DNA of 64,000 nt from Pseudomonas sp. ADAK13. Its GTDB lineage: Bacteria; Pseudomonadota; Gammaproteobacteria; Pseudomonadales; Pseudomonadaceae. A program made the position numbers and the translations under genes. The notes beneath the pieces were generated by a model. It worked only from the letters and a program-made list of their open reading frames with translations. It made no database searches and was not told the DNA's origin. This document shows positions 1 through 64,000 of the stretch, piece after piece; positions within the stretch are counted from its first letter, which is position 1, and each line of letters starts with the position of its first letter. The stretch lies in assembly GCF_012935715.1 (NCBI RefSeq), contig NZ_CP052860.1, positions 248,001-312,000 of the forward strand, read 5' to 3'.

Positions 1-306
1 GAGCAACAGCGCTTCCACGCCTACGCCCTGGGCCGACAACGACTGGCTGTAGGAGGTCTCGGCGCCCATCGGGTAAATCAGCGGGCGGTCGAGCACTTGC
101 GTGCCCTTGCCCTGGCGGCGCAACAGGCTGCCTTCGAACACCAACTCGTCGATGGCGCGGCGCAGGGTGTGGCGGTTCACACCAAAGCGTTCGGCCAATT
201 GCACCTCGCCCGGCAGGAAGTCGCCGGCGTGATAGCTGCTCAGTTCACGGCGCAGGATATCGGCGAGTTCGCGGTACACCGGCTCATCTTGTCTAGACAA
301 CTGCAT
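1..306 (-). CDS. phnF: PhnF-type GntR-family transcriptional regulator (partial, 3' end outside window)
   Basis: The first 102 codons are present, starting at ATG 306-304 (MQLSRQDEPVYRELADIL...). Residues 10-75 form a GntR-type winged helix-turn-helix, including GEVQLAERFGVNRHTLRRAI and then EGSLLRRQGKGT. The start of a ligand-binding domain follows (YPMGAETSYSQSL), as in the PhnF/HutC subgroup. It lies 35 bases after phnE in the same direction, so it probably belongs to the phosphonate operon and regulates C-P lyase genes that would follow off the left edge. The effector-binding domain is not in the window, so the ligand class cannot be judged. Confidence 0.85.
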   Translation of the reverse strand, partial: MQLSRQDEPVYRELADILRRELSSYHAGDFLPGEVQLAERFGVNRHTLRRAIDELVFEGSLLRRQGKGTQVLDRPLIYPMGAETSYSQSLSAQGVGVEALLL

Positions 307-341
307 GCTTAAAAAAAGCGCCCTGGGGCACCCCTCCGTCG

Positions 342-1124
342 TCAGATGAACTGCTTGCGCAGGCGTTGGGACAGCACGTCGATACAGCTCACCACCACGA
401 TGATCACCAGCAGCACCGCGCAGGTCTGCACGAACTGAAAGGCGCGGATGTTCTCCCACAGGATCACGCCGATACCGCCGGCACCGACCATCCCCACCAC
501 CGTCGCCGAACGTACGTTGGCCTCGAAACGGTAGAGCGCGTAGGACACCCACAGCGGCATCACTTGCGGGATCACGCCGTAGATCACCTCTTGCAGGGCA
601 CTGGCGCCGGTGGCTCGGACGCCTTCAACGGGGCCGGGGTCGATGGCTTCGACGGCTTCGGCAAACAGCTTGGCGAGGACGCCCGTGGTGCTGATCCACA
701 AGGCCAGGACACCGGCAAAAGGACCGAGGCCGACCGCGACCACAAACAACATCGCGAAGACCATTTCGTTGATCGACCGGAACGCATCCATCACCCGGCG
801 CAACGGTTGGTGAATCCACCAGGGCGTGATGTTCTCAGCGCACAGAATGCCCAGCGGCACCGAGCAGACAATCGCCAGCACCGTGCCCCAGAGGGCGATC
901 TGCACGGTGACGATCATCTCCTTGAGGTAGGAGCGCCATTCGTGGAAGTCCGGCGGGAAGAAGTCGGCGGCGAAGGTCGCCATGTTTCCGGAGTCGCGGT
1001 ACAGCGCCAGCGGGTTCATTTCGGCGCCGTGCCAGGCCCAGGCCAGCAGGACCAGGAACAGGCCCCAGCCCAGGTATTGCGGCCAAGTCCTTTTGCCCAC
1101 TGCTTCAGCATGCAAGGTAGTCAT
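342..1124 (-). CDS. phnE: Phosphonate ABC transporter permease PhnE
   Basis: Inner-membrane permease of 260 residues for phosphonate uptake, partner of PhnC and PhnD. Hydrophobic segments lie near residues 17-31, 72-95, 120-150, 190-215 and 233-250. The cytoplasmic EAA-type loop that contacts the ATPase is visible at about 163-190 ([20 protein letters not shown]). The sequence [20 protein letters not shown] is characteristic of the PhnE family. It follows phnD after a REP pair, which may lower expression relative to the upstream genes. Confidence 0.93.
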
Positions 1125-1158
1125 GGGTCACTCTCAATAAGTGTGTGGGCAAGGCTTA

Positions 1159-1248
1159 TGTGGGAGCCGGGCTTGCCCGCGATAGGATCGACTCGGTTTT
1201 ACTGTCAGACCGAGTTGCCTGCATCGCGGGCAAGCCCGGCTCCCACAC
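1159..1248. repeat. REP inverted pair (BIME-like) between phnE and phnD
   Basis: Two REP-type units face each other: TGTGGGAGCCGGGCTTGCCC at the left and its near-perfect inverse (GGGCAAGCCCGGCTCCCACA) at the right, with about 50 bases between. It falls inside the phn operon, where such elements commonly act as mRNA stabilisers or weak terminators. Confidence 0.9.
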
Positions 1249-1268
1249 AAGCCCGGGCCTACAGGGGG

Positions 1269-2270
1269 TTAGCCGTTGGCTGCGGTCTTCTTGTCCAGTT
1301 CGGTGATGCGCTCTTGGAGCTTCGCGAGGTCGGCGTCGATGTCGGCGAGTTTCTTGGCCTTGTCGGCGGCTTCCAGGTGGTCGTCGGCGCTGATGGTGGT
1401 GCGCTGCTTGAACAGCTCCAGCTGGCGGATCGGCAACAGCTGGTCGTCGCTGGACTTGAGGAACTTGCCCAGTTGCATGTTCTTCAGCACGGCCTTCTCT
1501 TCGTCGGTGTCACCGTAGTTGGCGAAGAAATCGCGGATCTTCGTCTTCTCGCTGTCGCTCAGGGCCTTGCTCCACACCATCGGATCGGCCGGGATCAGCG
1601 GCGATTTCCAGATGACTTTGAGCATGGCGGCCTTGTCCGGCTGGGTGACTTCCAGGCGGTCCCAGCTTTCAGTGTTGAAGGTGGCGACGTCCAACTGCCC
1701 TTTGGCCACGCTCAGTGCGTTGACTTCATGGCTGGAGTTGAGGGTGCGTTTGAAGGCGGTGGCAGCGTCGACGTGGTTCTTGGCGAACACGTAGTAGCCG
1801 GGTACCAGGTAGCCCGAGGTGGAGTTCGGGTCACCGTTGCCGAAGGTCAGGTTCTTGGCGTTCTTGAGCATGTCATCGACGTTGTTGATCGGGCTGTCCT
1901 TGCGCACGATCAGCACGCTCCAGTAACCGGCGGCACCGTTGGCGGCGGCGGTCTGGGCGAAGATTTCGCCGTTGGAGCGGTCCACCGCTTCCATCGCCGC
2001 CTTGTTGCCCAGCCAGGCCACGTCGACCTTGTTGAAGCGCATGCCCTGGATGAGGCCGGCGTAGTCGGAGGCGAAGGTGGCGTTGATGGTGAGGCCGGTC
2101 TTCTTGTGCATGTCATCCAAAAATGGCTGCCAGATGCTCTTGAGGTTCTGCGAAGACTCGGTGGACATGATGCCGAAATTGATCGCCTTGTCGGCGGCCT
2201 GGGCATTGCCCATGGCCACGCTGGCTAGCAGGACTGCGGACAGAAACACATGACCGATACGGTTCAACAT
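1269..2270 (-). CDS. phnD: Phosphonate ABC transporter periplasmic substrate-binding protein PhnD
   Basis: 333 residues. An N-terminal signal peptide ends near residues 24-26 (SVAMGNAQA|ADKA). The mature part starts INFGIMSTESSQNLKSIWQP and matches the PhnD family (phosphate/phosphite/phosphonate binding), including DVAWLGNKAAMEAVDRSNGE and the loop GDPNSTSGYLVPGYY that usually lines the ligand pocket. The C-terminal 35 residues or so are charged and probably helical (ADKAKKLADIDADLAKLQER). It sits between phnC and phnE, all leftward. Confidence 0.94.
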   Translation of the reverse strand: MLNRIGHVFLSAVLLASVAMGNAQAADKAINFGIMSTESSQNLKSIWQPFLDDMHKKTGLTINATFASDYAGLIQGMRFNKVDVAWLGNKAAMEAVDRSNGEIFAQTAAANGAAGYWSVLIVRKDSPINNVDDMLKNAKNLTFGNGDPNSTSGYLVPGYYVFAKNHVDAATAFKRTLNSSHEVNALSVAKGQLDVATFNTESWDRLEVTQPDKAAMLKVIWKSPLIPADPMVWSKALSDSEKTKIRDFFANYGDTDEEKAVLKNMQLGKFLKSSDDQLLPIRQLELFKQRTTISADDHLEAADKAKKLADIDADLAKLQERITELDKKTAANG

Positions 2271-2302
2271 GGAGAGGATTCCTGTGGGTCGTTATTGGGG
2301 TT

Positions 2303-3136
2303 TCAAGCGCGGGCCAGGGCCAACCGTGCGGGGACGACGGGTGTGCGGGTCTGGTCGGAAAACATCAGGCTGGTGTCGACATCGGCACCGTACAAATCAT
2401 TGAGGAACTGGCTGCTCAGCTCACTTGCGTGGCCGTCGAAATGAATCCGGCCGCCCTTGAGCGCCACGGCTCGGGGGCAATAACGCATGGCGTAATCCAC
2501 CTGGTGCAGGGTGACCACCACGGTCTTGCCGTCGCGGCCATTGATGTCGGCGAGGATCTCCATAACCTTGCGCGCCGACTCCGGGTCGAGCGAAGCGATG
2601 GGTTCATCGGCCAGAATTACTTCGGCGCGCTGGGTCAGGGCCCGGGCGATCGCCACGCGTTGTTGCTGACCACCGGACAAAGTAGAGGCACGTTGTCCGG
2701 CGAGATCCGCCAGGCCGACGCAGGCCAGGGATTCCATGGCGAACTGTTTTTCCTCGGCATTGAACAAACCGAGGTTGCCGCGCCAGCGCGGCATGCGGCC
2801 CAGGCAACCGAGCAGCACGTTGTCGAGCACACTCAGGCGATTGACCAGGTTGAACTGCTGGAAGATATAGCCGATGTCGGAGCGCAGGCGCCGCACCTTG
2901 CCATTCAACCGGCCGCTGGCCTGCACTTCCCGGCCCAGCACCTTGACGCTGCCGCCGTTGCTCTTGTCGCAACAGGCCAGGCCCGCGAGGTGGCGCAGCA
3001 AGGTGGACTTGCCGGAGCCGGAAGCGCCAATCAGCGCGACCATCTCACCGGTGGCCACGGTGAGTTCGAGGTCGACCAGTGCGGACTTCTTCGCAAAGGT
3101 CTTGTTCAGATGATCGACATGGATAGCTGGAGTCAT
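2303..3136 (-). CDS. phnC: Phosphonate ABC transporter ATP-binding protein PhnC
   Basis: 277-residue ABC ATPase energising PhnDE. Walker [10 protein letters not shown] is at residues 37-45, the Q-loop lies in YIFQQFNLV at about 90-98, the signature LSGGQQQR at 153-160, and Walker B VILADEP at 173-179. It is the first gene of the operon and lies 114 bases downstream of a Pho box. The residues after the nucleotide-binding core (from about 250) form a short family-typical tail. Confidence 0.94.
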
Positions 3137-3249
3137 GGGCTTCTCTGTCTGGTTGAACAGCCGTCCGTGGCTGCGTTTGAGTTCAAACGACAGTAGGCGC
3201 GGGCTGTGTCAGCCCTATGACTTGCACATGTCCGGAGTAAAACCGTTTG

Positions 3250-3267
3250 ATGAAGGTTTGATGAAAG
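3250..3267 (-). promoter_or_regulatory. Candidate Pho box upstream of phnC
   Basis: Read on the minus strand: CTTTCAT CAAA CCTTCAT, two 7-base direct repeats with 4-base spacing, followed by a further CAAA. This matches the PhoB half-site layout (CTGTCAT N4 CTGTCAT) at 12 of 14 half-site positions. The site is 114 bases before the phnC ATG, which suggests phosphate-starvation control of the phn operon. Confidence 0.7.
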
Positions 3268-3295
3268 GTTGGAGCTGACGTTGAATACCTAACCA

Positions 3296-3425
3296 GTGGC
3301 GAGGGAGCTTGCTCCCGCTGGGCTGCGCAGCGGCCCCAAACCCGGGTGACACGGTCTGTCAGATGTACTGAGGTGGCTGACTTGGGCCTGCTGCGCAGTC
3401 CAGCGGGAGCAAGCTCCCTCGCCAC
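3296..3425. repeat. Long inverted REP-type pair between phnC and the Nudix gene
   Basis: GTGGCGAGGGAGCTTGCTCC at the left end is mirrored by its inverse ending at 3425. The inner arms (CTGGGCTGCGCAGCGGCCC and GGGCCTGCTGCGCAGTCCAG) extend the complementarity. This is a different REP family from the GTGGGAGC type found elsewhere in the window. Together with the Pho box it accounts for most of the 368-base gap between phnC and the next gene. Confidence 0.85.
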
Positions 3426-3504
3426 AAGGTCTTCGCCCGGCATTGGAAATGTGCCGGACTGTGGTGCAATAGCTGGCCGCCAATATGCGCAAGAGGGCTA
3501 TGTG

Positions 3505-3927
3505 ATGGGAAAAGACAAGGCATGTCCGGTCGTTCTGCGAACCCGCCAATCCCTGGAAATCCTCGCCTTCAAACACCCACTGGCAGGCCTTCAACTGGTC
3601 AAGGGCAGCGTGGAGCCTGGCGAAAGTACAGACGCAGCTGCGATTCGGGAATTACAGGAAGAAGCCGGGATAACCGGCAAGGTGATACGTGACCTGGGCA
3701 CTTGGCACTCAGCGTCCACGGGGCATACATGGGCCTTTCACCAATGCCAGGTCGCGGAAGAGCTGCCAGATACCTGGACACATTTTGCAGAGGATGATGG
3801 TGGCCACAAGTTCCAGTTCTTCTGGCATCCACTGGCGAGCGAACCGTCAGAAGAGTGGCATCAGGTGTTTAAAGATGCCCTGGAGTTTCTAAAGCCGCGT
3901 CTTGCCGAAGTATCGCTTCAGGAATAA
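3505..3927 (+). CDS. Nudix hydrolase
   Basis: 140 residues with a perfect Nudix box, G x5 E x7 REUXEEXGU, at residues 32-54 (it starts GSVEPGE and ends RELQEEAGI). Such proteins hydrolyse nucleoside diphosphates linked to another moiety; the substrate cannot be told from the sequence. I chose ATG 3505 (MGKDKACPVVLRTRQ) because the frame upstream of it runs into the REP repeat and has no family-like residues. It appears to be a stand-alone gene flanked by repeats. Confidence 0.85.
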   Translation: MGKDKACPVVLRTRQSLEILAFKHPLAGLQLVKGSVEPGESTDAAAIRELQEEAGITGKVIRDLGTWHSASTGHTWAFHQCQVAEELPDTWTHFAEDDGGHKFQFFWHPLASEPSEEWHQVFKDALEFLKPRLAEVSLQE

Positions 3928-4081
3928 TCAAGATCCCGGTAGATCGGTGATTTTTCCTACGATCTCTATGGCTTGCAGCAGCCTTAACTCGCCGCTAGCC
4001 TCTCCAAGTCGCTGCTCATCAGCGATCGGGTTTGGTCGCCCGGGTTAGAATGGCGCACAGTGCCGCGCAAGCGGCATTATC

Positions 4082-4210
4082 GTGTTCGCTTTATGGCGAG
4101 CTGTGCGTGGGAGGGCCCTGGCCCTGCCGGGTTTCCATTCCCTGGTCGACCAACCTGCGTACAACTCGCCACCCTCCTGCTTGGTCGCAGATGTGGTGAG
4201 CTCCAATTGA
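4082..4210 (+). CDS. Possible 42-residue leader ORF upstream of the DUF6124-type gene
   Basis: An open frame from GTG 4082 ends at TGA 4208-4210, 15 bases before the next start. The end of the peptide reads SLVDQPAYNSPPSCLVADVV followed by SSN. I recall similar strings upstream of related genes in other pseudomonads, from memory only. There is no clear ribosome site. A short hairpin GCCGC-GCAA-GCGGC lies just upstream at 4062-4075. It may be a translated leader, or a conserved untranslated region that happens to be open. Confidence 0.3.
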   Translation: MFALWRAVRGRALALPGFHSLVDQPAYNSPPSCLVADVVSSN

Positions 4211-4225
4211 ATGGAGAGTCATTGC

Positions 4226-4579
4226 ATGTACAAAGTCACGCCCAATCCGCCAGAAACGTCTGGCTCCAAGTCTGAAAAAACCAAGCTTCAGGACGCCGCC
4301 CTGCGGGCTATCGATCACTACCTGAAACCCGCCGAAACCAAAGCGTCCACCAATCAAAAAAAACACTTCAGTCTGTTCACCGTATCAGCCAACGTTGAAA
4401 CGGAAGCACTGCTGAGCAACGCCTACGAAACACTCCAGTCTGCCAATGCAATGGCGTTGGACCTTTCCGAAAACATTGATGGCAAAGACCGCAGCCTGGT
4501 ATTGGCGATGCAACAACTGCTGGAGTTGGGATTGTTGTTGGTGGATAGAGCGCTGGATCGAGAGTGCCCGGTGGCCTGA
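4226..4579 (+). CDS. DUF6124/DUF3077-type small protein of unknown function
   Basis: 117 residues starting at ATG 4226, chosen because GGAGAG lies 7-12 bases upstream and the protein then begins MYKVTPNPPET, the family's usual start. It is soluble and mostly helical. A central segment, VETEALLSNAYETLQSANAM, and the tail LELGLLLVDRALDRE are typical of these Pseudomonas-restricted proteins, which often occur in several copies per genome. No function is known to me. It is followed by a large REP structure. Confidence 0.75.
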   Translation: MYKVTPNPPETSGSKSEKTKLQDAALRAIDHYLKPAETKASTNQKKHFSLFTVSANVETEALLSNAYETLQSANAMALDLSENIDGKDRSLVLAMQQLLELGLLLVDRALDRECPVA

Positions 4580-4614
4580 TCAAAACCGAAATCCAACTGG
4601 CAACATAAATCCAA

Positions 4615-4755
4615 TGTGGGAGCGGGCTTGCTGTGGTGAGGGGGCTTGCTGTGGTGAGCGGGCTTGCCCCGCGCTGGGCTGCGAAGCAGCCCCATCAATC
4701 TGTAGTGAACCCGACGGGGGACAAGCCCCCTCACCACAGCAAGCCAGCTCCCACA
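4615..4755. repeat. REP inverted pair with internal tandem duplication
   Basis: TGTGGGAGCGGGCTTGCTGT at the left is mirrored at the right by CAAGCCAGCTCCCACA. Inside the left arm the unit GGGCTTGCTGTGGTGAG is repeated in tandem (about 4626-4660), and GCTGGGCTGCGAAGCAGCCC forms a further hairpin. It lies between two convergent genes and may act as a bidirectional terminator. Confidence 0.85.
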
Positions 4756-4788
4756 TTTTGATCTTCATCAGGTCCAAATTCGTCGGTG

Positions 4789-5685
4789 TTATTGGGCGGT
4801 GCGCGCCCGCAGCCTTGGCATCACAAAATCCAGAAACGCGCGCAACTTCAGCGGCAACGGCGACTGCCCTTTGTGCACCAGGCTAATGGGCAGCGGCGCC
4901 GACTCGAACGCCTCAAGCACCACCGCCAACGCCTCTTCCCGCAGCGCATCCGCCACCTGATACGACAACACCCGAATCACCCCAACCCCCAACGTCGCCG
5001 CCGCAATCGCCGCTTCTGCGGTGTTCACCGACAACCGCGAATGCACCGGTACCGAGAGCCCGGTTTTACCCGCGCCAAATCCCCACGCCCCTTGCGACGC
5101 CAGCACTTCGAAGGTGATGCAGTCATGTCCCGCCAAGTCCTGGGGTTCGGCTGGTACACCGCGACCGGCCAGGTACGCCGGACTGGCACACACTACCCGC
5201 CGCACCGTGCCGACCTGCATAGCCTTCAGCGAGCTGTCGGGCAACTCGCCAATGCGTACCGCCACATCGCAATGCTCTTCCATCAGGTGCACAACCCGGT
5301 CGGTGAGGATCAGGTTGATGTCGATCTCCGGGTACTGCGCCAGGAATTCCGCCACCACCGGCACGAGGTGCAGCCGCCCGAAGACCACCGGTGCAGTGAC
5401 GACCAGTTCGCCCCGAGGCTGGGAATATTCGCCAGTGGCCGCGCGCTCGGCCTCGCCGATGTCTTCAAGAATGCGCCGGCACGCGTCGAGGTAGGAGGCG
5501 CCGGCATCGGTCAACGACAGCTGGCGCGTGGTGCGGTGCAGCAGGCGGGTCTTCAGGTGCTTTTCCAGTTCGGCCACCTTGCGGCTGACGCTGGCCAGCG
5601 GCATGTCGAGGCGCCGCGCCGCAGCGGTCAGGCTGCCCGCATCAACCACGGCAACGAAGATGGACATGGATTCAAGGCGGTTCAT
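4789..5685 (-). CDS. LysR-family transcriptional regulator
   Basis: 298 residues. The N-terminal winged HTH (residues 1-60) carries SLTAAARRLDMPLASVSRKV and RLLHRTTRQLSLTDAG, the standard LysR layout. The remainder is a LysR substrate-binding domain of the CrgA/DhcR-like subgroup (SYLDACRRILEDIGEAERAA). It is transcribed away from the MFS transporter at 5808, with about 120 bases between, the usual arrangement for a LysR regulator and its target. The effector is unknown. Confidence 0.9.
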   Translation of the reverse strand: MNRLESMSIFVAVVDAGSLTAAARRLDMPLASVSRKVAELEKHLKTRLLHRTTRQLSLTDAGASYLDACRRILEDIGEAERAATGEYSQPRGELVVTAPVVFGRLHLVPVVAEFLAQYPEIDINLILTDRVVHLMEEHCDVAVRIGELPDSSLKAMQVGTVRRVVCASPAYLAGRGVPAEPQDLAGHDCITFEVLASQGAWGFGAGKTGLSVPVHSRLSVNTAEAAIAAATLGVGVIRVLSYQVADALREEALAVVLEAFESAPLPISLVHKGQSPLPLKLRAFLDFVMPRLRARTAQ

Positions 5686-5807
5686 GGCAACCTATCAAAT
5701 TCTGGAAGGATGATTCCGAATCCTAGGGGATTATCCTGCCAAGCGCGAGTGCGTAACGTTGGCCACTCATCTCCGCCCCCCGGAGACCTGCATTGAAGGA
5801 GAGCGCC

Positions 5808-7025
5808 GTGAGTGGCCAGCCGATGACATCCCAACCTTCCACAGCGCCTGCGGTTCCGCCGCGCGGCAAGATCATCATGATGGCGGTGATCGCCGGCGCG
5901 GTGATCACCAATATTTACTGTACCCAGCCGATTTTGCCGTTGATTGCCTCGGACCTCGGCGTGGACGTGACCACCGTCGACCTGGTGGCCGGTTCCGCCC
6001 TGCTGGGGTTTGCCACCGGTCTCGCGTTGCTGTTGCCGATGGGCGACCGCTTTGACCGGCGCAAACTGGTGCTGGGGCAAATCGCGCTGGCGTTCTGTTT
6101 CGCCCTGGCGGCGGCGTTTTCACCGGGTATCTGGGCGCTGGTCGCGGCGTCATTTGGCTTGGGGATTGTGAGCTGTGTGCCGCAGCAACTGGTGCCGTTC
6201 GCGGCGGTGATGTCGCAGCCTCATGAACGTGGGCGCAACGTGGGAACGGTGGTCAGCGGGATCATGGTCGGCATTCTGCTCGGGCGCACGATCGCCGGCG
6301 TGGTCGGTGAGGCTTATGGCTGGCGGGCGGTGTACGCGATGGAAGCGGCCTTCATGATCCCGGTGTGGATCGCCGCTGCCAGGTTGCTGCCACGGGGCGT
6401 ACCGAGCACGAACCTGTCCTACCCTCGTCTGCTGGCTTCGCTGTGGCCGCTGATGCGCGACAACAGCCCGATCCGCCAATCAATGATGGTGCAGGCGTTG
6501 TTGTGGGCTTGCTTCAATGCGTTCTGGGTGAACCTGGCGGCGTTGCTGGCCCACGGGCCGTGGCAGCTGGGCAGCGCGTGGGCCGGCGGTTTCGGGATCA
6601 TCGGTGCGGCGGGTGCGCTGGCGGCGTCACTGGGTGGACGGGCTTCCGACCGGTTGGGCTCACGCAAGGTGATTGGGGCGAGTATCGGGATTGTGACCTT
6701 GGCGTTCCTGCTGCTGGCGGGCGCGCAAACCTCGATTATCTTGCTGGTGCTGGGGGTGATCGTGCTGGATATCGGCGTGCAGTCGGGGTTGGTGTCGAAT
6801 CAGACGCGGGCGTTTGCGGTGGATCCGAAAGCTCAGGGCCGCATCAATAGTTTGTACATGACGGCGACGTTTTTTGGCGGCGCGGTGGGGGCCACGGTCA
6901 GCGGCTGGTTGATGGCGCGGTTGGGCTGGATGGGGATTGTGGAGTTTGGGGTGATGCTGGGGGTGATTGCGGGGGTGATCCATTGGATCAGTGGCGCAGG
7001 CCAGGCCGAATATCAACAACAGTAG
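5808..7025 (+). CDS. MFS transporter
   Basis: 405 residues with about 12 hydrophobic segments, in the major facilitator superfamily. The conserved loop 2-3 motif is seen as PMGDRFDRRKLVLGQ, and its second-half counterpart as GGRASDRLGSRKVIGAS. I chose GTG 5808 because AAGGAG lies 6 bases before it; a TTG at 5793 has no such site. The family resembles drug or aromatic-compound exporters, but the substrate is not readable from sequence. It is probably regulated by the divergent LysR gene. Confidence 0.88.
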   Translation: MSGQPMTSQPSTAPAVPPRGKIIMMAVIAGAVITNIYCTQPILPLIASDLGVDVTTVDLVAGSALLGFATGLALLLPMGDRFDRRKLVLGQIALAFCFALAAAFSPGIWALVAASFGLGIVSCVPQQLVPFAAVMSQPHERGRNVGTVVSGIMVGILLGRTIAGVVGEAYGWRAVYAMEAAFMIPVWIAAARLLPRGVPSTNLSYPRLLASLWPLMRDNSPIRQSMMVQALLWACFNAFWVNLAALLAHGPWQLGSAWAGGFGIIGAAGALAASLGGRASDRLGSRKVIGASIGIVTLAFLLLAGAQTSIILLVLGVIVLDIGVQSGLVSNQTRAFAVDPKAQGRINSLYMTATFFGGAVGATVSGWLMARLGWMGIVEFGVMLGVIAGVIHWISGAGQAEYQQQ

Positions 7026-7030
7026 AGGTC

Positions 7031-7122
7031 CTGTGGGAGCCGGGCTTGCCCGCGATGGCGGTGTGTCAGCAACCACTTCATAACCTGATACACCGCTATC
7101 GCAGGCAAGCCAGCTCCCACAG
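7031..7122. repeat. REP inverted pair after the MFS gene
   Basis: CTGTGGGAGCCGGGCTTGCC and its imperfect inverse GGCAAGCCAGCTCCCACAG enclose about 50 bases. It begins 5 bases after the MFS stop codon. Confidence 0.88.
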
Positions 7123-7146
7123 TTGATTGCATTTCATGCCCATGAA

Positions 7147-7170
7147 AAAGGCGACCCGAAGGTCGCCTTT
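7147..7170. terminator. Bidirectional intrinsic terminator
   Basis: Ten-base stem AAAGGCGACC / GGTCGCCTTT with a CGAA tetraloop. It has A-rich sequence on the left and T-rich on the right, so it can serve both the MFS gene (+) and the convergent lipoprotein/ccm transcript (-). Confidence 0.9.
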
Positions 7171-7172
7171 TC

Positions 7173-7577
7173 TTATTGCGCGTACTGCTTGCTCAACCCC
7201 GGCGGCACGCCATGGACGTCGGTCTCTTCCCAAGGCCCGTTCGGGCTGATGGACCGGCTCCAGCCGTTGCTCCAGCGGTAGTACGTGCGCTGGCGATAGA
7301 ACGTATCCGGCTGCTCGTCCAGCACGTACACCTGCATCTTCCCGTCCCAGTGGCTGGCAGCACCTGGCGGCGGTGCGAAGGTCGGCGAAGAGCTCGGCAC
7401 CGGCTTCGACGGTTTGATCACCGGGCCCGAGGGCTGGGTGCCTGGCTGTGTGCTCGGCTGGGTCGACGGCCCGGTGGGCGGGATGGTCGGCCCGGTAGGC
7501 GACGGTGGCCGATGGACCGCACAAGCACTCAGCCCCAATACCAGGCTGAGCAGGGTGATACGTGCAATGGCGGTCAT
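7173..7577 (-). CDS. Small Pro/Thr-rich lipoprotein of unknown function
   Basis: 134 residues. A lipobox LSAC places the lipidated cysteine at residue 19. A low-complexity Pro/Ser/Thr/Gln stretch follows to about residue 65 (TQPSTQPGTQPSGP), and then a compact C-terminal part with many aromatics (YRWSNGWSRSISPNGPWEET). I chose ATG 7577 because GAGGAA lies 6 bases before it; the ATG at 7583 is too close to that site. It is the last gene downstream of ccmI in the same direction. The low-complexity stretch probably spans from the membrane anchor to the folded part. Confidence 0.75.
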   Translation of the reverse strand: MTAIARITLLSLVLGLSACAVHRPPSPTGPTIPPTGPSTQPSTQPGTQPSGPVIKPSKPVPSSSPTFAPPPGAASHWDGKMQVYVLDEQPDTFYRQRTYYRWSNGWSRSISPNGPWEETDVHGVPPGLSKQYAQ

Positions 7578-7592
7578 GGGCATTTCCTCGAA

Positions 7593-8786
7593 TTATTTAT
7601 CCGGACTGTCGATGGTCAGCTGCTGCAACGCAGTAGTGCTGCTGGCCAAGGGTTGGCTGCGGCCGATCCACTCGCCAGCGGTGGGAACACCTGCCCGGGA
7701 TATGCGCGCAACCAGTTGGACTTCGGGAAAGTTGGACAGTTTCAACTGCGGCATCATCGCGTCGGCATCGCCCAGTTCGACGGTGATTGGCAGGTCGGCC
7801 ACGGTCACGCGCTTGGCTGCCAGCGGCGCCGGCGGGCCTTTGACGGCGCGGGCGAAGATGAACACGCTGTCGGTCGGCAAGGCCTTGGCCTTCACGTCCG
7901 CCGCCAGGTCCACGCGCACTTGCATCTGCTTTTGCGCCTTCACGGGTGCCACGGTACCGCCGCTCTCTTTGAGCTTCTCGGCAGCCCGGTCGATCCCGCC
8001 TTGCAGCGCGGCGCGGGAGTTGTCTTCCGGCGGCAGTTGCGCCAGCAGGCGGTTCCAGTAGTCGATCGCTTCCTGGTACCGCTGGCCTTCAAAGGCCGCG
8101 ATACCCAGCAGGCCGAGGCTGGTGACTTCTTTCGGGTCGAGTTTCAGGGCTTCGTCGGTCAAGGCCTGGACCTTGGGCGACCACTGTTTGTTGTCGGCAA
8201 AGTACTGGGCCTGGGCCCACTGCCCGAGCAACTCCGGCTGGCGACCGGCCAGGGCCACGGTGCGTTCGAAGACTTTCGCTGCGTCGGCCGAGCGGTCCTG
8301 GGCCATGTAGGCACGGCCGAGGAAGTACAGGCCTTCCGGCGAGTCCGGTTGGGCCGCTGCGGCGCGCTCCAGACGGCGGGTCATGTCTTCCATGGACACC
8401 GGCGGTTGGGAGAATTCGCGGGTCAGTTCGACCTTGTCGCTGGCGCCATAATGCAGGTACAGCGCCACGCCCAATACCGGCACCAGAAACGCAGCCAGAA
8501 ACGGCAGCGGTTTGCCGAGGCGCGACTCCCGAGGCTTTTCCACCCCTTCGGTGTCCGCCAACAGCTCACGGGCCGCTTCAGCACGACCGCTGTCCAGTTG
8601 GGCGGCATCCAGCACGCCTTCGGACTGCTGGGTTTGCAGTTCCGCCACACGTTCTTGATACAGCGCCACGTTCAGCGCGGTGCGATCCTCTTCACGCTGG
8701 GCACGACGGCCGCGTAACACCGGGATCAACAGGAAACTCAAGGCAATCAGAAGCAGCAGACCGGCTGCGAGCCAGAAATCAATCAT
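7593..8786 (-). CDS. ccmI: Cytochrome c biogenesis protein CcmI (CycH)
   Basis: 397 residues from ATG 8786, which overlaps the ccmH stop by 8 bases. Two N-terminal membrane segments (from [20 protein letters not shown], and [20 protein letters not shown] near residue 100) are followed by TPR-like repeats ([40 protein letters not shown]) and a C-terminal beta-rich domain. CcmI chaperones apocytochrome c to the CcmF/H ligation complex in the periplasm. Confidence 0.92.
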
Positions 8787-9252
8787 CAGTTTTTTTGTCC
8801 AGCAGTTGGTCGAGGCGTTGACGCTCATCGACGGAAAGCGAGTCCGAGCCATCGGCCGGGGCGACACGACGGCGGCGCACAATCACCGCCATCACCACCA
8901 CGCCAGCGAGCAACAGCCCGGCGGGGCCGAACCACAGCAGCGCGGTCTTGCCGGTGAGCGCCGGCTTGTAGCGCACGAAGTCACCGTAGCGGTCGACCAT
9001 GAAGTCAATGATCTGCTGATTGTCCTTGCCCTCGCCGAGCATGCGGAAAATCTCTTTGCGCAGGTCAGCAGCAATCGGCGCGTTGGAGTCGGCGATGTCC
9101 TGGTTCTGGCACTTGGGGCAGCGCAGTTCCTTGGTCAGTTCGCGAAAACGCTCGCGGTCCCCGTCCTTGGCAAATTCGTAGGTGTCGATGGCGGCGTGAG
9201 CCACGCCGACCATGCTCAAGCCCAATACAGCGGCGGCTAACCAACGCTTCAT
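8779..9252 (-). CDS. ccmH: Cytochrome c biogenesis protein CcmH (CycL), thiol reductant
   Basis: 157 residues. A signal peptide precedes AIDTYEF. The redox motif LRCPKC is at 43-48 (Cys45, Cys48), and one C-terminal membrane helix ([20 protein letters not shown]) ends in an RRRR anchor. The protein keeps apocytochrome c thiols reduced for heme ligation. Unlike E. coli CcmH, the TPR part is a separate protein here (ccmI). It overlaps the ccmG stop by 4 bases. Confidence 0.95.
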
Positions 9253-9785
9253 GGCTTGGCCTCATCCACCAGCGCCTGGTACTTGGCGGCCAGTTGCTCG
9301 CGCCACACCACTTCGTCGATCACGCCCACGTACTTGTCGCGGATCACGCCCTTGGCGTCGATGAAGAAGGTTTCCGGGGCGCCGTACACGCCGAGGTTCA
9401 GGCCGAGGTTGCCGTCTTCGTCGCGGATATCCAGCTGGTACGGGTTGTGGAATTCTGCCAGCCACTTCAAGGCGGCAGCGTTGTCGTCCTTGTAGTTGAT
9501 GCCGTAGATCACCACGCCGTTCTCGGCCAGCTTGTTCAGCACCGGGTGCTCGACACGGCAGGAAATGCACCAGGTGCCCCACACGTTGACCAGCGCCGGT
9601 TTGCCCTGCAAATCCGCTTGGGTCAGGGTTTTGTCGCCCTGTACGGTCGGCAGCGAGAACGCCGGGAACGGCTTGCCGATCATCGCCGAGGGCAGCTCGG
9701 CCGGGTCCAGGTACAGCCCGCGATACAGAAACACCGCCACCACCAGGAACGCCGCCAGCGGTAACACCATCAACCAACGCTTCAT
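9249..9785 (-). CDS. ccmG: Thiol:disulfide interchange protein CcmG (DsbE)
   Basis: 178 residues: an N-terminal membrane anchor (residues 4-21) and a periplasmic thioredoxin-like domain with active site WCISC (Cys73, Cys76). The conserved GVYGAPETFFID segment, which carries the cis-proline region, is present. It passes electrons to CcmH and apocytochrome c. The start overlaps the ccmF stop. Confidence 0.95.
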   Translation of the reverse strand: MKRWLMVLPLAAFLVVAVFLYRGLYLDPAELPSAMIGKPFPAFSLPTVQGDKTLTQADLQGKPALVNVWGTWCISCRVEHPVLNKLAENGVVIYGINYKDDNAAALKWLAEFHNPYQLDIRDEDGNLGLNLGVYGAPETFFIDAKGVIRDKYVGVIDEVVWREQLAAKYQALVDEAKP

Positions 9786-11770
9786 ACCGCTGCTCCTTGC
9801 AGGCCGAGGGCTTCACGCACCCGGCTCTTGACCTTGACCCGATAACGCCGGTCCATCGCGGCCAGCAAACCACCGAAGCCTGTGAGCAGGCCGCCGAACC
9901 AGATCCAGCGCACAAACGGTTTGACGTGGACCCGCACGGCCCAGGCGCCATCGCCCAGCGGTTCACCCAGGGCGACGTAGAGGTCACGGGTGAAACCGGC
10001 GTCGATCCCGGCTTCGGTCATCATCGAGCTTTGTACGGTGTACAGACGTTTTTCCGGGTGCAGCACCGCGACTTCCTTGCCGTTGCGCACGACGCGCACG
10101 GTGCCCTTGTCAGACGTGAAGTTCGGGCCTTCGAAGTGCTTGGCGCCTTCGAAAATGAAGTGGTAACCGGCCAGGTCCATGGACTCGCCCGGCGCCAGAC
10201 GCAGGTCGCGCTCGGCGCTGTTCTGGCTGGACAACACCACGCCCAGGGCGCACACGGCGATGCCGATATGCGCGACCTGCATGCCCCAGTAGCTGCGGGT
10301 CATGGTCGGCAGGCCCTTGATCAGGCCTTTGTGACGGGTCTTGTCGATCAGGTCGCGCACGCCGGCCAGCAATACCCAGGCGGCGAGCATGAAGGTAGCG
10401 AGCACGGCCCAGTTGAAGTCGCCGTAGGCAATCCCGGCGATCACCGCCAGCGCGGCGCTGCCCAGCAGCACCGGAGTCAGCATGCCCACCAGCCATTTCA
10501 CCGGGGTGTCTTTCCAGCGCACCAACACGCCGACCGCCATCACCACCATCAACAATGCCATCAACGGGATGAACAGTGCGTTGAAGTACGGCGGGCCGAC
10601 GGACAGCTTGGCGCCGCTCAGGGCATCCAGCACCAACGGGTACAGGGTGCCGAGCAGGATCATCGAGGCCGCCACCACCAGCACCAGGTTATTGCCCAGC
10701 AGCAGGGTTTCCCGGGACCAGAGGTTGAAGCCGACGTGGCTCTTGACCACGGGGGCGCGCAACGCAAACAGCGTCAGCGAGCCGCCGACCACAAACAGCA
10801 GGAAGATCAGGATGAACACGCCGCGCTCCGGGTCGGAGGCAAACGCGTGAACCGAGGTCAGCACGCCGGAACGCACCAGGAACGTACCCAGCAGGCTCAG
10901 GGAGAACGCAGCGATGGCCAGCAACACGGTCCAGCTCTTGAACACGCCACGTTTTTCCGTGACCGCCAGCGAGTGAATCAGCGCCGTGCCCACCAGCCAG
11001 GGCATGAAGGAGGCGTTCTCCACCGGGTCCCAGAACCACCAGCCGCCCCAGCCAAGTTCGTAGTAGGCCCACCACGAGCCCAGGGTGATGCCGATGCCGA
11101 GGAACGCCCAGGCGACGATGGTCCAGGGTCGCGACCAGCGCGCCCAGGCCGCATCAAGACGCCCACCGAGCAACGCGGCGATGGCAAACGCGAAGGCTAC
11201 CGAGAACCCTACATACCCCATGTAGAGCATCGGCGGGTGCACGATCAGGCCGATGTCTTGTAGCAGCGGGTTGAGGTCGTGGCCGTCTACCGGGATCTGC
11301 GGCAGGATGCGGGTGAACGGGTTGGAGGTCATGATCAGGAACAGCAGGAAACCGATGCTGATCATGCCCATCACCGCCAGCACCCGGGCCAGCATCACTT
11401 GCGGCAACTGGCGGGAGAAGATCGATACGGCAAAGGTCCAGCCGCCAAGGATCAATGCCCACAGCAGCAACGACCCTTCGTGGGCGCCCCAGACGGCGCT
11501 GAACTTGTAGTACCAGGGCAAGGCGCTGTTGGAGTTATTGGCGACGTAGGCGACGGAAAAGTCGTCGGTCATGAAGGCGTAGGTCAGGCAACCGAAGGCG
11601 AACACCAGAAAGGCGAACTGGCCCCAGGCGGCCGGCTGGGCCAGGCTCATCCACAGGCGATCACCGCGCCAGGCGCCCAGCAGCGGGACCACGGCCTGGA
11701 CGATGGCAAAGCACAGGGCGAGGATCATCGCCAACTGGCCCAACTCCGGAATAAACAATGCGGACGTCAT
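9782..11770 (-). CDS. ccmF: Heme lyase subunit CcmF
   Basis: 662-residue polytopic membrane protein. The tryptophan-rich WWD heme-handling segment is at about 231-258 (GSWWAYYELGWGGWWFWDP). Conserved membrane histidines are seen, for example in GLIVHPPMLYMGYVG at about 174-188. It is full length for the family. It attaches heme from holo-CcmE to apocytochrome c with CcmH and CcmI. Confidence 0.96.
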   Translation of the reverse strand: MTSALFIPELGQLAMILALCFAIVQAVVPLLGAWRGDRLWMSLAQPAAWGQFAFLVFAFGCLTYAFMTDDFSVAYVANNSNSALPWYYKFSAVWGAHEGSLLLWALILGGWTFAVSIFSRQLPQVMLARVLAVMGMISIGFLLFLIMTSNPFTRILPQIPVDGHDLNPLLQDIGLIVHPPMLYMGYVGFSVAFAFAIAALLGGRLDAAWARWSRPWTIVAWAFLGIGITLGSWWAYYELGWGGWWFWDPVENASFMPWLVGTALIHSLAVTEKRGVFKSWTVLLAIAAFSLSLLGTFLVRSGVLTSVHAFASDPERGVFILIFLLFVVGGSLTLFALRAPVVKSHVGFNLWSRETLLLGNNLVLVVAASMILLGTLYPLVLDALSGAKLSVGPPYFNALFIPLMALLMVVMAVGVLVRWKDTPVKWLVGMLTPVLLGSAALAVIAGIAYGDFNWAVLATFMLAAWVLLAGVRDLIDKTRHKGLIKGLPTMTRSYWGMQVAHIGIAVCALGVVLSSQNSAERDLRLAPGESMDLAGYHFIFEGAKHFEGPNFTSDKGTVRVVRNGKEVAVLHPEKRLYTVQSSMMTEAGIDAGFTRDLYVALGEPLGDGAWAVRVHVKPFVRWIWFGGLLTGFGGLLAAMDRRYRVKVKSRVREALGLQGAAV

Positions 11771-11773
11771 GAC

Positions 11774-12229
11774 TTAGCCCTCCTTGGCGGGGGTCGGGGC
11801 GGATTGGCCGCTGTCTTTGAGGGCCTTGGTGACTTCCGGCGGCATGTATTTTTCATCGTGTTTGGCCAGCACTTCGTCGGCCACGACCACGCCGTCGGCG
11901 TTGAGCTTGCCGAGGGCGACGATGCCCTGCCCTTCGCGGAACAGGTCCGGGAGGATGCCGCGGTAGGTGATGGTCACGGACTTGTTGAAGTCGGTGACGA
12001 TGAATTTGACGTCCAGGGAGTCGCCGGAACGTTGCAGCGAGCCCTTCTCGACCATGCCACCGGCGCGGATTCGTGTGTCCAGCGGCGCTTCGCCGTTGGC
12101 GATCTGGGTCGGGGTGTAGAACAGGTTGATGTTCTCCCGCAGGGCGCTCAGGGCCAGGGTCACGGCAATGCCGACACCGGCCATGATGGCCAGGATGATC
12201 AACAGACGCTTTCTACGCAGCGGATTCAC
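11774..12229 (-). CDS. ccmE: Heme chaperone CcmE
   Basis: 151 residues from GTG 12229, which overlaps the ccmD stop codon. One N-terminal membrane anchor ([20 protein letters not shown]) precedes a periplasmic beta-barrel. The covalent heme-binding histidine is His124 in [10 protein letters not shown], with the partner Tyr128. A longer upstream frame exists but has no family-like residues. Confidence 0.95.
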
Positions 12230-12402
12230 TTTTCGGTCTCCCGGCGCAAACGACGCGCCTCTTGTTGCAGGTAACGCTTGCGGGCCAGGATCGGCGCGGC
12301 GACGTTGAGGGCCAGCACCGCCAGGCAAATGCCATAGGCCGTCCAGACGTAAAGGGCGTGATGGCCCATGGCGAGAAAATCACTGAAAGAGTTGAAGCTC
12401 AT
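12226..12402 (-). CDS. ccmD: Heme exporter protein CcmD
   Basis: 58-residue protein with one membrane helix ([20 protein letters not shown]) and a basic cytoplasmic tail ([17 protein letters not shown]). It starts at ATG 12402 in an ATGA overlap with the ccmC stop. It releases holo-CcmE from the CcmABC complex. Confidence 0.93.
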
Positions 12403-13154
12403 CCACGGGCTCCCAGGCTGTTTTGCACTTCGGCCTTGACCCAACTGGTGCGGGCTTCACGCTTGAGCACTTCAAGGCGCATGCGCAGCAGCAGCACGGC
12501 GCCGAAGAAGCAGTAGAACCCCAGCACCATCAGCAGCAGCGGCGCCCACATTTCCACGGGCATGGCCGGCTTTTCGGTGAGGGTGAAGGTGGCGCCCTGG
12601 TGCAGGGTGTTCCACCACTCCACCGAGTATTTGATGATCGGGATGTTGATCACGCCGACAATCGCGAGTACCGCACAGGCCTTGGCGGCGCTGTCACGGT
12701 TGCTGATGGCGTTGCCCAGGGCGATCAGGCCGAAATACAGGAACAGCAGGATCAGCATCGAGGTGAGGCGCGCGTCCCAGACCCACCACGAACCCCAGGT
12801 CGGCTTGCCCCAGATCGCACCGGTGACCAGCGCCACCGCAGTCATCCAGGCACCGATGGGCGCGGCGCATTGCAGGGCCACGTCCGCCAGTTTCATCTTC
12901 CACACCAGGCCGACGATGCCGCACACCGCCAGCATCACATAGCAGGACTGAGCCAGCATCGCGGCGGGAACGTGGATATAAATGATGCGAAAGCTGTTGC
13001 CTTGCTGGTAGTCCGGCGGCGCGAAGGCCAGGCCCCAGACCAGGCCGATGCCGATCAGCAATACAGCGGCGATGCTCAACCACGGCAGCAGTTTGCCACT
13101 GATGCCGTAAAACCATTTGGGCGAGCCGAGCTTGTGAAACCAGGTCCAGTTCAT
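12399..13154 (-). CDS. ccmC: Heme exporter protein CcmC
   Basis: 251 residues with six hydrophobic segments. The WWD motif is at about 119-130 ([12 protein letters not shown]), with heme-ligand histidines in IYIHVPAAM (near 61) and LHQGATF. It loads heme onto CcmE. I chose ATG 13154 ([12 protein letters not shown]) as the conserved start. Confidence 0.95.
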
Positions 13155-13236
13155 GCTGTTTCCATCACGGTTGCTTCTCGTCAATGCGAGGAGCTTAGGG
13201 TCTTTACTGACTAAGACAACGCTTGGTCAGACCTCA

Positions 13237-13905
13237 TTATTCGCCGACGCTGATCTTCAGGCCAGCCGCTATAGCAAAGGGTGTCAGGGTTACCGCCAGG
13301 GCGGCCAGGCTGCCAAGCCACAGGAGGTAACCGGTCGCCGGCATGCCCTGGAGCGCGGCTTGCAACGCGCCGCTGCCCAGGATCAACACCGGGATATACA
13401 AAGGCAAAATCAGCAGGGCCAGCAACAGGCCGCCGCGCTTCAAACCCACCGTCAGCGCCGCACCCACGGCGCCCAGTAGACTGAGAACCGGCGTGCCAAG
13501 CAACAAGGAAAGGAGCAACACCGGCAGGCACTCGGTGGGCAACCCCAGCATCATCGCCAGCAGCGGCGCGAGCAATACCAGCGCCAGGCCGGAAAACGCC
13601 CAGTGTGCCAGTACCTTGGCCAATACCAGAAGTGGCAGGGGGTGCGACGAAAGGACCCACTGTTCAAGGGAACCGTCTTCAAAATCACTGCGAAACAGCC
13701 CGTCCAGCGAGAGCAGGACCGACAAAAGCGCCGCCACCCAGACCAGTCCCGGAGACAAGGTTTGCAACAGTTTAGTCTCGGGGCCGACCGCCAACGGGAA
13801 CAACGCGATCACAATCGCGAAGAACACCAGCGGGTTGGCCAGTTCGGCCGGGCGGCGACAGAGTAACCGCGCTTCGCGGGCGACCAACAAGGCAAATACA
13901 CTCAT
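13237..13905 (-). CDS. ccmB: Heme exporter protein CcmB
   Basis: 222-residue ABC permease with six membrane segments. It starts [20 protein letters not shown] and includes [20 protein letters not shown], both family-typical. ATG 13905 overlaps the ccmA stop as ATGA. It partners CcmA in the ATP-dependent release of holo-CcmE. Confidence 0.95.
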
Positions 13906-14537
13906 ACCGACCACCGGCCCAGATCGAGGTCGCGGTAACCGGCAGGCATGCGCGCCAGCGTGTGGTGGGTGGTGAGGACGACCATGCCGCCCTGCTCGCA
14001 GTGGGCCGCCAGATGTGCTTCCAGCTGGGCGACGCCTTGTTTGTCGAGGGCGGTGAAGGGTTCGTCGAGAATCCACAGCGGCGGACCGTCGAGGTACAAA
14101 CGGGCCAGGGCCACGCGGCGCTGCTGGCCGGCGGACAGGGTGTGGCAGGGAACGTCTTCGAAGCCCTTCAGGCCGACAGCGGCGAGGGCCTGCCAGATGG
14201 CCTCACGGCTTGCTGGATGATGCAGGGCACTGAGCCAGCTGAGGTTTTCTTCGGCGGTGAGCACGTCCTTGATCCCGGCGGCGTGGCCGATCCAGATCAG
14301 GTTGCGGGCCAGTTCCGTGCGCTGCTCGTGCAGCGGTTTGCCGTTGAGCCGCACTTCGCCCGCCGTCGGCTGCATCAGCCCGGCCAGCAGGCGCAACAGG
14401 CTGGTCTTGCCGCTGCCGTTGGGCCCGCTGACCTGCACCATGTCGCCGCCCGCCAGACGCAGTTCGAGGTGTTCGAACAGCATCCGCAGGTCACGTTCAC
14501 AGGCGAGCGCTACGGCTTCTAGAAGAGGGCTGGTCAA
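13902..14537 (-). CDS. ccmA: Heme exporter ATP-binding protein CcmA
   Basis: 211-residue ABC ATPase. Walker [10 protein letters not shown] is at 38-46, the signature is LSAGQQRR (about 138-145), and Walker B with the following motif is LWILDEPF. The signature has A where most ABC proteins have G, which is usual for CcmA. It is the first gene of the ccmABCDEFGHI operon. The upstream 198 bases are shared with the divergent fliK-like gene. Confidence 0.95.
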
Positions 14538-14735
14538 GAGATCGCGGGCCTTTACGGTTCAAGTCGGCGGTGGAACGGCCGTTAAAGAGATGCACATTAA
14601 CTGCTTTGGCGACCGTTTTTAGAGAGCTGGATCAATCAGTTGTGTTGTTTTTAACGCTCTCTTTGAAGACGGGCGGCATTATACATGTGATGCCCTACTC
14701 TAAAGAGGGCAATTTCCCTTGAGACGGCGCGCACG

Positions 14736-16319
14736 ATGACCGGTGAGATCACTCTTCCAACACTTCCTCCGGCGCTTCCGGCCGGGCCTGGCCCCGCGCC
14801 GGCGACGGGTGAGCTGCTGAAACTGCTGGAGCCGCAGACCGGCCTGATCGACCCTGGAAAAACCGTGAACGCCGAGGTCCTGGCGCTTAAACAGGGCGGT
14901 GATGCGTTTCAGTTGCTGCTCAAGCTGACCCTGGAAGGTGGCCGGCAAACCCTGGTGCAGGCCAGCAGCAGCCAGCCGCTGCCGCTGGGTACCCAGGTGG
15001 AAGTCAGCCAGACGCCGTCGGGCAATTTGTCCATCAGCCTGCAGCAGGCGCTGAGTTCCAGCGTTGCCGCACTGACGCGCATCGATACCAACCAGTTGCC
15101 GGTGGGCACCCTGCTGCAAGGCAAGGTGCTGACCACCCAGGCGCTGCCCCAGGGCACCAACCAGCCAGTGGTTTATCGCTCGCTGGTGTCAGTCCTCAAT
15201 AACGTCCTCAGCGGCGCGACCCTGACCGTCGAAAGCCCGCAGCCGTTGCGCATCGGCAGCCTGCTCAGCGCCGTGGTGCAAAGTGCGCAAACCCTGAGTT
15301 TTGTACCGCTGAGCGGTCTCAAGGACCAACTGGCCGTGGCCCAGCAACTTTCCACCCAGCAAAGCCGCCAGGGCTCGCTGGACGTGGTGTTCACCGCGCT
15401 GCAAAGCCTGCCCGCCACCAGCAGCGACAGCACCTCCGTCGACCTGCGCGCCGCCGCTGCGCGTTTGCTGGCAGCCCTGCCCGACCTGGCCCAGGTGAGC
15501 AATCCCAAGGTACTGGCCCAAATCATCCAGAACAGCGGGACCTTTCTCGAAGCCAAGTTGCTGGCAGGACAAAACCCACAGATACCGCCACTGGACATGA
15601 AAGGCGCCCTGCTGCGCCTCGTCGCCGACCTGATGCCTGCCCTGCCCGCCAGCACCAACCTCAATGCGATCCTGGCGGCCAACACCCTGGCGCAGATGCT
15701 CCCCAGCTTCGTGCGCAGCCCGCTGGGTACCCTCGGCCAGGTCGGCGCCCGACAAGCCCCCGCAGGTTTTCCGCTGCCGGATCGGCTGATGCAACGCCTG
15801 GAAGGTGAAAGCGACCTGGAAAACCTGCTGCGCCTGGCCGCCGGGGCCATTTCGCGCCTGCAAAGCCATCAGCTGTCGAGCCTGGAACAGACCGGCACCA
15901 CTGCCGACGGCAAGCTCTTGACCACCTGGCAGTTGGAGATCCCGATGCGCACCTTGCAGGACATCGTGCCGTTGCAGGTCAAGTTCCAGCGTGAAGAACC
16001 GGCCCCCGACAAGGAACAGCCGGAACGCAAGGACAGCAAAGACCCCAAACACATGCTCTGGCGCGTGGAAATGGCCCTCGACATGGAGCCGCTGGGCCCG
16101 CTGCAGGTCCAGGCGCAATTGAGCCAGGGCAAACTCTCCAGCCAACTGTGGGCGACCCGGCCCTACACGGCCAGCCTGATCGAAAGCCACCTGGGCAGCC
16201 TGCGCGAACGCCTGGTGTCGTCGGGGCTCAACGTCGGCGACCTGGACTGCCACCTCGGCACGCCGCCACGGGGCCCGAAAACCGGGCTGGAACAACGCTG
16301 GGTGGATGAAACCGCATGA
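14736..16319 (+). CDS. FliK-like hook-length control domain protein
   Basis: 527 residues. The N-terminal two thirds is rich in Leu, Gln, Ser and Pro with no clear fold. The C-terminal third resembles the FliK C-terminal domain (LTTWQLEIPMRTLQDIVPLQ; MLWRVEMALDMEPLGPLQVQ; NVGDLDCHLG). It is distinct from the fliK at 38540-39910. The stop overlaps the start of the FlhB-like gene (ATGA), so the two are co-translated and mirror the FliK/FlhB partnership of the export switch. The same ccmA-adjacent pair is known in P. aeruginosa. The precise role is unknown. Confidence 0.82.
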   Translation: MTGEITLPTLPPALPAGPGPAPATGELLKLLEPQTGLIDPGKTVNAEVLALKQGGDAFQLLLKLTLEGGRQTLVQASSSQPLPLGTQVEVSQTPSGNLSISLQQALSSSVAALTRIDTNQLPVGTLLQGKVLTTQALPQGTNQPVVYRSLVSVLNNVLSGATLTVESPQPLRIGSLLSAVVQSAQTLSFVPLSGLKDQLAVAQQLSTQQSRQGSLDVVFTALQSLPATSSDSTSVDLRAAAARLLAALPDLAQVSNPKVLAQIIQNSGTFLEAKLLAGQNPQIPPLDMKGALLRLVADLMPALPASTNLNAILAANTLAQMLPSFVRSPLGTLGQVGARQAPAGFPLPDRLMQRLEGESDLENLLRLAAGAISRLQSHQLSSLEQTGTTADGKLLTTWQLEIPMRTLQDIVPLQVKFQREEPAPDKEQPERKDSKDPKHMLWRVEMALDMEPLGPLQVQAQLSQGKLSSQLWATRPYTASLIESHLGSLRERLVSSGLNVGDLDCHLGTPPRGPKTGLEQRWVDETA

Positions 16320-16645
16320 AAAACCCCAACCCGCCGCGCCAGGCCATTGCTCTCAAATACGACGGCCAGCAAGCGCCGACCCTGACCGCCAAGGGCGACG
16401 ACGCCCTGGCGGAAGCCATCCTGAAGCTGGCCCGGGAAAATGAAGTACCGATTTACGAAAATGCCGAGCTGGTCAAATTACTGGCGCGCATGGAGTTGGG
16501 CGACAGCATCCCGGAAGAGTTGTACCGCACCATCGCCGAGATCATCGCGTTTGCCTGGACGCTGAAGGGCAAGTTCCCGGCGGGATACGACCCGGATGCG
16601 GGGCCGGTGGAGCGGGATGTGACGGAAAGAGGCGACGATTATTAA
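16316..16645 (+). CDS. FhlB: FlhB C-terminal-domain homologue
   Basis: 109 residues matching only the cytoplasmic C-terminal part of FlhB. RQAIALKYDGQQAPTLTAKG aligns with the stretch of FlhB just after its NPTH autocleavage site, and the later ENAELVKLLARMELGDSIPE also matches. There are no membrane segments and no NPTH, so it resembles the cleaved FlhB-CC fragment made as a separate protein. In other bacteria such proteins can partly stand in for FlhB-CC in export switching. It is translationally coupled to the FliK-like gene. Confidence 0.85.
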   Translation: MKNPNPPRQAIALKYDGQQAPTLTAKGDDALAEAILKLARENEVPIYENAELVKLLARMELGDSIPEELYRTIAEIIAFAWTLKGKFPAGYDPDAGPVERDVTERGDDY

Positions 16646-16676
16646 TGTGGGAGCGGACTTGATTTGCCCACATTAA
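16644..16676. repeat. Degenerate REP remnant / hairpin
   Basis: AATGTGGG is followed by CCCACATT about 16 bases later, a short imperfect inverted repeat with the GTGGGAGC start of the local REP family. It directly follows the FhlB stop and could act as a weak terminator. Confidence 0.5.
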
Positions 16677-16731
16677 GCCGTAACAACGGCGGATTAATCT
16701 GTCGCGACCCCTTAATCCCGGAGCACGGCAG

Positions 16732-17115
16732 TTGAAACGGACTTCAATCCTGGTAGCACTGAGTCTCTGCGTGTTTTCCCTGACGGCAACGGCCAGCAAC
16801 GAGGCCCATGAATACCTTGCGGCCTGTCGCGAAGCCAGGGAAATGTCGCCGGATGCACCACCTTCCTACCCGTCAGCCTATTGCCTTGGCATCACCACGG
16901 GCGTGCTGAGAACACTGGAATACCTGGACGAATTCACCCCCAGAAACCGCCGCCTTTGCCTGCCGGAAAGCTTGGAGCCAGGGCGTTTGGTCGATAGGGT
17001 TCTGGCGTACAGCAAGAAATACCCTGCGGCAGAGCGAGGCGGCACGGCCCGGCTGGTCAGGGGTGCAATTACCGAACATTATCCCTGCCCAAAGAAAGGC
17101 ACCAACTCGCTATAG
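16732..17115 (+). CDS. Rap1a/Tai-like secreted protein
   Basis: 127 residues from TTG 16732; GGAG lies 8 bases upstream. A signal peptide ends near residue 22 (LTATASNEA). The mature part has the Rap1a-type pattern: Cys32, AYCLGITTGVLRTL (Cys51), LCLPES (Cys76), and the C-terminal ITEHYPCP (Cys119), so two disulfides are likely. Proteins of this fold include periplasmic immunity proteins against type VI amidase effectors, but no effector gene is next to it. It may equally be a housekeeping relative. Confidence 0.65.
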   Translation: MKRTSILVALSLCVFSLTATASNEAHEYLAACREAREMSPDAPPSYPSAYCLGITTGVLRTLEYLDEFTPRNRRLCLPESLEPGRLVDRVLAYSKKYPAAERGGTARLVRGAITEHYPCPKKGTNSL

Positions 17116-17198
17116 CGGGAAGCCGCAGCCGCTGATGTATAGCAATTATATCTTTCAAGGTATAGATTATCTCGAACCCGATAGTTCAGGATAACGTC

Positions 17199-18362
17199 AT
17201 GAGCCCGATCCGCCCGATCCTCAGTCGAAAGCTACTCGCCGAAGCCCTCGCCCGTGATTTGGCGGGCGAGTCATTTGCCGATTACAGCTCCGGCATGTTC
17301 CTCGCGGCCCCTCGCCGCACGGGCAAGAGCACGTTCCTGCGCAACGACCTCATCCCTGAATGCAAGGCGCGCGGCTGGCTGCCGGTTTACGTAGACCTTT
17401 GGATGAACCGCGAAATCGACCCCGCCGCGCTGATTTCCGGCGCCATCGGCAAAGCCCTGGGCGAATTCGAAAGCGCCGTGAGCAAAGCAGCCAAGAAAGC
17501 CGGTATCGACAAGATCAGCCTGCTGCGCACCCTGAGTTGGGATTTCACCAAGCCTCAACTGCCCGCCGGCACGACGCTTAGCCACGCCCTGGACGTGCTG
17601 CACCAGGTCTCGGGACAAATGATCGTGCTGATCGTGGACGAAGCCCAGCACGCCCTCAACAGCGAAAATGGCGTGAACGCGATGTTTGCCCTCAAGGCTG
17701 CACGGGATCATCTCAACGGCGGCAGCACGGCAGACGGCCTGCGCCTGGTGTTCACCGGGTCCAGCCGGGACAAACTGGCCAACCTGGTACTCAAGAGCAA
17801 ACAACCCTTCTTTGGCGCCCACATCACGCCGTTCCCGCTGCTGAGCCGGGATTATGTCGAGTTCGTGACGGACCTGTGGAACCAGCGCCTGGCCGCGACC
17901 AACCAGTTCAACCTTGAGGATATGGACTACGCGTTCCAACTCGTCGGCCGACGCCCGGAAATGCTCAACACACTATTGACCGAAGTGAGCGTGGGCCTGG
18001 GTGAGGCCAGCAACCTTGGCGAGTTGCTGAGGACTGGGGCGCTCAATCACCAGGCGGGAATCTGGAGCGACTACGAGAGCGCCTACAACGACCTCTCCCC
18101 CCTGCAACAGGCGGTGCTTGAGGTGATGGGCGAAAGAACCCTGGGCAAGCAAGCGTTCTCGCCTTTTGCGGAAAAAACCTTCCAGGACGTCAACAGCAAG
18201 CTGGAGTTGGCCCAGGTTGAGCCGAACGCCAGCACGCCAAACGTTCAAAAAGCCCTGGAGGTGTTGCGGGAGAAGGAGTTGGTCTGGAAAGCCAATCGTG
18301 GCGAGTACGCCCTGGAAGACTCAACCATGGCTGAATGGCTGAGCAAACGGCATCAGTTATAA
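17199..18362 (+). CDS. AAA-family ATPase of unknown function
   Basis: 387 residues. Walker A APRRTGKST is at 37-45, Walker B MIVLIVDEA at 141-149, and a sensor-like LVFTGSSRDKL at 183-193. The C-terminal 130 residues look like a winged-helix domain (SPLQQAVLEVMGERTLGKQA; KALEVLREKELV). This layout is that of COG1672/STAND-type ATPases. No partner nuclease, protease or transmembrane gene adjoins it. The upstream 60 bases are AT-rich (TATAGCAATTATATC, GTATAGATTATC), unlike the neighbours. The gene is convergent with the DUF2802 gene at the chemotaxis end of the flagellar region. Confidence 0.7.
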   Translation: MSPIRPILSRKLLAEALARDLAGESFADYSSGMFLAAPRRTGKSTFLRNDLIPECKARGWLPVYVDLWMNREIDPAALISGAIGKALGEFESAVSKAAKKAGIDKISLLRTLSWDFTKPQLPAGTTLSHALDVLHQVSGQMIVLIVDEAQHALNSENGVNAMFALKAARDHLNGGSTADGLRLVFTGSSRDKLANLVLKSKQPFFGAHITPFPLLSRDYVEFVTDLWNQRLAATNQFNLEDMDYAFQLVGRRPEMLNTLLTEVSVGLGEASNLGELLRTGALNHQAGIWSDYESAYNDLSPLQQAVLEVMGERTLGKQAFSPFAEKTFQDVNSKLELAQVEPNASTPNVQKALEVLREKELVWKANRGEYALEDSTMAEWLSKRHQL

Positions 18363-18386
18363 GCTGCAAGCGAGCCCGCTTGCAGC
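18363..18386. terminator. Hairpin between convergent genes
   Basis: A perfect 9-base stem GCTGCAAGC / GCTTGCAGC with a 6-base loop lies in the 33-base gap between the ATPase and DUF2802 stops. There is no strong T-tract, so termination may be weak. Confidence 0.5.
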
Positions 18387-18395
18387 CCGTCACCG

Positions 18396-18791
18396 TCAAC
18401 TGCTCCTGTGCAACTTGCTCATCAACTGCGCCTCAGCCTGGGTCAAGCCGCAGGACTGGGTCAGTTCATCCACCGTGGCGCCCATGCCCACCAGCTTCGC
18501 CGCCTGGGCGAATGACAGGCTCGACGGGTCGCGCTGCTCCAGTGCCGACAGTTTGTCCGGCAACGGTGCCAGCACCGAACGCAGCTCGTGCACTTCATCA
18601 CCCACACGCACGGCGCTCTGCTGGAAGTGGTCGACCCGCTTGACCAGTTCCAGCATGCGCCGGTCGCGCGCAGCTTCGCGTGCGACCTGCTGAGTGGCCA
18701 CCTCCCGTTGCTGGCGCACATAACGCAGCAGGAAGCCCAGGGTCCCGGCCCACAGGATGGCCAGGACGATCACCGCTACCTCTAGGAACAA
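18396..18791 (-). CDS. DUF2802 protein at the end of the chemotaxis operon
   Basis: 131 residues. One N-terminal membrane helix (VAVIVLAILWAGTLGFLL) is followed by a coiled coil (to about 85) and a C-terminal HTH-like segment (SFAQAAKLVGMGATVDELTQ). The apparent start is TTG 18791, directly after the cheW stop. The same gene follows cheW in other pseudomonads. The function is unknown; the context suggests a link to chemotaxis arrays or polar localisation. Confidence 0.78.
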   Translation of the reverse strand: MFLEVAVIVLAILWAGTLGFLLRYVRQQREVATQQVAREAARDRRMLELVKRVDHFQQSAVRVGDEVHELRSVLAPLPDKLSALEQRDPSSLSFAQAAKLVGMGATVDELTQSCGLTQAEAQLMSKLHRSS

Positions 18792-19277
18792 TCAGATATT
18801 CTCCAGGTCCTGCCACTCTTCTTCGCTCATCATCTTGTCCAGCTCAACCAGAATCAGCAGTTCGCCGTTCTTGTTGCAGACACCCTGGATGAACTTGGCC
18901 GATTCTTCGTTGCCGACGTTCGGCGCAGTCTCGACTTCAGATTGGCGCAGGTAAACCACTTCCGCCACGCTGTCGACCATGATTCCGACCACTTGCTTGT
19001 CGGCTTCAATAATCACAATGCGGGTGTTGTCGTTGACTTCGGTCGGCACCAGGCCAAAACGCTGGCGGGTGTCGATCACGGTCACCACGTTGCCGCGCAG
19101 GTTGATGATGCCCAGCACGTAGCTCGGGGCACCCGGAACCGGAGCGATCTCGGTGTAGCGCAGCACTTCCTGCACACGCATCACGTTGATGCCGTAGGAC
19201 TCGTTGTCCAGTTTGAAGGTGACCCATTGCAGGATTGGATCATCCACCAGACCTTGTGCGGACACTGACTTGTTCAT
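18792..19277 (-). CDS. cheW: Chemotaxis coupling protein CheW
   Basis: 161-residue CheW domain protein. Conserved features are QWVTFKLDNESYGINVMRVQ, PSYVLGIINLRGNVVTVIDT and VGIMVDSVAEV. It couples CheA to receptors at the membrane array. It follows the ParP-like gene after 72 bases and is the next-to-last gene of the che operon. Confidence 0.95.
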   Translation of the reverse strand: MNKSVSAQGLVDDPILQWVTFKLDNESYGINVMRVQEVLRYTEIAPVPGAPSYVLGIINLRGNVVTVIDTRQRFGLVPTEVNDNTRIVIIEADKQVVGIMVDSVAEVVYLRQSEVETAPNVGNEESAKFIQGVCNKNGELLILVELDKMMSEEEWQDLENI

Positions 19278-19349
19278 ACTCCAGACCCCTTCAAATACCG
19301 TTGGTTACGGTGTGTGTTCTTGGGCAGCGCCAGCGCGCTGCGCTTGTTA

Positions 19350-20159
19350 TCAAGTGCGTTTGTTGAGCGGCATATCTTTTACTGCGCCGCTGGCGATCAA
19401 CTCCGCCAATTCGGCGACATCCAGCAACGCGCACATGTGTTCGATCACGGTGCCCGCCAGCCATGGCCGCTGGCCCCGGTGGCTGCGCCATTTGATTTCG
19501 TTGGGGTCCAGGCGCAGCGAGCGGCTGACTTGATGCACCGCCAGCCCCCACTCATAGCCCTGGACCGAAATAACGTACTGCAGGCCCTGGCGGAAATCGT
19601 CGCGATAACGGTCGGGCATCACCCAGCGCGCGGTGTCCAGTACCTTCAAGTTGCCCTGCTGGCTCGGCAGGATCCCGAGAAACCACTCCGGCTGTCCGAA
19701 CAGCGACGTCAACTCCTGGCCCTCCAGAGAGTAGATCGAACCCAGGCACACCAGCGGCACCGCCAGGGTCAGCCCGGCAACGTCGAACAGCAAACATTCG
19801 AACGGCTCGGCGGCCCACGCCGGCCGGCCATCGCCCTGTACCGGCGGCGGCGTGATGCTCGGCGGGAGGTGAACCTCAACCACCGGTTCCACCACTGCGG
19901 GGGCGACCACGACCGGCGCGACGGGCACGGGCACAGCAACCGGTGCAGGTTCTGCTACGGGCACCACCAACGCATCGCGGGCCTGTTCTTCCAGGACCGC
20001 CAACTGAAACTCGTCCAGAGCCGCCGGCTCAGGCTCGATGACTTCATCGAGGATCAGAATCGGTTCCGGCATTTCCTCGGTGGCGTCCTGGAGCAAGGCG
20101 TCCAGATAGGACTCCAGCGCCAGTTGCGGCCGGGTCTTGAAATCAACGGGACGGTTCAT
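19350..20159 (-). CDS. ParP-like CheW-domain protein
   Basis: 269 residues from ATG 20159 (MNRPVDFKTRPQLALESYLD); a TTG at 20177 is an alternative. A variable, Pro/Ala/Val-rich middle part (about 60-120) precedes a C-terminal CheW-like domain (CLLFDVAGLTLAVPLVCLGS; LNKRT end). It directly follows the ParA-type gene. The pair matches ParC/ParP of Vibrio and Pseudomonas, which tether chemotaxis arrays to the old pole. The exact symbol is not certain. Confidence 0.8.
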   Translation of the reverse strand: MNRPVDFKTRPQLALESYLDALLQDATEEMPEPILILDEVIEPEPAALDEFQLAVLEEQARDALVVPVAEPAPVAVPVPVAPVVVAPAVVEPVVEVHLPPSITPPPVQGDGRPAWAAEPFECLLFDVAGLTLAVPLVCLGSIYSLEGQELTSLFGQPEWFLGILPSQQGNLKVLDTARWVMPDRYRDDFRQGLQYVISVQGYEWGLAVHQVSRSLRLDPNEIKWRSHRGQRPWLAGTVIEHMCALLDVAELAELIASGAVKDMPLNKRT

Positions 20160-20232
20160 CTGTATGCCCACGCGCAAGCCCCATCAACCCTGTATTCAGA
20201 GGTTATCGGCCTGTGGGTGTCCAGACTTGAAT

Positions 20233-20296
20233 CGGGAGCCGGTTTTGTCAGGAAAACCGCGGCGTCTGCATCGCTGGCAAGCCAGGCTCCTACAGG
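20233..20296. repeat. Degenerate REP pair between the ParP-like and ParA-type genes
   Basis: GGGAGCCGG on the left is opposed by GCAAGCCAGGCTCCTACAG on the right. The left arm is diverged, so this is an old or incomplete copy of the GTGGGAGC family. Confidence 0.6.
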
Positions 20297-20310
20297 GCTG
20301 TTTATGGTCA

Positions 20311-21099
20311 TCACGCCACCTGCGCCACAAGTTGCTGGGACAGCAGATGCTTGAGCAATGCCCGGTAGGCCAGTACGCCACGGCTCTTGCCGTCGAATTG
20401 CGAAGGCGTCAGCCCGGCCCGGCTCGCATCCCGCAGGCGCGTGTCCACCGGGATGTAGCCTTGCCAGATGGTGTCCGGATAGGCGTCACGCAAGACGCGC
20501 AAGGTGCCGAGGGATGCCTGGGTACGCCGGTCAAACAGGGTCGGCACGATGCTGAACGGCAGCGCCTGTTTGCGCGAGCGGTTGATCATCGCCAGGGTGC
20601 TGACCATGCGCTCCAGGCCTTTGACGGCCAGGTGCTCGGTCTGCACCGGGATCACCAACTGCTGGCTCGCAGCGAGGGCGTTGACCATCAGCACGCCCAG
20701 CAACGGCGGGCTGTCGATAATGGCGTAGTCGAAGTCCTGCCACAGCTGCGCCAGGGTCTTGGCGATCACCAGCCCCAGGCCGCTTTGCCCCGGTGACTGA
20801 CGCTCAAGGGTGGCCAGGGCGGTGCTGGACGGCAACAGCGAGATCTTTTCATTGCTGGTGGGCAACAACAGTTGGCCCGGCAAATCGGCCGGCACGCTGC
20901 CCTTGTGCAGGAACAGGTCGTAGCAACTGTGCTCCAGGGCATCCGGGTCGTAGCCGAAATAACTGGTCATGGAGCCGTGGGGGTCCAGGTCGACCACGAC
21001 CACACGCTTGCCGGCCTCGGCCAGCAAGCCGGCCAAGGCGATGGAGGTGGTGGTTTTACCGACACCACCCTTTTGATTGGCAACTGCCCAGACTCTCAT
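20311..21099 (-). CDS. ParA-type ATPase of the chemotaxis cluster (ParC-like)
   Basis: 262 residues. The deviant Walker A KGGVGKTT is at 10-17, Walker A' is VVVDLDPHGSMT, and the Walker B region is YAIIDSPPLLGVLMVNAL. It is a MinD/ParA-family ATPase. Its place between motD and the ParP-like gene identifies it as the orphan ParA that positions chemotaxis arrays at the pole, rather than a chromosome-partition protein, since no parB follows. Confidence 0.88.
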   Translation of the reverse strand: MRVWAVANQKGGVGKTTTSIALAGLLAEAGKRVVVVDLDPHGSMTSYFGYDPDALEHSCYDLFLHKGSVPADLPGQLLLPTSNEKISLLPSSTALATLERQSPGQSGLGLVIAKTLAQLWQDFDYAIIDSPPLLGVLMVNALAASQQLVIPVQTEHLAVKGLERMVSTLAMINRSRKQALPFSIVPTLFDRRTQASLGTLRVLRDAYPDTIWQGYIPVDTRLRDASRAGLTPSQFDGKSRGVLAYRALLKHLLSQQLVAQVA

Positions 21100-21150
21100 T
21101 CGGATTGTTCCTCCCGGCAGGCACAGGCTCGACCGAGAAATTGCATGGGG

Positions 21151-22038
21151 TTATAGAGCCGGTGACGGAGAATTGACGGCATTCCCGCGAACCGGCGCCT
21201 TTACGGGCGCTGGTGCAGTTTGTGTGCCAGCCCGCTTCAAGGCGGCATCCGGTGTTGCATTGGCAGTGCCGGTACCGGTCAGGCTGCGGCGCACATCCAG
21301 GTTACGCGACACCACCAGCACCACCCGACGGTTGCGCGCGCGGCCTTCCGCCGTGGCGTTATTGGCCACCGGCTGGAACTCGCCGTACCCCACCGACGCC
21401 AGGCGCCCGGGGTTCACGCCCTGCATCGCCAGCATTCGCACAATACTCGCGGCGCGGGCCGAAGACAGCTCCCAGTTGGTCGGGTACTGCGCGGTACTGA
21501 TCGGCAGGTTGTCGGTAAAGCCTTCAACGTGGACCGGGTTCTCAAACGGTTTGAGGATCGCCGCCACCTTGTCGATGATGGTGAACGCCTGGTCGCTGGG
21601 CATCGCATCGGCGCTGGCGAACAACAGGCTGGAATTCAGCTCGATTTCCACCCACAGCTCATTGCCGCGTACGGTCATCTGATTGGAGCTGATCAAATCA
21701 CCAAAGGCTGCGCTGATGTCATCGGCGATGCTTTTCAGTGGGTCGCTGGTGCCACCGATGCCGGCGGCGGTTTCATCGCTATCGTTGACCAGCGGCTTGG
21801 CCGGGGTCACGGTCTTGGGGCGTTCTTCGCCGATCGGAATCGGCTTGAGGGCGCGGTCGGCGTCGTTGAACACGCCGATCAGCGCCTGGGAGATGACTTT
21901 GTACTTGCCTTCGTTGATCGAGGAAATGGAGTACATCACCACAAAAAACGCGAACAGCAGCGTAATGAAGTCGGCGTAGGACACCAGCCAGCGTTCATGG
22001 TTGACGTGTTCTTCAGGCTCGCGGCGGCGACGGCTCAC
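21151..22038 (-). CDS. motD: Flagellar stator protein MotD
   Basis: 295 residues. A short cytoplasmic start leads to one membrane helix (SYADFITLLFAFFVVMYS) with the proton-binding Asp23. An OmpA-like peptidoglycan-binding domain follows, with TDNLPISTAQYPTNWELSSA and NRRVVLVVSR. It pairs with MotC, the second proton-driven stator set of Pseudomonas, which is important for swarming. A Pro/Ala/Thr-rich tail ends the protein. Confidence 0.93.
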   Translation of the reverse strand: MSRRRREPEEHVNHERWLVSYADFITLLFAFFVVMYSISSINEGKYKVISQALIGVFNDADRALKPIPIGEERPKTVTPAKPLVNDSDETAAGIGGTSDPLKSIADDISAAFGDLISSNQMTVRGNELWVEIELNSSLLFASADAMPSDQAFTIIDKVAAILKPFENPVHVEGFTDNLPISTAQYPTNWELSSARAASIVRMLAMQGVNPGRLASVGYGEFQPVANNATAEGRARNRRVVLVVSRNLDVRRSLTGTGTANATPDAALKRAGTQTAPAPVKAPVRGNAVNSPSPAL

Positions 22039-22053
22039 AACAGATACCTCCCA

Positions 22054-22794
22054 TCAATCCATGAAGCCCTGGAGCTTCAATTCGATGGAGCGCGGGTTTT
22101 CACCCTCGGCAATCGAGAGGATGCCTTCGAGCAACATCTCGCGATAACGCGACTGGCGCATGGCAATGGACTTGAGCTTGCTGGCCACCGGCAACAACAC
22201 CAGGTTGGCACTGGCCACGCCGTAGATAGTGGCGACGAACGCCACGGCAATCCCGCTGCCCAGTTGCGACGGATCGGCCAGGTTGCCCATCACGTGGATC
22301 AGGCCCATCACCGCACCGATGATGCCGATGGTCGGCGCGTAGCCGCCCATGCTTTCAAAGACTTTGGCGGCGTTGATGTCGCGGCTTTCCTGGGTGTAGA
22401 AATCCACTTCCAGGATGCTGCGGATCGCTTCCGGCTCGGCGCCGTCCACCAGCAATTGCAGGCCTTTGCGCGCGTAGCTGTCAGGCTCGGCATCGGCCAC
22501 GCCTTCCAGGCCCAGCAAGCCTTCCTTGCGCGCCGTGAGGCTCCAGTTGACCACGCGGTCGATGCCGCCCGGCAGGTCGACCCGCGGCGGGAAGATGATC
22601 CAGATGAGGATCTGCATGGCACGCTTGAACGAACTCATGGGCGACTGCAACAACGCTGCGCCCACGGTGCCGCCGATCACGATCAACGCTGCCGGGCCGT
22701 TGGCCAGCGCGCCCAGGTGGCCGCCTTCGAGGTAGTTGCCGCCGATAATCGCGACAAACGCCATGATGATGCCAATCAGGCTCAGTACATCCAT
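22054..22794 (-). CDS. motC: Flagellar stator protein MotC
   Basis: 246 residues of the MotA/PomA family with four membrane helices (for example [20 protein letters not shown] at the start and PTIGIIGAVMGLIHVMGNL). The long cytoplasmic loop carries charged residues for FliG contact. The start codon overlaps the cheB stop by one base (TAATG). Confidence 0.93.
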   Translation of the reverse strand: MDVLSLIGIIMAFVAIIGGNYLEGGHLGALANGPAALIVIGGTVGAALLQSPMSSFKRAMQILIWIIFPPRVDLPGGIDRVVNWSLTARKEGLLGLEGVADAEPDSYARKGLQLLVDGAEPEAIRSILEVDFYTQESRDINAAKVFESMGGYAPTIGIIGAVMGLIHVMGNLADPSQLGSGIAVAFVATIYGVASANLVLLPVASKLKSIAMRQSRYREMLLEGILSIAEGENPRSIELKLQGFMD

Positions 22795-23915
22795 TAGAGG
22801 CAGGCCTCCACCAGGTGCTTGCCGATGTCGTCCAGGCTGTAGACGGCGTCCGCCAGGTCGGCTTTGACGATGGCCATGGGCATGCCATAGATCACGCAGC
22901 TGGCTTCATCCTGGGCCCAGATCGCGCTGCCGCCCTGCTTGAGCAGGCGCGCGCCTTCACGGCCGTCGGCGCCCATGCCGGTCAACACCACCGCCAGAAC
23001 TTTGTCGCCGTAGGACTTGGCCGCCGAACCGAAGGTGATATCCACACACGGCTTGTAGTTCAGGCGTTCGTCACCCGGCAGGATTTTGATCGCGCCACGG
23101 CCGTCGACCATCATCTGCTTGCCGCCAGGGGCCAGCAGCGCCAGGCCCGGACGCAGGATGTCGCCATCCTCGGCTTCCTTGACGCTGATGCGGCACAGCT
23201 TGTCCAGGCGCTCGGCGAAGGCCTTGGTGAACGCGGCAGGCATGTGCTGGATCAACACGATCGGCGCCGGGAAGTTGGCCGGCAGTTGGGTCAACACCCG
23301 CTGCAAAGCCACCGGGCCACCCGTGGACGTACCGATGGCCACCAGCTTGTAGGCTTTGCGCTTGGGCGCAGGCGAATGCGCAGTGGGCGCAGCCGTACGC
23401 ACAGGGGCGACGGCCGGACGCGCAACCGGCGCAGGTGCCGGGCGACCAAAAGTGCTCGGGGCGGCCGGTGGCGGCGTAACCGGTGCCGGTGCCGGCGCAC
23501 TGAACAGGCTGCGGCGGTTACTGCGGGAGATGCTGTGCACCTTCTCGCAGAGCATCTGCTTGACCTTCTCGGGGTTGCGCGAGATGTCTTCGAAATTCTT
23601 CGGCAGGAAGTCCACCGCGCCGGCATCCAGCGCATCCAGGGTCACCCGGGCGCCTTCGTGGGTCAGCGAGGAGAACATCAACACCGGCGTTGGGCAGCGC
23701 TGCATGATGTGCCGCACCGCCGTAATGCCGTCCATCATCGGCATCTCGTAGTCCATGGTGATCACGTCCGGCTTGAGGGCCAGGGCCTGATCGATCGCCT
23801 CTTTGCCGTTGGTGGCCGTGCCGACCACCTGGATATTGGAATCCGATGAAAGAATTTCCGAGACGCGGCGGCGGAAGAAACCCGAATCGTCCACCACCAG
23901 GACCTTGACTACCAT
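22794..23915 (-). CDS. cheB: Chemotaxis response regulator / protein-glutamate methylesterase CheB
   Basis: 373 residues from ATG 23915. The receiver domain carries DD at 9-10 and phospho-acceptor Asp55 ([10 protein letters not shown]). A long Ala/Pro-rich linker (about 140-190) leads to the methylesterase domain with catalytic Ser in IGTSTGGP, His in LIQHMP and Asp in GMGADGR. It removes methyl groups from chemoreceptors for adaptation. It follows cheA by 49 bases. Confidence 0.95.
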
Positions 23916-23964
23916 AAACACTCCGTTAGGCCGGGCGAGGGACAACCGCCCTGCCCGGGCCGAA

Positions 23965-26187
23965 TCAAATACGCCGTGCGGCGTAACGCTTGAGCATGCT
24001 CGGAACATCGAGAATCAGCGCGATCCGACCGTCACCGGTAATGGTCGCGCCCGACATGCCCGGGGTTCCCTGCAGCATTTTGCCCAAAGGCTTGATGACC
24101 ACTTCTTCCTGGCCCACCAGTTGATCGACGACAAAGCCGATACGCTGGGTGCCCACGGAGAGAATCACCACATGACCTTCGCGCTGCTCTTCATGCTTGG
24201 CCGAGGCCACCAGCCAGCGCTTGAGGTAGAACAGTGGCAACGCCTTGTCGCGCACGATCACCACTTCCTGGCCGTCCACCACGTTGGTGCGCGACAGGTC
24301 GAGGTGGAAGATTTCGTTGACGTTGACCAGCGGGAAGGCGAAGGCCTGGTTGCCCAGCATCACCATCAGGGTCGGCATGATCGCCAGGGTCAACGGCACC
24401 TTGATGACGATCTTCGAGCCCTGGCCCTTGGTCGAGTAGATGTTGATCGAGCCGTTGAGCTGGCTGATCTTGGTCTTCACCACGTCCATGCCCACGCCAC
24501 GGCCCGACACGTCGGAAATCTCGGTCTTGGTGGAGAAGCCCGGGGCGAAGATCAGGTTGTAGCACTCGGTATCGGTCAGGCGGTCGGCGGCGTCCTTGTC
24601 CATCACGCCACGCTTGACGGCGATGTTGCGCAGTACCGTCGGGTCCATGCCCTTGCCGTCATCAGTGATCGACAGCAGGATGTGGTCGCCTTCCTGTTCG
24701 GCCGCCAGAATCACTTTGCCCTGGCGACTTTTGCCCGAGGCTTCGCGTTCTTCCGGCGTCTCGACGCCGTGGTCGACGGCGTTGCGCACCAAGTGGACCA
24801 GCGGGTCGGCCAGGGCCTCGACAAGGTTTTTGTCGAGGTCGGTTTCTTCACCCACCAGTTCCAGGTTGATCTCTTTCTTGAGCTGGCGTGCCAGGTCGCG
24901 AACCAGGCGCGGGAAGCGCCCGAAGACTTTCTTGATCGGCTGCATCCGGGTCTTCATCACCGCGGTTTGCAGGTCGGCGGTGACCACGTCGAGGTTGGAC
25001 ACGGCCTTTTGCATGGCCTCGTCGCCGCTGTTCAGGCCCAGGCGCACCAGGCGGTTACGCACCAGCACCAGTTCGCCCACCATGTTCATGATGTCGTCCA
25101 GGCGCGCGGTATCAACCCGCACGGTGGTTTCGGCTTCACTGGCCGGTTGCTTGTCCGGGGCCGGGGCGGCAGCCGCACGAGCGGGCGCAGGTGCAGCCGT
25201 CGGTGCAGGCTTGGCAGCCACGGGCGCAGCGGCCTTGGCGGCCACCGGAGCCGGCGTTGCCACCGCAGCGGCGGCCGCAGCAGCCGGTGCAGCAGTGCCG
25301 ACGGCTTCGGTGAACTTGCCCTTGCCGTGCAGTTCATCCAGCAGCGCTTCGAACTCGTGATCGGAGATCAGGCCATCGGCAGCCGGTGCAGCGGCAGCGG
25401 CGGGTGCTGCAGGTGCAGCGGCCGTGGCGGCGACTTCCGGCAGTGCATCGGCGGCAAACGAGCCTTTGCCGTGCAACTGGTCCAGCAGCGCTTCAAATTC
25501 GTCGTCGGTGATTTCATTGCTGGCAGGCGCCGCGGCTTCCGTTGGCGCTGGCGCTGCGGCCACCGCGTCCGGGGCAAACTGGCCCTTGCCGTGCAACTGG
25601 TCGAGCAACGACTCGAACTCGGCGTCGGTAATGTCTTCAGTGGTCGGCACCATGGCCGGCGCACTGGCCGCTGGAGCCTCGGCTTCGGCCTTGACGGCGT
25701 TCAGCGAGTCCAGCAGTTGTTCAAATTCGCTGTCGGTGATGTCGCCCGCAGGCTCGGCGACAGGCTCAGCCACCGCTTCAACCACCGGTGCATTGGCCGC
25801 AGGTTCTGCCAGGCGCGCCAGGGCGGCCAGCAGTTCCGGCGTGGCTGCAGTGATCGGTGCACGTTCGCGCACTTCACTGAACATGCCGTTGACCGCGTCC
25901 AGTGCTTCCAGAATCACGTCCATCAGTTCCGAGTCGACGTGCCGCTCACCCTTGCGCAGGATGTCGAACACGTTCTCGGCGATGTGACAGCACTCCACCA
26001 GCTCGTGGAGCTGGAGGAAGCCGGCGCCCCCTTTTACAGTGTGAAAACCGCGAAAAATTGCATTGAGCAGGTTCGCATCATCCGGTCGGCTTTCCAGCTC
26101 GACCAGTTGTTCGGACAGTTGCTCTAAAATTTCGCCGGCCTCTACAAGGAAATCCTGAAGGATTTCTTCATCGGCGCCGAAGCTCAT
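23965..26187 (-). CDS. cheA: Chemotaxis histidine kinase CheA
   Basis: 740 residues. The HPt domain (1-105) carries phospho-accepting His49 in [14 protein letters not shown] linker of about 245 residues rich in Ala and Pro (110-355) has four copies of an ITDxEFExLLDxLHGKGxF-like motif and no recognisable P2 domain. Dimerisation ([20 protein letters not shown]), the HATPase domain ([26 protein letters not shown]) and the C-terminal CheW-like P5 domain follow. It phosphorylates CheY and CheB. Confidence 0.96.
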
Positions 26188-26198
26188 GGGTGTGCTCC

Positions 26199-26987
26199 TT
26201 AGAAGCCTAAACTGGACAGCAAATCGTCTACGTCGTCTTGCCCGGATACAACGTCTTCACGTTTATCGGCATGAATCTGCGGACCTTCACCCTTGGCGAG
26301 GTGTTTTTGTGGATCTTTTTCAGAAAGGATCGCTTCGCGGTCATGTTCGATGCCTGCAAACCGGTCAACCTGACCCGCCATCAACACCAGTTTGAGCAGG
26401 TTGCTTTCCACTTCGGTGACCAGTTGGGTCACGCGCTTGATCACCTGGCCGGTCAGGTCCTGGTAGTCCTGGGCCAGCAGAATGTCATTGAGGTTGCTGG
26501 AAACCGTGCGGTTCTCCTGCTCGCTGCGGGACAAAAAGCCGTCGACCCGACGCGCCAGTTCACGAAACTCTTCAGCGCCCACTTCCCGCCGCATGAACCG
26601 GCCCCAATCGTTGCTCAGGGCCTTGGCTTCACTGGCCATACCGTTGACCAGAGGCGTGGCGTTTTCCACCAGGTCCATGGTGCGGTTGGCCGCCGCCTCA
26701 GTCAGCCTGACCACATACGACAGGCGTTCGGTGGCATCCGTGATCTGCGAGATTTCTTCGGCCTGGGGCATGTGCGGGTCAATCTGAAAATTGACAATCG
26801 CACTGTGCAACTCACGGGTGAGCTTGCCCACTTCCTGGTACAGGCCGCGGTCACGGGTCTGGTTGAGCTCATGGATTAACTGCACCGCGTCGCCGAACTG
26901 GCCTTTTTCAAGGCTTTCGACGAGTTGATGAGCATGTTTTTTCAGGGTCGACTCAAAGTCGGCCTGCGATGATTCTTTATGCTCCAT
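26199..26987 (-). CDS. cheZ: CheY-phosphate phosphatase CheZ
   Basis: 262 residues, long helical hairpin protein. The catalytic region ILLAQDYQDLTGQVIKRVTQ supplies the Asp/Gln pair, and the C-terminal DVDDLLSSLGF is the CheY-binding tail. It starts 18 bases after the cheY stop and ends 11 bases before cheA. Confidence 0.94.
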   Translation of the reverse strand: MEHKESSQADFESTLKKHAHQLVESLEKGQFGDAVQLIHELNQTRDRGLYQEVGKLTRELHSAIVNFQIDPHMPQAEEISQITDATERLSYVVRLTEAAANRTMDLVENATPLVNGMASEAKALSNDWGRFMRREVGAEEFRELARRVDGFLSRSEQENRTVSSNLNDILLAQDYQDLTGQVIKRVTQLVTEVESNLLKLVLMAGQVDRFAGIEHDREAILSEKDPQKHLAKGEGPQIHADKREDVVSGQDDVDDLLSSLGF

Positions 26988-27005
26988 AGCTCCCCCGTGG
27001 CAGCA

Positions 27006-27380
27006 TCAATGACCGATGCGTTCGAAGATTTTTTCGATCTTCTCTTTCAAGGCCAGTGCAGTGAATGGCTTGACCACGTAGCCGTTAACCCCGGCCTGGG
27101 CGGCTTCGATGATCTGTTCACGCTTGGCTTCAGCGGTCACCATCAGCACAGGCAGGCTGCGCAGTTTTTCATCAGCGCGCACGTGGCGCAGCAGATCGAT
27201 ACCGGTCATGCCCGGCATGTTCCAGTCCGTTACCAGAAAGTCGATGCTCCCGCTGTTGAGGATCGGAATCGCCGTAATGCCGTCATCCGCCTCGACCGTG
27301 TTAGTGAACCCAAGGTCACGCAACAGGTTTTTTATGATCCGCCGCATCGTTGAGAAGTCATCAACGATGAGGATTTTCAT
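27006..27380 (-). CDS. cheY: Chemotaxis response regulator CheY
   Basis: 124-residue single receiver domain. The acidic pair is Asp7/Asp8, the acceptor is Asp52 (VTDWNMPG), and the switch residues are Thr82 and Lys104 (VVKPF). ATG 27380 was chosen because the protein then begins MKILIVDD as in the family; an upstream in-frame TTG gives an 8-residue extension. It binds FliM/FliN to change flagellar rotation. Confidence 0.96.
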
Positions 27381-27415
27381 GTTCTTGTCCAATTCGACCT
27401 CCAAGCAGTCTTAAA

Positions 27416-27436
27416 CGCGCCCAGCACCTGGGCGCG
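27416..27436. terminator. Possible hairpin terminator between fliA and cheY
   Basis: A 9-base perfect stem CGCGCCCAG / CTGGGCGCG with a 3-base loop. On the minus strand it is followed by only a short T-run (GTTTAAG), so readthrough from fliA into cheY is likely. It lies in the 170-base fliA-cheY gap. Confidence 0.4.
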
Positions 27437-27550
27437 CCATATCAATCAACAGGCGTTACACAAAAAGGACTACCGGGGGCGCACCACGGGCCAAGCCCGT
27501 CCGGACGCAAGGCCTGGACGGTATCGTTCGCAGTGTCCCCACACTGCCTG

Positions 27551-28291
27551 TCAGCGCGCTCGCCACTCTCCCAAACGCCCCCGCAAGCGGGCTGCGCACT
27601 GGCTGTGTAACTGGCTGACCCGCGATTCGCTGACGCCCAGGACCTCACCGATTTCCTTGAGGTTCAGCTCTTCGTCGTAGTACAGCGCCAACACCAGTCG
27701 CTCACGCTCCGGCAAATTGGCAATCGCGTCCGCCAGCGCAGTCTGGAAGCGTTCATCTTCCAGATCGCGTGACGGTTCGAGATGGGCACTCGCGCCGTCC
27801 TCGTGCAGCCCTTCATGTTCGCCGTCCTGCAAAAGGTCGTCGAAACTGAACAGGCGGCTGCCCAAGGTATCGTTCAAAATCCCGTAGTAATCATCGAGAC
27901 TCAATTGGAGTTCGGCCGCAACTTCGTGATCTTTAGCGTCGCGACCGGTTTTTGCTTCAATTGAGCGAATTGCGTCACTCACCATCCGTGTATTGCGGTG
28001 CACCGAACGCGGCGCCCAATCACCTTTACGCACTTCATCGAGCATGGCCCCACGGATACGGATACCCGCGTAGGTCTCGAAACTCGCGCCCTTGCTCGCG
28101 TCGTACTTGGTCGACACTTCGAGCAAGCCGATCATCCCGGCCTGGATCAAGTCTTCGACCTGGACGCTGGCAGGCAGGCGCGCCAGCAAGTGATAGGCAA
28201 TGCGCTTGACCAGCGGCGCATAGCGCTCGATCAATTCGACCTGACTGTCACGTGCCGACTTCTTGTAAAGGTTGTAGCCGCTGGCTGTCAT
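27551..28291 (-). CDS. fliA: Flagellar sigma factor FliA (sigma-28)
   Basis: 246 residues from ATG 28291, overlapping the fleN stop (ATGA). It shows sigma region 2 (YAPLVKRIAYHLLARLPASV; DLIQAGMIGLLE), region 3 and region 4 (RLVLALYYDEELNLKEIGEV; SRVSQLHSQ). It directs late genes such as fliC and is inhibited by FlgM. Confidence 0.96.
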   Translation of the reverse strand: MTASGYNLYKKSARDSQVELIERYAPLVKRIAYHLLARLPASVQVEDLIQAGMIGLLEVSTKYDASKGASFETYAGIRIRGAMLDEVRKGDWAPRSVHRNTRMVSDAIRSIEAKTGRDAKDHEVAAELQLSLDDYYGILNDTLGSRLFSFDDLLQDGEHEGLHEDGASAHLEPSRDLEDERFQTALADAIANLPERERLVLALYYDEELNLKEIGEVLGVSESRVSQLHSQCAARLRGRLGEWRAR

Positions 28292-29121
28292 AGCACCGGT
28301 CCTGCGCTCGTCTGATGCACCAATCGCTCGACGAAAAACTCCAGATGCCCACGCGGGTTGGCGGGCAACGGCCAGGTATCGACCTTCTGGGCAATAGCCT
28401 TGAACGCCAATGCGCACTTCGAACGAGGGAACGCTTCATAGACCGCACGCTGCTTTTGCACGGCCTTGCGTACGCACTCGTCGTAAGGAACTGCGCCAAC
28501 GTATTGTAAGGCGACATCGAGGAAGCGATCTGTGACCTTGGTCAACTTGGCGAACAGATTGCGCCCCTCTTGCGGGCTTTGGGCCATGTTGGCCAGCACA
28601 CGGAAGCGGTTCATGCCGTAGTCACGGTTAAGCAGTTTGATCAGGGCGTAGGCGTCGGTGATCGAGGTGGGTTCGTCGCACACCACCAGCAACACTTCCT
28701 GGGCGGCGCGCACGAAGCTGACCACGGACTCGCCGATGCCGGCGGCGGTGTCGATCACCAGCACGTCGAGGTTGTCGCCAATGTCGCTGAACGCCTGGAT
28801 CAGGCCGGCATGTTGCGCCGGGCTCAGGTGCACCATGCTCTGGGTGCCGGAAGCGGCCGGCACGATACGAATCCCGCCGGGCCCCTGCAACAGCACGTCG
28901 CGCAGCTCACAGCGGCCTTCGATCACGTCGGCCAGAGTATGTTTGGGCGTCAGCCCCAGCAGAACGTCGACGTTCGCCAGCCCCAGGTCAGCATCCAGCA
29001 GCATGACGCGACGGCCAAGCTCTGCCAGGGCCAGGGACAAATTCACTGACACGTTAGTTTTCCCGACGCCACCTTTGCCGCCGGTCACCGCGATCACCTG
29101 TACGGGATGCATGCTGCCCAT
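28288..29121 (-). CDS. fleN: Flagellar number regulator FleN (FlhG)
   Basis: 277-residue MinD-like ATPase. The deviant Walker A KGGVGKT is at 16-22; VMLLDADLGLANVDVLLG and DVLVIDTAAGIG are also conserved. In Pseudomonas FleN antagonises FleQ and limits polar flagella to one or a few. It is followed directly by fliA. Confidence 0.95.
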   Translation of the reverse strand: MGSMHPVQVIAVTGGKGGVGKTNVSVNLSLALAELGRRVMLLDADLGLANVDVLLGLTPKHTLADVIEGRCELRDVLLQGPGGIRIVPAASGTQSMVHLSPAQHAGLIQAFSDIGDNLDVLVIDTAAGIGESVVSFVRAAQEVLLVVCDEPTSITDAYALIKLLNRDYGMNRFRVLANMAQSPQEGRNLFAKLTKVTDRFLDVALQYVGAVPYDECVRKAVQKQRAVYEAFPRSKCALAFKAIAQKVDTWPLPANPRGHLEFFVERLVHQTSAGPVL

Positions 29122-29130
29122 TTTATTTCT

Positions 29131-29235
29131 TTACCTTGTCTTGCTTAGACGCAGGCTACATGACTTGGCCGCGCGAACTGCTGGCAGACCATCGATGTAG
29201 ATACATTGCACTGTCGTTTTGTGTTGCCTGTTCAT
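29131..29235 (-). CDS. Candidate 34-residue ORF between flhF and fleN
   Basis: ATG 29235 is preceded by GAGGT with 5-base spacing. The frame starts 7 bases after the flhF stop and ends at TAA, 9 bases before the fleN ATG. The peptide is basic: MNRQHKTTVQCIYIDGLPAV, then RAAKSCSLRLSKTR. No family is recognised. Its position suggests either a small protein or a translational relay from flhF to fleN. Confidence 0.35.
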   Translation of the reverse strand: MNRQHKTTVQCIYIDGLPAVRAAKSCSLRLSKTR

Positions 29236-29242
29236 GTTGACC

Positions 29243-30559
29243 TCAGCCGACCCGTTTGTTCGGACTGTGGTAGAGGTCGGCGAACATGTCAGCCATCGCT
29301 TCCTCACTCGGTTCTTCCTGCATTTGCACGCTGACAGCCCGGCTGACCAACTGATGACGGCGCGGCAGATGCAAATCATCCGGGATCCGCGGCCCGTCGG
29401 TCAGGTAGGCGACCGGTAATTCATGGCTGATAGCCAGGCTCAACACTTCGCCCAGGCTCGCTGTTTCATCCAGTTTAGTCAGGATGCAGCCCGCCAGCCC
29501 GCAGCGTTTATAGCTGTGGTAGGCAGCTGTCAGTACCTGCTTCTGGCTGGTCGTGGCAAGTACCAAATAGTTTCTGGATTTGATCCCGCGCCCGGCCAGG
29601 CTTTCCAGTTGCATGCGCAAGGCCGGGTCGCTGGCTTGCAGGCCAGCGGTATCGATCAACACCACGCGCTTGCGCAGCAGCGGGTCGAGGGCGTTGGCCA
29701 GGGACTGGCCCGGATCGACGTGGGTCACCGGCACATTGAGGATGCGGCCCAGGGTCTTGAGCTGTTCCTGGGCGCCAATGCGGTAGCTGTCCATGCTCAC
29801 CAGGGCGATGTTCTGCGCGCCGTACTTGAGCACGTAACGGGCGGCCAGCTTGGCCAGGGTAGTGGTCTTGCCCATGCCGGCAGGGCCGACCATGGCAATC
29901 ACGCCGCCTTCTTCCAGGGGCTCGATTTCCGGGGTAACAATCATCCGCGCCAAGTGGGCCAGGAGCATGCGCCAGGCCTGCTTGGGTTCTTCAATTTGGG
30001 TGGTCAGTTGCAGCAGGTCACGGGACAACGGGCCAGACAGGCCAATGCGTTGCAGACGGCGCCACAGGTTGGCCTGCTGCGGCTGGCTGCCCTGCAACTG
30101 GTTCCAGGCCAGCGAGCCCAACTGCACTTCCAGCAGCTCACGCAGGCCGTTGAGCTCGAAACGCATCGAGTCGAACACCCGCTGGTCTACCGCTGCCGCC
30201 GGGGCGGGCGCAGCAGGACGTGGCGGTTCGACAAAGGTCGGCTCTACCAACGGCTCGGACGCCGTCAGCGGCAGGCCGGCAAACAGCTGGCGGTTGGTGG
30301 TGGTGTCGCTGTCGCCACGCATGCTCAGTTCGGCCTGGGCCGAGACAATGCGCGAAGCGGTCTTGCGCAGCTCGTCTTCCAGCTCCATGTTCGGCACACG
30401 CGGCGCCAGGGCCGAGGGCTTGTAATCCAGGGCAGCCGTCAGCTCGACACCGCCGGCAATACGGCGGTTACCGATAATCGCAGCGTCGGCGCCCAACTCA
30501 TCACGCACCAGTTTCATGGCCTGACGCATATCGGCGGCGAAAAAACGCTTCACTTGCAT
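29243..30559 (-). CDS. flhF: Flagellar SRP-like GTPase FlhF
   Basis: 438 residues. The N-terminal basic B domain (MQVKRFFAADMRQAMKLVRD) is followed by a variable linker with Pro/Ala runs (about 110-125), and then the N and G domains. The P-loop is GPAGMGKT at 225-232, with VLIDTAGL (G3) and LTKLDE (G4). FlhF sets polar flagellar placement. It begins 11 bases after the flhA stop. Confidence 0.95.
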   Translation of the reverse strand: MQVKRFFAADMRQAMKLVRDELGADAAIIGNRRIAGGVELTAALDYKPSALAPRVPNMELEDELRKTASRIVSAQAELSMRGDSDTTTNRQLFAGLPLTASEPLVEPTFVEPPRPAAPAPAAAVDQRVFDSMRFELNGLRELLEVQLGSLAWNQLQGSQPQQANLWRRLQRIGLSGPLSRDLLQLTTQIEEPKQAWRMLLAHLARMIVTPEIEPLEEGGVIAMVGPAGMGKTTTLAKLAARYVLKYGAQNIALVSMDSYRIGAQEQLKTLGRILNVPVTHVDPGQSLANALDPLLRKRVVLIDTAGLQASDPALRMQLESLAGRGIKSRNYLVLATTSQKQVLTAAYHSYKRCGLAGCILTKLDETASLGEVLSLAISHELPVAYLTDGPRIPDDLHLPRRHQLVSRAVSVQMQEEPSEEAMADMFADLYHSPNKRVG

Positions 30560-30570
30560 ATCCCACTACC

Positions 30571-32700
30571 TCAGCCGTTGGGCCCTACTGTCGCGACGAT
30601 AGTCACTTGCTTATTGTCAGGAATTTCCTGGTAAGCCAATACGTGCAAATTCGGTATAGCCAGGCGTCCAAACCGCGACAACATCGCCCGGACGGGGCCA
30701 GCCACCAGCAGGATGACCGGATGGCCTTCCATTTCCTGGCGCTGCGCGGCCTCGATCAACGAACGCTGCAGCTTCTCAGCCATGCTTGGCTCCAGCAACA
30801 CGCCTTCGTCAGCGCCCTGCCCAGCCTTCTGAATACTATTGAGCAATATTTGTTCCAACCTTGGTTCCAAGGTGATAACAGGCAGCTCGGAGTCAAGCCC
30901 TACAATGCTTTGGACGATTGCACGCGACAATCCGACGCGCACTGCGGCCACCAGGGCGGCAGTATCTTGACTCTTGGCGGCATTGTTGGCGATGGCCTCG
31001 GCAATGCTGCGAATGTCCCGTACCGGTACCTGCTCGGCCAACAGCGCTTGCAATACCTTGAGCAGTTGCGAGGTAGACAGTACCCCCGGCACCAGCTCCT
31101 CGGCGAGTTTTGGCGAGGCCTTGGCCAGCAATTGCAAGAGTTGCTGGACTTCTTCGTGGCCAATCAGCTCGTGGGAGTGCTTGTACAGAATCTGGTTAAG
31201 GTGAGTGGCGACCACGGTGCTGGCGTCTACCACGGTGTAGCCCAGCGACTGCGCCTGGCTGCGCTGGCTGATTTCGATCCATACCGCTTCCAGGCCAAAA
31301 GCCGGATCTTTGGCGGTAATCCCGTTGAGGCTGCCGAACACCTGGCCCGGGTTGATCGCCAGTTCGCGGTCCGGGTAGATCTCGGCTTCGGCCAGGATCA
31401 CGCCCATCAGGGTCAGGCGGTAGGCGCTCGGGGCCAGGTCGAGGTTGTCGCGGATGTGCACGGTGGGCATCAGGAAGCCCAGGTCCTGGGACAGCTTCTT
31501 GCGCACGCCCTTGATCCGCGCGAGCAATTGGCCGCCCTGGTTACGGTCCACCAGGGGAATCAGGCGGTAGCCGACTTCCAGGCCGATCATGTCGATCGGG
31601 GTGACGTCATCCCAGCCCAACTCCTTGGTTTCCTGGGCGCGGGCCGGCGATGGCAGCAGCTCCTGTTGGCGTGCCACCTCCTGCTGGGCAATCACTTTGA
31701 TCTGGTTTTGCTTTCTCCAGAACAGGTAGGCGCCGCCGGCAGCCATGGCCGCCATGCTCAGGAACGACACATGGGGCATGCCGGGCACGATCCCCATGAT
31801 CGCCATGATGCCCGCCGCCACCGCCAGCGCCTTGGGCGAGGCAAACATCTGCCGGCTGATCTGCTTGCCCATGTCTTCGGAGCCCGAAGCACGGGTCACC
31901 ATGATCGCTGCCGCTGTAGATAACAACAGTGATGGCAATTGCGCCACTAAACCGTCACCGATGGTCAGCAAGGCGTAAACCTTGCCGGCGTCGCCGAAGG
32001 TCATGCCGTGCTGGAAGATGCCGACCGCCATGCCGCCGATCAGGTTGATAAACAGAATCAGCAGGCCGGCGATGGCGTCACCGCGCACGAATTTACTGGC
32101 ACCGTCCATGGAACCGTAGAACTCGGCTTCCTGAGCGACTTCTAGACGGCGGGACTTGGCCTGGTTCTGGTCGATCAGGCCGGCGTTGAGGTCGGCGTCG
32201 ATGGCCATCTGTTTGCCGGGCATCGCGTCGAGGGTGAAACGTGCGCTCACCTCGGAAATCCGCCCGGCGCCCTTGGTCACCACCACGAAGTTGATGATCA
32301 TCAAGATCGCGAACACCACGATACCGACCACGTAGTTACCGCCGATCACCACCTCACCGAAGGCCTGGATCACCTTGCCCGCGGCGGCGTGGCCGTCCTG
32401 GCCGTGGAGCATCACCACCCGGGTTGAAGCCACGTTAAGCGCCAGCCGCAGCAGGGTGGCGATCAGCAGAATGGTCGGGAACACCGCAAAATCCAGCGGC
32501 CGCAGGGCGTACACGCACACCAGCAACACGACCACGGACAGCGCGATGTTGAAGGTGAAGAACACGTCCAGCAGGAACGGCGGCATCGGCAACATCATCA
32601 TTGCCAGCATCACCAGCAACAACAACGGCACACCCAGATTGCCTCGCGAGAGGTCAGTCAGGGTGCCACGGGCCGTGCTGAGCATTTGAGAGCGATCCAC
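30571..32700 (-). CDS. flhA: Flagellar export protein FlhA
   Basis: 709 residues from GTG 32700, chosen because GAGGA lies 6 bases before it and the protein then begins VDRSQMLSTARGTLTDLSRG like other Pseudomonas FlhA. It has eight membrane helices in the N-terminal half, with the FHIPEP signature region MPGKQMAIDADLNAGLIDQN, and a large cytoplasmic C-terminal domain. It forms the export-gate ring of the flagellar secretion apparatus. It has its own sigma-54 site. Confidence 0.96.
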   Translation of the reverse strand: MDRSQMLSTARGTLTDLSRGNLGVPLLLLVMLAMMMLPMPPFLLDVFFTFNIALSVVVLLVCVYALRPLDFAVFPTILLIATLLRLALNVASTRVVMLHGQDGHAAAGKVIQAFGEVVIGGNYVVGIVVFAILMIINFVVVTKGAGRISEVSARFTLDAMPGKQMAIDADLNAGLIDQNQAKSRRLEVAQEAEFYGSMDGASKFVRGDAIAGLLILFINLIGGMAVGIFQHGMTFGDAGKVYALLTIGDGLVAQLPSLLLSTAAAIMVTRASGSEDMGKQISRQMFASPKALAVAAGIMAIMGIVPGMPHVSFLSMAAMAAGGAYLFWRKQNQIKVIAQQEVARQQELLPSPARAQETKELGWDDVTPIDMIGLEVGYRLIPLVDRNQGGQLLARIKGVRKKLSQDLGFLMPTVHIRDNLDLAPSAYRLTLMGVILAEAEIYPDRELAINPGQVFGSLNGITAKDPAFGLEAVWIEISQRSQAQSLGYTVVDASTVVATHLNQILYKHSHELIGHEEVQQLLQLLAKASPKLAEELVPGVLSTSQLLKVLQALLAEQVPVRDIRSIAEAIANNAAKSQDTAALVAAVRVGLSRAIVQSIVGLDSELPVITLEPRLEQILLNSIQKAGQGADEGVLLEPSMAEKLQRSLIEAAQRQEMEGHPVILLVAGPVRAMLSRFGRLAIPNLHVLAYQEIPDNKQVTIVATVGPNG

Positions 32701-32760
32701 CGGTATTCCTCGTTTCCTTGAAGCAAACTTTTGACGCCGGTAGGCGTCCTGGAGGCGGTA

Positions 32761-32778
32761 TTGCAAGAAGCCTTCCAA
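32761..32778 (-). promoter_or_regulatory. Sigma-54 promoter for flhA
   Basis: Minus strand TTGGAAGGCTTCTTGCAA has GG and GC elements separated by exactly 10 bases (consensus TGGCACG N4 TTGCW). The -12 element is about 63 bases before the flhA GTG. Confidence 0.7.
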
Positions 32779-32830
32779 CTTTTGCTTGAGGTTTGACCGA
32801 GGGGAATTTTTGTTGTCTGAGCGGACGCCT

Positions 32831-32904
32831 TCGCGAGCAAGCCCGCTCCCACAGTTGGCCGGGAGAATGCGATCAAAATGTGGGAGCCGGGCTTGCCCGC
32901 GATG
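32831..32904. repeat. REP inverted pair upstream of the flhA promoter
   Basis: The right-hand unit TGTGGGAGCCGGGCTTGCCC faces the left-hand unit TTCGCGAGCAAGCCCGCTCC. It lies between flhB and the flhA promoter and could separate the fliL-flhB transcript from flhA. Confidence 0.85.
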
Positions 32905-32927
32905 AGGCCGGGAGCGGCGCTGCAAAA

Positions 32928-34064
32928 TCAGGAATCCCGACGCAAATCCGGCGGAATCGGCAGGTCTTTGAGCGGATCCGGACGCTTGCCCTTGCCCGCG
33001 CGGTACTGGCGGATCTGGTACACGTACGCCAACACCTGCGCCACCGCCAGATACAACCCGGCCGGGATTTCCTGGTCCAGGTCGGTGGAATAGAAGATCG
33101 ACCGCGCCAACTCCGGTGACTCCAGCAGCAAAATGTCATTGGCCACGGCAATTTCACGGATTTTCAACGCCGTAAAGTCGCTGCCCTTGGCCAGCAACAT
33201 CGGCGCCCCGCCCTTCTCCGGGTCGTATTTGAGCGCCACGGCGTAGTGGGTCGGGTTGGTGATGACCACGTCGGCGTCGGGCACCGCCGCCATCATCTTG
33301 CGCTGGGACATCTCGCGCTGCAGTTGGCGAATCCGCTGTTTGACCTCGGGCCGACCTTCCTGGTCCTTGTGCTCGTCGCGCACTTCCTGCTTGGTCATCA
33401 GCAGCTTCTTGTGGCTTTCCCACAGCTGGATCGGCGCGTCCACCGCAGCAATGATGATCAGCCCGCAGGCCATCCACAGCGTGCTCCAGCCCACCACTTG
33501 CACGCTGTGGATGATCGCCAGCTCGATCGGCTCATGGGCGATGCGCAGCAAGTCGTCGATGTCGGACGACAACACGGTCAACGCCACAAACAGGATCAGG
33601 ATGAACTTGGCCAAGGCCTTGAGCAGCTCCACCAGGGCCTTGGTGGAAAACATCCGCTTCAGCCCCGGGCCTGGGTTCATCCGGCTGAATTTGGGCGCCA
33701 TGCTGCCAGCGGCAAACAGCCAGCCGCCGAGGGAGATCGGGCCGATCAGTGCTGCCAGCAGCAAGGTAATCAGGATCGGCTGCACCGCGAGAATCGCGAT
33801 CTTGCCCGAGTGCAGCAGGTACAAGCCCATGGCGCCGGGGCTCAACAGCACGTCACGGGGCAGGGAGAAATTCAGGCGCATCAACTCCATCAGGTCCAGG
33901 GCCAGGCCACCGCCGTAGATCAGCAGGCCACCGGAGCCGGCGAGCATGATCGCCAGGGTGTTGAGCTCTTTGGAGCGGGCAATCTCGCCCTTTTCCCGGG
34001 AGTCCTTTTTACGTTTCTCCGTGGGGTCTTCTGTTTTGTCCTGGCCACTCTCGCTCTCGGCCAT
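32928..34064 (-). CDS. flhB: Flagellar export switch protein FlhB
   Basis: 378 residues. A charged N-terminus (TEDPTEKRKKDSREKGEIAR) precedes four membrane helices. The autocleavage site NPTH is at 270-273, in VVITNPTHYAVALKYD. It changes export specificity from rod/hook to filament proteins with FliK. It is the last gene of the fliL-flhB string. Confidence 0.96.
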   Translation of the reverse strand: MAESESGQDKTEDPTEKRKKDSREKGEIARSKELNTLAIMLAGSGGLLIYGGGLALDLMELMRLNFSLPRDVLLSPGAMGLYLLHSGKIAILAVQPILITLLLAALIGPISLGGWLFAAGSMAPKFSRMNPGPGLKRMFSTKALVELLKALAKFILILFVALTVLSSDIDDLLRIAHEPIELAIIHSVQVVGWSTLWMACGLIIIAAVDAPIQLWESHKKLLMTKQEVRDEHKDQEGRPEVKQRIRQLQREMSQRKMMAAVPDADVVITNPTHYAVALKYDPEKGGAPMLLAKGSDFTALKIREIAVANDILLLESPELARSIFYSTDLDQEIPAGLYLAVAQVLAYVYQIRQYRAGKGKRPDPLKDLPIPPDLRRDS

Positions 34065-34067
34065 GGC

Positions 34068-34853
34068 TTACCGCGCCCGCGCCAAGTCACGTAAAAACTG
34101 CAAGGCGTCGGTCGCCAGCGGTTGATACTGATTGAGAATGTCAGCCATGCCGACCCAGAAAATCCCCATGCCCAGCACCAGGGTCAACGGGAAACCGATG
34201 GAGAAGATGTTCAATTGCGGCGCCGCCCGGGTCATCACGCCAAAGGCGATGTTGACCACCAGCAGCGCGGTGATCGCCGGCAACACCAGCAGCAACGAGG
34301 CGCCGAGCACCCAACTGAGGCGACCCACCAACTCCCAGAAATGATTGACCACCAGCCCGCTACCTACCGGCAAGGTGGTGAAGCTTTCAGTCATCACCTC
34401 GAACACCACCAGGTGGCCGTTCATGGCCAGGAACAGCAAGGTCACCAGCATCGTCAGGAACTGCCCGATCACCGCCACCGACACGCCATTGGTGGGGTCG
34501 ACCATGGACGCAAAGCCCATGCCCATCTGGATCGAGATGATTTGCCCGGCGATCACAAAGGCCTGGAAAAACAGCGTCAGGGAGAAGCCCAGCAAAGCGC
34601 CAATGATGATTTGCTCGGCGATCAGCATCAGTGCACTGAGATCGAGGGCATTCACCGGCGGCATCGGCGGCAAGCCCGGAACGATGACCACAGTGATCGC
34701 CACCGCGAAATACAGGCGAATGCGCCGTGGTACCAGGGTGGTGCCGAACACCGGCATGGTCATCAGCACGGCCGTGACCCGGAACAGCGGCAGGATGAAC
34801 GACGCCACCCAGGTGCTGATCTGGGTATCGGTCAACGCCAGCATCGAATTCAC
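34068..34853 (-). CDS. fliR: Flagellar export protein FliR
   Basis: 261 residues with six hydrophobic segments (FILPLFRVTAVLMTMPVFGT; LGFSLTLFFQAFVIAGQIIS). The annotated start is GTG 34853; ATG 34844 (MLALTDTQIS) is an equally good choice three codons later. It forms the inner-membrane export gate with FliP and FliQ. Confidence 0.94.
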   Translation of the reverse strand: MNSMLALTDTQISTWVASFILPLFRVTAVLMTMPVFGTTLVPRRIRLYFAVAITVVIVPGLPPMPPVNALDLSALMLIAEQIIIGALLGFSLTLFFQAFVIAGQIISIQMGMGFASMVDPTNGVSVAVIGQFLTMLVTLLFLAMNGHLVVFEVMTESFTTLPVGSGLVVNHFWELVGRLSWVLGASLLLVLPAITALLVVNIAFGVMTRAAPQLNIFSIGFPLTLVLGMGIFWVGMADILNQYQPLATDALQFLRDLARAR

Positions 34854-34857
34854 GGGG

Positions 34858-35127
34858 TCAGCCGATCAACTGCGGAATACTGCCGTACAGCTGCAGGATG
34901 TATTCCATGAAGGTTTGCACCAGCCACGGGCCGGCGACGATCAGGGTGATCAGCATCACCAGCAGGCGCGGCAGGAAGCTCAAGGTCTGTTCGTTGATCT
35001 GGGTCGCGGCCTGGAACATCGCCACCAGCAGGCCCACCAACAGGCTGGGCACCACGAGCACCGCGACCATCATGGTGGTCAGCCACAGGGCTTCGCGAAA
35101 CAGGTCGACTGCTACTTCTGGCGTCAT
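34858..35127 (-). CDS. fliQ: Flagellar export protein FliQ
   Basis: 89 residues with two membrane helices (LWLTTMMVAVLVVPSLLVGL; LPRLLVMLITLIVAGPWLV). The segment ATQINEQTLSFLPR is conserved in the family. It is tightly packed between fliP and fliR. Confidence 0.95.
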   Translation of the reverse strand: MTPEVAVDLFREALWLTTMMVAVLVVPSLLVGLLVAMFQAATQINEQTLSFLPRLLVMLITLIVAGPWLVQTFMEYILQLYGSIPQLIG

Positions 35128-35130
35128 GCG

Positions 35131-35874
35131 CTAAACCCCACCGAAACTGCCGGCCAGGGTGCCGATAATCAGCGCCCACCCGTCCACCAACACAAACAGC
35201 ATGATCTTGAACGGCAACGAAATGATCAACGGCGACAGCATCATCATCCCCATGGCCATCAGCACACTCGCCACGACGAGGTCGATGATCAGGAACGGGA
35301 TGAAGATCATGAAGCCGATCTGGAACGCAGTCTTCAGCTCCGAGGTCACGAACGCCGGCACCAGGATGGTCAGCGGCGCCATGTCGGGGCTGGCGATGTC
35401 GGTACGCTTGGACAACCGCACGAACAACTCAAGGTCGCTGGAACGGGTCTGGGACAGCATGAAATCCTTGATCGGGCCCTGCGCCTTGTCGATCGCATCC
35501 TGGGCGGTCATCTTCTCTGCCAGGTACGGTTGCAGGGCTTGCTGGTTCACCTTGTCGAACACCGGCGCCATGATGAACAGCGTCAAGAACAGCGCCATGC
35601 CGGTCAGGATCTGGTTCGACGGCGTCTGTTGCAGGCCGAGGGCCTGACGCAGGATCGAGAACACGATGATGATGCGGGTGAAGCTGGTCATCAGCATCAC
35701 GAACGCGGGGATGAAGCTCAGCGCGGTCATGATCAGCAGGATCTGCAGGCTGACCGAATACTCCTGCGCGCCTGCCGCGTTGGTGCCCAGGGTAATCGCC
35801 GGGATCGACAACGGGTCCGCCGCGTACGCCAGCGGCGCTGCCAGCAACAGCATGAGCGTCAATAAAACGCGCAT
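35131..35874 (-). CDS. fliP: Flagellar export protein FliP
   Basis: 247 residues. A cleavable signal peptide ([18 protein letters not shown]) precedes membrane helices with [37 protein letters not shown] and [19 protein letters not shown]. The start overlaps the fliO stop by one base (TAATG). FliP is the core of the export pore. Confidence 0.96.
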
Positions 35875-36308
35875 TACTTCTTATCCTTCTGATCCTTGCC
35901 CAGCAACTCCATGAGGCGCTGGGCGAATTCCGGCGTGGCCGCTTGAGTCTGGGCCACTTCCACAGGCGTCTTGAGCACGTGCAACGGGGTGATGCGGCCG
36001 GGGGTGATGCCCAGCAGAATCTGTTCGTCACCGACTTGCACCAGCACCAGCCGGTCCCGCGGGCCCAGGGCTCGTGAACCCACCAGCTCGATGACCTGCG
36101 CATTGCCCGGGCCAATGCGTTGTACGCGGCGCAGCACCCAGGCGAGCACGAAGATCAGCCCCACCACCAGCAACAAACCCAGCACCAACTGCGTCAATTG
36201 CCCGCCGACGCCACCGCCCAGCGCCGGCGCGGCCGCCTGGGCGACCGGCTCTGCTGCCATTGCGTTCAAGGGCAGCGTCGATAACAGTCCTACCAATGAG
36301 CGCTTCAT
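35874..36308 (-). CDS. fliO: Flagellar protein FliO
   Basis: 144 residues. A signal-like N-terminus is followed by one membrane helix ([20 protein letters not shown]) and a small cytoplasmic domain ([20 protein letters not shown]). It helps FliP assemble. It starts one base after the fliN stop. Confidence 0.9.
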
Positions 36309-36309
36309 A

Positions 36310-36777
36310 TCAACGCAACTTCTTGATGCGTTCGCTCGGGCTGATCACGTCAGTCAGGCGGATGCCAAACTTCTCGTTGACCACCACCACTTCGCCATGG
36401 GCGATCAGTGTGCCGTTGACCAGCACGTCCAGCGGCTCGCCGGCCAAGCGGTCCAGCTCGATCACCGAACCCTGGTTGAGTTGCAGCAGGTTGCGGATGT
36501 TGATTTCGGTGCTGCCGACTTCCATGGAGATCGACACCGGGATATCGAGGATCACGTCCAGGTTCGGACCATCCAGGGTTACCGGCTCATTGTTCTTCGG
36601 CACGCTGCCGAACTCTTCCATGGGGATGCGATTACCCACCGGTGCGGTGGCCGCATCGGCCGCCAGCAGGGCGTCGATATCGTCCTGGCCGACGTCGCCG
36701 GTTTCTTCCAGGGCAGCCGCCCACTCGTCAGCCAGGGCCTGGTCTTCGGCGGAAGTGTTTTCGTGTTCAGTAGCCAT
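36310..36777 (-). CDS. fliN: Flagellar motor switch protein FliN
   Basis: 155 residues. An acidic variable N-terminus of about 75 residues precedes the SpoA domain (LDVILDIPVSISMEVGSTEI; LDRLAGEPLDVLVNGTLIAH; RLTDVISPSERIKKL). It is part of the C-ring and binds CheY-P and FliH. Confidence 0.95.
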   Translation of the reverse strand: MATEHENTSAEDQALADEWAAALEETGDVGQDDIDALLAADAATAPVGNRIPMEEFGSVPKNNEPVTLDGPNLDVILDIPVSISMEVGSTEINIRNLLQLNQGSVIELDRLAGEPLDVLVNGTLIAHGEVVVVNEKFGIRLTDVISPSERIKKLR

Positions 36778-36811
36778 TACATGTCCTCGGCGGAGCAGAA
36801 ATTAGTGTGGA

Positions 36812-37780
36812 TCAGCGACGGTTGATCGGCTCAATCACTTGCAACGCCAGGTTGCCTTTGTGAGAGCCGAGCTTGACCTTGAACGACGGCACGCCATTGG
36901 CGCGCATGATCAGTTCTTCCGGCAGTTCGACGGGAATCACGTCCCCCGGCTGCATGTGCAAAATATCCCGCAAACGCAGCTGGCGACGGGCCACGGTGGC
37001 GCTCAGGGGCACGTCGACGTCCAGCAGGTCTTCGCGCAGGGCCTTGACCCAGCGTTCGTCCTGGTCGTCGAGGTCGGACTGGAAGCCCGCATCGAGCATC
37101 TCGCGCACCGGCTCGATCATCGAGTACGGCATGGTCACGTGCAGGTCGCCGCCACCGCCATCGAGCTCGATGTGGAAGGTGGAGACCACAATGGCTTCGC
37201 TGGGGCCGACGATGTTGGCCATGGCCGGGTTCACTTCCGAGTTGATGTACTCGAAGTTGACTTCCATGATCGCCTGCCAGGCTTCCTTCAAGTCGATGAA
37301 GGCCTGCTCCAGCACCATGCGCACTACGCGCAGTTCAGTCGGGGTGAATTCACGGCCTTCGATCTTGGCGTGACGGCCGTCACCGCCGAAGAAGTTGTCC
37401 ACCAGCTTGAACACCAGCTTGGCGTCGAGGATGAACAGCGCGGTACCGCGCAGCGGCTTGATCTTCACCAGGTTGAGGCTGGTGGGCACGTACAGCGAGT
37501 GCACGTATTCACCGAACTTCATCACCTGCACGCCGCCCACCGCCACGTCCGCCGAGCGGCGCAGCATGTTGAACATGCTGATGCGGGTGTAACGGGCAAA
37601 CCGTTCGTTGATCATTTCCAGGGTCGGCATGCGTCCACGGACGATGCGATCCTGGCTGGTCAGGTCGTAGCTTTTGACGCTGCCGGGCTCGGCAGCCATT
37701 TCGGTCTGTACCAGACCATCGTCGACGCCATGGAGCAGCGCATCGATTTCATCCTGGGACAGCAGGTCCTGCACGGCCAT
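36812..37780 (-). CDS. fliM: Flagellar motor switch protein FliM
   Basis: 322 residues. The N-terminal CheY-binding peptide (QDLLSQDEIDALLHGVDD) is followed by the middle CheC-like domain (ERFARYTRISMFNMLRRSAD) and a C-terminal SpoA domain. It couples CheY-P to the switch. Confidence 0.96.
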   Translation of the reverse strand: MAVQDLLSQDEIDALLHGVDDGLVQTEMAAEPGSVKSYDLTSQDRIVRGRMPTLEMINERFARYTRISMFNMLRRSADVAVGGVQVMKFGEYVHSLYVPTSLNLVKIKPLRGTALFILDAKLVFKLVDNFFGGDGRHAKIEGREFTPTELRVVRMVLEQAFIDLKEAWQAIMEVNFEYINSEVNPAMANIVGPSEAIVVSTFHIELDGGGGDLHVTMPYSMIEPVREMLDAGFQSDLDDQDERWVKALREDLLDVDVPLSATVARRQLRLRDILHMQPGDVIPVELPEELIMRANGVPSFKVKLGSHKGNLALQVIEPINRR

Positions 37781-37789
37781 GTCGTGATC

Positions 37790-38290
37790 CTACTGCAATA
37801 CGAAATTAGTGAAGAGCACCTGCTCGATCACAGGTTTGCCGACTTCCTTCTGGGCCACTTCCTGCACACTGGCAGTGACCTTCTGGCGCAGCATTTCCTG
37901 GCCCACCGGGGTGGCGAGGGTGTCGAAGGGCTGGGCAGAGAACAGCATCACCAGGTTGTTGCGGATCACTGGCATGTGCACCTTGAGGGCATCCAGGTCT
38001 GCCTGGTTACGCGCCAGCAGGGTAATGCTCACCTGCAGGTAGCGTTGGCGGCCGTTCTGATTGAAGTTGGCGACAAACGCCGGAAGCATCGGCTCGAAGA
38101 TTGCCGGTTGCTTGACGTTGGGGTTGATCTCGGCAGTCGCTGCCGGTTTGCTTGCGGCACTGTGCATGAAGTACCAGGTAGCCCCCACGGACACGCCGAT
38201 CGCCAGGAACAAGCCCAGAACAATCAGCAGGATAAGCTTGAGCTTGCCCTTGCCTGCGGGTGCTTTTGCTACGTCGTCGCTCTTCGCCAT
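37790..38290 (-). CDS. fliL: Flagellar basal-body protein FliL
   Basis: 166 residues. A short cytoplasmic start leads to one membrane helix (LKLILLIVLGLFLAIGVSVG) and a periplasmic domain ending in the family-typical IEQVLFTNFVLQ. It supports stators. It is the first gene of the fliLMNOPQR-flhB string and has its own sigma-54 site. Confidence 0.94.
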   Translation of the reverse strand: MAKSDDVAKAPAGKGKLKLILLIVLGLFLAIGVSVGATWYFMHSAASKPAATAEINPNVKQPAIFEPMLPAFVANFNQNGRQRYLQVSITLLARNQADLDALKVHMPVIRNNLVMLFSAQPFDTLATPVGQEMLRQKVTASVQEVAQKEVGKPVIEQVLFTNFVLQ

Positions 38291-38340
38291 GCCAATAATC
38301 CGTCACTATTCGGGGATTCATAGTTCTGGGGAAAGGCAAG

Positions 38341-38356
38341 AGCAAGTGTTATGCCA
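38341..38356 (-). promoter_or_regulatory. Sigma-54 promoter for fliL
   Basis: Minus strand TGGCATAACACTTGCT has GG and GC separated by 10 bases, with the -24 (TGGCA) and -12 (TTGCT) elements both matching consensus. The -12 element lies about 52 bases before the fliL ATG. Confidence 0.85.
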
Positions 38357-38411
38357 GAGTTGTCTGTTCAAACGGGAAGAGTGAGGTGCTCTTACTCACA
38401 ACGCCGATTAA

Positions 38412-38501
38412 CTGTGGGAGCTGGCTTGCCTGCGATGAGGCCCTGCCAGGCGATATCTTGATTGCTGACCCACCGCTATCGCAGGCAAGCCAGCTCTCAC
38501 A
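38412..38501. repeat. REP inverted pair between fliK and fliL
   Basis: CTGTGGGAGCTGGCTTGCCT and its inverse (AGGCAAGCCAGCTCTCACA) enclose about 50 bases. It separates the fliK stop from the fliL promoter. Confidence 0.88.
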
Positions 38502-38539
38502 TGACCCGATTCCAACTGGAAATAAGGCCACTCTTCAGA

Positions 38540-39910
38540 TCAGGCGTAATAGTCCACCGCGCTGGAGCCGATCACGGACTGCACAACCGGCGCTGCGACT
38601 TCAGCCACTTCACCGACACCGCCGCCATCAGCCCCATCACCCCGCCCGCCACTGCCACTGACGCCGCGGGCCTGGTTCTGCTGTTGCTGGTCCTGGCCCT
38701 GTTGACCCTGCCAGCCACGGGACTGGTCGGACACGTTGACGTCGACCTGGCCCATGCCCTGCTGGGCGAACATCTCCCGCAGGCGTCCCGACTGGCTTTC
38801 CAGGGCTTCACGCACCACCGCGTGGCCGCTCATGAAGGTGACCTGCGCCTGTTGGTCGGCGGACATTTTCACGCTGATGTCCAGGCGGCCCAGTTCAGCA
38901 GGCTGCAACTGGATTTCGGCCGACTTGAGGTTGGCGCTGGACAAGTACATGACCCGGTTCACCACCTCATCCGTCCAGCCGCTCTGGTGCATGGCCAATG
39001 GCGCGTTGGCGACCGGCGGCAAGGCATTCGCGGTTTTCGGCGTGGCAGCCTGGGTCAGCGCGGCGAGACGGTTGGCAAAGTCATCGACACGGGTGTCGCT
39101 GCTGGCGTCCTTCAGGTCCTTGAGGCCGCCGTCGATCAGGCCGGTAAAGGCTTTGTCGCCGCCCTGGTCGGTGCTGTCCTTGGCCGCTTGCTGATCGACC
39201 ATATTGGCCAGGCCCGTGGCGAAGTTTTGCGCGGCGGTCGGCTGATCCTGGGTCGGGGCCGGGGCGGTTTTTGCCGGGGTTTGGCTGCTGGCGGAAACGT
39301 GTCCGCCCTGCTCCATGGCCAGGCGCACGGCGGGCATGGCGTCCAGCGGATCGGCCTCGGGGTCGAAGGCGGGCTTGGCGTCGTCGGTCGCGGCCACCGC
39401 AGGTGCCACCACGGGTTGGGCCTTGTCATCTTTCGCTGCCGCCGGTGCCGGCGTCTCGACGGGCGCCGGCGCTGCGGGAACGGGAACGGGGACGACCGCC
39501 GCCACAAGCGCCGGGTCGACGGTGGGGTCAACCGGGGGTTGCTGGGCCAGGGTCGGGTCGTCTGCAGGCGCCGTGTCGTCAGCCTTAGCGGTGGTGTCCG
39601 GGGGGTCGGACTTGGCCGGCGGGGTGGCAGGCAAAGTCTTGCCGTTATCGGCAACCGATGGGGTGCCGGCGGCAGGCTTGTCGTTGTTGGCGGCGGGCTT
39701 TGCGCTGCTGTCCGCAGGCTTGTCGCGGGTGGATCTGGTGGTGGTGTCGGTGGGTTTTGCCGCAGGCGTGGAGGCCTGGTTGGCGAACACCTGAGCGAAG
39801 CCCGGGGCCTTGTCCCGCGGGTCCGCAGCCACTGCCGGTGGATTGGCAGCGGGCGCTTGAGGCTTGGCCGCAGGGGCCGCCTGAAGGAGCGAATTCGGGG
39901 TGATTGCCAT
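38540..39910 (-). CDS. fliK: Flagellar hook-length control protein FliK
   Basis: 456 residues from ATG 39910 (MAITPNSLLQAAP). The N-terminal 270 residues are low-complexity Ala/Pro/Asp/Thr ruler sequence. The C-terminal FliK domain carries LKSAEIQLQPAELGRLDISV and FMSGHAVVREALESQSGRLR, followed by a Gln-rich tail. It measures the hook and triggers the FlhB switch. It lies just downstream of the repeat island but keeps its own sigma-54 site. Confidence 0.93.
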   Translation of the reverse strand: MAITPNSLLQAAPAAKPQAPAANPPAVAADPRDKAPGFAQVFANQASTPAAKPTDTTTRSTRDKPADSSAKPAANNDKPAAGTPSVADNGKTLPATPPAKSDPPDTTAKADDTAPADDPTLAQQPPVDPTVDPALVAAVVPVPVPAAPAPVETPAPAAAKDDKAQPVVAPAVAATDDAKPAFDPEADPLDAMPAVRLAMEQGGHVSASSQTPAKTAPAPTQDQPTAAQNFATGLANMVDQQAAKDSTDQGGDKAFTGLIDGGLKDLKDASSDTRVDDFANRLAALTQAATPKTANALPPVANAPLAMHQSGWTDEVVNRVMYLSSANLKSAEIQLQPAELGRLDISVKMSADQQAQVTFMSGHAVVREALESQSGRLREMFAQQGMGQVDVNVSDQSRGWQGQQGQDQQQQNQARGVSGSGGRGDGADGGGVGEVAEVAAPVVQSVIGSSAVDYYA

Positions 39911-39961
39911 ATATAAGAGTCTCCGCCGCACAGGGGTCGAGGGTGCGGTTACAGGAGGTAG

Positions 39962-39977
39962 AGCAAGAGTTGGGCCA
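39962..39977 (-). promoter_or_regulatory. Sigma-54 promoter for fliK
   Basis: Minus strand TGGCCCAACTCTTGCT: GG and GC separated by 10 bases and a consensus TTGCT at -12. The -12 element lies about 53 bases before the fliK ATG and the -24 element only about 15 bases from the edge of the repeat island. Confidence 0.75.
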
Positions 39978-39992
39978 GCTTTTGGGTTTGGT

Positions 39993-40350
39993 GTGTATAT
40001 CCGTTGTTTGGGTTAGGGCCGCTATTGGTTCCGCTCTTACAGCGGCTCACTTTTGAACAGCGCAAAAGTAAGCAAAACGCTCTTGCCCCACCACTCGGCA
40101 CCTCGCTCAGGCTCGGTGTGCCCTCAACTCCGGTAGTACTCCGCGGGCCGCCGCGACGGGGCGTCCCTGCCCCGTCGCGGCTAAACCGGCGTCCTGCCGG
40201 TTTACCCGCTCCGTACTACCTGCGTTCGGCCAGCGTGGTTTAACGGGGCGCCTAAGATCAAGATCAAAAGCAGATCAAAAACACAGCGGCCTACAGGCCG
40301 GCTTGAGTGGTGTGAAGCAAAGGCAAGATCAAAATCAAAAGCGGGCACGC
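39993..40350 (+). repeat. Left copy of the inverted repeat that flanks the IS3 element
   Basis: The sequence from GTGTATATCCGTT to about AAGATCAAAATC recurs, inverted and diverged, at about 42130-42480. Long shared blocks include GGTTCCGCTCTTACAGCGG, GCCGCGACGGGGCGTCCCTG and CGGCCTACAGGCCGGCTTGA. Two adjacent perfect hairpins lie in it: 40151-40180 (12-base stem) and 40182-40204 (9-base stem). Short open frames across it do not look like real genes. Confidence 0.85.
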
Positions 40351-40387
40351 GGCGTTTTTCAAGGTAGTTGTCGCGCTCATCGTCGTA

Positions 40388-41437
40388 CTACGCGGCTTTT
40401 ATTACCACTGTCAGCTCCCTTTCAGGGTTCAGATACACCGTCCCGATAGGGTTCCAGTTGCGTGTCTCACCTGACCATCTTTCCGGTCTTCTCTCTCTGG
40501 CTTGCCTGTATACCGCATCTCGGCGAGCCAAGATTTCCCGGTCTTTCCCTTCGTGACGTTGAGCGGGTGTCACGAAGCGGATCCGACTATGACGGTGCAC
40601 GGTGTTGTACCAGGTCATAAAATTCCTTACCCAGATACGCGCCTCATCCAGGCTGGAAAACCCGTCCTGCGGCCACTGCGGGCAGTATTTCAGCGTTCTG
40701 AACAACGATTCCGAGTACGGGTTGTCGTTACTGACCCGTGGTCTACCGCGAGACGGCGTGATGCCCAAGTCGTACATCTTGGTTAGTAGCGTTAACGATT
40801 TCATCGGCGCACCGTTGTCCGAGTGAAGCACCAACGGCTGGAGCCAACACTTTTCCTGAGTCACGCTTCGTTGCAGCAACGCGGCTGCTTTTTCACCGCT
40901 TTCTGCTTCGTAAACTTCCCAACCCACCGCCTTCCGGCTGTAGATATCCTCGATCAGATAGAGGTAGTAAAACTTTCCGCGAACCGGTGACGGCAAGTAA
41001 GTGATGTCCCATGACCACACTTGATTGGCGGCGGTCGCCGCATAAGTCGTGGGCGCCTCATGACGATGCGGCCGCTTGGCACGCGAGCGATGTTGCTGCT
41101 GACCTGCCGCGTGCAGTACGCGATAAAATGTCGCCTCCGAGGCCATGTAACGCCCCTCGTCAGCCAGCTGTGGCACGATTTGGCTCGGCGGCAGATGCGC
41201 ATAGGTTTTGCTGTTGCACAGCGTCACGATACTTTGCCGTTCAAGCTCACTGAGTGCGTTGTTCGGCATCCGCCTGAGCGTCGTCGTGCGCCCATCCGCC
41301 AAGATTTCTTCCGGCAAATTCCAGCGTTGCAGTGTCCTCAGTGAAAGGCCTACCTCCTGACAAGCAGGCGCCCTGCGGGCGCCCGCCAGGATGGCTTCAT
41401 TGAGCCAACCAACGAGTAAATACCGTTCTGGCAACAA
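40388..41437 (-). CDS. IS3-family transposase OrfB (DDE integrase core)
   Basis: 349 residues counted from TTG 41437. The rve catalytic triad is seen as WDITYL (Asp), LHSDNGAPM (Asp) and PYSESLFRTLKY (Glu). An HTH-like N-terminal part (QEVGLSLRTLQRW) precedes it. The frame is open upstream to the A6G slip site in orfA, so the working product is probably an OrfAB fusion made by -1 frameshifting rather than a protein starting here. No inactivating stop is visible. Confidence 0.9.
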   Translation of the reverse strand: MLPERYLLVGWLNEAILAGARRAPACQEVGLSLRTLQRWNLPEEILADGRTTTLRRMPNNALSELERQSIVTLCNSKTYAHLPPSQIVPQLADEGRYMASEATFYRVLHAAGQQQHRSRAKRPHRHEAPTTYAATAANQVWSWDITYLPSPVRGKFYYLYLIEDIYSRKAVGWEVYEAESGEKAAALLQRSVTQEKCWLQPLVLHSDNGAPMKSLTLLTKMYDLGITPSRGRPRVSNDNPYSESLFRTLKYCPQWPQDGFSSLDEARIWVRNFMTWYNTVHRHSRIRFVTPAQRHEGKDREILARRDAVYRQARERRPERWSGETRNWNPIGTVYLNPERELTVVIKAA

Positions 41438-41439
41438 GG

Positions 41440-41946
41440 TCAGTTGTCCTCGTCGTCGCTCCCCCAGTAGGCATTGAGCTTTTTTCTCAGCACCAGTAAC
41501 GCCGCCGTCTCGGCCAGCGCCGCATCCTTGCGGCGTAGTTCGCGCTCAAGCTCACGGATCCTTTTTTTATCATCCCGTGACTGCCCTGAACTCGCCGTTT
41601 TCGCAGCTGGTTTTTGGGTGCTACTGGCGATAAACGCATTACGCCAATCGGTAATCTGCTCGGGAAAAATACCTTTTCTTCGGCAATATTCACCGATCTC
41701 CAGTTCCGACAGCGAACCGGTCTCTATGATGACCGTCAGTTTGGATTCGGCTGACCAATTTTCGGCGGGTTGTTTAGCGTCGGACAATTGCGTTCCTCTG
41801 GCAGCAGCTTGTTTGCGCCAATAATGGAGAGACATATCGCTGCAACCTTCGCGGCGAGCGACCTCCGCTGCTGAAAGGCTCAGGGGCGGAAGCATCATTT
41901 TCAGCAGTGCGGCTTTACGTTCATCTGAGTAGAAAGGCATGACCAT
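41440..41946 (-). CDS. IS3-family transposase OrfA
   Basis: 168 residues. The N-terminal HTH is of the transposase_8 type (SAAEVARREGCSDMSLHYWR), a second HTH-like part follows (EYCRRKGIFPEQITDWRNAF), and a C-terminal leucine-zipper-like helix (KRIRELERELRRKDAALAET) provides multimerisation. It ends with DDEDN two bases before the first possible orfB start. The -1 slip heptamer lies at 41479-41485. Confidence 0.88.
   Translation of the reverse strand: MVMPFYSDERKAALLKMMLPPLSLSAAEVARREGCSDMSLHYWRKQAAARGTQLSDAKQPAENWSAESKLTVIIETGSLSELEIGEYCRRKGIFPEQITDWRNAFIASSTQKPAAKTASSGQSRDDKKRIRELERELRRKDAALAETAALLVLRKKLNAYWGSDDEDN
41479..41485 (-). promoter_or_regulatory. Programmed -1 frameshift site in the IS3 transposase
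   Basis: Minus strand A AAA AAG, in the orfA frame as AGA AAA AAG CTC. After a -1 slip the frame continues without a stop (GCT CAA TGC CTA CTG...) into orfB. This is the classic IS3-family slippery sequence. Confidence 0.8.
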
Positions 41947-42021
41947 ACTCTTGCCGCCCCCGAAATGTGTTCAAAAAGCGGTGGACGCGACAACTACCCT
42001 GACACCGGGGGCACGGTGAAA

Positions 42022-42109
42022 TGTGGGAGCTGGCTTGCCTGCGATGGCATCGCCTCGGTGTACCTGAAAAACCGAGGTGTCTGCATCGCAGGCAAGCCAG
42101 CTCCCACAG
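42022..42109. repeat. REP inverted pair inside the repeat island
   Basis: TGTGGGAGCTGGCTTGCCTG and its exact inverse enclose about 45 bases with a further inner inverted repeat (CCTCGGTGTACC / ACCGAGGTG). It lies just outside the right end of the IS. Confidence 0.9.
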
Positions 42110-42129
42110 AAAAGCAGAGCTGCATCCGT

Positions 42130-42480
42130 TTCAGATTTGGCTTTCGCTTTTGATCTGGCTTCTACCACTCAAGCCGGCCTGTAGGCCGCTGTGCTCTTGC
42201 TTTTGATCTTGATCTGGCTCTGACTGCCCCAATAAGCCCGAGGCCGAACGCAGGGATTGAGGAGCGGGTAAACCGGCAGGACGCCGGTTTAGCCGCGACG
42301 GGGCAGGGACGCCCCGTCGCGGCGGCCCGCGGAGCAATGCCGGAGTGAGGGAACACCGAGCCTAGGCGAGGTGCCGACAGGCGGGGCAGAGCCCTTTGGT
42401 TACTTTGGGGCTTTTCCAAAGTGACCCGCTGTAAGAGCGGAACCATAAGCAGCCGTTACCGAAATAACGGATATACACCC
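42130..42480 (-). repeat. Right copy of the inverted repeat that flanks the IS3 element
   Basis: Inverse, diverged copy of the 39993-40350 repeat. Its outer end GGTGTATATCCGTT (minus strand) lies 9 bases from the hptB stop. The paired hairpins are conserved at 42269-42291 and 42293-42322 with identical stems. Spacer and flanking bases differ more than the hairpin stems. Confidence 0.85.
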
Positions 42481-42488
42481 CAACAGCG

Positions 42489-42836
42489 TCAGAGCCCAAA
42501 CCGCTCCCGCTCATGCTCATACAACGGCCTTACCAACGCGAACTCATGGTCAATTTCATCCACCAACCGCCCCAAATCCGCAACCACAGGCTTGGCCGAC
42601 CGATCCTCAAGCAACTGACAAAGCTCAGCCAACCGCACGGCCCCAAGGTTACCGCTACTCCCCTTGAAGCTATGGGCAATCCGCCCCAACGCCTTGGCAT
42701 CATCCCGCGCCCGGCGCAGCGCCTCTACCCGCTTCTGCGAGTCATCGAGAAACGTGTCGAGCAGCTTCGGATACTCGCCCTCCATGACCTCCTGCAAGCC
42801 GGTCAGCACATCGGGGTCCAGATGAATCTCTGCCAC
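42489..42836 (-). CDS. hptB: Histidine phosphotransfer protein HptB
   Basis: 115-residue HPt domain with phospho-accepting His55 in GRIAHSFKGSSGNLGA. In P. aeruginosa HptB receives phosphate from several hybrid sensor kinases (such as RetS, PA1611, ErcS' and SagS) and passes it to HsbR. It is the last gene of the hsbA-hsbR-hptB string, before the repeat island. Confidence 0.88.
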   Translation of the reverse strand: MAEIHLDPDVLTGLQEVMEGEYPKLLDTFLDDSQKRVEALRRARDDAKALGRIAHSFKGSSGNLGAVRLAELCQLLEDRSAKPVVADLGRLVDEIDHEFALVRPLYEHERERFGL

Positions 42837-42866
42837 TTGTTCGCTCCTTGATCAAGAATCGGCGGA

Positions 42867-44585
42867 TTATGCCAGAGCCTTCCATGAAAACTCCACGCAC
42901 ACACACCGCCCGCCGTCAGTCCAGCCTACATCGCTGCTCAACTGACGTACCAGGCTCAACCCCCGACCAGACAGACGGTCAACATCCAGCGGCCTGGCCA
43001 GCACCTTCTCCACATCAAACCCCGGCCCACTGTCCTCGATCCGCAAGGTCAGGCAACCGCCCTCCCCGGCCGGCACCACATTCAGGTGCACCCGCACATA
43101 CCCGCTGTTCACCTGCGCCAGCCGCTCATTACGCTCCCGGTAATACGCCGCAAATCCCTGGGCATCCCGCTTCAGCCGCGAATCCAGCCCCAGCACACCA
43201 TGCTCCAGGGCATTGGAATACAACTCCGCCATCACCGTGTACAACGCACCGCTCTGCTCACGCAGCCCATGAATCTCCAACAGCAGTTGCAGCAAATACG
43301 GCAAAGGGTTGTAGGACTTGAGCGTCTCGGCACGAAATTCAAAGCTGACCGACCAATCCAGCGGCGACGACTGGCCGCTGTCGGAATACATCACCGACGG
43401 CGAGCGCAACACCTCCCCCGCCTGCAGGCTGATTTCCACCATGCTGATGTCATCGCGCACTTCACCGCGAAAACCCGCCAGGGCCTGCTCGATCTCCTCG
43501 AACAACCGGTCGGGCTCGCGATTGGCCGCAAACACCTGCTGCAAACGCTCGGCGCCAAACAATTGCTCGTGGGCATCGGCGGTGTCCAGCACGCCATCCG
43601 ACAACAAGAACACCCGGTCACCCAGCGCCATCGGCCAGACTTCAGTGCGGTCATCAAACGCCTCGGCCGCCAATATGCCCAGCGGCAAATGCCGAGACAG
43701 CAGCGGCGTGCGCTTGCCGGTGGCGATTTCATGCACGTAGCCCTCGGGCATGCCGCCGTTCCACACTTCCACCACCCGCCGCTGGGCGCTGAGGCACAGC
43801 AGGGTGGCGCAACAGAACATGTCCACCGGCAAGATGCGCTTGAGCTTGGCGTTCATCTCCCGCAACGTCTGCGCCAGGCCGTAACCCTTGGCGGTCATGC
43901 CGTAGAACACTTCCGCCAGGGGCATGGCGCCGACCGCGGCGGGCAAACCGTGGCCGGTGAAATCCCCCAGCAGCACATGCATGTCACCCGACGGCGTATA
44001 GGCGGCCAACAGTAAATCGCCGTTGAACAGCGCGTAGGGCGATTGCACGTAGCGAATATTCGGCGCGGCGTTGATACAGCCGGAGTGGGCGACCTTGTCG
44101 AACACCGCCTTGGCCACCCGCTGTTCCTGCAACAGATGGTCGTTGTGCCGGGCGATCAGGTCCCGCTGCTGTAATACCGTGGCCTGCAAGCGGCGCAGTC
44201 GGTCCATGGCGTTGATCTTCGCCGCCAGGATCACCTGGTTATAGGGTTTGGCCAGGAAGTCATCACCGCCCGCATCCAGGCACTGGGCCAGGGCTTCGCT
44301 CTCGCGCAGGGAGGTGAGGAAGATGATCGGCACCAGCGCTTCCCCCGCCAGGTGCTTGATCTGCCGGGCCGCCTCAAAGCCATCCATGACCGGCATCAGG
44401 GCGTCCATCAACACCAACTGCGGCCGCTCGCGGATGAACACTTGCACCGCTTCCTCGCCGTTGCTGGCGGTGATCACCTGGTGGCCCTGGCGGCGCACAA
44501 TGGTCGACAGCAACAACAGGTCAGCGGCGCTGTCTTCGGCGATCAACACCGTCAGCGCCTCAAGGACCGGGGCCAGGACGCTCAA
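42867..44585 (-). CDS. hsbR: Response regulator HsbR with PP2C phosphatase and anti-sigma kinase domains
   Basis: 572 residues: a receiver with acceptor Asp61 (LVLMDALMPVMDGF); a helical linker; a PP2C/SpoIIE domain (VLLGDFTGHGLPAAVGAMPL; DRVFLLSDGVLDT); and a C-terminal HATPase_c domain of RsbW type (ELYSNALEHGVLGLD; RIEDSGPGFD). The start is TTG 44585, overlapping the hsbA stop. It toggles HsbA between phosphorylated and unphosphorylated forms. Confidence 0.88.
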   Translation of the reverse strand: MSVLAPVLEALTVLIAEDSAADLLLLSTIVRRQGHQVITASNGEEAVQVFIRERPQLVLMDALMPVMDGFEAARQIKHLAGEALVPIIFLTSLRESEALAQCLDAGGDDFLAKPYNQVILAAKINAMDRLRRLQATVLQQRDLIARHNDHLLQEQRVAKAVFDKVAHSGCINAAPNIRYVQSPYALFNGDLLLAAYTPSGDMHVLLGDFTGHGLPAAVGAMPLAEVFYGMTAKGYGLAQTLREMNAKLKRILPVDMFCCATLLCLSAQRRVVEVWNGGMPEGYVHEIATGKRTPLLSRHLPLGILAAEAFDDRTEVWPMALGDRVFLLSDGVLDTADAHEQLFGAERLQQVFAANREPDRLFEEIEQALAGFRGEVRDDISMVEISLQAGEVLRSPSVMYSDSGQSSPLDWSVSFEFRAETLKSYNPLPYLLQLLLEIHGLREQSGALYTVMAELYSNALEHGVLGLDSRLKRDAQGFAAYYRERNERLAQVNSGYVRVHLNVVPAGEGGCLTLRIEDSGPGFDVEKVLARPLDVDRLSGRGLSLVRQLSSDVGWTDGGRCVCVEFSWKALA

Positions 44586-44887
44586 GTGAGGTCGAACAGT
44601 TTGTCGAAGTTGGAAATGGCGAGGATCTTGCGCACGTCGGAGTTGCTGTTGACCACCTGCACTTCGGCATTGTCGCCACCGGCATGGTCACGCAACAGCA
44701 GGAGCATGCCCAGTGCCGAGCTGTCCATGTAGGTGGTTTCCTTCAAGTCCACCACGTAGATCTCGGGCACCTTGTAGAACCGCTCGTAGGCATCACGAAA
44801 GGCCTGGTGGCTACCGAAATCGAATCGCCCCCTGACGGTGATCGTCAACTTCGTCCCGTCCAGGGACACTTCTGATTCGACTGACAT
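44582..44887 (-). CDS. hsbA: Anti-sigma factor antagonist HsbA (STAS domain)
   Basis: 101 residues, STAS fold. The phosphorylatable serine is in TTYMDSSALGML, Ser56 by position, the same number as in P. aeruginosa HsbA. Unphosphorylated HsbA binds FlgM and frees FliA; phosphorylated HsbA promotes the HsbD/c-di-GMP biofilm route (known in P. aeruginosa). It starts 88 bases after the fliJ stop. Confidence 0.88.
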   Translation of the reverse strand: MSVESEVSLDGTKLTITVRGRFDFGSHQAFRDAYERFYKVPEIYVVDLKETTYMDSSALGMLLLLRDHAGGDNAEVQVVNSNSDVRKILAISNFDKLFDLT

Positions 44888-44975
44888 ACGACTGCTTCCT
44901 TGTCATTGGCAATGTGCAACAAGGTTTAGCAGGTGATGGGGAAGTGGGCAAATCCATGCAGCAGCGGTGGCGTGG

Positions 44976-45425
44976 TTAATAGGGGTTTTGGCGGGGAAGA
45001 CGTTGGGACAGCTCATCGAGCAATTTCTGCTCGCGTTTGTCTTCCAGCGCACGGGCTTCGTCGATGTAGCGCTGCACCAGTTTGCGCAGGCCTTCGACCC
45101 GGGCGTAGGCCTGTTGCCAACTGTCGCGGGCCTTGTCGACGTTGGCCTGGTGCCACGCCAGGCTCTGGCGTTGCTGGCCGACAGCGGTTTCCAGTTGATT
45201 GAGAAAGCCCTGGTACCCCATCAGCCATTGCCCGGACACGCCCTTGCTGCCGCGCTCGATCCACTGTTGCTGATACTCGCCGCGAAAGCGCTCCAGGTCG
45301 CCCAGTTTGCTTTCCGCCAGGCGAACCTGGCCCTGGAAGTACCCCAGGCGCTGGACGGCGGTCTTTTCGGCTTTTTCGGCCATGTCCACCACTGGGGCAA
45401 GGCGCGCGGCACGCGTGTTGGCCAT
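44976..45425 (-). CDS. fliJ: Flagellar export protein FliJ
   Basis: 149 residues, nearly all coiled-coil helix (QVRLAESKLGDLERFRGEYQ; RLVQRYIDEARALEDKREQ type segments), as expected for the export-ATPase stalk FliJ. It follows fliI after 3 bases. Confidence 0.9.
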   Translation of the reverse strand: MANTRAARLAPVVDMAEKAEKTAVQRLGYFQGQVRLAESKLGDLERFRGEYQQQWIERGSKGVSGQWLMGYQGFLNQLETAVGQQRQSLAWHQANVDKARDSWQQAYARVEGLRKLVQRYIDEARALEDKREQKLLDELSQRLPRQNPY

Positions 45426-45428
45426 GGG

Positions 45429-46787
45429 TTATCCGCCTGGCGCCGGCGCGAATATGGTGCCCAGGTGCGCCTCGCTTTCACCCATGCTGATCTTGTCGTT
45501 GAGGCCCTGGCGCAGGTAGGTCACCAGTTGCGGTTGCAGGGCAATCGCCAGGTCGGTCTCGCGATCACCGCCGGCCACGTAGGCGCCCACGCTGATCAGG
45601 TCGCGGCTCTGTTGATAGCGCGACCAGAGTTGCTTGAATTGCTGCGCACGCATCATGTGCTCGGGTGTGACCACCGACGGCATCACCCGGCTGATGGAGG
45701 CTTCGATGTCGATGGCCGGGTAGTGCCCTTCCTCGGCCAAGCGCCGGGACAGCACGATATGCCCGTCGAGCACGCCACGTGCCGAGTCGGCAATCGGGTC
45801 CTGCTGGTCATCGCCTTCGGAGAGCACGGTGTAGAACGCGGTGATTGAACCACCGCCGGCCTCGGAGTTACCGGCGCGCTCCACCAGCTTGGGCAGCTTG
45901 GCGAACACGGACGGCGGATAGCCCTTGGTGGCCGGCGGCTCGCCGATGGCCAGGGCGATTTCCCGCTGGGCCTGGGCGAAACGGGTCAGGGAGTCCATCA
46001 GCAACAGGACGTTCTTGCCCTTGTCGCGAAAATATTCGGCGATGCGTGTGCAGTACATCGCGGCGCGCAGGCGCATCAGCGGCGCGTCGTCCGCCGGCGA
46101 GGCGACCACGACGGAACGCTTGAGGCCTTCTTCGCCCAGGCTGTGCTCGATGAATTCCTTCACCTCGCGGCCCCGCTCGCCGATCAGCCCGACCACGATG
46201 ATGTCGGCCTCGGTGAAGCGCGTCATCATGCCCAGCAACACCGACTTACCCACGCCGGTACCGGCGAACAGGCCCAGGCGCTGGCCGCGGCCCACCGTCA
46301 ATAAACCGTTGATGCTGCGAATGCCCACGTCCAGCGGCACGCTGATGGGGTTACGCTTGAGCGGGTTGATGGTCGGGCCGTCCATAGGCACCCAGTCTTC
46401 CGCCTTCATCCCGCCCTTGCCGTCGAGGGCGCGGCCGGCGCCGTCGAGTACGCGACCGAGCATGCTCATGCCCATCGGCAGGCGGCCCGTATCAGCCAGC
46501 GGCACCACACGGGCGCCGGGGGCAATACCGGCAACGCTGCCAACCGGCATCAGGAATACTTTGCTGCCGGAAAAACCCATTACTTCGGCTTCAACCTGCA
46601 CCGGGTGGTAGCTGTCGTCGTTGATCACCATGCAGCGGCTGCCCATGGCGGCGCGCAGGCCTTCGGCTTCCAGGGTCAGGCCGACCATGCGCAGCAGGCG
46701 GCCCTCCAGGATCGGCTGGCCCGGCAACTCGGTGACGTCGGCATAGCCACCCAGGCGCTTGGCGAAGCTGGTGCGATCAAGGCGCAT
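45429..46787 (-). CDS. fliI: Flagellum-specific ATPase FliI
   Basis: 452 residues of the F1-beta-like family. The P-loop is [15 protein letters not shown], Walker B is [20 protein letters not shown], and [19 protein letters not shown] is conserved. It powers substrate unloading for export. It overlaps the end of fliH by 11 bases. Confidence 0.96.
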
Positions 46788-47541
46788 CGGGGGTGTCCAG
46801 CTCGACGCTCAAGTCAGGCTCGGCGGGGTGCAGTGCCTGCTCGTGCAACTGGTCAAACAGCTTGGCCATGATCTGGCTGATGCGCGTCTCGATCGTGGCG
46901 TCGATGCGGCTGTGTTCAGTCTCCACCCGGCAACCGCCGGGCAGCAGCGCGGCGTCTTCGACGATGCGCCAGGTTTCTTCATGGCGCTCGCGCAGGGCTT
47001 TGACCTGTTCGAAATCCTGCGGGTTGATGTACAACCGCACATTGCCGACGCCCAGGGGCAGCAGCTTGAGGGCTTCGCGCATCACGCTTTCGATTTGCGT
47101 GGAGTCCAGCGCCAGCTCGCGCTGGATCACCTGGCGAGTGATGTGTTCCACCAGGCCAACCATGGCTTTTTCGATCTGGGAATCCTGCTCGGCAATCGGA
47201 TCGAACAGGCTGCCCATCAGGGTTTCCAGGCTGGCGAGCTTGACGCTCAGCGCCGCCTCGGCTTCCTGGCGGACCTTGAGGGTGGTGCTGCGAAAGCCGT
47301 CTTTCTCACCGGTGGAAAAGCCCTCGTTGTAGGCTTCCTGGCGAATGCTTTCCAGCTCTTCCAGGGTCAGTGGCTGGACTTCTTCCAGCGGCACTTCTTC
47401 CATCTCGGCCGGCGGCTCTTCTACCGGCTCCGGCTCAGGCTCCGGGCGATGCGGGTCGAAACTGGGCAGCGACCAGACGTCGAACCCTCCGACGTCCCGT
47501 GCGCGAATCAGATCGCTGGGCGTCTCATCTTTGTTCGACAT
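46777..47541 (-). CDS. fliH: Flagellar assembly protein FliH
   Basis: 254 residues. An acidic/proline-rich N-terminus ([20 protein letters not shown]) precedes a coiled coil and a C-terminal domain ([40 protein letters not shown]). It is the negative regulator and C-ring linker of FliI. Confidence 0.92.
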
Positions 47542-47551
47542 GCGCGGCGCC

Positions 47552-48571
47552 TTAAATCATTTCTTCGCCGCCCTTCCCACCGAGAACGATTTCTCCGGCT
47601 TCGGCCATACGGCGGGCAATGGTGAGGATTTCTTTCTGCGCAGTTTCCACGTCGCTGACGCGCACCGGGCCCTTGGCCTCGAGGTCGTCGCGCAGCAGTT
47701 CGGAAGCCCGCTTGGACATGTTCTTGAAGATCTTTTCCTTGACGCCTTCGTCGGAGCCTTTGAGGGCCAGCACCAGCACGTCGGAGGAGACTTCCCGCAG
47801 CAACGCCTGGATGCCACGGTCGTCGACATCGGAGAGGTTGTTGAACACGAACATGAGGTCTTCGATCTGCACCGACAGGCTGTCGTCGATCTCGCGGATC
47901 GAGTCCATCAACTGGCCTTCCACCGAGCTGTCGAGGAAGTTCATGATGTCGGCCGCACGCTTGATGCCGCCCAACGTGGTACGCGAAGCGTTGGAATTGC
48001 CCGAGAACTGCTTCTCGAGAATCGTGTTGAGTTCTTTCAGGGCCGCCGGCTGCACGGTGTTCAACGACGAGACGCGCAGGATGATGTCCAGGCGCACCTT
48101 GTGGTCGAAATGGCCGAGCACTTCACCGGCCTGGTCGGGGTCGAGGTACGCCACCACGATCGCCTGGATCTGCGGGTGTTCGTAGCGGATCACATCGGCC
48201 ACGGCTCGCGGTTCCATCCACTTCAGGCTGTCGAGGCCGCTGGTGTTGCCACCCAGCAGGATGCGGTCGATCAGGCCGTTGGCCTTGTCTTCGCCCAGGG
48301 CCGAGGTGAGCATCTTGCGAATGTAGCTGTCGGAGCCGACGCCCAGGCTGGTCTGGTCGCCGACGATCTCGACGAACTCGCTCATCACCTGCTCGACTTG
48401 CTCGCGGTGCACATTGCGCATCTGCGCCATGGCCACACCTACCCGTTGAACCTCTTTGGGGCCCATGTGGCGCAGCACTTGGGCGGCGTCGGTTTCTCCC
48501 AGGGACAGCAACAGCACGGCGGCTTTGTCGACCCGGGAGAGTTTGGCTACAGCGGCTCGAGCATCACTCAT
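47552..48571 (-). CDS. fliG: Flagellar motor switch protein FliG
   Basis: 339 residues with N, middle and C-terminal armadillo-like domains (KAAVLLLSLGETDAAQVLRH; MGPKEVQ). The torque helix carries charged residues in DDRGIQALLREVSSDVLVLA and DLEAKGPVRVSDVE. It starts 8 bases inside the end of fliF. Confidence 0.96.
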   Translation of the reverse strand: MSDARAAVAKLSRVDKAAVLLLSLGETDAAQVLRHMGPKEVQRVGVAMAQMRNVHREQVEQVMSEFVEIVGDQTSLGVGSDSYIRKMLTSALGEDKANGLIDRILLGGNTSGLDSLKWMEPRAVADVIRYEHPQIQAIVVAYLDPDQAGEVLGHFDHKVRLDIILRVSSLNTVQPAALKELNTILEKQFSGNSNASRTTLGGIKRAADIMNFLDSSVEGQLMDSIREIDDSLSVQIEDLMFVFNNLSDVDDRGIQALLREVSSDVLVLALKGSDEGVKEKIFKNMSKRASELLRDDLEAKGPVRVSDVETAQKEILTIARRMAEAGEIVLGGKGGEEMI

Positions 48572-50339
48572 CTGCGTTAATCCACTCTTTCACGACCTGG
48601 GCCACACGACCCGGGTCTTCGGCCACCAGGCTCTTGATTGCGTTCAACTGAGCGTCATAACCCTCGCTCGGGCTCGGCAACAGAATGCTTTGCGGGCCAC
48701 CAAGGCTCACGCGGTCGTTGGCCAGTTCGCCATCGAGGCCACCCATGCCCCCCAACTCGACGTCGCCGCCTGCCAAAGCAAGCTGCTTTTTGCCGTGGCC
48801 GGTGATGTTGTTGAGCACCGGACGCAGCACGCCGAACACCAGCACCAGGATAAACAGCACACCCAGCACTTGCTTGACGATGTCCCAGAACCACGGCTGA
48901 GTATAGAACGCCGCCTCGGCGATGACTTCGCCACGCTCGGCGGAGAACGGCATATTGATCACGCTGACGCTGTCGCCACGGCTGGCATCGAAGCCCACCG
49001 CGTCCTGCACCAGGCGGGTGAAGCGCGCCAATTCATCGGCGCTCCACGGTGCACGGGTGACGGCGCCATCAGCGGCGTTGACCTTGACCTGGTCATCCAC
49101 CACCACCGACACCGACAGGCGATTGATCCGGCCCTGCTGCTGCTTTGTGTGGCTGATGGAGCGGTCAAGCTCGAAGTTCTTGGTGGATTGTTGACGCTTG
49201 TCGGCCGGGTACGGCGCCAGCATCGGCTGGCCGGTGGCCGGGTCCATGATCTGCTGGCCGTTGGCGTCCAGCAGCGGCTGGCCAGGTTGCACCGCGCCTG
49301 CGGTAGCGGCAGCGCCACCGGTGGTTTGCGGGGCGGTAGCCGGGGTTGGCGGCTGGTTGCTCAGGGCACCCGGCACACCTTGCGGGCCATTGCTGGCGGT
49401 GCGTTGTTCAGTGGTCGACTGCTCGCTGCGCAGGGCCGGTTGGTCCGGGTTGAACTGCTCGGAAGTCGATTCGACCGCGCTGAAATCCACATCGGCCGAC
49501 ACTTCAGCCTTGTAGCGATCATTGCCCAACACCGGTTGCAGGATGTTGTGCACGCGCTGGGTCAGCATGCTTTCCATGCGACGGCTGTAGTCGAACTGCT
49601 TGCCGGCCATGGTCAGCGAGGAGTTTTCCGCCATGTCGGACAGCAGGTTGCCCTTCTGGTCGACCACGGTGATTTGCGACTTGCTCAATTCGGGAACGCT
49701 GGTGGCCACCAGGTTGATGATCGCCAACACCTGGCCAGGCTCCAGCGAGCGGCCAGCAAACAGTTCGACCAGTACCGAGGCGCTGGGCTTGCGCTCGTCG
49801 CGCACAAACACCGAGCTTTTCGGAATTGCCAGGTGCACGCGGGCACCCTTGACGTTGTTCAACGCGGAAATGGTGCGCGCCAGTTCGCCTTCCAGGCCGC
49901 GACGGTAGCGGGTGGCTTCCATGAACTGGCTGGTGCCCAGGCCCTGGTCCTTGTCGAGGATCTCAAAGCCGATATTAGCGTCGGACGGGGTCACGCCGGC
50001 GGCCGCCAGTTTCATGCGCGCACGGGCTACATCATCGGCCTTGACCAACAGCGCGCCAGAGTTCGGTTCGACGGTGTAGGCAATATCTGCCGCCGCCAGG
50101 GTTTCCATGATCTGCTTGGAGTCCATGCCCGCCAGGCTTCCGTACAGCGGGCGGTAATCCGGTTGCTGGGACCACAGCACCACGGCAAAACCAATCGCCA
50201 CGCTGGCAGCCAGGCCGACCATCAGGCCCACCTGACGCAGCATGGTCATCTCGGAGAGGTTTTCCAGGAACGACAGGCCAAACAGCGGCGGCTTGCCGTC
50301 TGCCTTGGCGGGTGCGTTATCCACGACTGCTTCTGCCAT
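48564..50339 (-). CDS. fliF: Flagellar MS-ring protein FliF
   Basis: 591 residues. Two membrane helices (about 35-55 and 440-460) flank the periplasmic ring-building domains (ADIAYTVEPNSGALLVKADD; RGLEGELARTISALNNVKGA). The C-terminal cytoplasmic FliG-binding tail ends VAQVVKEWINADE. It is full length for the family. Confidence 0.96.
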   Translation of the reverse strand: MAEAVVDNAPAKADGKPPLFGLSFLENLSEMTMLRQVGLMVGLAASVAIGFAVVLWSQQPDYRPLYGSLAGMDSKQIMETLAAADIAYTVEPNSGALLVKADDVARARMKLAAAGVTPSDANIGFEILDKDQGLGTSQFMEATRYRRGLEGELARTISALNNVKGARVHLAIPKSSVFVRDERKPSASVLVELFAGRSLEPGQVLAIINLVATSVPELSKSQITVVDQKGNLLSDMAENSSLTMAGKQFDYSRRMESMLTQRVHNILQPVLGNDRYKAEVSADVDFSAVESTSEQFNPDQPALRSEQSTTEQRTASNGPQGVPGALSNQPPTPATAPQTTGGAAATAGAVQPGQPLLDANGQQIMDPATGQPMLAPYPADKRQQSTKNFELDRSISHTKQQQGRINRLSVSVVVDDQVKVNAADGAVTRAPWSADELARFTRLVQDAVGFDASRGDSVSVINMPFSAERGEVIAEAAFYTQPWFWDIVKQVLGVLFILVLVFGVLRPVLNNITGHGKKQLALAGGDVELGGMGGLDGELANDRVSLGGPQSILLPSPSEGYDAQLNAIKSLVAEDPGRVAQVVKEWINADE

Positions 50340-50353
50340 GACTCAAATCGTCC

Positions 50354-50686
50354 TTAAACCGGCATCTGCATGATGTCTTGATAGGCTTGAACCAGCTTGT
50401 TGCGCACCTGGGTCAAAGCCTGGAATGAAACGCTGGCTTTTTGCGAGGCGACCATCACGTCGGTGAGGTCCACGCCGCTTTTGCCGATCTCGAAGGCAGT
50501 TGCCAACTGATTGGAAGCCTGCTGGGTATCGCTGACCTTGTTGATGGCCTGACCGAGCATGTCGGCAAAGCTGCTCTGACCCAATTCCGGTACGGCTTGC
50601 GCGGCGGATTTCGGTTGAGACATGGCATCCATTTGCATGGACCGCATATCCAACATCAACCGATTGAATTCAACACCCTGGCTCAT
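50354..50686 (-). CDS. fliE: Flagellar hook-basal body protein FliE
   Basis: 110 residues from ATG 50686 ([20 protein letters not shown]). The C-terminal half, [20 protein letters not shown] to DIMQMPV, is the FliE family core. It links the MS ring to the rod. It is the first gene of the fliEFGHIJ string and lies behind a strong sigma-54 site. Confidence 0.93.
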
Positions 50687-50745
50687 GAACGTTCTCTCCG
50701 ACGACCCGCAATTTTTTGACACTACGCAACGGTTACTGGGGTGGT

Positions 50746-50761
50746 AGCAACAAGGGTGCCA
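50746..50761 (-). promoter_or_regulatory. Sigma-54 promoter for fliE
   Basis: Minus strand TGGCACCCTTGTTGCT: a consensus -24 TGGCAC and -12 TTGCT with the GG-N10-GC spacing. It lies about 60 bases upstream of the fliE ATG. Confidence 0.88.
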
Positions 50762-50815
50762 GCTCCGTAGCAATTCGTAAGAAAAGGCGACTAACCCTGT
50801 CGGCTTCGAGAATTC

Positions 50816-52198
50816 TCAAGTGGCGTAGAGGTAGGCTTCCACGTCCATTCCGGCATCGCGCATCTGTGCCAACTTGTAGCGCAAGGTGCGCGGGCTGATG
50901 CCCAGGCGCTCGGCGGCCTCTTTGCGGCGGCCGCGCTCGGAGCGCAGGGTGTCGATGATCATCTGGAATTCGCGGCGGCGCAGGTCGTCGCCCAAGGCAC
51001 CGGCCGACTCGGCGGGCGCGGCTTCAATCTGCGGCGCAACCGCCAGCGTCGGCAAGGGCGCAGCGCCCGTGCCCATGGCAAGGCAGAAATCCTGGGGCTG
51101 GATCAGGCCGCCCTGCTGCAAAATCAACGCGCGCTGGATCGCATTGTCCAATTCCCGCACGTTGCCGGGCCATGGGTAGCTGATCAGGCAGGCCTGGGCG
51201 TCGGCCGACAGGCGCGCCTGGGCATGCTTCATTTTATTGACGTGCTTGCTCAGCAAGCGCTCTGCCAGCGGGATGATGTCTGCCGGACGCTCGCGCAACG
51301 GGCGCCAGGCCAACGGGAACACCGAGAGCCGGTAGAACAAATCCTCACGGAAGCGCCCCGCCGCCACTTCGCCCGCCAGGTCGCGGTTGGTGGTGGCGAC
51401 CACGCGGATGTCCAGCTGGATCGGCTTGCGCGCCCCCACCCGCTCCACTTCGCGCTCCTGCAATACCCGCAGCAATTTGGCTTGCAGGCCCAGGGGCATT
51501 TCGGAGATTTCGTCGAGCAGGATCGTGCCGCCGTCCGCCTGTTCGAACTTGCCGGCCTGCGCCGCGATGGCGCCGGTGAACGAACCTTTCTCATGGCCGA
51601 ACAAGGTGGCTTCGAGCATGTTGTCGGGGATGGCCGCGCAGTTGATCGCAATGAACGGCTGGCTGGCGCGATGGGATTGCTGGTGAATGTAGCGCGCCAG
51701 CACTTCCTTGCCGGTGCCGGACTCACCGGAGATCAGCACGGTGGAGTCGCTGCGGGCCACGCGGGCGGCCAGTTCCAGCAATTGCGCACTGGCCGGCTCG
51801 AAGGCAATCGGACCTTCACCCTCGGCGGCGCCGAGGGTGCCAAGGGCGTGCCGGGCGACCAGCTCGATCAAAGCTTTTGGTTCGAAGGGTTTGACCAGGT
51901 AATCCGCGGCGCCCTGGCGCATGGCATCGACGGCACGCTCCACCGCGCCGTGGGCGGTCATCAACAGCACCGGCAACTGCGGCTGACGCCCACGCAACAG
52001 GCCGAGCAATTGATGGCCATCCATGCCCGGCATGTTCACGTCACTGACCACCAGGCTGAAGGACTCCTGATCGACCGCCGCCAAGGCTTCTTCGGCCGAA
52101 CCGACCGCCCGGTAGTCATGGCCCGCCAGCAGCAGCGTGTCAGCCAATGCTTCACGCAGGGCGCGATCGTCTTCAACCAATAAAACCTTGATAGCCAT
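50816..52198 (-). CDS. fleR: Sigma-54-dependent response regulator FleR
   Basis: 460 residues. The receiver has acceptor Asp53 (VVSDVNMPGMDG). The AAA+ domain has Walker A GESGTGKE, the sigma-54 contact loop GSFTGA (in EKGSFTGA) and Walker B GGTILLDEI. The C-terminal Fis-type HTH is RRKEAAERLGISPRTLRYKL. It activates class III flagellar genes when phosphorylated by FleS. Seven bases separate it from fleS. Confidence 0.94.
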   Translation of the reverse strand: MAIKVLLVEDDRALREALADTLLLAGHDYRAVGSAEEALAAVDQESFSLVVSDVNMPGMDGHQLLGLLRGRQPQLPVLLMTAHGAVERAVDAMRQGAADYLVKPFEPKALIELVARHALGTLGAAEGEGPIAFEPASAQLLELAARVARSDSTVLISGESGTGKEVLARYIHQQSHRASQPFIAINCAAIPDNMLEATLFGHEKGSFTGAIAAQAGKFEQADGGTILLDEISEMPLGLQAKLLRVLQEREVERVGARKPIQLDIRVVATTNRDLAGEVAAGRFREDLFYRLSVFPLAWRPLRERPADIIPLAERLLSKHVNKMKHAQARLSADAQACLISYPWPGNVRELDNAIQRALILQQGGLIQPQDFCLAMGTGAAPLPTLAVAPQIEAAPAESAGALGDDLRRREFQMIIDTLRSERGRRKEAAERLGISPRTLRYKLAQMRDAGMDVEAYLYAT

Positions 52199-52204
52199 GA
52201 CCTT

Positions 52205-53419
52205 TTACTCCGCGCTGACGGCGCATGAAAACAGCGGCAGCGTGATCAACGCGCACGTGCCTCGACCCAACCGGGAATGCAGCTGCAATTCTCCCTGATG
52301 CGCACGGGCGACCGCCTTGACCACGGTCAGGCCCAGGCCAGTACCGTTGGTTTTGGTGGTGAAGAATGGCTCGCCCAGGCGTTGCAGCACCACCGGCTCA
52401 ATCCCGCTGCCACTGTCGCTGATGCTCAGGCGCAAGGTGTCGCCACGGTTGTACAGGTGCACTTTGAGCCGCGCCCCGGGGCCACTGGCCTGGGTCGCGT
52501 TTTCGATCAGGTTGAGCAGCGCGCCCACCAGGGTGTCGCGGTTGCACAGCAGCTCGCCGTGATGGCTGTCGCACTGCCAACGAACTGAAGCTTCCTGGAC
52601 ATGCGTCGCGGCGGCAGCTTGCAGCGACTGCATCAACGCGGCGGGGGTGACGCGGTCGGTCAGCGGCAATTCGCCGCGGGCAAACACCAGCATGTCGCGC
52701 ACTTGATGCTCCAGTTCGTGCAGGCGCTCTTTGAGGCGACCGGCAAAACGCTGGTGGGTGGCCGCCGGCAATTGCTCATCAGTCAAATGACTGGCGTAGA
52801 TCAGCGCGGCGGACAACGGCGTACGAATCTGATGCGCCAGAGAAGCGACCATCCGCCCCAGCGACGACAGGCGCTCATGGCGTGCCAACTGGTCTTGCAG
52901 ATGACGGGTTTCGGTCAGGTCGTTGAGCAGCACCAACTGGCCGGGCTCGGCATCCAGGGAACGGGTGGCGATGGACAGGCGGCGCCCGTCCTTGAGGGAG
53001 ATTTCGTGGCCATCGTCTTCTCGCGGCGCAAAGCAGCGGGTGATGACTTCGCGCCACAGCTCGCCCTCCAGGGGCAGGCCGAGCATGTCGCAGGCCGCCG
53101 GGTTGGCTTCGCGCACGCGGCCCTGGTCGTCGATGACGATCACGCCACCGGGCAACAGGTCGAGGAGGTTTTGCAGACGGTTGGCCAGGCGTTCTTTCTC
53201 GGCCAGCTCTTCCATGCGCTGGGCACTGACCACCGCCAACTCGCCTTTGAGCTCGGAAACCCGGGCTTCCAACAGGCTGTAGGAGTCAGTCAACTGGCTC
53301 GACATCTGGTTGAACAGGGAAAACGCCTGCTCAAGCCCAAGGCGGCTGATCTGCTCTACGGAGGGGGCAGGCCCCTGAATGTCAGGGACCGAAGATAGTT
53401 GGGCGGCGTGGGGCATCAT
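52205..53419 (-). CDS. fleS: Sensor histidine kinase FleS
   Basis: 404 residues with no membrane helix, as expected for cytoplasmic FleS. An N-terminal coiled coil (about 45-85) precedes a PAS domain (LLPGGVIVIDDQGRVREANP) and the HisKA phospho-site His196 in VASLAHQIRTPLS. The HATPase boxes are NLIENATQ, ISDSGSGIEP and GTGLGLTVV. It phosphorylates FleR. Confidence 0.94.
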   Translation of the reverse strand: MMPHAAQLSSVPDIQGPAPSVEQISRLGLEQAFSLFNQMSSQLTDSYSLLEARVSELKGELAVVSAQRMEELAEKERLANRLQNLLDLLPGGVIVIDDQGRVREANPAACDMLGLPLEGELWREVITRCFAPREDDGHEISLKDGRRLSIATRSLDAEPGQLVLLNDLTETRHLQDQLARHERLSSLGRMVASLAHQIRTPLSAALIYASHLTDEQLPAATHQRFAGRLKERLHELEHQVRDMLVFARGELPLTDRVTPAALMQSLQAAAATHVQEASVRWQCDSHHGELLCNRDTLVGALLNLIENATQASGPGARLKVHLYNRGDTLRLSISDSGSGIEPVVLQRLGEPFFTTKTNGTGLGLTVVKAVARAHQGELQLHSRLGRGTCALITLPLFSCAVSAE

Positions 53420-53469
53420 GCTCTCTCGCTTGGCTGACCGTCAGTTAAACGGAACGTTGCGAGTGCTGT

Positions 53470-53485
53470 AGCAATACCCGTGCCT
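53470..53485 (-). promoter_or_regulatory. Sigma-54 promoter for fleSR
   Basis: Minus strand AGGCACGGGTATTGCT: GG and GC separated by 10 bases, with -24 GGCACG and -12 TTGCT. It lies about 50 bases before the fleS start, and FleQ is the expected activator. Confidence 0.82.
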
Positions 53486-53526
53486 AAAAAAATAGGCTTA
53501 GTTTTCAGTCAGTTGAAAAACAGGCG

Positions 53527-55002
<1,476 letters not shown>

Positions 55003-55173
55003 GCAATAGCAACTTCCCTAGTAAAACTCTAATGCCCTCGAGTTGGGGCAATCTAGATTGCTGTAGGCATTTTCTGCGCTACGGCTTTCTGACGTCTGAA
55101 AATAGCACTAGTTAAGTCAAAAAATCGTGCACAGTCAAATTTATGACGCGCGGTGTTCGGATTAACTGAGCCT

Positions 55174-55470
55174 TCAGCCGAACATATGGTAAACCTTTGA
55201 CGCGTGTTTAGCTCGGTTGAACTGCGACATCTCTTCGAAAATAGCCTGGCGCTCCCCTGTTGTCGCTTCAAGCAACTGCTGGTAGACCGAAAGCAAGTCT
55301 TCCAGTTTTGCCCGAATGGCCGCCTCATCCGCCGAATCCTCGTTGAGCGCAGCATCGATCAACGCGCGGCAGCCCAAATCCAGTTCGCCGATTGCACTCC
55401 AGTTGCGCTCAGCCAACGCCTCGGACAGCGCTTCACGGGTCTCGTCGATTTTTTGCAATGCTTGGCTCAT
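55174..55470 (-). CDS. fliT: FliT-like flagellar chaperone
   Basis: 98-residue helical protein (MSQALQKIDETREALSEALA; LSVYQQLLEATTGERQAIFE). Its size, helical content and position directly after fliS match FliT, the FliD chaperone. Sequence similarity in this family is low, so the symbol rests mainly on context. Confidence 0.75.
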   Translation of the reverse strand: MSQALQKIDETREALSEALAERNWSAIGELDLGCRALIDAALNEDSADEAAIRAKLEDLLSVYQQLLEATTGERQAIFEEMSQFNRAKHASKVYHMFG

Positions 55471-55494
55471 GACATCGTCCTCAGGCCTCGCGGC

Positions 55495-55890
55495 CTACTG
55501 TACCTCTGTGGCAATACCATCCCAGCCTTCCTTGAGCGTAATCAAAAGACCTGCGACCTCATCGATCATCGCAGCGTCGTTCTGACGGTTGGCTTCCAGC
55601 AGGCGCATGCTCATGAAGGCATACAGGTTATCCAACTGCTGCAGCGCGATCGGGTCCGGTGTCTTCTCGGGGTTAAGACCGTCACGCAACCCAACGAGGA
55701 TGTCCACCGCCTTGCCCAGCATCAGCCCCTTCTGCGCGATATCACCGCGAGCCATCGCACCTTTGGCCTGCGCCATACGATCCAGTGCGCCTTCCATCAG
55801 CAACTGCACCAGGCGGTGCGGGCTGGCTTCGGAGATCTGGGCGTGGGTGTTGACCTTCTGGTATTGGCGAAGGGCTCTCATGGGATTCAT
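55495..55890 (-). CDS. fliS: Flagellin export chaperone FliS
   Basis: 131-residue four-helix protein. Conserved features are ALRQYQKVNTHAQISEASPH, RLVQLLMEGALDRMAQAKGA and NLYAFMSMRLLEAN. It binds the flagellin C-terminus in the cytoplasm. It follows fliD after a terminator and has a possible FliA site of its own. Confidence 0.95.
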   Translation of the reverse strand: MNPMRALRQYQKVNTHAQISEASPHRLVQLLMEGALDRMAQAKGAMARGDIAQKGLMLGKAVDILVGLRDGLNPEKTPDPIALQQLDNLYAFMSMRLLEANRQNDAAMIDEVAGLLITLKEGWDGIATEVQ

Positions 55891-55940
55891 GTTTCTACCT
55901 CGTGACAGGCGACAACTAAAAAGGGTGGATGCTGATTATT

Positions 55941-55967
55941 ATGTCGACGGCGTTACACAAAACTTTA
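55941..55967 (-). promoter_or_regulatory. Candidate FliA (sigma-28) promoter for fliS
   Basis: Minus strand TAAAGTTT, then 11 bases, then GTCGACAT. The -35 is perfect and the spacing matches the enteric sigma-28 layout; the -10 matches at 5 of 8 positions. It overlaps the outer edge of the fliD terminator and lies about 50 bases before fliS. Confidence 0.5.
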
Positions 55968-56005
55968 GCCCGCCTGGCGCTGTGACACAGCGCTTTCGGC
56001 GGGCT
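55967..56005 (-). terminator. Terminator after fliD
   Basis: Stem AGCCCGCC / GGCGGGCT around an inner GCGCTGTG-type hairpin, followed on the minus strand by AAAGTTTTGTG. It would separate fliD from fliS expression. Confidence 0.8.
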
Positions 56006-56020
56006 TTATGTGTCCGTCAA

Positions 56021-57412
56021 TCAGGTGGACTTCGGATTGTTCAGCGAGTTGAGCGTGGTCATTACGCTGTCGCCTTGGGCCTTGAGCTGCGCCACCAGGG
56101 AGTCCATCGCGTTGTATTTCAGGGTCAGGGAGGCTGTCAGGGCACTGGAGCGGGTGTCCAGGGCGCTCTGTTGATTGGTCAGGTCCTTGAGGTTGTCCTG
56201 AAGCGTCGTGGACTTTTGGGCGAACACCCCGGTCTTGCTCAGCGCATAGTTGGCGGTCGCATTCGTCAGGCCCGTCAACAGCCCGTTGGGGCCGGTGAAG
56301 ATGCTGTTGATGTCGGAGCCGTTAGTGAGGGCTGCTTTGTCAAACGCCACATCACTGACGCTCAGCATGCCCGTTGTCTGGTCAGTGGTCACACCGAACT
56401 GCGCCAGGGATTTGAACGCGCCGCTACCGGTCACCGAGTTCATCACGTTGCGTATCGACGCCATCATGGTACGGACGGAGCTGTCCCCGGTCAGCGCACC
56501 TGGCGTGACGGAACCGTCGGCGTTGGTGGTGACCTGAGTCTCGGCATTCACAGCCTTGACCAATGCACTGTAGGTGTCCGTGAAGCCCTTGACGGCCGAC
56601 TTCAGGGTGGCGGCGTTCGCAGACACCTTGATCGTCGAAGCGCCGTTAGGGCCGTCAGCAGCAGCCGAAACCCCCGTCAAGGTGATGCTCACACCACTGA
56701 TAGCGTTGGGCAGGGTATTGCTCGTGGATTCTTGAGGGCTGCCGTCCAGGTTATACACGGCGTTCACCGGCGCCGCGCCCACGACCGTAGCGCCCGTATC
56801 CAGGCCCGAGGAGCCCTTGAAGGTGATGTCGCTACCTTTACCGGTCGTCGAGGACGTGACCACCAAACGGGAACCGTTGGAGTCAGTCAGGATGTTGGCA
56901 CTCAAGCCCGCATTGCCGTACTGCGAGTTGAGCGAGTCACGCACCTGCTGCAGGGTGCCGCCCGGCGGCACACTGACGCTGTAATCCTTGCCGGACTGGG
57001 AGACCGTAAACACCGTCGCCGAAGCCCCGGAATTGACAACGGCCGTCGGCCCGCCGGGAATCACGGCGGTGGAGACTTTTGACGCCGTGGCCAAATTGGT
57101 AACGTTCAACGTAAAGTTGCCGGCGGCGGCGCCCGGGCCCAACGTGATCGTCGCGAGCTTGTCGTTCGAAACCGTCGCACTCAAGCCGCTGAAGTTGACG
57201 GTCTTGGTCATGTTATCCAGCGCGCCCCGGAACGCGTCCAGGGCCGCCTGGATTTTACCGATCGAGGTCAGTTGCGCAGTGGATATTTTGGTCTGGCTGT
57301 CGATCTGCGCTTGCTTGGGTGCGGTTTGCGAACCCACCAACGACTTCACAAGACCTTGAACGTCGATGCCCGTACCCGGGCCGTTGACCGTTAGACCTGC
57401 TACGACTGTCAT
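56021..57412 (-). CDS. fliD: Flagellar filament cap protein FliD
   Basis: 463 residues. The N-terminal coiled part (GLVKSLVGSQTAPKQAQIDS) and the C-terminal coiled coil (LTNQQSALDTRSSALTASLT) flank variable Ser/Thr/Gly-rich surface domains. It caps the filament for flagellin assembly. It lies between flaG and fliS. Confidence 0.93.
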   Translation of the reverse strand: MTVVAGLTVNGPGTGIDVQGLVKSLVGSQTAPKQAQIDSQTKISTAQLTSIGKIQAALDAFRGALDNMTKTVNFSGLSATVSNDKLATITLGPGAAAGNFTLNVTNLATASKVSTAVIPGGPTAVVNSGASATVFTVSQSGKDYSVSVPPGGTLQQVRDSLNSQYGNAGLSANILTDSNGSRLVVTSSTTGKGSDITFKGSSGLDTGATVVGAAPVNAVYNLDGSPQESTSNTLPNAISGVSITLTGVSAAADGPNGASTIKVSANAATLKSAVKGFTDTYSALVKAVNAETQVTTNADGSVTPGALTGDSSVRTMMASIRNVMNSVTGSGAFKSLAQFGVTTDQTTGMLSVSDVAFDKAALTNGSDINSIFTGPNGLLTGLTNATANYALSKTGVFAQKSTTLQDNLKDLTNQQSALDTRSSALTASLTLKYNAMDSLVAQLKAQGDSVMTTLNSLNNPKST

Positions 57413-57492
57413 CGTCTTTCTCCTAATCCGGGGCTGATGCTTTATTGACGAATCACGCTCTAGGCAGTTTTCGCAACAAAGTTCATGCCAGT

Positions 57493-57852
57493 TTAGACCT
57501 TGGCGTCAAACAGCAAGCTGCTGGCGTCATGAAGGCTCTGGGCGAGTTTCAGGGCCAATTCCGACGGAATCTGGCGAATGACCTCACCGCTTTCGGTCGC
57601 AATGACCTTGACCACAACCTGGTGGGTGGAGTCATCAATGGAAAAATCCAGTTTGCGCTGGGCAGCCTGGATGAATTCGTTTATGTCGTTGACCGCTTTT
57701 TTCAAATCGGTGTGGCTCGCTGGCTGCTGGGCATCTTTCGCGCCAGCAACGGCGTCCACCTTGGGCTTCTGCGGATCGGCACTGACAGGAGCAGGTGCAT
57801 TCTGTGGCGCTGCCGCAGGGTAAGACAGGTTCAGCTTGACGCTCATGTCCAT
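57493..57852 (-). CDS. flaG: FlaG-family protein
   Basis: 119 residues from ATG 57852, chosen because AGGTGA lies 7 bases upstream. The conserved C-terminal part is KLDFSIDDSTHQVVVKVIAT and GEVIRQIPSELALKLAQSLH. FlaG affects filament length in Pseudomonas. It lies between the fliC terminator and fliD. Confidence 0.92.
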   Translation of the reverse strand: MDMSVKLNLSYPAAAPQNAPAPVSADPQKPKVDAVAGAKDAQQPASHTDLKKAVNDINEFIQAAQRKLDFSIDDSTHQVVVKVIATESGEVIRQIPSELALKLAQSLHDASSLLFDAKV

Positions 57853-57881
57853 GACCAATCACCTCATTAGACAAAAGACAA

Positions 57882-57903
57882 AAGGGCACGTAAACGCGCC
57901 CTT
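57882..57903 (-). terminator. Terminator after fliC
   Basis: Minus strand stem AAGGGCGCG / CGTGCCCTT (one G-T pair) with a TTTA loop, followed by TTGTCTTTTG. It sits between fliC and flaG. Confidence 0.82.
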
Positions 57904-57926
57904 CCGTCAGTTACCAAGCGCCGTTA

Positions 57927-59360
57927 TTACTGAAGCAGCTTCAGTACAGCGGATGGCAGTTGGTTCGCCTGGGACAGGATCGCAGTCGAAGCCTGTTGCA
58001 GGGTTTGTTGCTTGGTCAGCTGAGCGGTTTCAGCAGCGAAGTCAACGTCCTGGATCACGCCACGGGCAGAAGTGGAGTTGTCCGAGATGCTCTGCAGGTT
58101 GGCGATGGTGTTGTCGAAACGGTTTTGTACAGCACCGAGGTCAGCACGCTGGGAGTCGATGGTGGACAGTGCTTGGGTCAGCACGTCAACAGCGCTCTGT
58201 GCGTTGGCAGCGGTGGTCACGTCAGTGTTGCTGACAACAACTTTAGCCGAGTTGACAGCGGTAGCACCCGCTGCGCCGAACACACCGGTAACACCGTTAC
58301 CAGCCAGCGAGTAGCTGGAGCTGGAGTTCAACGAGACTTGGCCAGTAGCAACCAGGTTTGCAGCGGTCAGGGTTGCGGCAGTGCCGAACTGACCGTCGCC
58401 GCCCTTGGTTTGCACGCCGATGGTCTGGCCGCCAGCGTCAGCACCGGAGAAGGTGAAGTTCTCACCCGAGTCGGATTTGATCGACAGGGAGTCGGTCGAC
58501 TGGTCGAAGTTAACGCTGATGCCCAGTTTGGCAGCGTTGGAGTTCAGTTGGTCAGCCAGGTCAGAAGCTTTGGTGATACCGGTGAAGCTAACCGAAGCGC
58601 TGCCTACGGCCAGAGTGAAGCTGCCACTTGGGTTAGGAGCCGCGAAGGCTGGAACAGTGAACTTGGCTTCGTTGCTGGCAGAGGCCTGCAGGCCGCCAAC
58701 CGCGCCGTTCAGTTGAGCAGCGATAGCCTTGGCAGAGGCGCCGGCAGCAATGGTCAGTGCAGCAGAGGTCTGGCCGCCACCGGTAACAGTGATAGTGCCG
58801 CCTGCAACGCCGGCGCCTGGAGTCTGAGCACTGGACAGCAGCTGCTGCGAACCAATGTTGTTAGCCGATACGTTGCCCAGGCTCATGTTGATGGTCTGGT
58901 TGGCGTTGGCGCCCACTTGGAAAGCGGTAGTACCGAAAGAACCGTCCAGCAGGTTACGACCACCGAAAGTGGTGGTAGAAGCGATACGGGTCAATTCAGA
59001 AGTCAGAGCCGCGTACTGAGCCTGGTTCGACTTACGGTCGTCAGCGCTGAGCGAGCCGTTAGCGGACGACAGAGCCAGGGAACGCATGGTCTGCAGGATG
59101 TTGGTGGATTGCTGCATCGCGCCTTCAGCAGTTTGCGCGATGGAGTTACCGTCACCGGCGTTCTTGATGGCAACGCCCAGACCGTTGATTTGGCTGGTCA
59201 GACGACCAGCGATTTGCAGGCCGGCCGCATCGTCTTTGGCGCTGTTGATACGCAGGCCGGAGGACAGGCGCTGCATGGAAGTTTGCAGGGCGCTGGAAGC
59301 CTTGTTCAGGTTGTTCTGAACGGTCAACGAAGCAAGGTTGGTGTTTACTGTTAATGCCAT
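57927..59360 (-). CDS. fliC: Flagellin FliC
   Basis: 477 residues. The N-terminal D0/D1 domain begins [20 protein letters not shown] with [19 protein letters not shown], and the C-terminal D0 domain ends [20 protein letters not shown]. The Ser/Gly/Ala-rich centre (about 170-370) is the variable surface region, which is the target of glycosylation in related species. It is a single flagellin gene in this window, behind a FliA promoter. Confidence 0.96.
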
Positions 59361-59440
59361 GACGAAATCCTCGTGGGTGGTGTACTGCGGCTTCCGGCCC
59401 TGGCAACCGCCGGGTGTGGCCTAGAGAACCTTCGTAATAG

Positions 59441-59468
59441 TTATCGTCGTGAAAGCAGGTTGCTTGAG
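59441..59468 (-). promoter_or_regulatory. FliA (sigma-28) promoter for fliC
   Basis: Minus strand CTCAAG, then about 14 bases, then GACGATAA. It resembles the known P. aeruginosa fliC promoter (TCAAG ... GCCGATAA). The leader to the fliC ATG is about 80 bases. Confidence 0.8.
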
Positions 59469-59574
59469 GACTTTTTTGATTTTTTTTACTGGCGCCGTGC
59501 CACCCCTTTTAATTCAAGCATTTACGATAGCCCAAACCCCAGCAATTGTTGGCTTTCTGGCGCCAAATAAAAAA

Positions 59575-59607
59575 CGCCCATGATCTTTCGATCATGGGCG
59601 TTTTTTT
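59575..59607. terminator. Strong bidirectional terminator between the ketoacyl synthase and fliC
   Basis: A 10-base perfect stem CGCCCATGAT / ATCATGGGCG with A-runs on the left and a seven-T run on the right. It ends transcription of the KASIII gene (-) before fliC. Confidence 0.92.
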
Positions 59608-59626
59608 GTGCAGCGCCTTTAAGCCA

Positions 59627-60556
59627 TCAAGGGCGGTGCAAAATCGCCGAACCCCAGGACAGCCCCACACCAAAACCACTGATGGCGACGCGCTTCCAGG
59701 TGGAGTCGAGCATGTGCTTTTCCAGCAGCAGCGGAATGCTCGAGGACACGGTATTGCCGGTCTCGACCATGTCCTTGATGAACTTGTCCACCGGCGCGTC
59801 TTCGAAACGCCGGGCCACGGCGTCGACAATCGCCGCACTGCCCTGGTGGATGCAGAACGCATCGATCTCGTCAGCCTTGAGGTCCGATTCGTTGAGCAGC
59901 TCGTGCAAATGCGCCGGCACCTTGAGCAAGGCGAAGTTGAACACCTGGCGGCCGTTCATGAAGAACACGCCATCGCTGACCTTCAAGTGCGGTGCACCGG
60001 AACCGTCAGTGCCGAACTTGGACTTGCCCAACTGCCAGGGCGCGTCTTCACCCATCCAGGTGGCAGTCGCAGCATCGCCGAACAGCATGGTGGTGTTGCG
60101 GTCTTCCGGGTCGACGATCTTGGAGTACGGGTCGGCAGTCACCAACAGGCCGTTTTTCAGGCCAGTGGCTTCCATGAAGCCCTTCATCGCATAGATGCCG
60201 TAGACGTAGCCCGAGCAGCCCAGGGAAATGTCAAAGGCCGCCACGTGCGTCGGCAGGCCCAATTTGTCCTGGACGATGGCCGCGGTGTGAGGCAAGCCCT
60301 CTTCGTCGCCGTTCTGGGTCACGACGATCAGCGCGTCAATGGATTCGCGCTTCAAATCGGGGTTGTTGGCAAACAAGGCGTTGACCGCCTCCACGCACAG
60401 ATCGGAAGTTTCCTGCGCGGCATCCTTGCGCGGCAGGAACGCCGAACCGATCTTGCCAATGATGAATTCTTCATCCTTGGCGAATTTGGCACCCTGGGCG
60501 TAGTTATCAATCCCGTCTGCCGGCACGTAACTGGCGATGCTTTTTATGCCAATCAT
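59627..60556 (-). CDS. Ketoacyl-ACP synthase III (FabH-like)
   Basis: 309 residues with the thiolase-fold catalytic triad Cys114 (SLGCSGYVYG), His237 (CIHQGSAAIV) and Asn268 (ETGNTVSSSI). It is flanked by terminators and so transcribed alone. It lies between flgL and fliC, where a KASIII gene (orf3) belongs to the flagellin glycosylation island of P. syringae, but no glycosyltransferase adjoins it here. It is probably not the housekeeping fabH. Confidence 0.88.
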   Translation of the reverse strand: MIGIKSIASYVPADGIDNYAQGAKFAKDEEFIIGKIGSAFLPRKDAAQETSDLCVEAVNALFANNPDLKRESIDALIVVTQNGDEEGLPHTAAIVQDKLGLPTHVAAFDISLGCSGYVYGIYAMKGFMEATGLKNGLLVTADPYSKIVDPEDRNTTMLFGDAATATWMGEDAPWQLGKSKFGTDGSGAPHLKVSDGVFFMNGRQVFNFALLKVPAHLHELLNESDLKADEIDAFCIHQGSAAIVDAVARRFEDAPVDKFIKDMVETGNTVSSSIPLLLEKHMLDSTWKRVAISGFGVGLSWGSAILHRP

Positions 60557-60812
60557 TGTGGCTTCCCAATACTAAATAGCTGGAGAACACCCCGCGAAAC
60601 ACGTCGCCGGGTGCTGACAATAATGGGGATAACCCCGCAAAAAACTCGCCGAAAACCGCCTTTGTACCCTGGCGGCAGGCCCTCGCAGAGACCTGGCGAC
60701 GACCTATCCTTTTCACACGATACAGTGAAGATGCGCTTTATGACTCACAGGTCACTCAATTTTCTGCGCTTTATGCGAAACACGGGGACATACAAACCCC
60801 AAAAACAACAAC

Positions 60813-60838
60813 GGCCCACCCCGTTTCCAGGGTGAGCC
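60813..60838 (-). terminator. Terminator after flgL
   Basis: Minus strand stem GGCTCACCC / GGGTGGGCC, followed by GTTGTTGTTTTTG. It lies 22 bases after the flgL stop. In the 303-base gap to the KASIII start I see nothing else firm. Confidence 0.8.
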
Positions 60839-60859
60839 GCCGGTTTGCACACGCGGGCA

Positions 60860-62443
60860 TCACATTTTGTTGAACAGGCTCAACTGAGAGATTTTCACAA
60901 AGGCCAACTGAGAGGCCTGCAACATGGTTTGCTGAAGTTGCAGGTTGATCGCGGCCTGCCCCATGTCGACGTTGCCCAACGAGCTCATGGTGTTGGTGTT
61001 GGCAGTCCCCAGGCTGGTGTTTTCATCCGTTTGAAGGTCCAGGGCGTTCTGGCGGGCACCAATGGAGCCACGCACCTGATCAATCTGCGAACTGGCGTTG
61101 TTCAGGTTGCCGATGGTCTTGGCCACCACATCCTTGAGATTGTTCTGCGCGACCAGATTGCCATCCGCCGGCGTTTCCAGGGCTTTACGCAATTGGCTCA
61201 GGGTGTCCAGCGCGTTTTCGTTCTTGTTGCTGACAGCGCTGACCGCAAACTGATCGCCCGCCCCCGGCGCACCGCTGAGGTCAAAAGTGACGCCTGCCGC
61301 GTTGATCGAGGTCGCACCGGCCGCCATGGTGCCTGTCGCGATGGTCTTGCTGTTTGGGGTGTAGGGCTGCGCATACACCTCATACGTGGTGCCGCTGGTG
61401 AATTTGATCACCGCACCGGTATTCGGGAACGTGCTGGCGTAAGCCGCCTGATCCGTCACCTGGCCGCCGGTCACTTGTGCGGTCGACGGGTTGCCGGGCG
61501 AACGCGAAGCACTGAACGTGTCCGGCTTGGATTGCAGGGTGAACGCCTTGCCCGCCACCAGCGCATCGGAGGCCGCTCCAGGCGCCACGTCCGTGCCCAG
61601 GTTCAGGCTGATATCGAACTTCACGCCCCGCAGGTTGACGCTGGACGAGCCTTCTTTCGTCGCGTCGAAGGTGCCGTTGCCGGGGATCTCGGAGGTAATG
61701 TCGTTACCGTCCTTGTCGGTCACGGAATACTGCGTGCTGCTGCTGAAGGTCAGCTTGTAGGGCTGGCCATCGGTAAAACTCTTGGTGTAGGTGACACCGG
61801 AGGTCACTGTGCCCGCCGACACCGCAACCTTGCCGTCATTGACCGCAGGCGGCAACAAGTTGGCTTGGGTACGGCCGGTATTGGTCGAGCTTTCCATCAG
61901 CGCCTTGCCGGTGTCACCAGCCGCCATCGACAGATTGTCCGAGATCTGCAGGCTCAGCGGCGTCTCGTCGCCCTGATACGTGTAGGTGCCGTCGTTATTG
62001 CGGATGTAAGGCGGCGTGTCGGTTTTTGCCCCGGAAAACATGTAGTTGCCGTTGGCATCCTTGGAGTTGAGCAAGCCCAACACCTGATCCTCAAGCGCTC
62101 CCACCTCGCTGGCGATGGATTTACGATCATCATCGCTGAGGGACTGGTTAGCTGCACGCAGTGCCAGTTCATTACCGCGCTGCAAGGCGGTGTTGATGCT
62201 CTTTAACACCGTCTCCTCGTTGGTCAGCGAGTTCTGCAGGGAGTTGATGTTGCCGTTGAACTGACCCAGCATGTCTTTCTGTTGCTGCAGTTGCAGCAAA
62301 CGCGCGGCCGCGACCGGGTCATCCGATGCGGTTTGTACCCGGATACCGCTGCTCGCCTGGTCCTGGGCCTTCACCACACCGGAATAGTTAGTCTGATACT
62401 TGCTGGCGCTGGTGTCGAAATACTGCTGTGTAGAAATTCGCAT
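60860..62443 (-). CDS. flgL: Flagellar hook-filament junction protein FlgL
   Basis: 527 residues. The N-terminus MRISTQQYFDTSASKYQTNY is typical, with SGIRVQTASDDPVAAARLLQ. The C-terminal part (NLQLQQTMLQASQLAFVKIS) is flagellin-like. The central region is larger than in E. coli FlgL (about 317 residues) or P. aeruginosa, and Ser/Thr/Gly rich. It follows flgK by 14 bases. Confidence 0.94.
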   Translation of the reverse strand: MRISTQQYFDTSASKYQTNYSGVVKAQDQASSGIRVQTASDDPVAAARLLQLQQQKDMLGQFNGNINSLQNSLTNEETVLKSINTALQRGNELALRAANQSLSDDDRKSIASEVGALEDQVLGLLNSKDANGNYMFSGAKTDTPPYIRNNDGTYTYQGDETPLSLQISDNLSMAAGDTGKALMESSTNTGRTQANLLPPAVNDGKVAVSAGTVTSGVTYTKSFTDGQPYKLTFSSSTQYSVTDKDGNDITSEIPGNGTFDATKEGSSSVNLRGVKFDISLNLGTDVAPGAASDALVAGKAFTLQSKPDTFSASRSPGNPSTAQVTGGQVTDQAAYASTFPNTGAVIKFTSGTTYEVYAQPYTPNSKTIATGTMAAGATSINAAGVTFDLSGAPGAGDQFAVSAVSNKNENALDTLSQLRKALETPADGNLVAQNNLKDVVAKTIGNLNNASSQIDQVRGSIGARQNALDLQTDENTSLGTANTNTMSSLGNVDMGQAAINLQLQQTMLQASQLAFVKISQLSLFNKM

Positions 62444-62457
62444 CGTCCCAGACTCCT

Positions 62458-64000
62458 TTAAAGGGCATTAATCAGTGTGCTGAAAGTTTCTTGCGCAGCC
62501 TTGATGATCTGCGACGACGCGGTGTAGTACTGCTGGAACTTGATCATGTCACCCGCCTCTTCATCCAGGTTGACCTGGGACACCGAGTTGCTGGCCGCCT
62601 TGTTCGCGGCCAACAAGGCACCGGTCGCGGTGGTGTCGGTGGCCGCCTGACTGGCTTTGGAGCCCACCTGCGACACGAGGCGGGAGTTGGCGCTGACCAG
62701 GCTTACACCGGTGGTGCCGTCGCCGACGCCCACTGTGGCCTTGGTCTGCAAGTTCAGCAATTGCTGGGCGTTGCGGTTATCGGAGGAGCCCGAGGCGTTG
62801 AACGAGAAGGTGGTGCTGTCGCCAGCGGCTGGCGAGCCGCCGACCGTGGTGTCGAAACTGAAGCTCTTGCCGGGGATCAACGCACCCGAGGCATCGCGCA
62901 TCGGCACGTTGATGCTGATCTTGTTGCCCTGGCCCGGAATGATGGTGCCACTGCCGATCGGGTTACCTTGCGCATCGCTTACCGTATACGACTGGGTACC
63001 ATCGGCGGCCGGCTTGCCAAACAGCATTTTCACCGGCATGGAGTTTTCGATCCCCGTGCGCAGCTGGGCGGTATTGGCGCCGCCATGAATATCCAGCGGG
63101 ACCGTCAGCTGCGGCGGTGTGAACGTACCGGTGCCGGTGTTGGTCGTGCTCGCATTCCCCGCCAAAGGGCCCGCGAAGGCCAGCTTGTTGGCGTCCTTCA
63201 AGTCAACGCCGATGCCTGTGGCTCCGTTGGCCGTTGGGCTGACCTTGAAGCTGTCACCGGCCGCTACCGGCCCCTTGCCATTCAACGCCAGGGTAAAGCC
63301 ATCAATCACTGGCGGCGGCGTGGTAGTCGTGTCGAACGACCCCATGGACTTGCCATCGGAGCGCACGACGTTGTACTGGTTACCACTGGTAAACGTCACC
63401 TTGTAGTCGAAGGTCGTCAGCTGGCTGCTGTCCGAGATCGAGACATTAAGGTTGCCAGACCCCGCGCTGTTACCGGCCGCGCCCTGGCTGCGCTGGGAAA
63501 TCGCCGCCGCGCTGTTGATATCACTGAACAGCGACGAACCGAACTCGCCGTTGAGGTCCAGGCCCTGGCCCAACTGGTTGTTGATCGTGTCTGCCGTGGC
63601 AATCGCGATTCGCCCCAGATCATTGATGGCAGGCATCAGCACGTCACTGCGATAGCGCAGCAAGCCACCGATACTGCCGCCGGTGACCACATTGCCGAGG
63701 TCGATGGAGGTGTCGCCCATCGAGAGCTGGATGGTGTACTGGCTATTGTCGGTGCTGCTGGGTACCGCAGAGATATTATTGGAAATACCCCCTTCTACCA
63801 GCGACTGCCCCGTACCGGTCGTAATACTGAACTGTCCGTTTTTTTCCGTGGCGGTTACGCCGATCAGCTCGTTGAGCGAGCGCACCGCCTCGTCACGCGA
63901 ATCCAACAGGTTGGCCGGCGCACTGCTGGAGGTGCCCTGGGCCTGGGCAATCTGTTTGTTGAGCGACGCGATTGAGGACGTCAGCTTGTTAACCTGATCG
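62458..64000 (-). CDS. flgK: Flagellar hook-associated protein FlgK (partial, 5' end outside window)
   Basis: The C-terminal 513 codons or so are present, and the frame remains open to the window edge (DQVNKLTSSIASLNKQIAQA near the edge, then LLDSRDEAVRSLNELIGVTA). The end, EEAGDMIKFQQYYTASSQII, is the FlgK signature. It joins hook to filament. The N-terminal third lies outside. Confidence 0.95.
   Translation of the reverse strand, partial: DQVNKLTSSIASLNKQIAQAQGTSSSAPANLLDSRDEAVRSLNELIGVTATEKNGQFSITTGTGQSLVEGGISNNISAVPSSTDNSQYTIQLSMGDTSIDLGNVVTGGSIGGLLRYRSDVLMPAINDLGRIAIATADTINNQLGQGLDLNGEFGSSLFSDINSAAAISQRSQGAAGNSAGSGNLNVSISDSSQLTTFDYKVTFTSGNQYNVVRSDGKSMGSFDTTTTPPPVIDGFTLALNGKGPVAAGDSFKVSPTANGATGIGVDLKDANKLAFAGPLAGNASTTNTGTGTFTPPQLTVPLDIHGGANTAQLRTGIENSMPVKMLFGKPAADGTQSYTVSDAQGNPIGSGTIIPGQGNKISINVPMRDASGALIPGKSFSFDTTVGGSPAAGDSTTFSFNASGSSDNRNAQQLLNLQTKATVGVGDGTTGVSLVSANSRLVSQVGSKASQAATDTTATGALLAANKAASNSVSQVNLDEEAGDMIKFQQYYTASSQIIKAAQETFSTLINAL

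Follow-up and report, generated by a model that had tools for sequence, protein, structure and literature searches.

The window analysed here is a 64,000-nucleotide stretch of the chromosome of Pseudomonas sp. ADAK13 (NZ_CP052860.1, positions 248,001 to 312,000), in which an IS3-family element lies between two long inverted repeats in the interval separating hptB from the promoter of fliK. Such an arrangement can be read as a composite mobile unit or as a pair of older repeats into which the insertion sequence later moved, and the initial annotation of this DNA left both readings standing. What are these repeats, and how did the insertion sequence come to lie between them? The features of the locus are as follows, in window coordinates:

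38540..39916, minus strand: fliK, reading away from arm A (NCBIfam/Pfam)
39963..39977, minus strand: presumed −24/−12 element of fliK, TGGCCCAACTCTTGC, intact
39993..42480, plus strand: whole two-armed unit, split by the IS (about 830 bp once the IS is subtracted), with its A-to-B axis along the plus strand
39993 to about 40345-40350, plus strand: arm A; the folded strand reads inward
39997..40018, plus strand: terminal hairpin sequence of arm A (ATATCCGTT..), imperfect at the hptB–fliK copy
40150..40181, plus strand: central hairpin of arm A, with KOPS-like GGGCAGGG on the minus strand
40346..40349, no strand: left copy of the IS3 target duplication, CACG (from sequence)
40350..42011, minus strand: IS3-family insertion sequence, 1662 bp long provided that it ends in CCCCCGG
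40388..41437, minus strand: IS3 orfB (rve; NCBIfam transpos_IS3 above cut-off)
41440..41946, minus strand: IS3 orfA (HTH_Tnp_1; NCBIfam/Pfam)
42012..42015, no strand: right copy of the IS3 target duplication, CACG (from sequence)
42022..42108, no strand: REP pair (REPIN-like) between the arms (from sequence)
42130..42480, minus strand: arm B, inverted (BLAST against arm A)
42292..42323, minus strand: central hairpin of arm B, with KOPS-like GGGCAGGG on the plus strand
42453..42474, minus strand: terminal hairpin of arm B, ATATCCGTTATTTCGGTAACGG (290453-290474 in the complete genome, G000)
42489..42836, minus strand: hptB (Hpt domain; Pfam), reading into arm B

The layout given in the initial annotation is borne out. 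The two diverged arms stand in opposite orientation and are 82% identical over 357 nt by BLAST, with ungapped pieces complementary at 93% (105 nt), 82% (101 nt), 86% (43 nt) and 94% (36 nt), and the REP pair lies between arm A and the inverted arm B. The same sequence, GTGTATATCCGTT, is indeed read at each outer end (39993 on the plus strand and 42478 on the minus strand), the matches in G000, a single contig of 7.30 Mb, lying at 287993 and 290466-290478. The transposase frames between the arms match NCBIfam and Pfam models and place the element in the IS3 family (NF033516, 187.5 bits against a cut-off of 160; PF00665 and PF01527). About 8-9 bases separate one end of the unit from the stop codon of hptB, and the other end is 15 bases from TGGCCCAACTCTTGC, by its motif a sigma-54-type −24/−12 element; both the gene and the promoter are intact, as had been noted. 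Open frames of 79 and 94 aa within the arms (window 40004-40243 and 42162-42446) look spurious, and annotation may call them genes.

The locus is one of many. The core of arm A occurs at 73 places in G000 and its reversed-pattern control at none, which excludes chance, and the core of arm B occurs at 71 places, all within the fetched units described below and again with no reversed control. We fetched 74 stretches (L039-L112), comprising every A-core place plus one B place that lacks an A core, and BLAST finds arm A together with an inverted arm B in 72 of them; the exceptions are L068, where one arm is truncated, and L112, where most of A is missing. The genome contains at least 75 units, the 75th being decayed. 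This last unit lies at L234 6469-7025 (G000 C1:3899469), between genes that, judged by their protein starts, look cobQ- and cobU-like. The cobQ–cobU-like gap of an unrelated-looking genome, G122, holds a single arm (L214, about 9778-10053), making this a second site that recurs across species.

The build of the units is regular. In the 61 units without an IS and with one hit per arm, the gap between the arms has a median of 127 nt, and at least one REP half lies between the arms in 67 of the 74 units, both halves being exact in 37. Like MITEs, the 74 units carry terminal inverted repeats, with GNGKRYATATCCGTT at both ends; the target-site duplication by which MITEs are also recognised is absent, and no enriched direct repeat was found at the ends of the 74 units that would mark a duplication around the whole. 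The terminal hairpins of the two arms differ, with A reading CCGTT..GATGG in 31/74 units and B reading CCGTT..AACGG in 59/74. Of 149 matches to the end pattern, 144 fall in the 74 units, two would fit the 75th and about three are left over, compared with five for the reversed controls; no autonomous parent with the unit ends was seen among the matches listed in the own genome. Elsewhere in the genus, the core of arm A (at most two mismatches) is present in 25 of the 149 genomes drawn, the own genome included.

Seen against these copies, the IS3 element at hptB–fliK is a later, site-preferring insertion into an older unit. All six IS3 copies found in G000 lie inside units, at several inner positions, whereas 68 of the 74 fetched units have none. 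Members of the IS3 family generate short target duplications of 3–5 bp, and five of the six copies have a short duplication of their own (GTAG, CCGA, CGTG, GTGC and TTGA), which is 4 bp long if the element ends in CCCCCGG. Thus, with IS3 in 6/74 units and its duplication within the unit, the reading of older repeats into which the IS moved is upheld. By contrast, the composite reading, in which the IS would be mobilised by the repeat copies on either side of it, appears extremely improbable. The arms do flank the IS with matching outer ends, but they are A and B subtypes rather than a pair of IS copies, the IS possesses ends and a duplication of its own, relatives hold the unit at hptB–fliK without an IS3 hit, and both the 68 units that lack IS3 and the failure of any duplication to bracket the unit contradict a composite mobile unit. 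A composite transposon of two IS copies moving together was likewise rejected, the arms being free of transposase and the same 68 units of a central IS.

The IS3 is not the only guest. An IS110-family element (227.8 bits, cut-off 140) occupies one fixed site in arm A in four other units of the 74, as counted inside the units, and an IS481-like element, which at 209 bits falls below its cut-off of 224, interrupts the arms in 4 of the 14 units of another genome, G119. The units also explain the landing places of several unrelated IS families, and an IS between inverted repeats is here no sign of a composite transposon. In all six IS-bearing units the sense of the IS3 is opposed to the inward sense of the nearest arm. 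Inversion by recombination between the arms, which the initial annotation had raised, is possible in principle, but it has left no trace here, the IS strands agreeing in six of six. At one unit (L084, G000 C1:5002493) the IS3 has unmatched flanks, TTGA on one side and GTAG on the other, which look like the product of recombination of two IS copies within one unit.

The history of the site can be followed in relatives. Among 61 named relatives, the gap from hptB to the −24 element is at most 120 nt in 38, with a minimum of 16 nt, and an empty site, for which the initial annotation had recommended a search, is thereby found. The gap measures 129-268 nt in four further relatives, an arm follows directly after hptB in 18 (nine of these contigs ending inside the arm), and one contig ends at hptB; the −24/−12 element after hptB is also kept in relatives. 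Shrunken units in L145 and L151, together with end remnants in L128, L129, L133 and L140, indicate that the unit decays in this gap by internal deletion. When a clean empty site was looked for at other units, the single case, L107 compared with L188, proved to have lost flank too.

Two further genomes, G095 and G048, share many sites with G000. Of their 48 unit entries, 37 (35 distinct sites) lie at sites that also hold a unit in G000, and the spread of the units is thus not recent. The median identity of arm A is 93.6% between same-site copies of G000 and G095 and 92.8% between copies within G000, and the best match in G095 is the same-site arm in 2 of 20 site comparisons, some of these pairs being matched by one flank. 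Same-site arms are therefore no closer than copies within G000, which indicates concerted evolution. The unit is old, dispersed and non-coding, and many of its sites have stayed fixed while the arms were homogenised within each genome.

The units are placed predominantly at gene ends. The neighbouring gene reads into the arm at 108 of 148 arm sides and away from it at 40, and in 79 of the 108 the arm lies within 25 nt of the stop codon; 42 of the 74 units are located between convergent genes. Immediately beyond each end, G+T makes up 76-86% of the first 10 nt on the inward-reading strand, whatever the direction of the gene.

The arms keep a common multi-branched fold that covaries strongly, and they are probably structured in RNA. 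RNAalifold predicts a multi-branched structure of 68 pairs, 24 of them changed on both sides, for 22 selected arms, which were taken from 24 representatives of 226 arms with additions by hand and with large-deletion arms left out. When the terminal hairpin is added, the fold comprises 73 pairs, again with 24 changed on both sides, and has 97.5% of cells paired compared with 88.7% in shuffled controls, and 138 cells changed on both sides compared with 43. None of 500 shuffles reaches the observed fold on four of five measures, the fifth, the number of further pair types, being no better than in the shuffles (300/500), and slid versions of the structure pair 36.6-47.0% of cells. Single-sequence z-scores are −5.4 inward and −4.0 outward for arm A, and −5.1 and −5.3 for arm B. 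With three G-U-dominated pairs dropped, G-U cells exceed A-C cells by 194:27 in arm A and 238:31 in arm B, whereas by number of pairs the ratios are 20:10 and 14:15, so that this test of the strand gives a divided answer. The G-U excess does no more than suggest which strand functions, and arm B folds equally well on either strand. A search of Rfam over 39500-43000 gave no match at thresholds; with E up to 5, arm A has six sub-threshold hits, the best being TwoAYGGAY on the outward strand (38.6 bits against 43). The covariation of the arms could alternatively arise from hairpin-directed repair of palindromes.

The explanation that we favour, and to which we assign about an even chance, is that the units are old repeats dispersed at 3' ends, with a probable RNA structure, homogenised by gene conversion and used as landing sites by insertion sequences. 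Each arm would work mainly as a predicted structured 3' RNA element for the gene reading into it, where it may protect the mRNA end or act in termination, and the inverted pair of arms would serve two convergent genes. Gene conversion of the RecA type may keep the copies alike. A 3' RNA role alone, however, leaves one property of the units unexplained, namely the polarity of their A-to-B axis.

Relative to dnaA, located at 2.249 Mb, and dif, located at 5.974 Mb, the A-to-B axis of the hptB–fliK unit points towards oriC within its own replichore, as the axis does in 63 of the 74 units (binomial 5e-10), with 29/34 and 34/40 in the two replichores and 57/65 among units more than 250 kb from dif. 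In most units A-to-B thus points against fork movement. When gene context is assigned by a simple codon-usage gene caller, the axis points towards ori in 34/42 convergent, 14/15 and 8/9 co-directional and 7/8 divergent settings; as the bias recurs in each of the four contexts, the axis follows replication rather than transcription, and an orientation set by transcription is ruled out. KOPS in the unit flanks bear out the replichore map, 58 of them being directed towards ter compared with 5 in the opposite sense. Unit by unit, the KOPS sign agrees with the map in 39 cases and disagrees in two, with 33 no-calls, and local GC skew agrees in 63 and disagrees in 11. Near dif, the KOPS of two units, L092 and L093, show the expected sign, and both units still count as exceptions to the polarity.

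The same sign is observed in G119, where 11 of 14 units point towards ori (p 0.057), an inverted partner is seen at 10 of the 14 and 12 of the sites are without a counterpart among the 74 G000 units. In G059 all five units point towards ori, only one of the five sites being without a G000 counterpart. Because of the sites that they share with G000, we discount as independent support the polarity of G095 (28/31 called units ori-pointing, nine uncalled; 40 of its 52 units covered) and of G048 (5/5 called, two uncalled; 7 of its 24 units covered). No bias is seen in G122, where, at 14 of its 38 places, three axes point towards ori and five towards ter with six uncalled. In this genome four complete arms are single, having no inverted partner within 900 nt, and ten others are unjudgeable. 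The four single arms (L214, L215, L217 and L223) have REP-like sequence just outside their outer end.

For the origin of the polarity we offer two weaker suggestions. It may have been set during the spread of the units, through insertion into one strand at forks by a trans-acting enzyme, or it may be maintained because copies in the wrong orientation, if they exchanged ectopically, would give rise to harmful inversions. Taken further, the first would make the unit a non-autonomous element, akin to a giant REPIN or MITE, moved in trans by a strand-choosing enzyme of the HUH/RAYT type, with the arm hairpins as transposase sites and the polarity as a mark of lagging-strand insertion. We consider this possible, if doubtful. 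The terminal hairpins at both ends, which differ between A and B, would suit such an enzyme, as would the missing duplication around the unit, the polarity with its recurrence in G119, and the G119 sites that are free of G000 counterparts. On the other hand, an autonomous parent is not seen among the end matches listed, and the sites shared between G000 and the G095 and G048 entries speak against recent movement. Elements of the IS200/IS605 layout have ends that are not inverted, and the inverted ends of the unit depart from this layout. Two elements, IS608 and ISDra2, are said to target the lagging-strand template, in the account of them given in PMC6006769, which fits insertion of this kind.

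The second suggestion can also stand by itself: the polarity would then be a by-product of selection against harmful inversions, often-recombining copies being tolerated within a replichore only when they are direct repeats. That copies exchange sequence is shown by their concerted evolution, and the polarity mirrors about the ori–dif axis, as selection of this kind would have it. Nevertheless, we regard it as somewhat unlikely, given that every unit already holds both arm orientations at 82% identity and that 11/74 wrongly oriented units persist, at least four of which (L043, L082, L106 and L111) lie at sites also occupied in G095.

A role in chromosome organisation, with the KOPS-like motifs or oriented hairpins guiding FtsK or other replication-linked machinery, is highly unlikely. 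The units are polar, the A and B hairpins carry GGGCAGGG and the flanking KOPS are polar as well, but the KOPS-like motifs of A and B point in opposite ways: among the 63 ori-pointing units, a ter-directed A motif is present in 50 and a wrongly directed B motif in 45, and among single-motif units the excess of permissive over non-permissive cases is weak (20 versus 12). With the A and B motifs opposed, KOPS as the driver of the polarity is unsupported. The genome, in which the flank count otherwise stands at 58:5, thus contains many wrongly directed KOPS inside the units.

Finally, the unit could be a chromosomal element of a new, replication-polar kind, in which a large structured RNA motif stands at gene ends in two fixed subtypes that form an inverted pair, is oriented by the direction of the fork and is kept by homogenisation within the genome rather than by recent transposition. 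This we judge to be quite unlikely; if true, it would tie 3'-end RNA structure to fork polarity and to IS targeting.

Our preferred reading of the units as old 3'-end repeats can be set beside several known systems, although in open-licence PMC text we found no description of paired A/B units or of their polarity. The nearest by description are two repeats of Pseudomonas fluorescens, R200 (320 bp, 47 copies in SBW25) and R26 (352 bp, 20 copies in Pf0-1) (Silby et al. 2009, PMC2718517), which resemble the units in size, copy number, intergenic place, bacterial group and bias towards tail-to-tail gene pairs. Compared in this way, by description only, they differ in that Table 3 of that paper gives no inverted-repeat structure for R200 or R26, and the sections describing them make no mention of paired arm subtypes, replication polarity or a covarying fold. 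With REPINs and BIMEs, as outlined by Bertels and Rainey (2011, PMC3116915), the units share inverted pairs of palindromic repeats, an intergenic place and persistence over time, but the arms are about 350 nt long and multi-branched, unlike REPs of about 20 nt (PMC3116915). The REPIN arrangement of two short inverted REPs about 60-70 bp apart is confined to the centre of the unit and does not describe the unit as a whole.

Insertion sequences that target REPs have been described for ISPsy8 (IS3 family, 5/5) and for ISPpu9 and ISPpu10 (IS110 family, 7/7) (Tobes and Pareja 2006, PMC1525189). As with those elements, members of the IS3 and IS110 families enter dispersed palindromic repeats, but the target here is a unit of about 830 bp, in which IS3 uses several inner positions and IS110 one fixed A-arm site. 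The choice of strand relative to the fork recalls the replication-biased elements IS608 and ISDra2, from which, as they are portrayed in PMC6006769, the unit differs in having no transposase gene, in its inverted arms and in its largely inherited sites.

For the P. fluorescens group, the 2009 account cited above (PMC2718517) listed large intergenic repeats without a mechanism. The strong, transcription-independent link to the fork offers a testable handle on how such repeats spread or persist, and a covarying fold of about 280 nt that occurs about 150 times in one genome and stays sub-threshold in every Rfam family is a candidate for a new class of RNA element. The density of units from ori to dif is uneven, the successive deciles holding 1, 1, 2, 11, 5, 8, 20, 14, 3 and 9. 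At one unit of G119 (L237 2480-3600), the centre is a tandem array of a REP-containing repeat, which is open in a long spurious frame.
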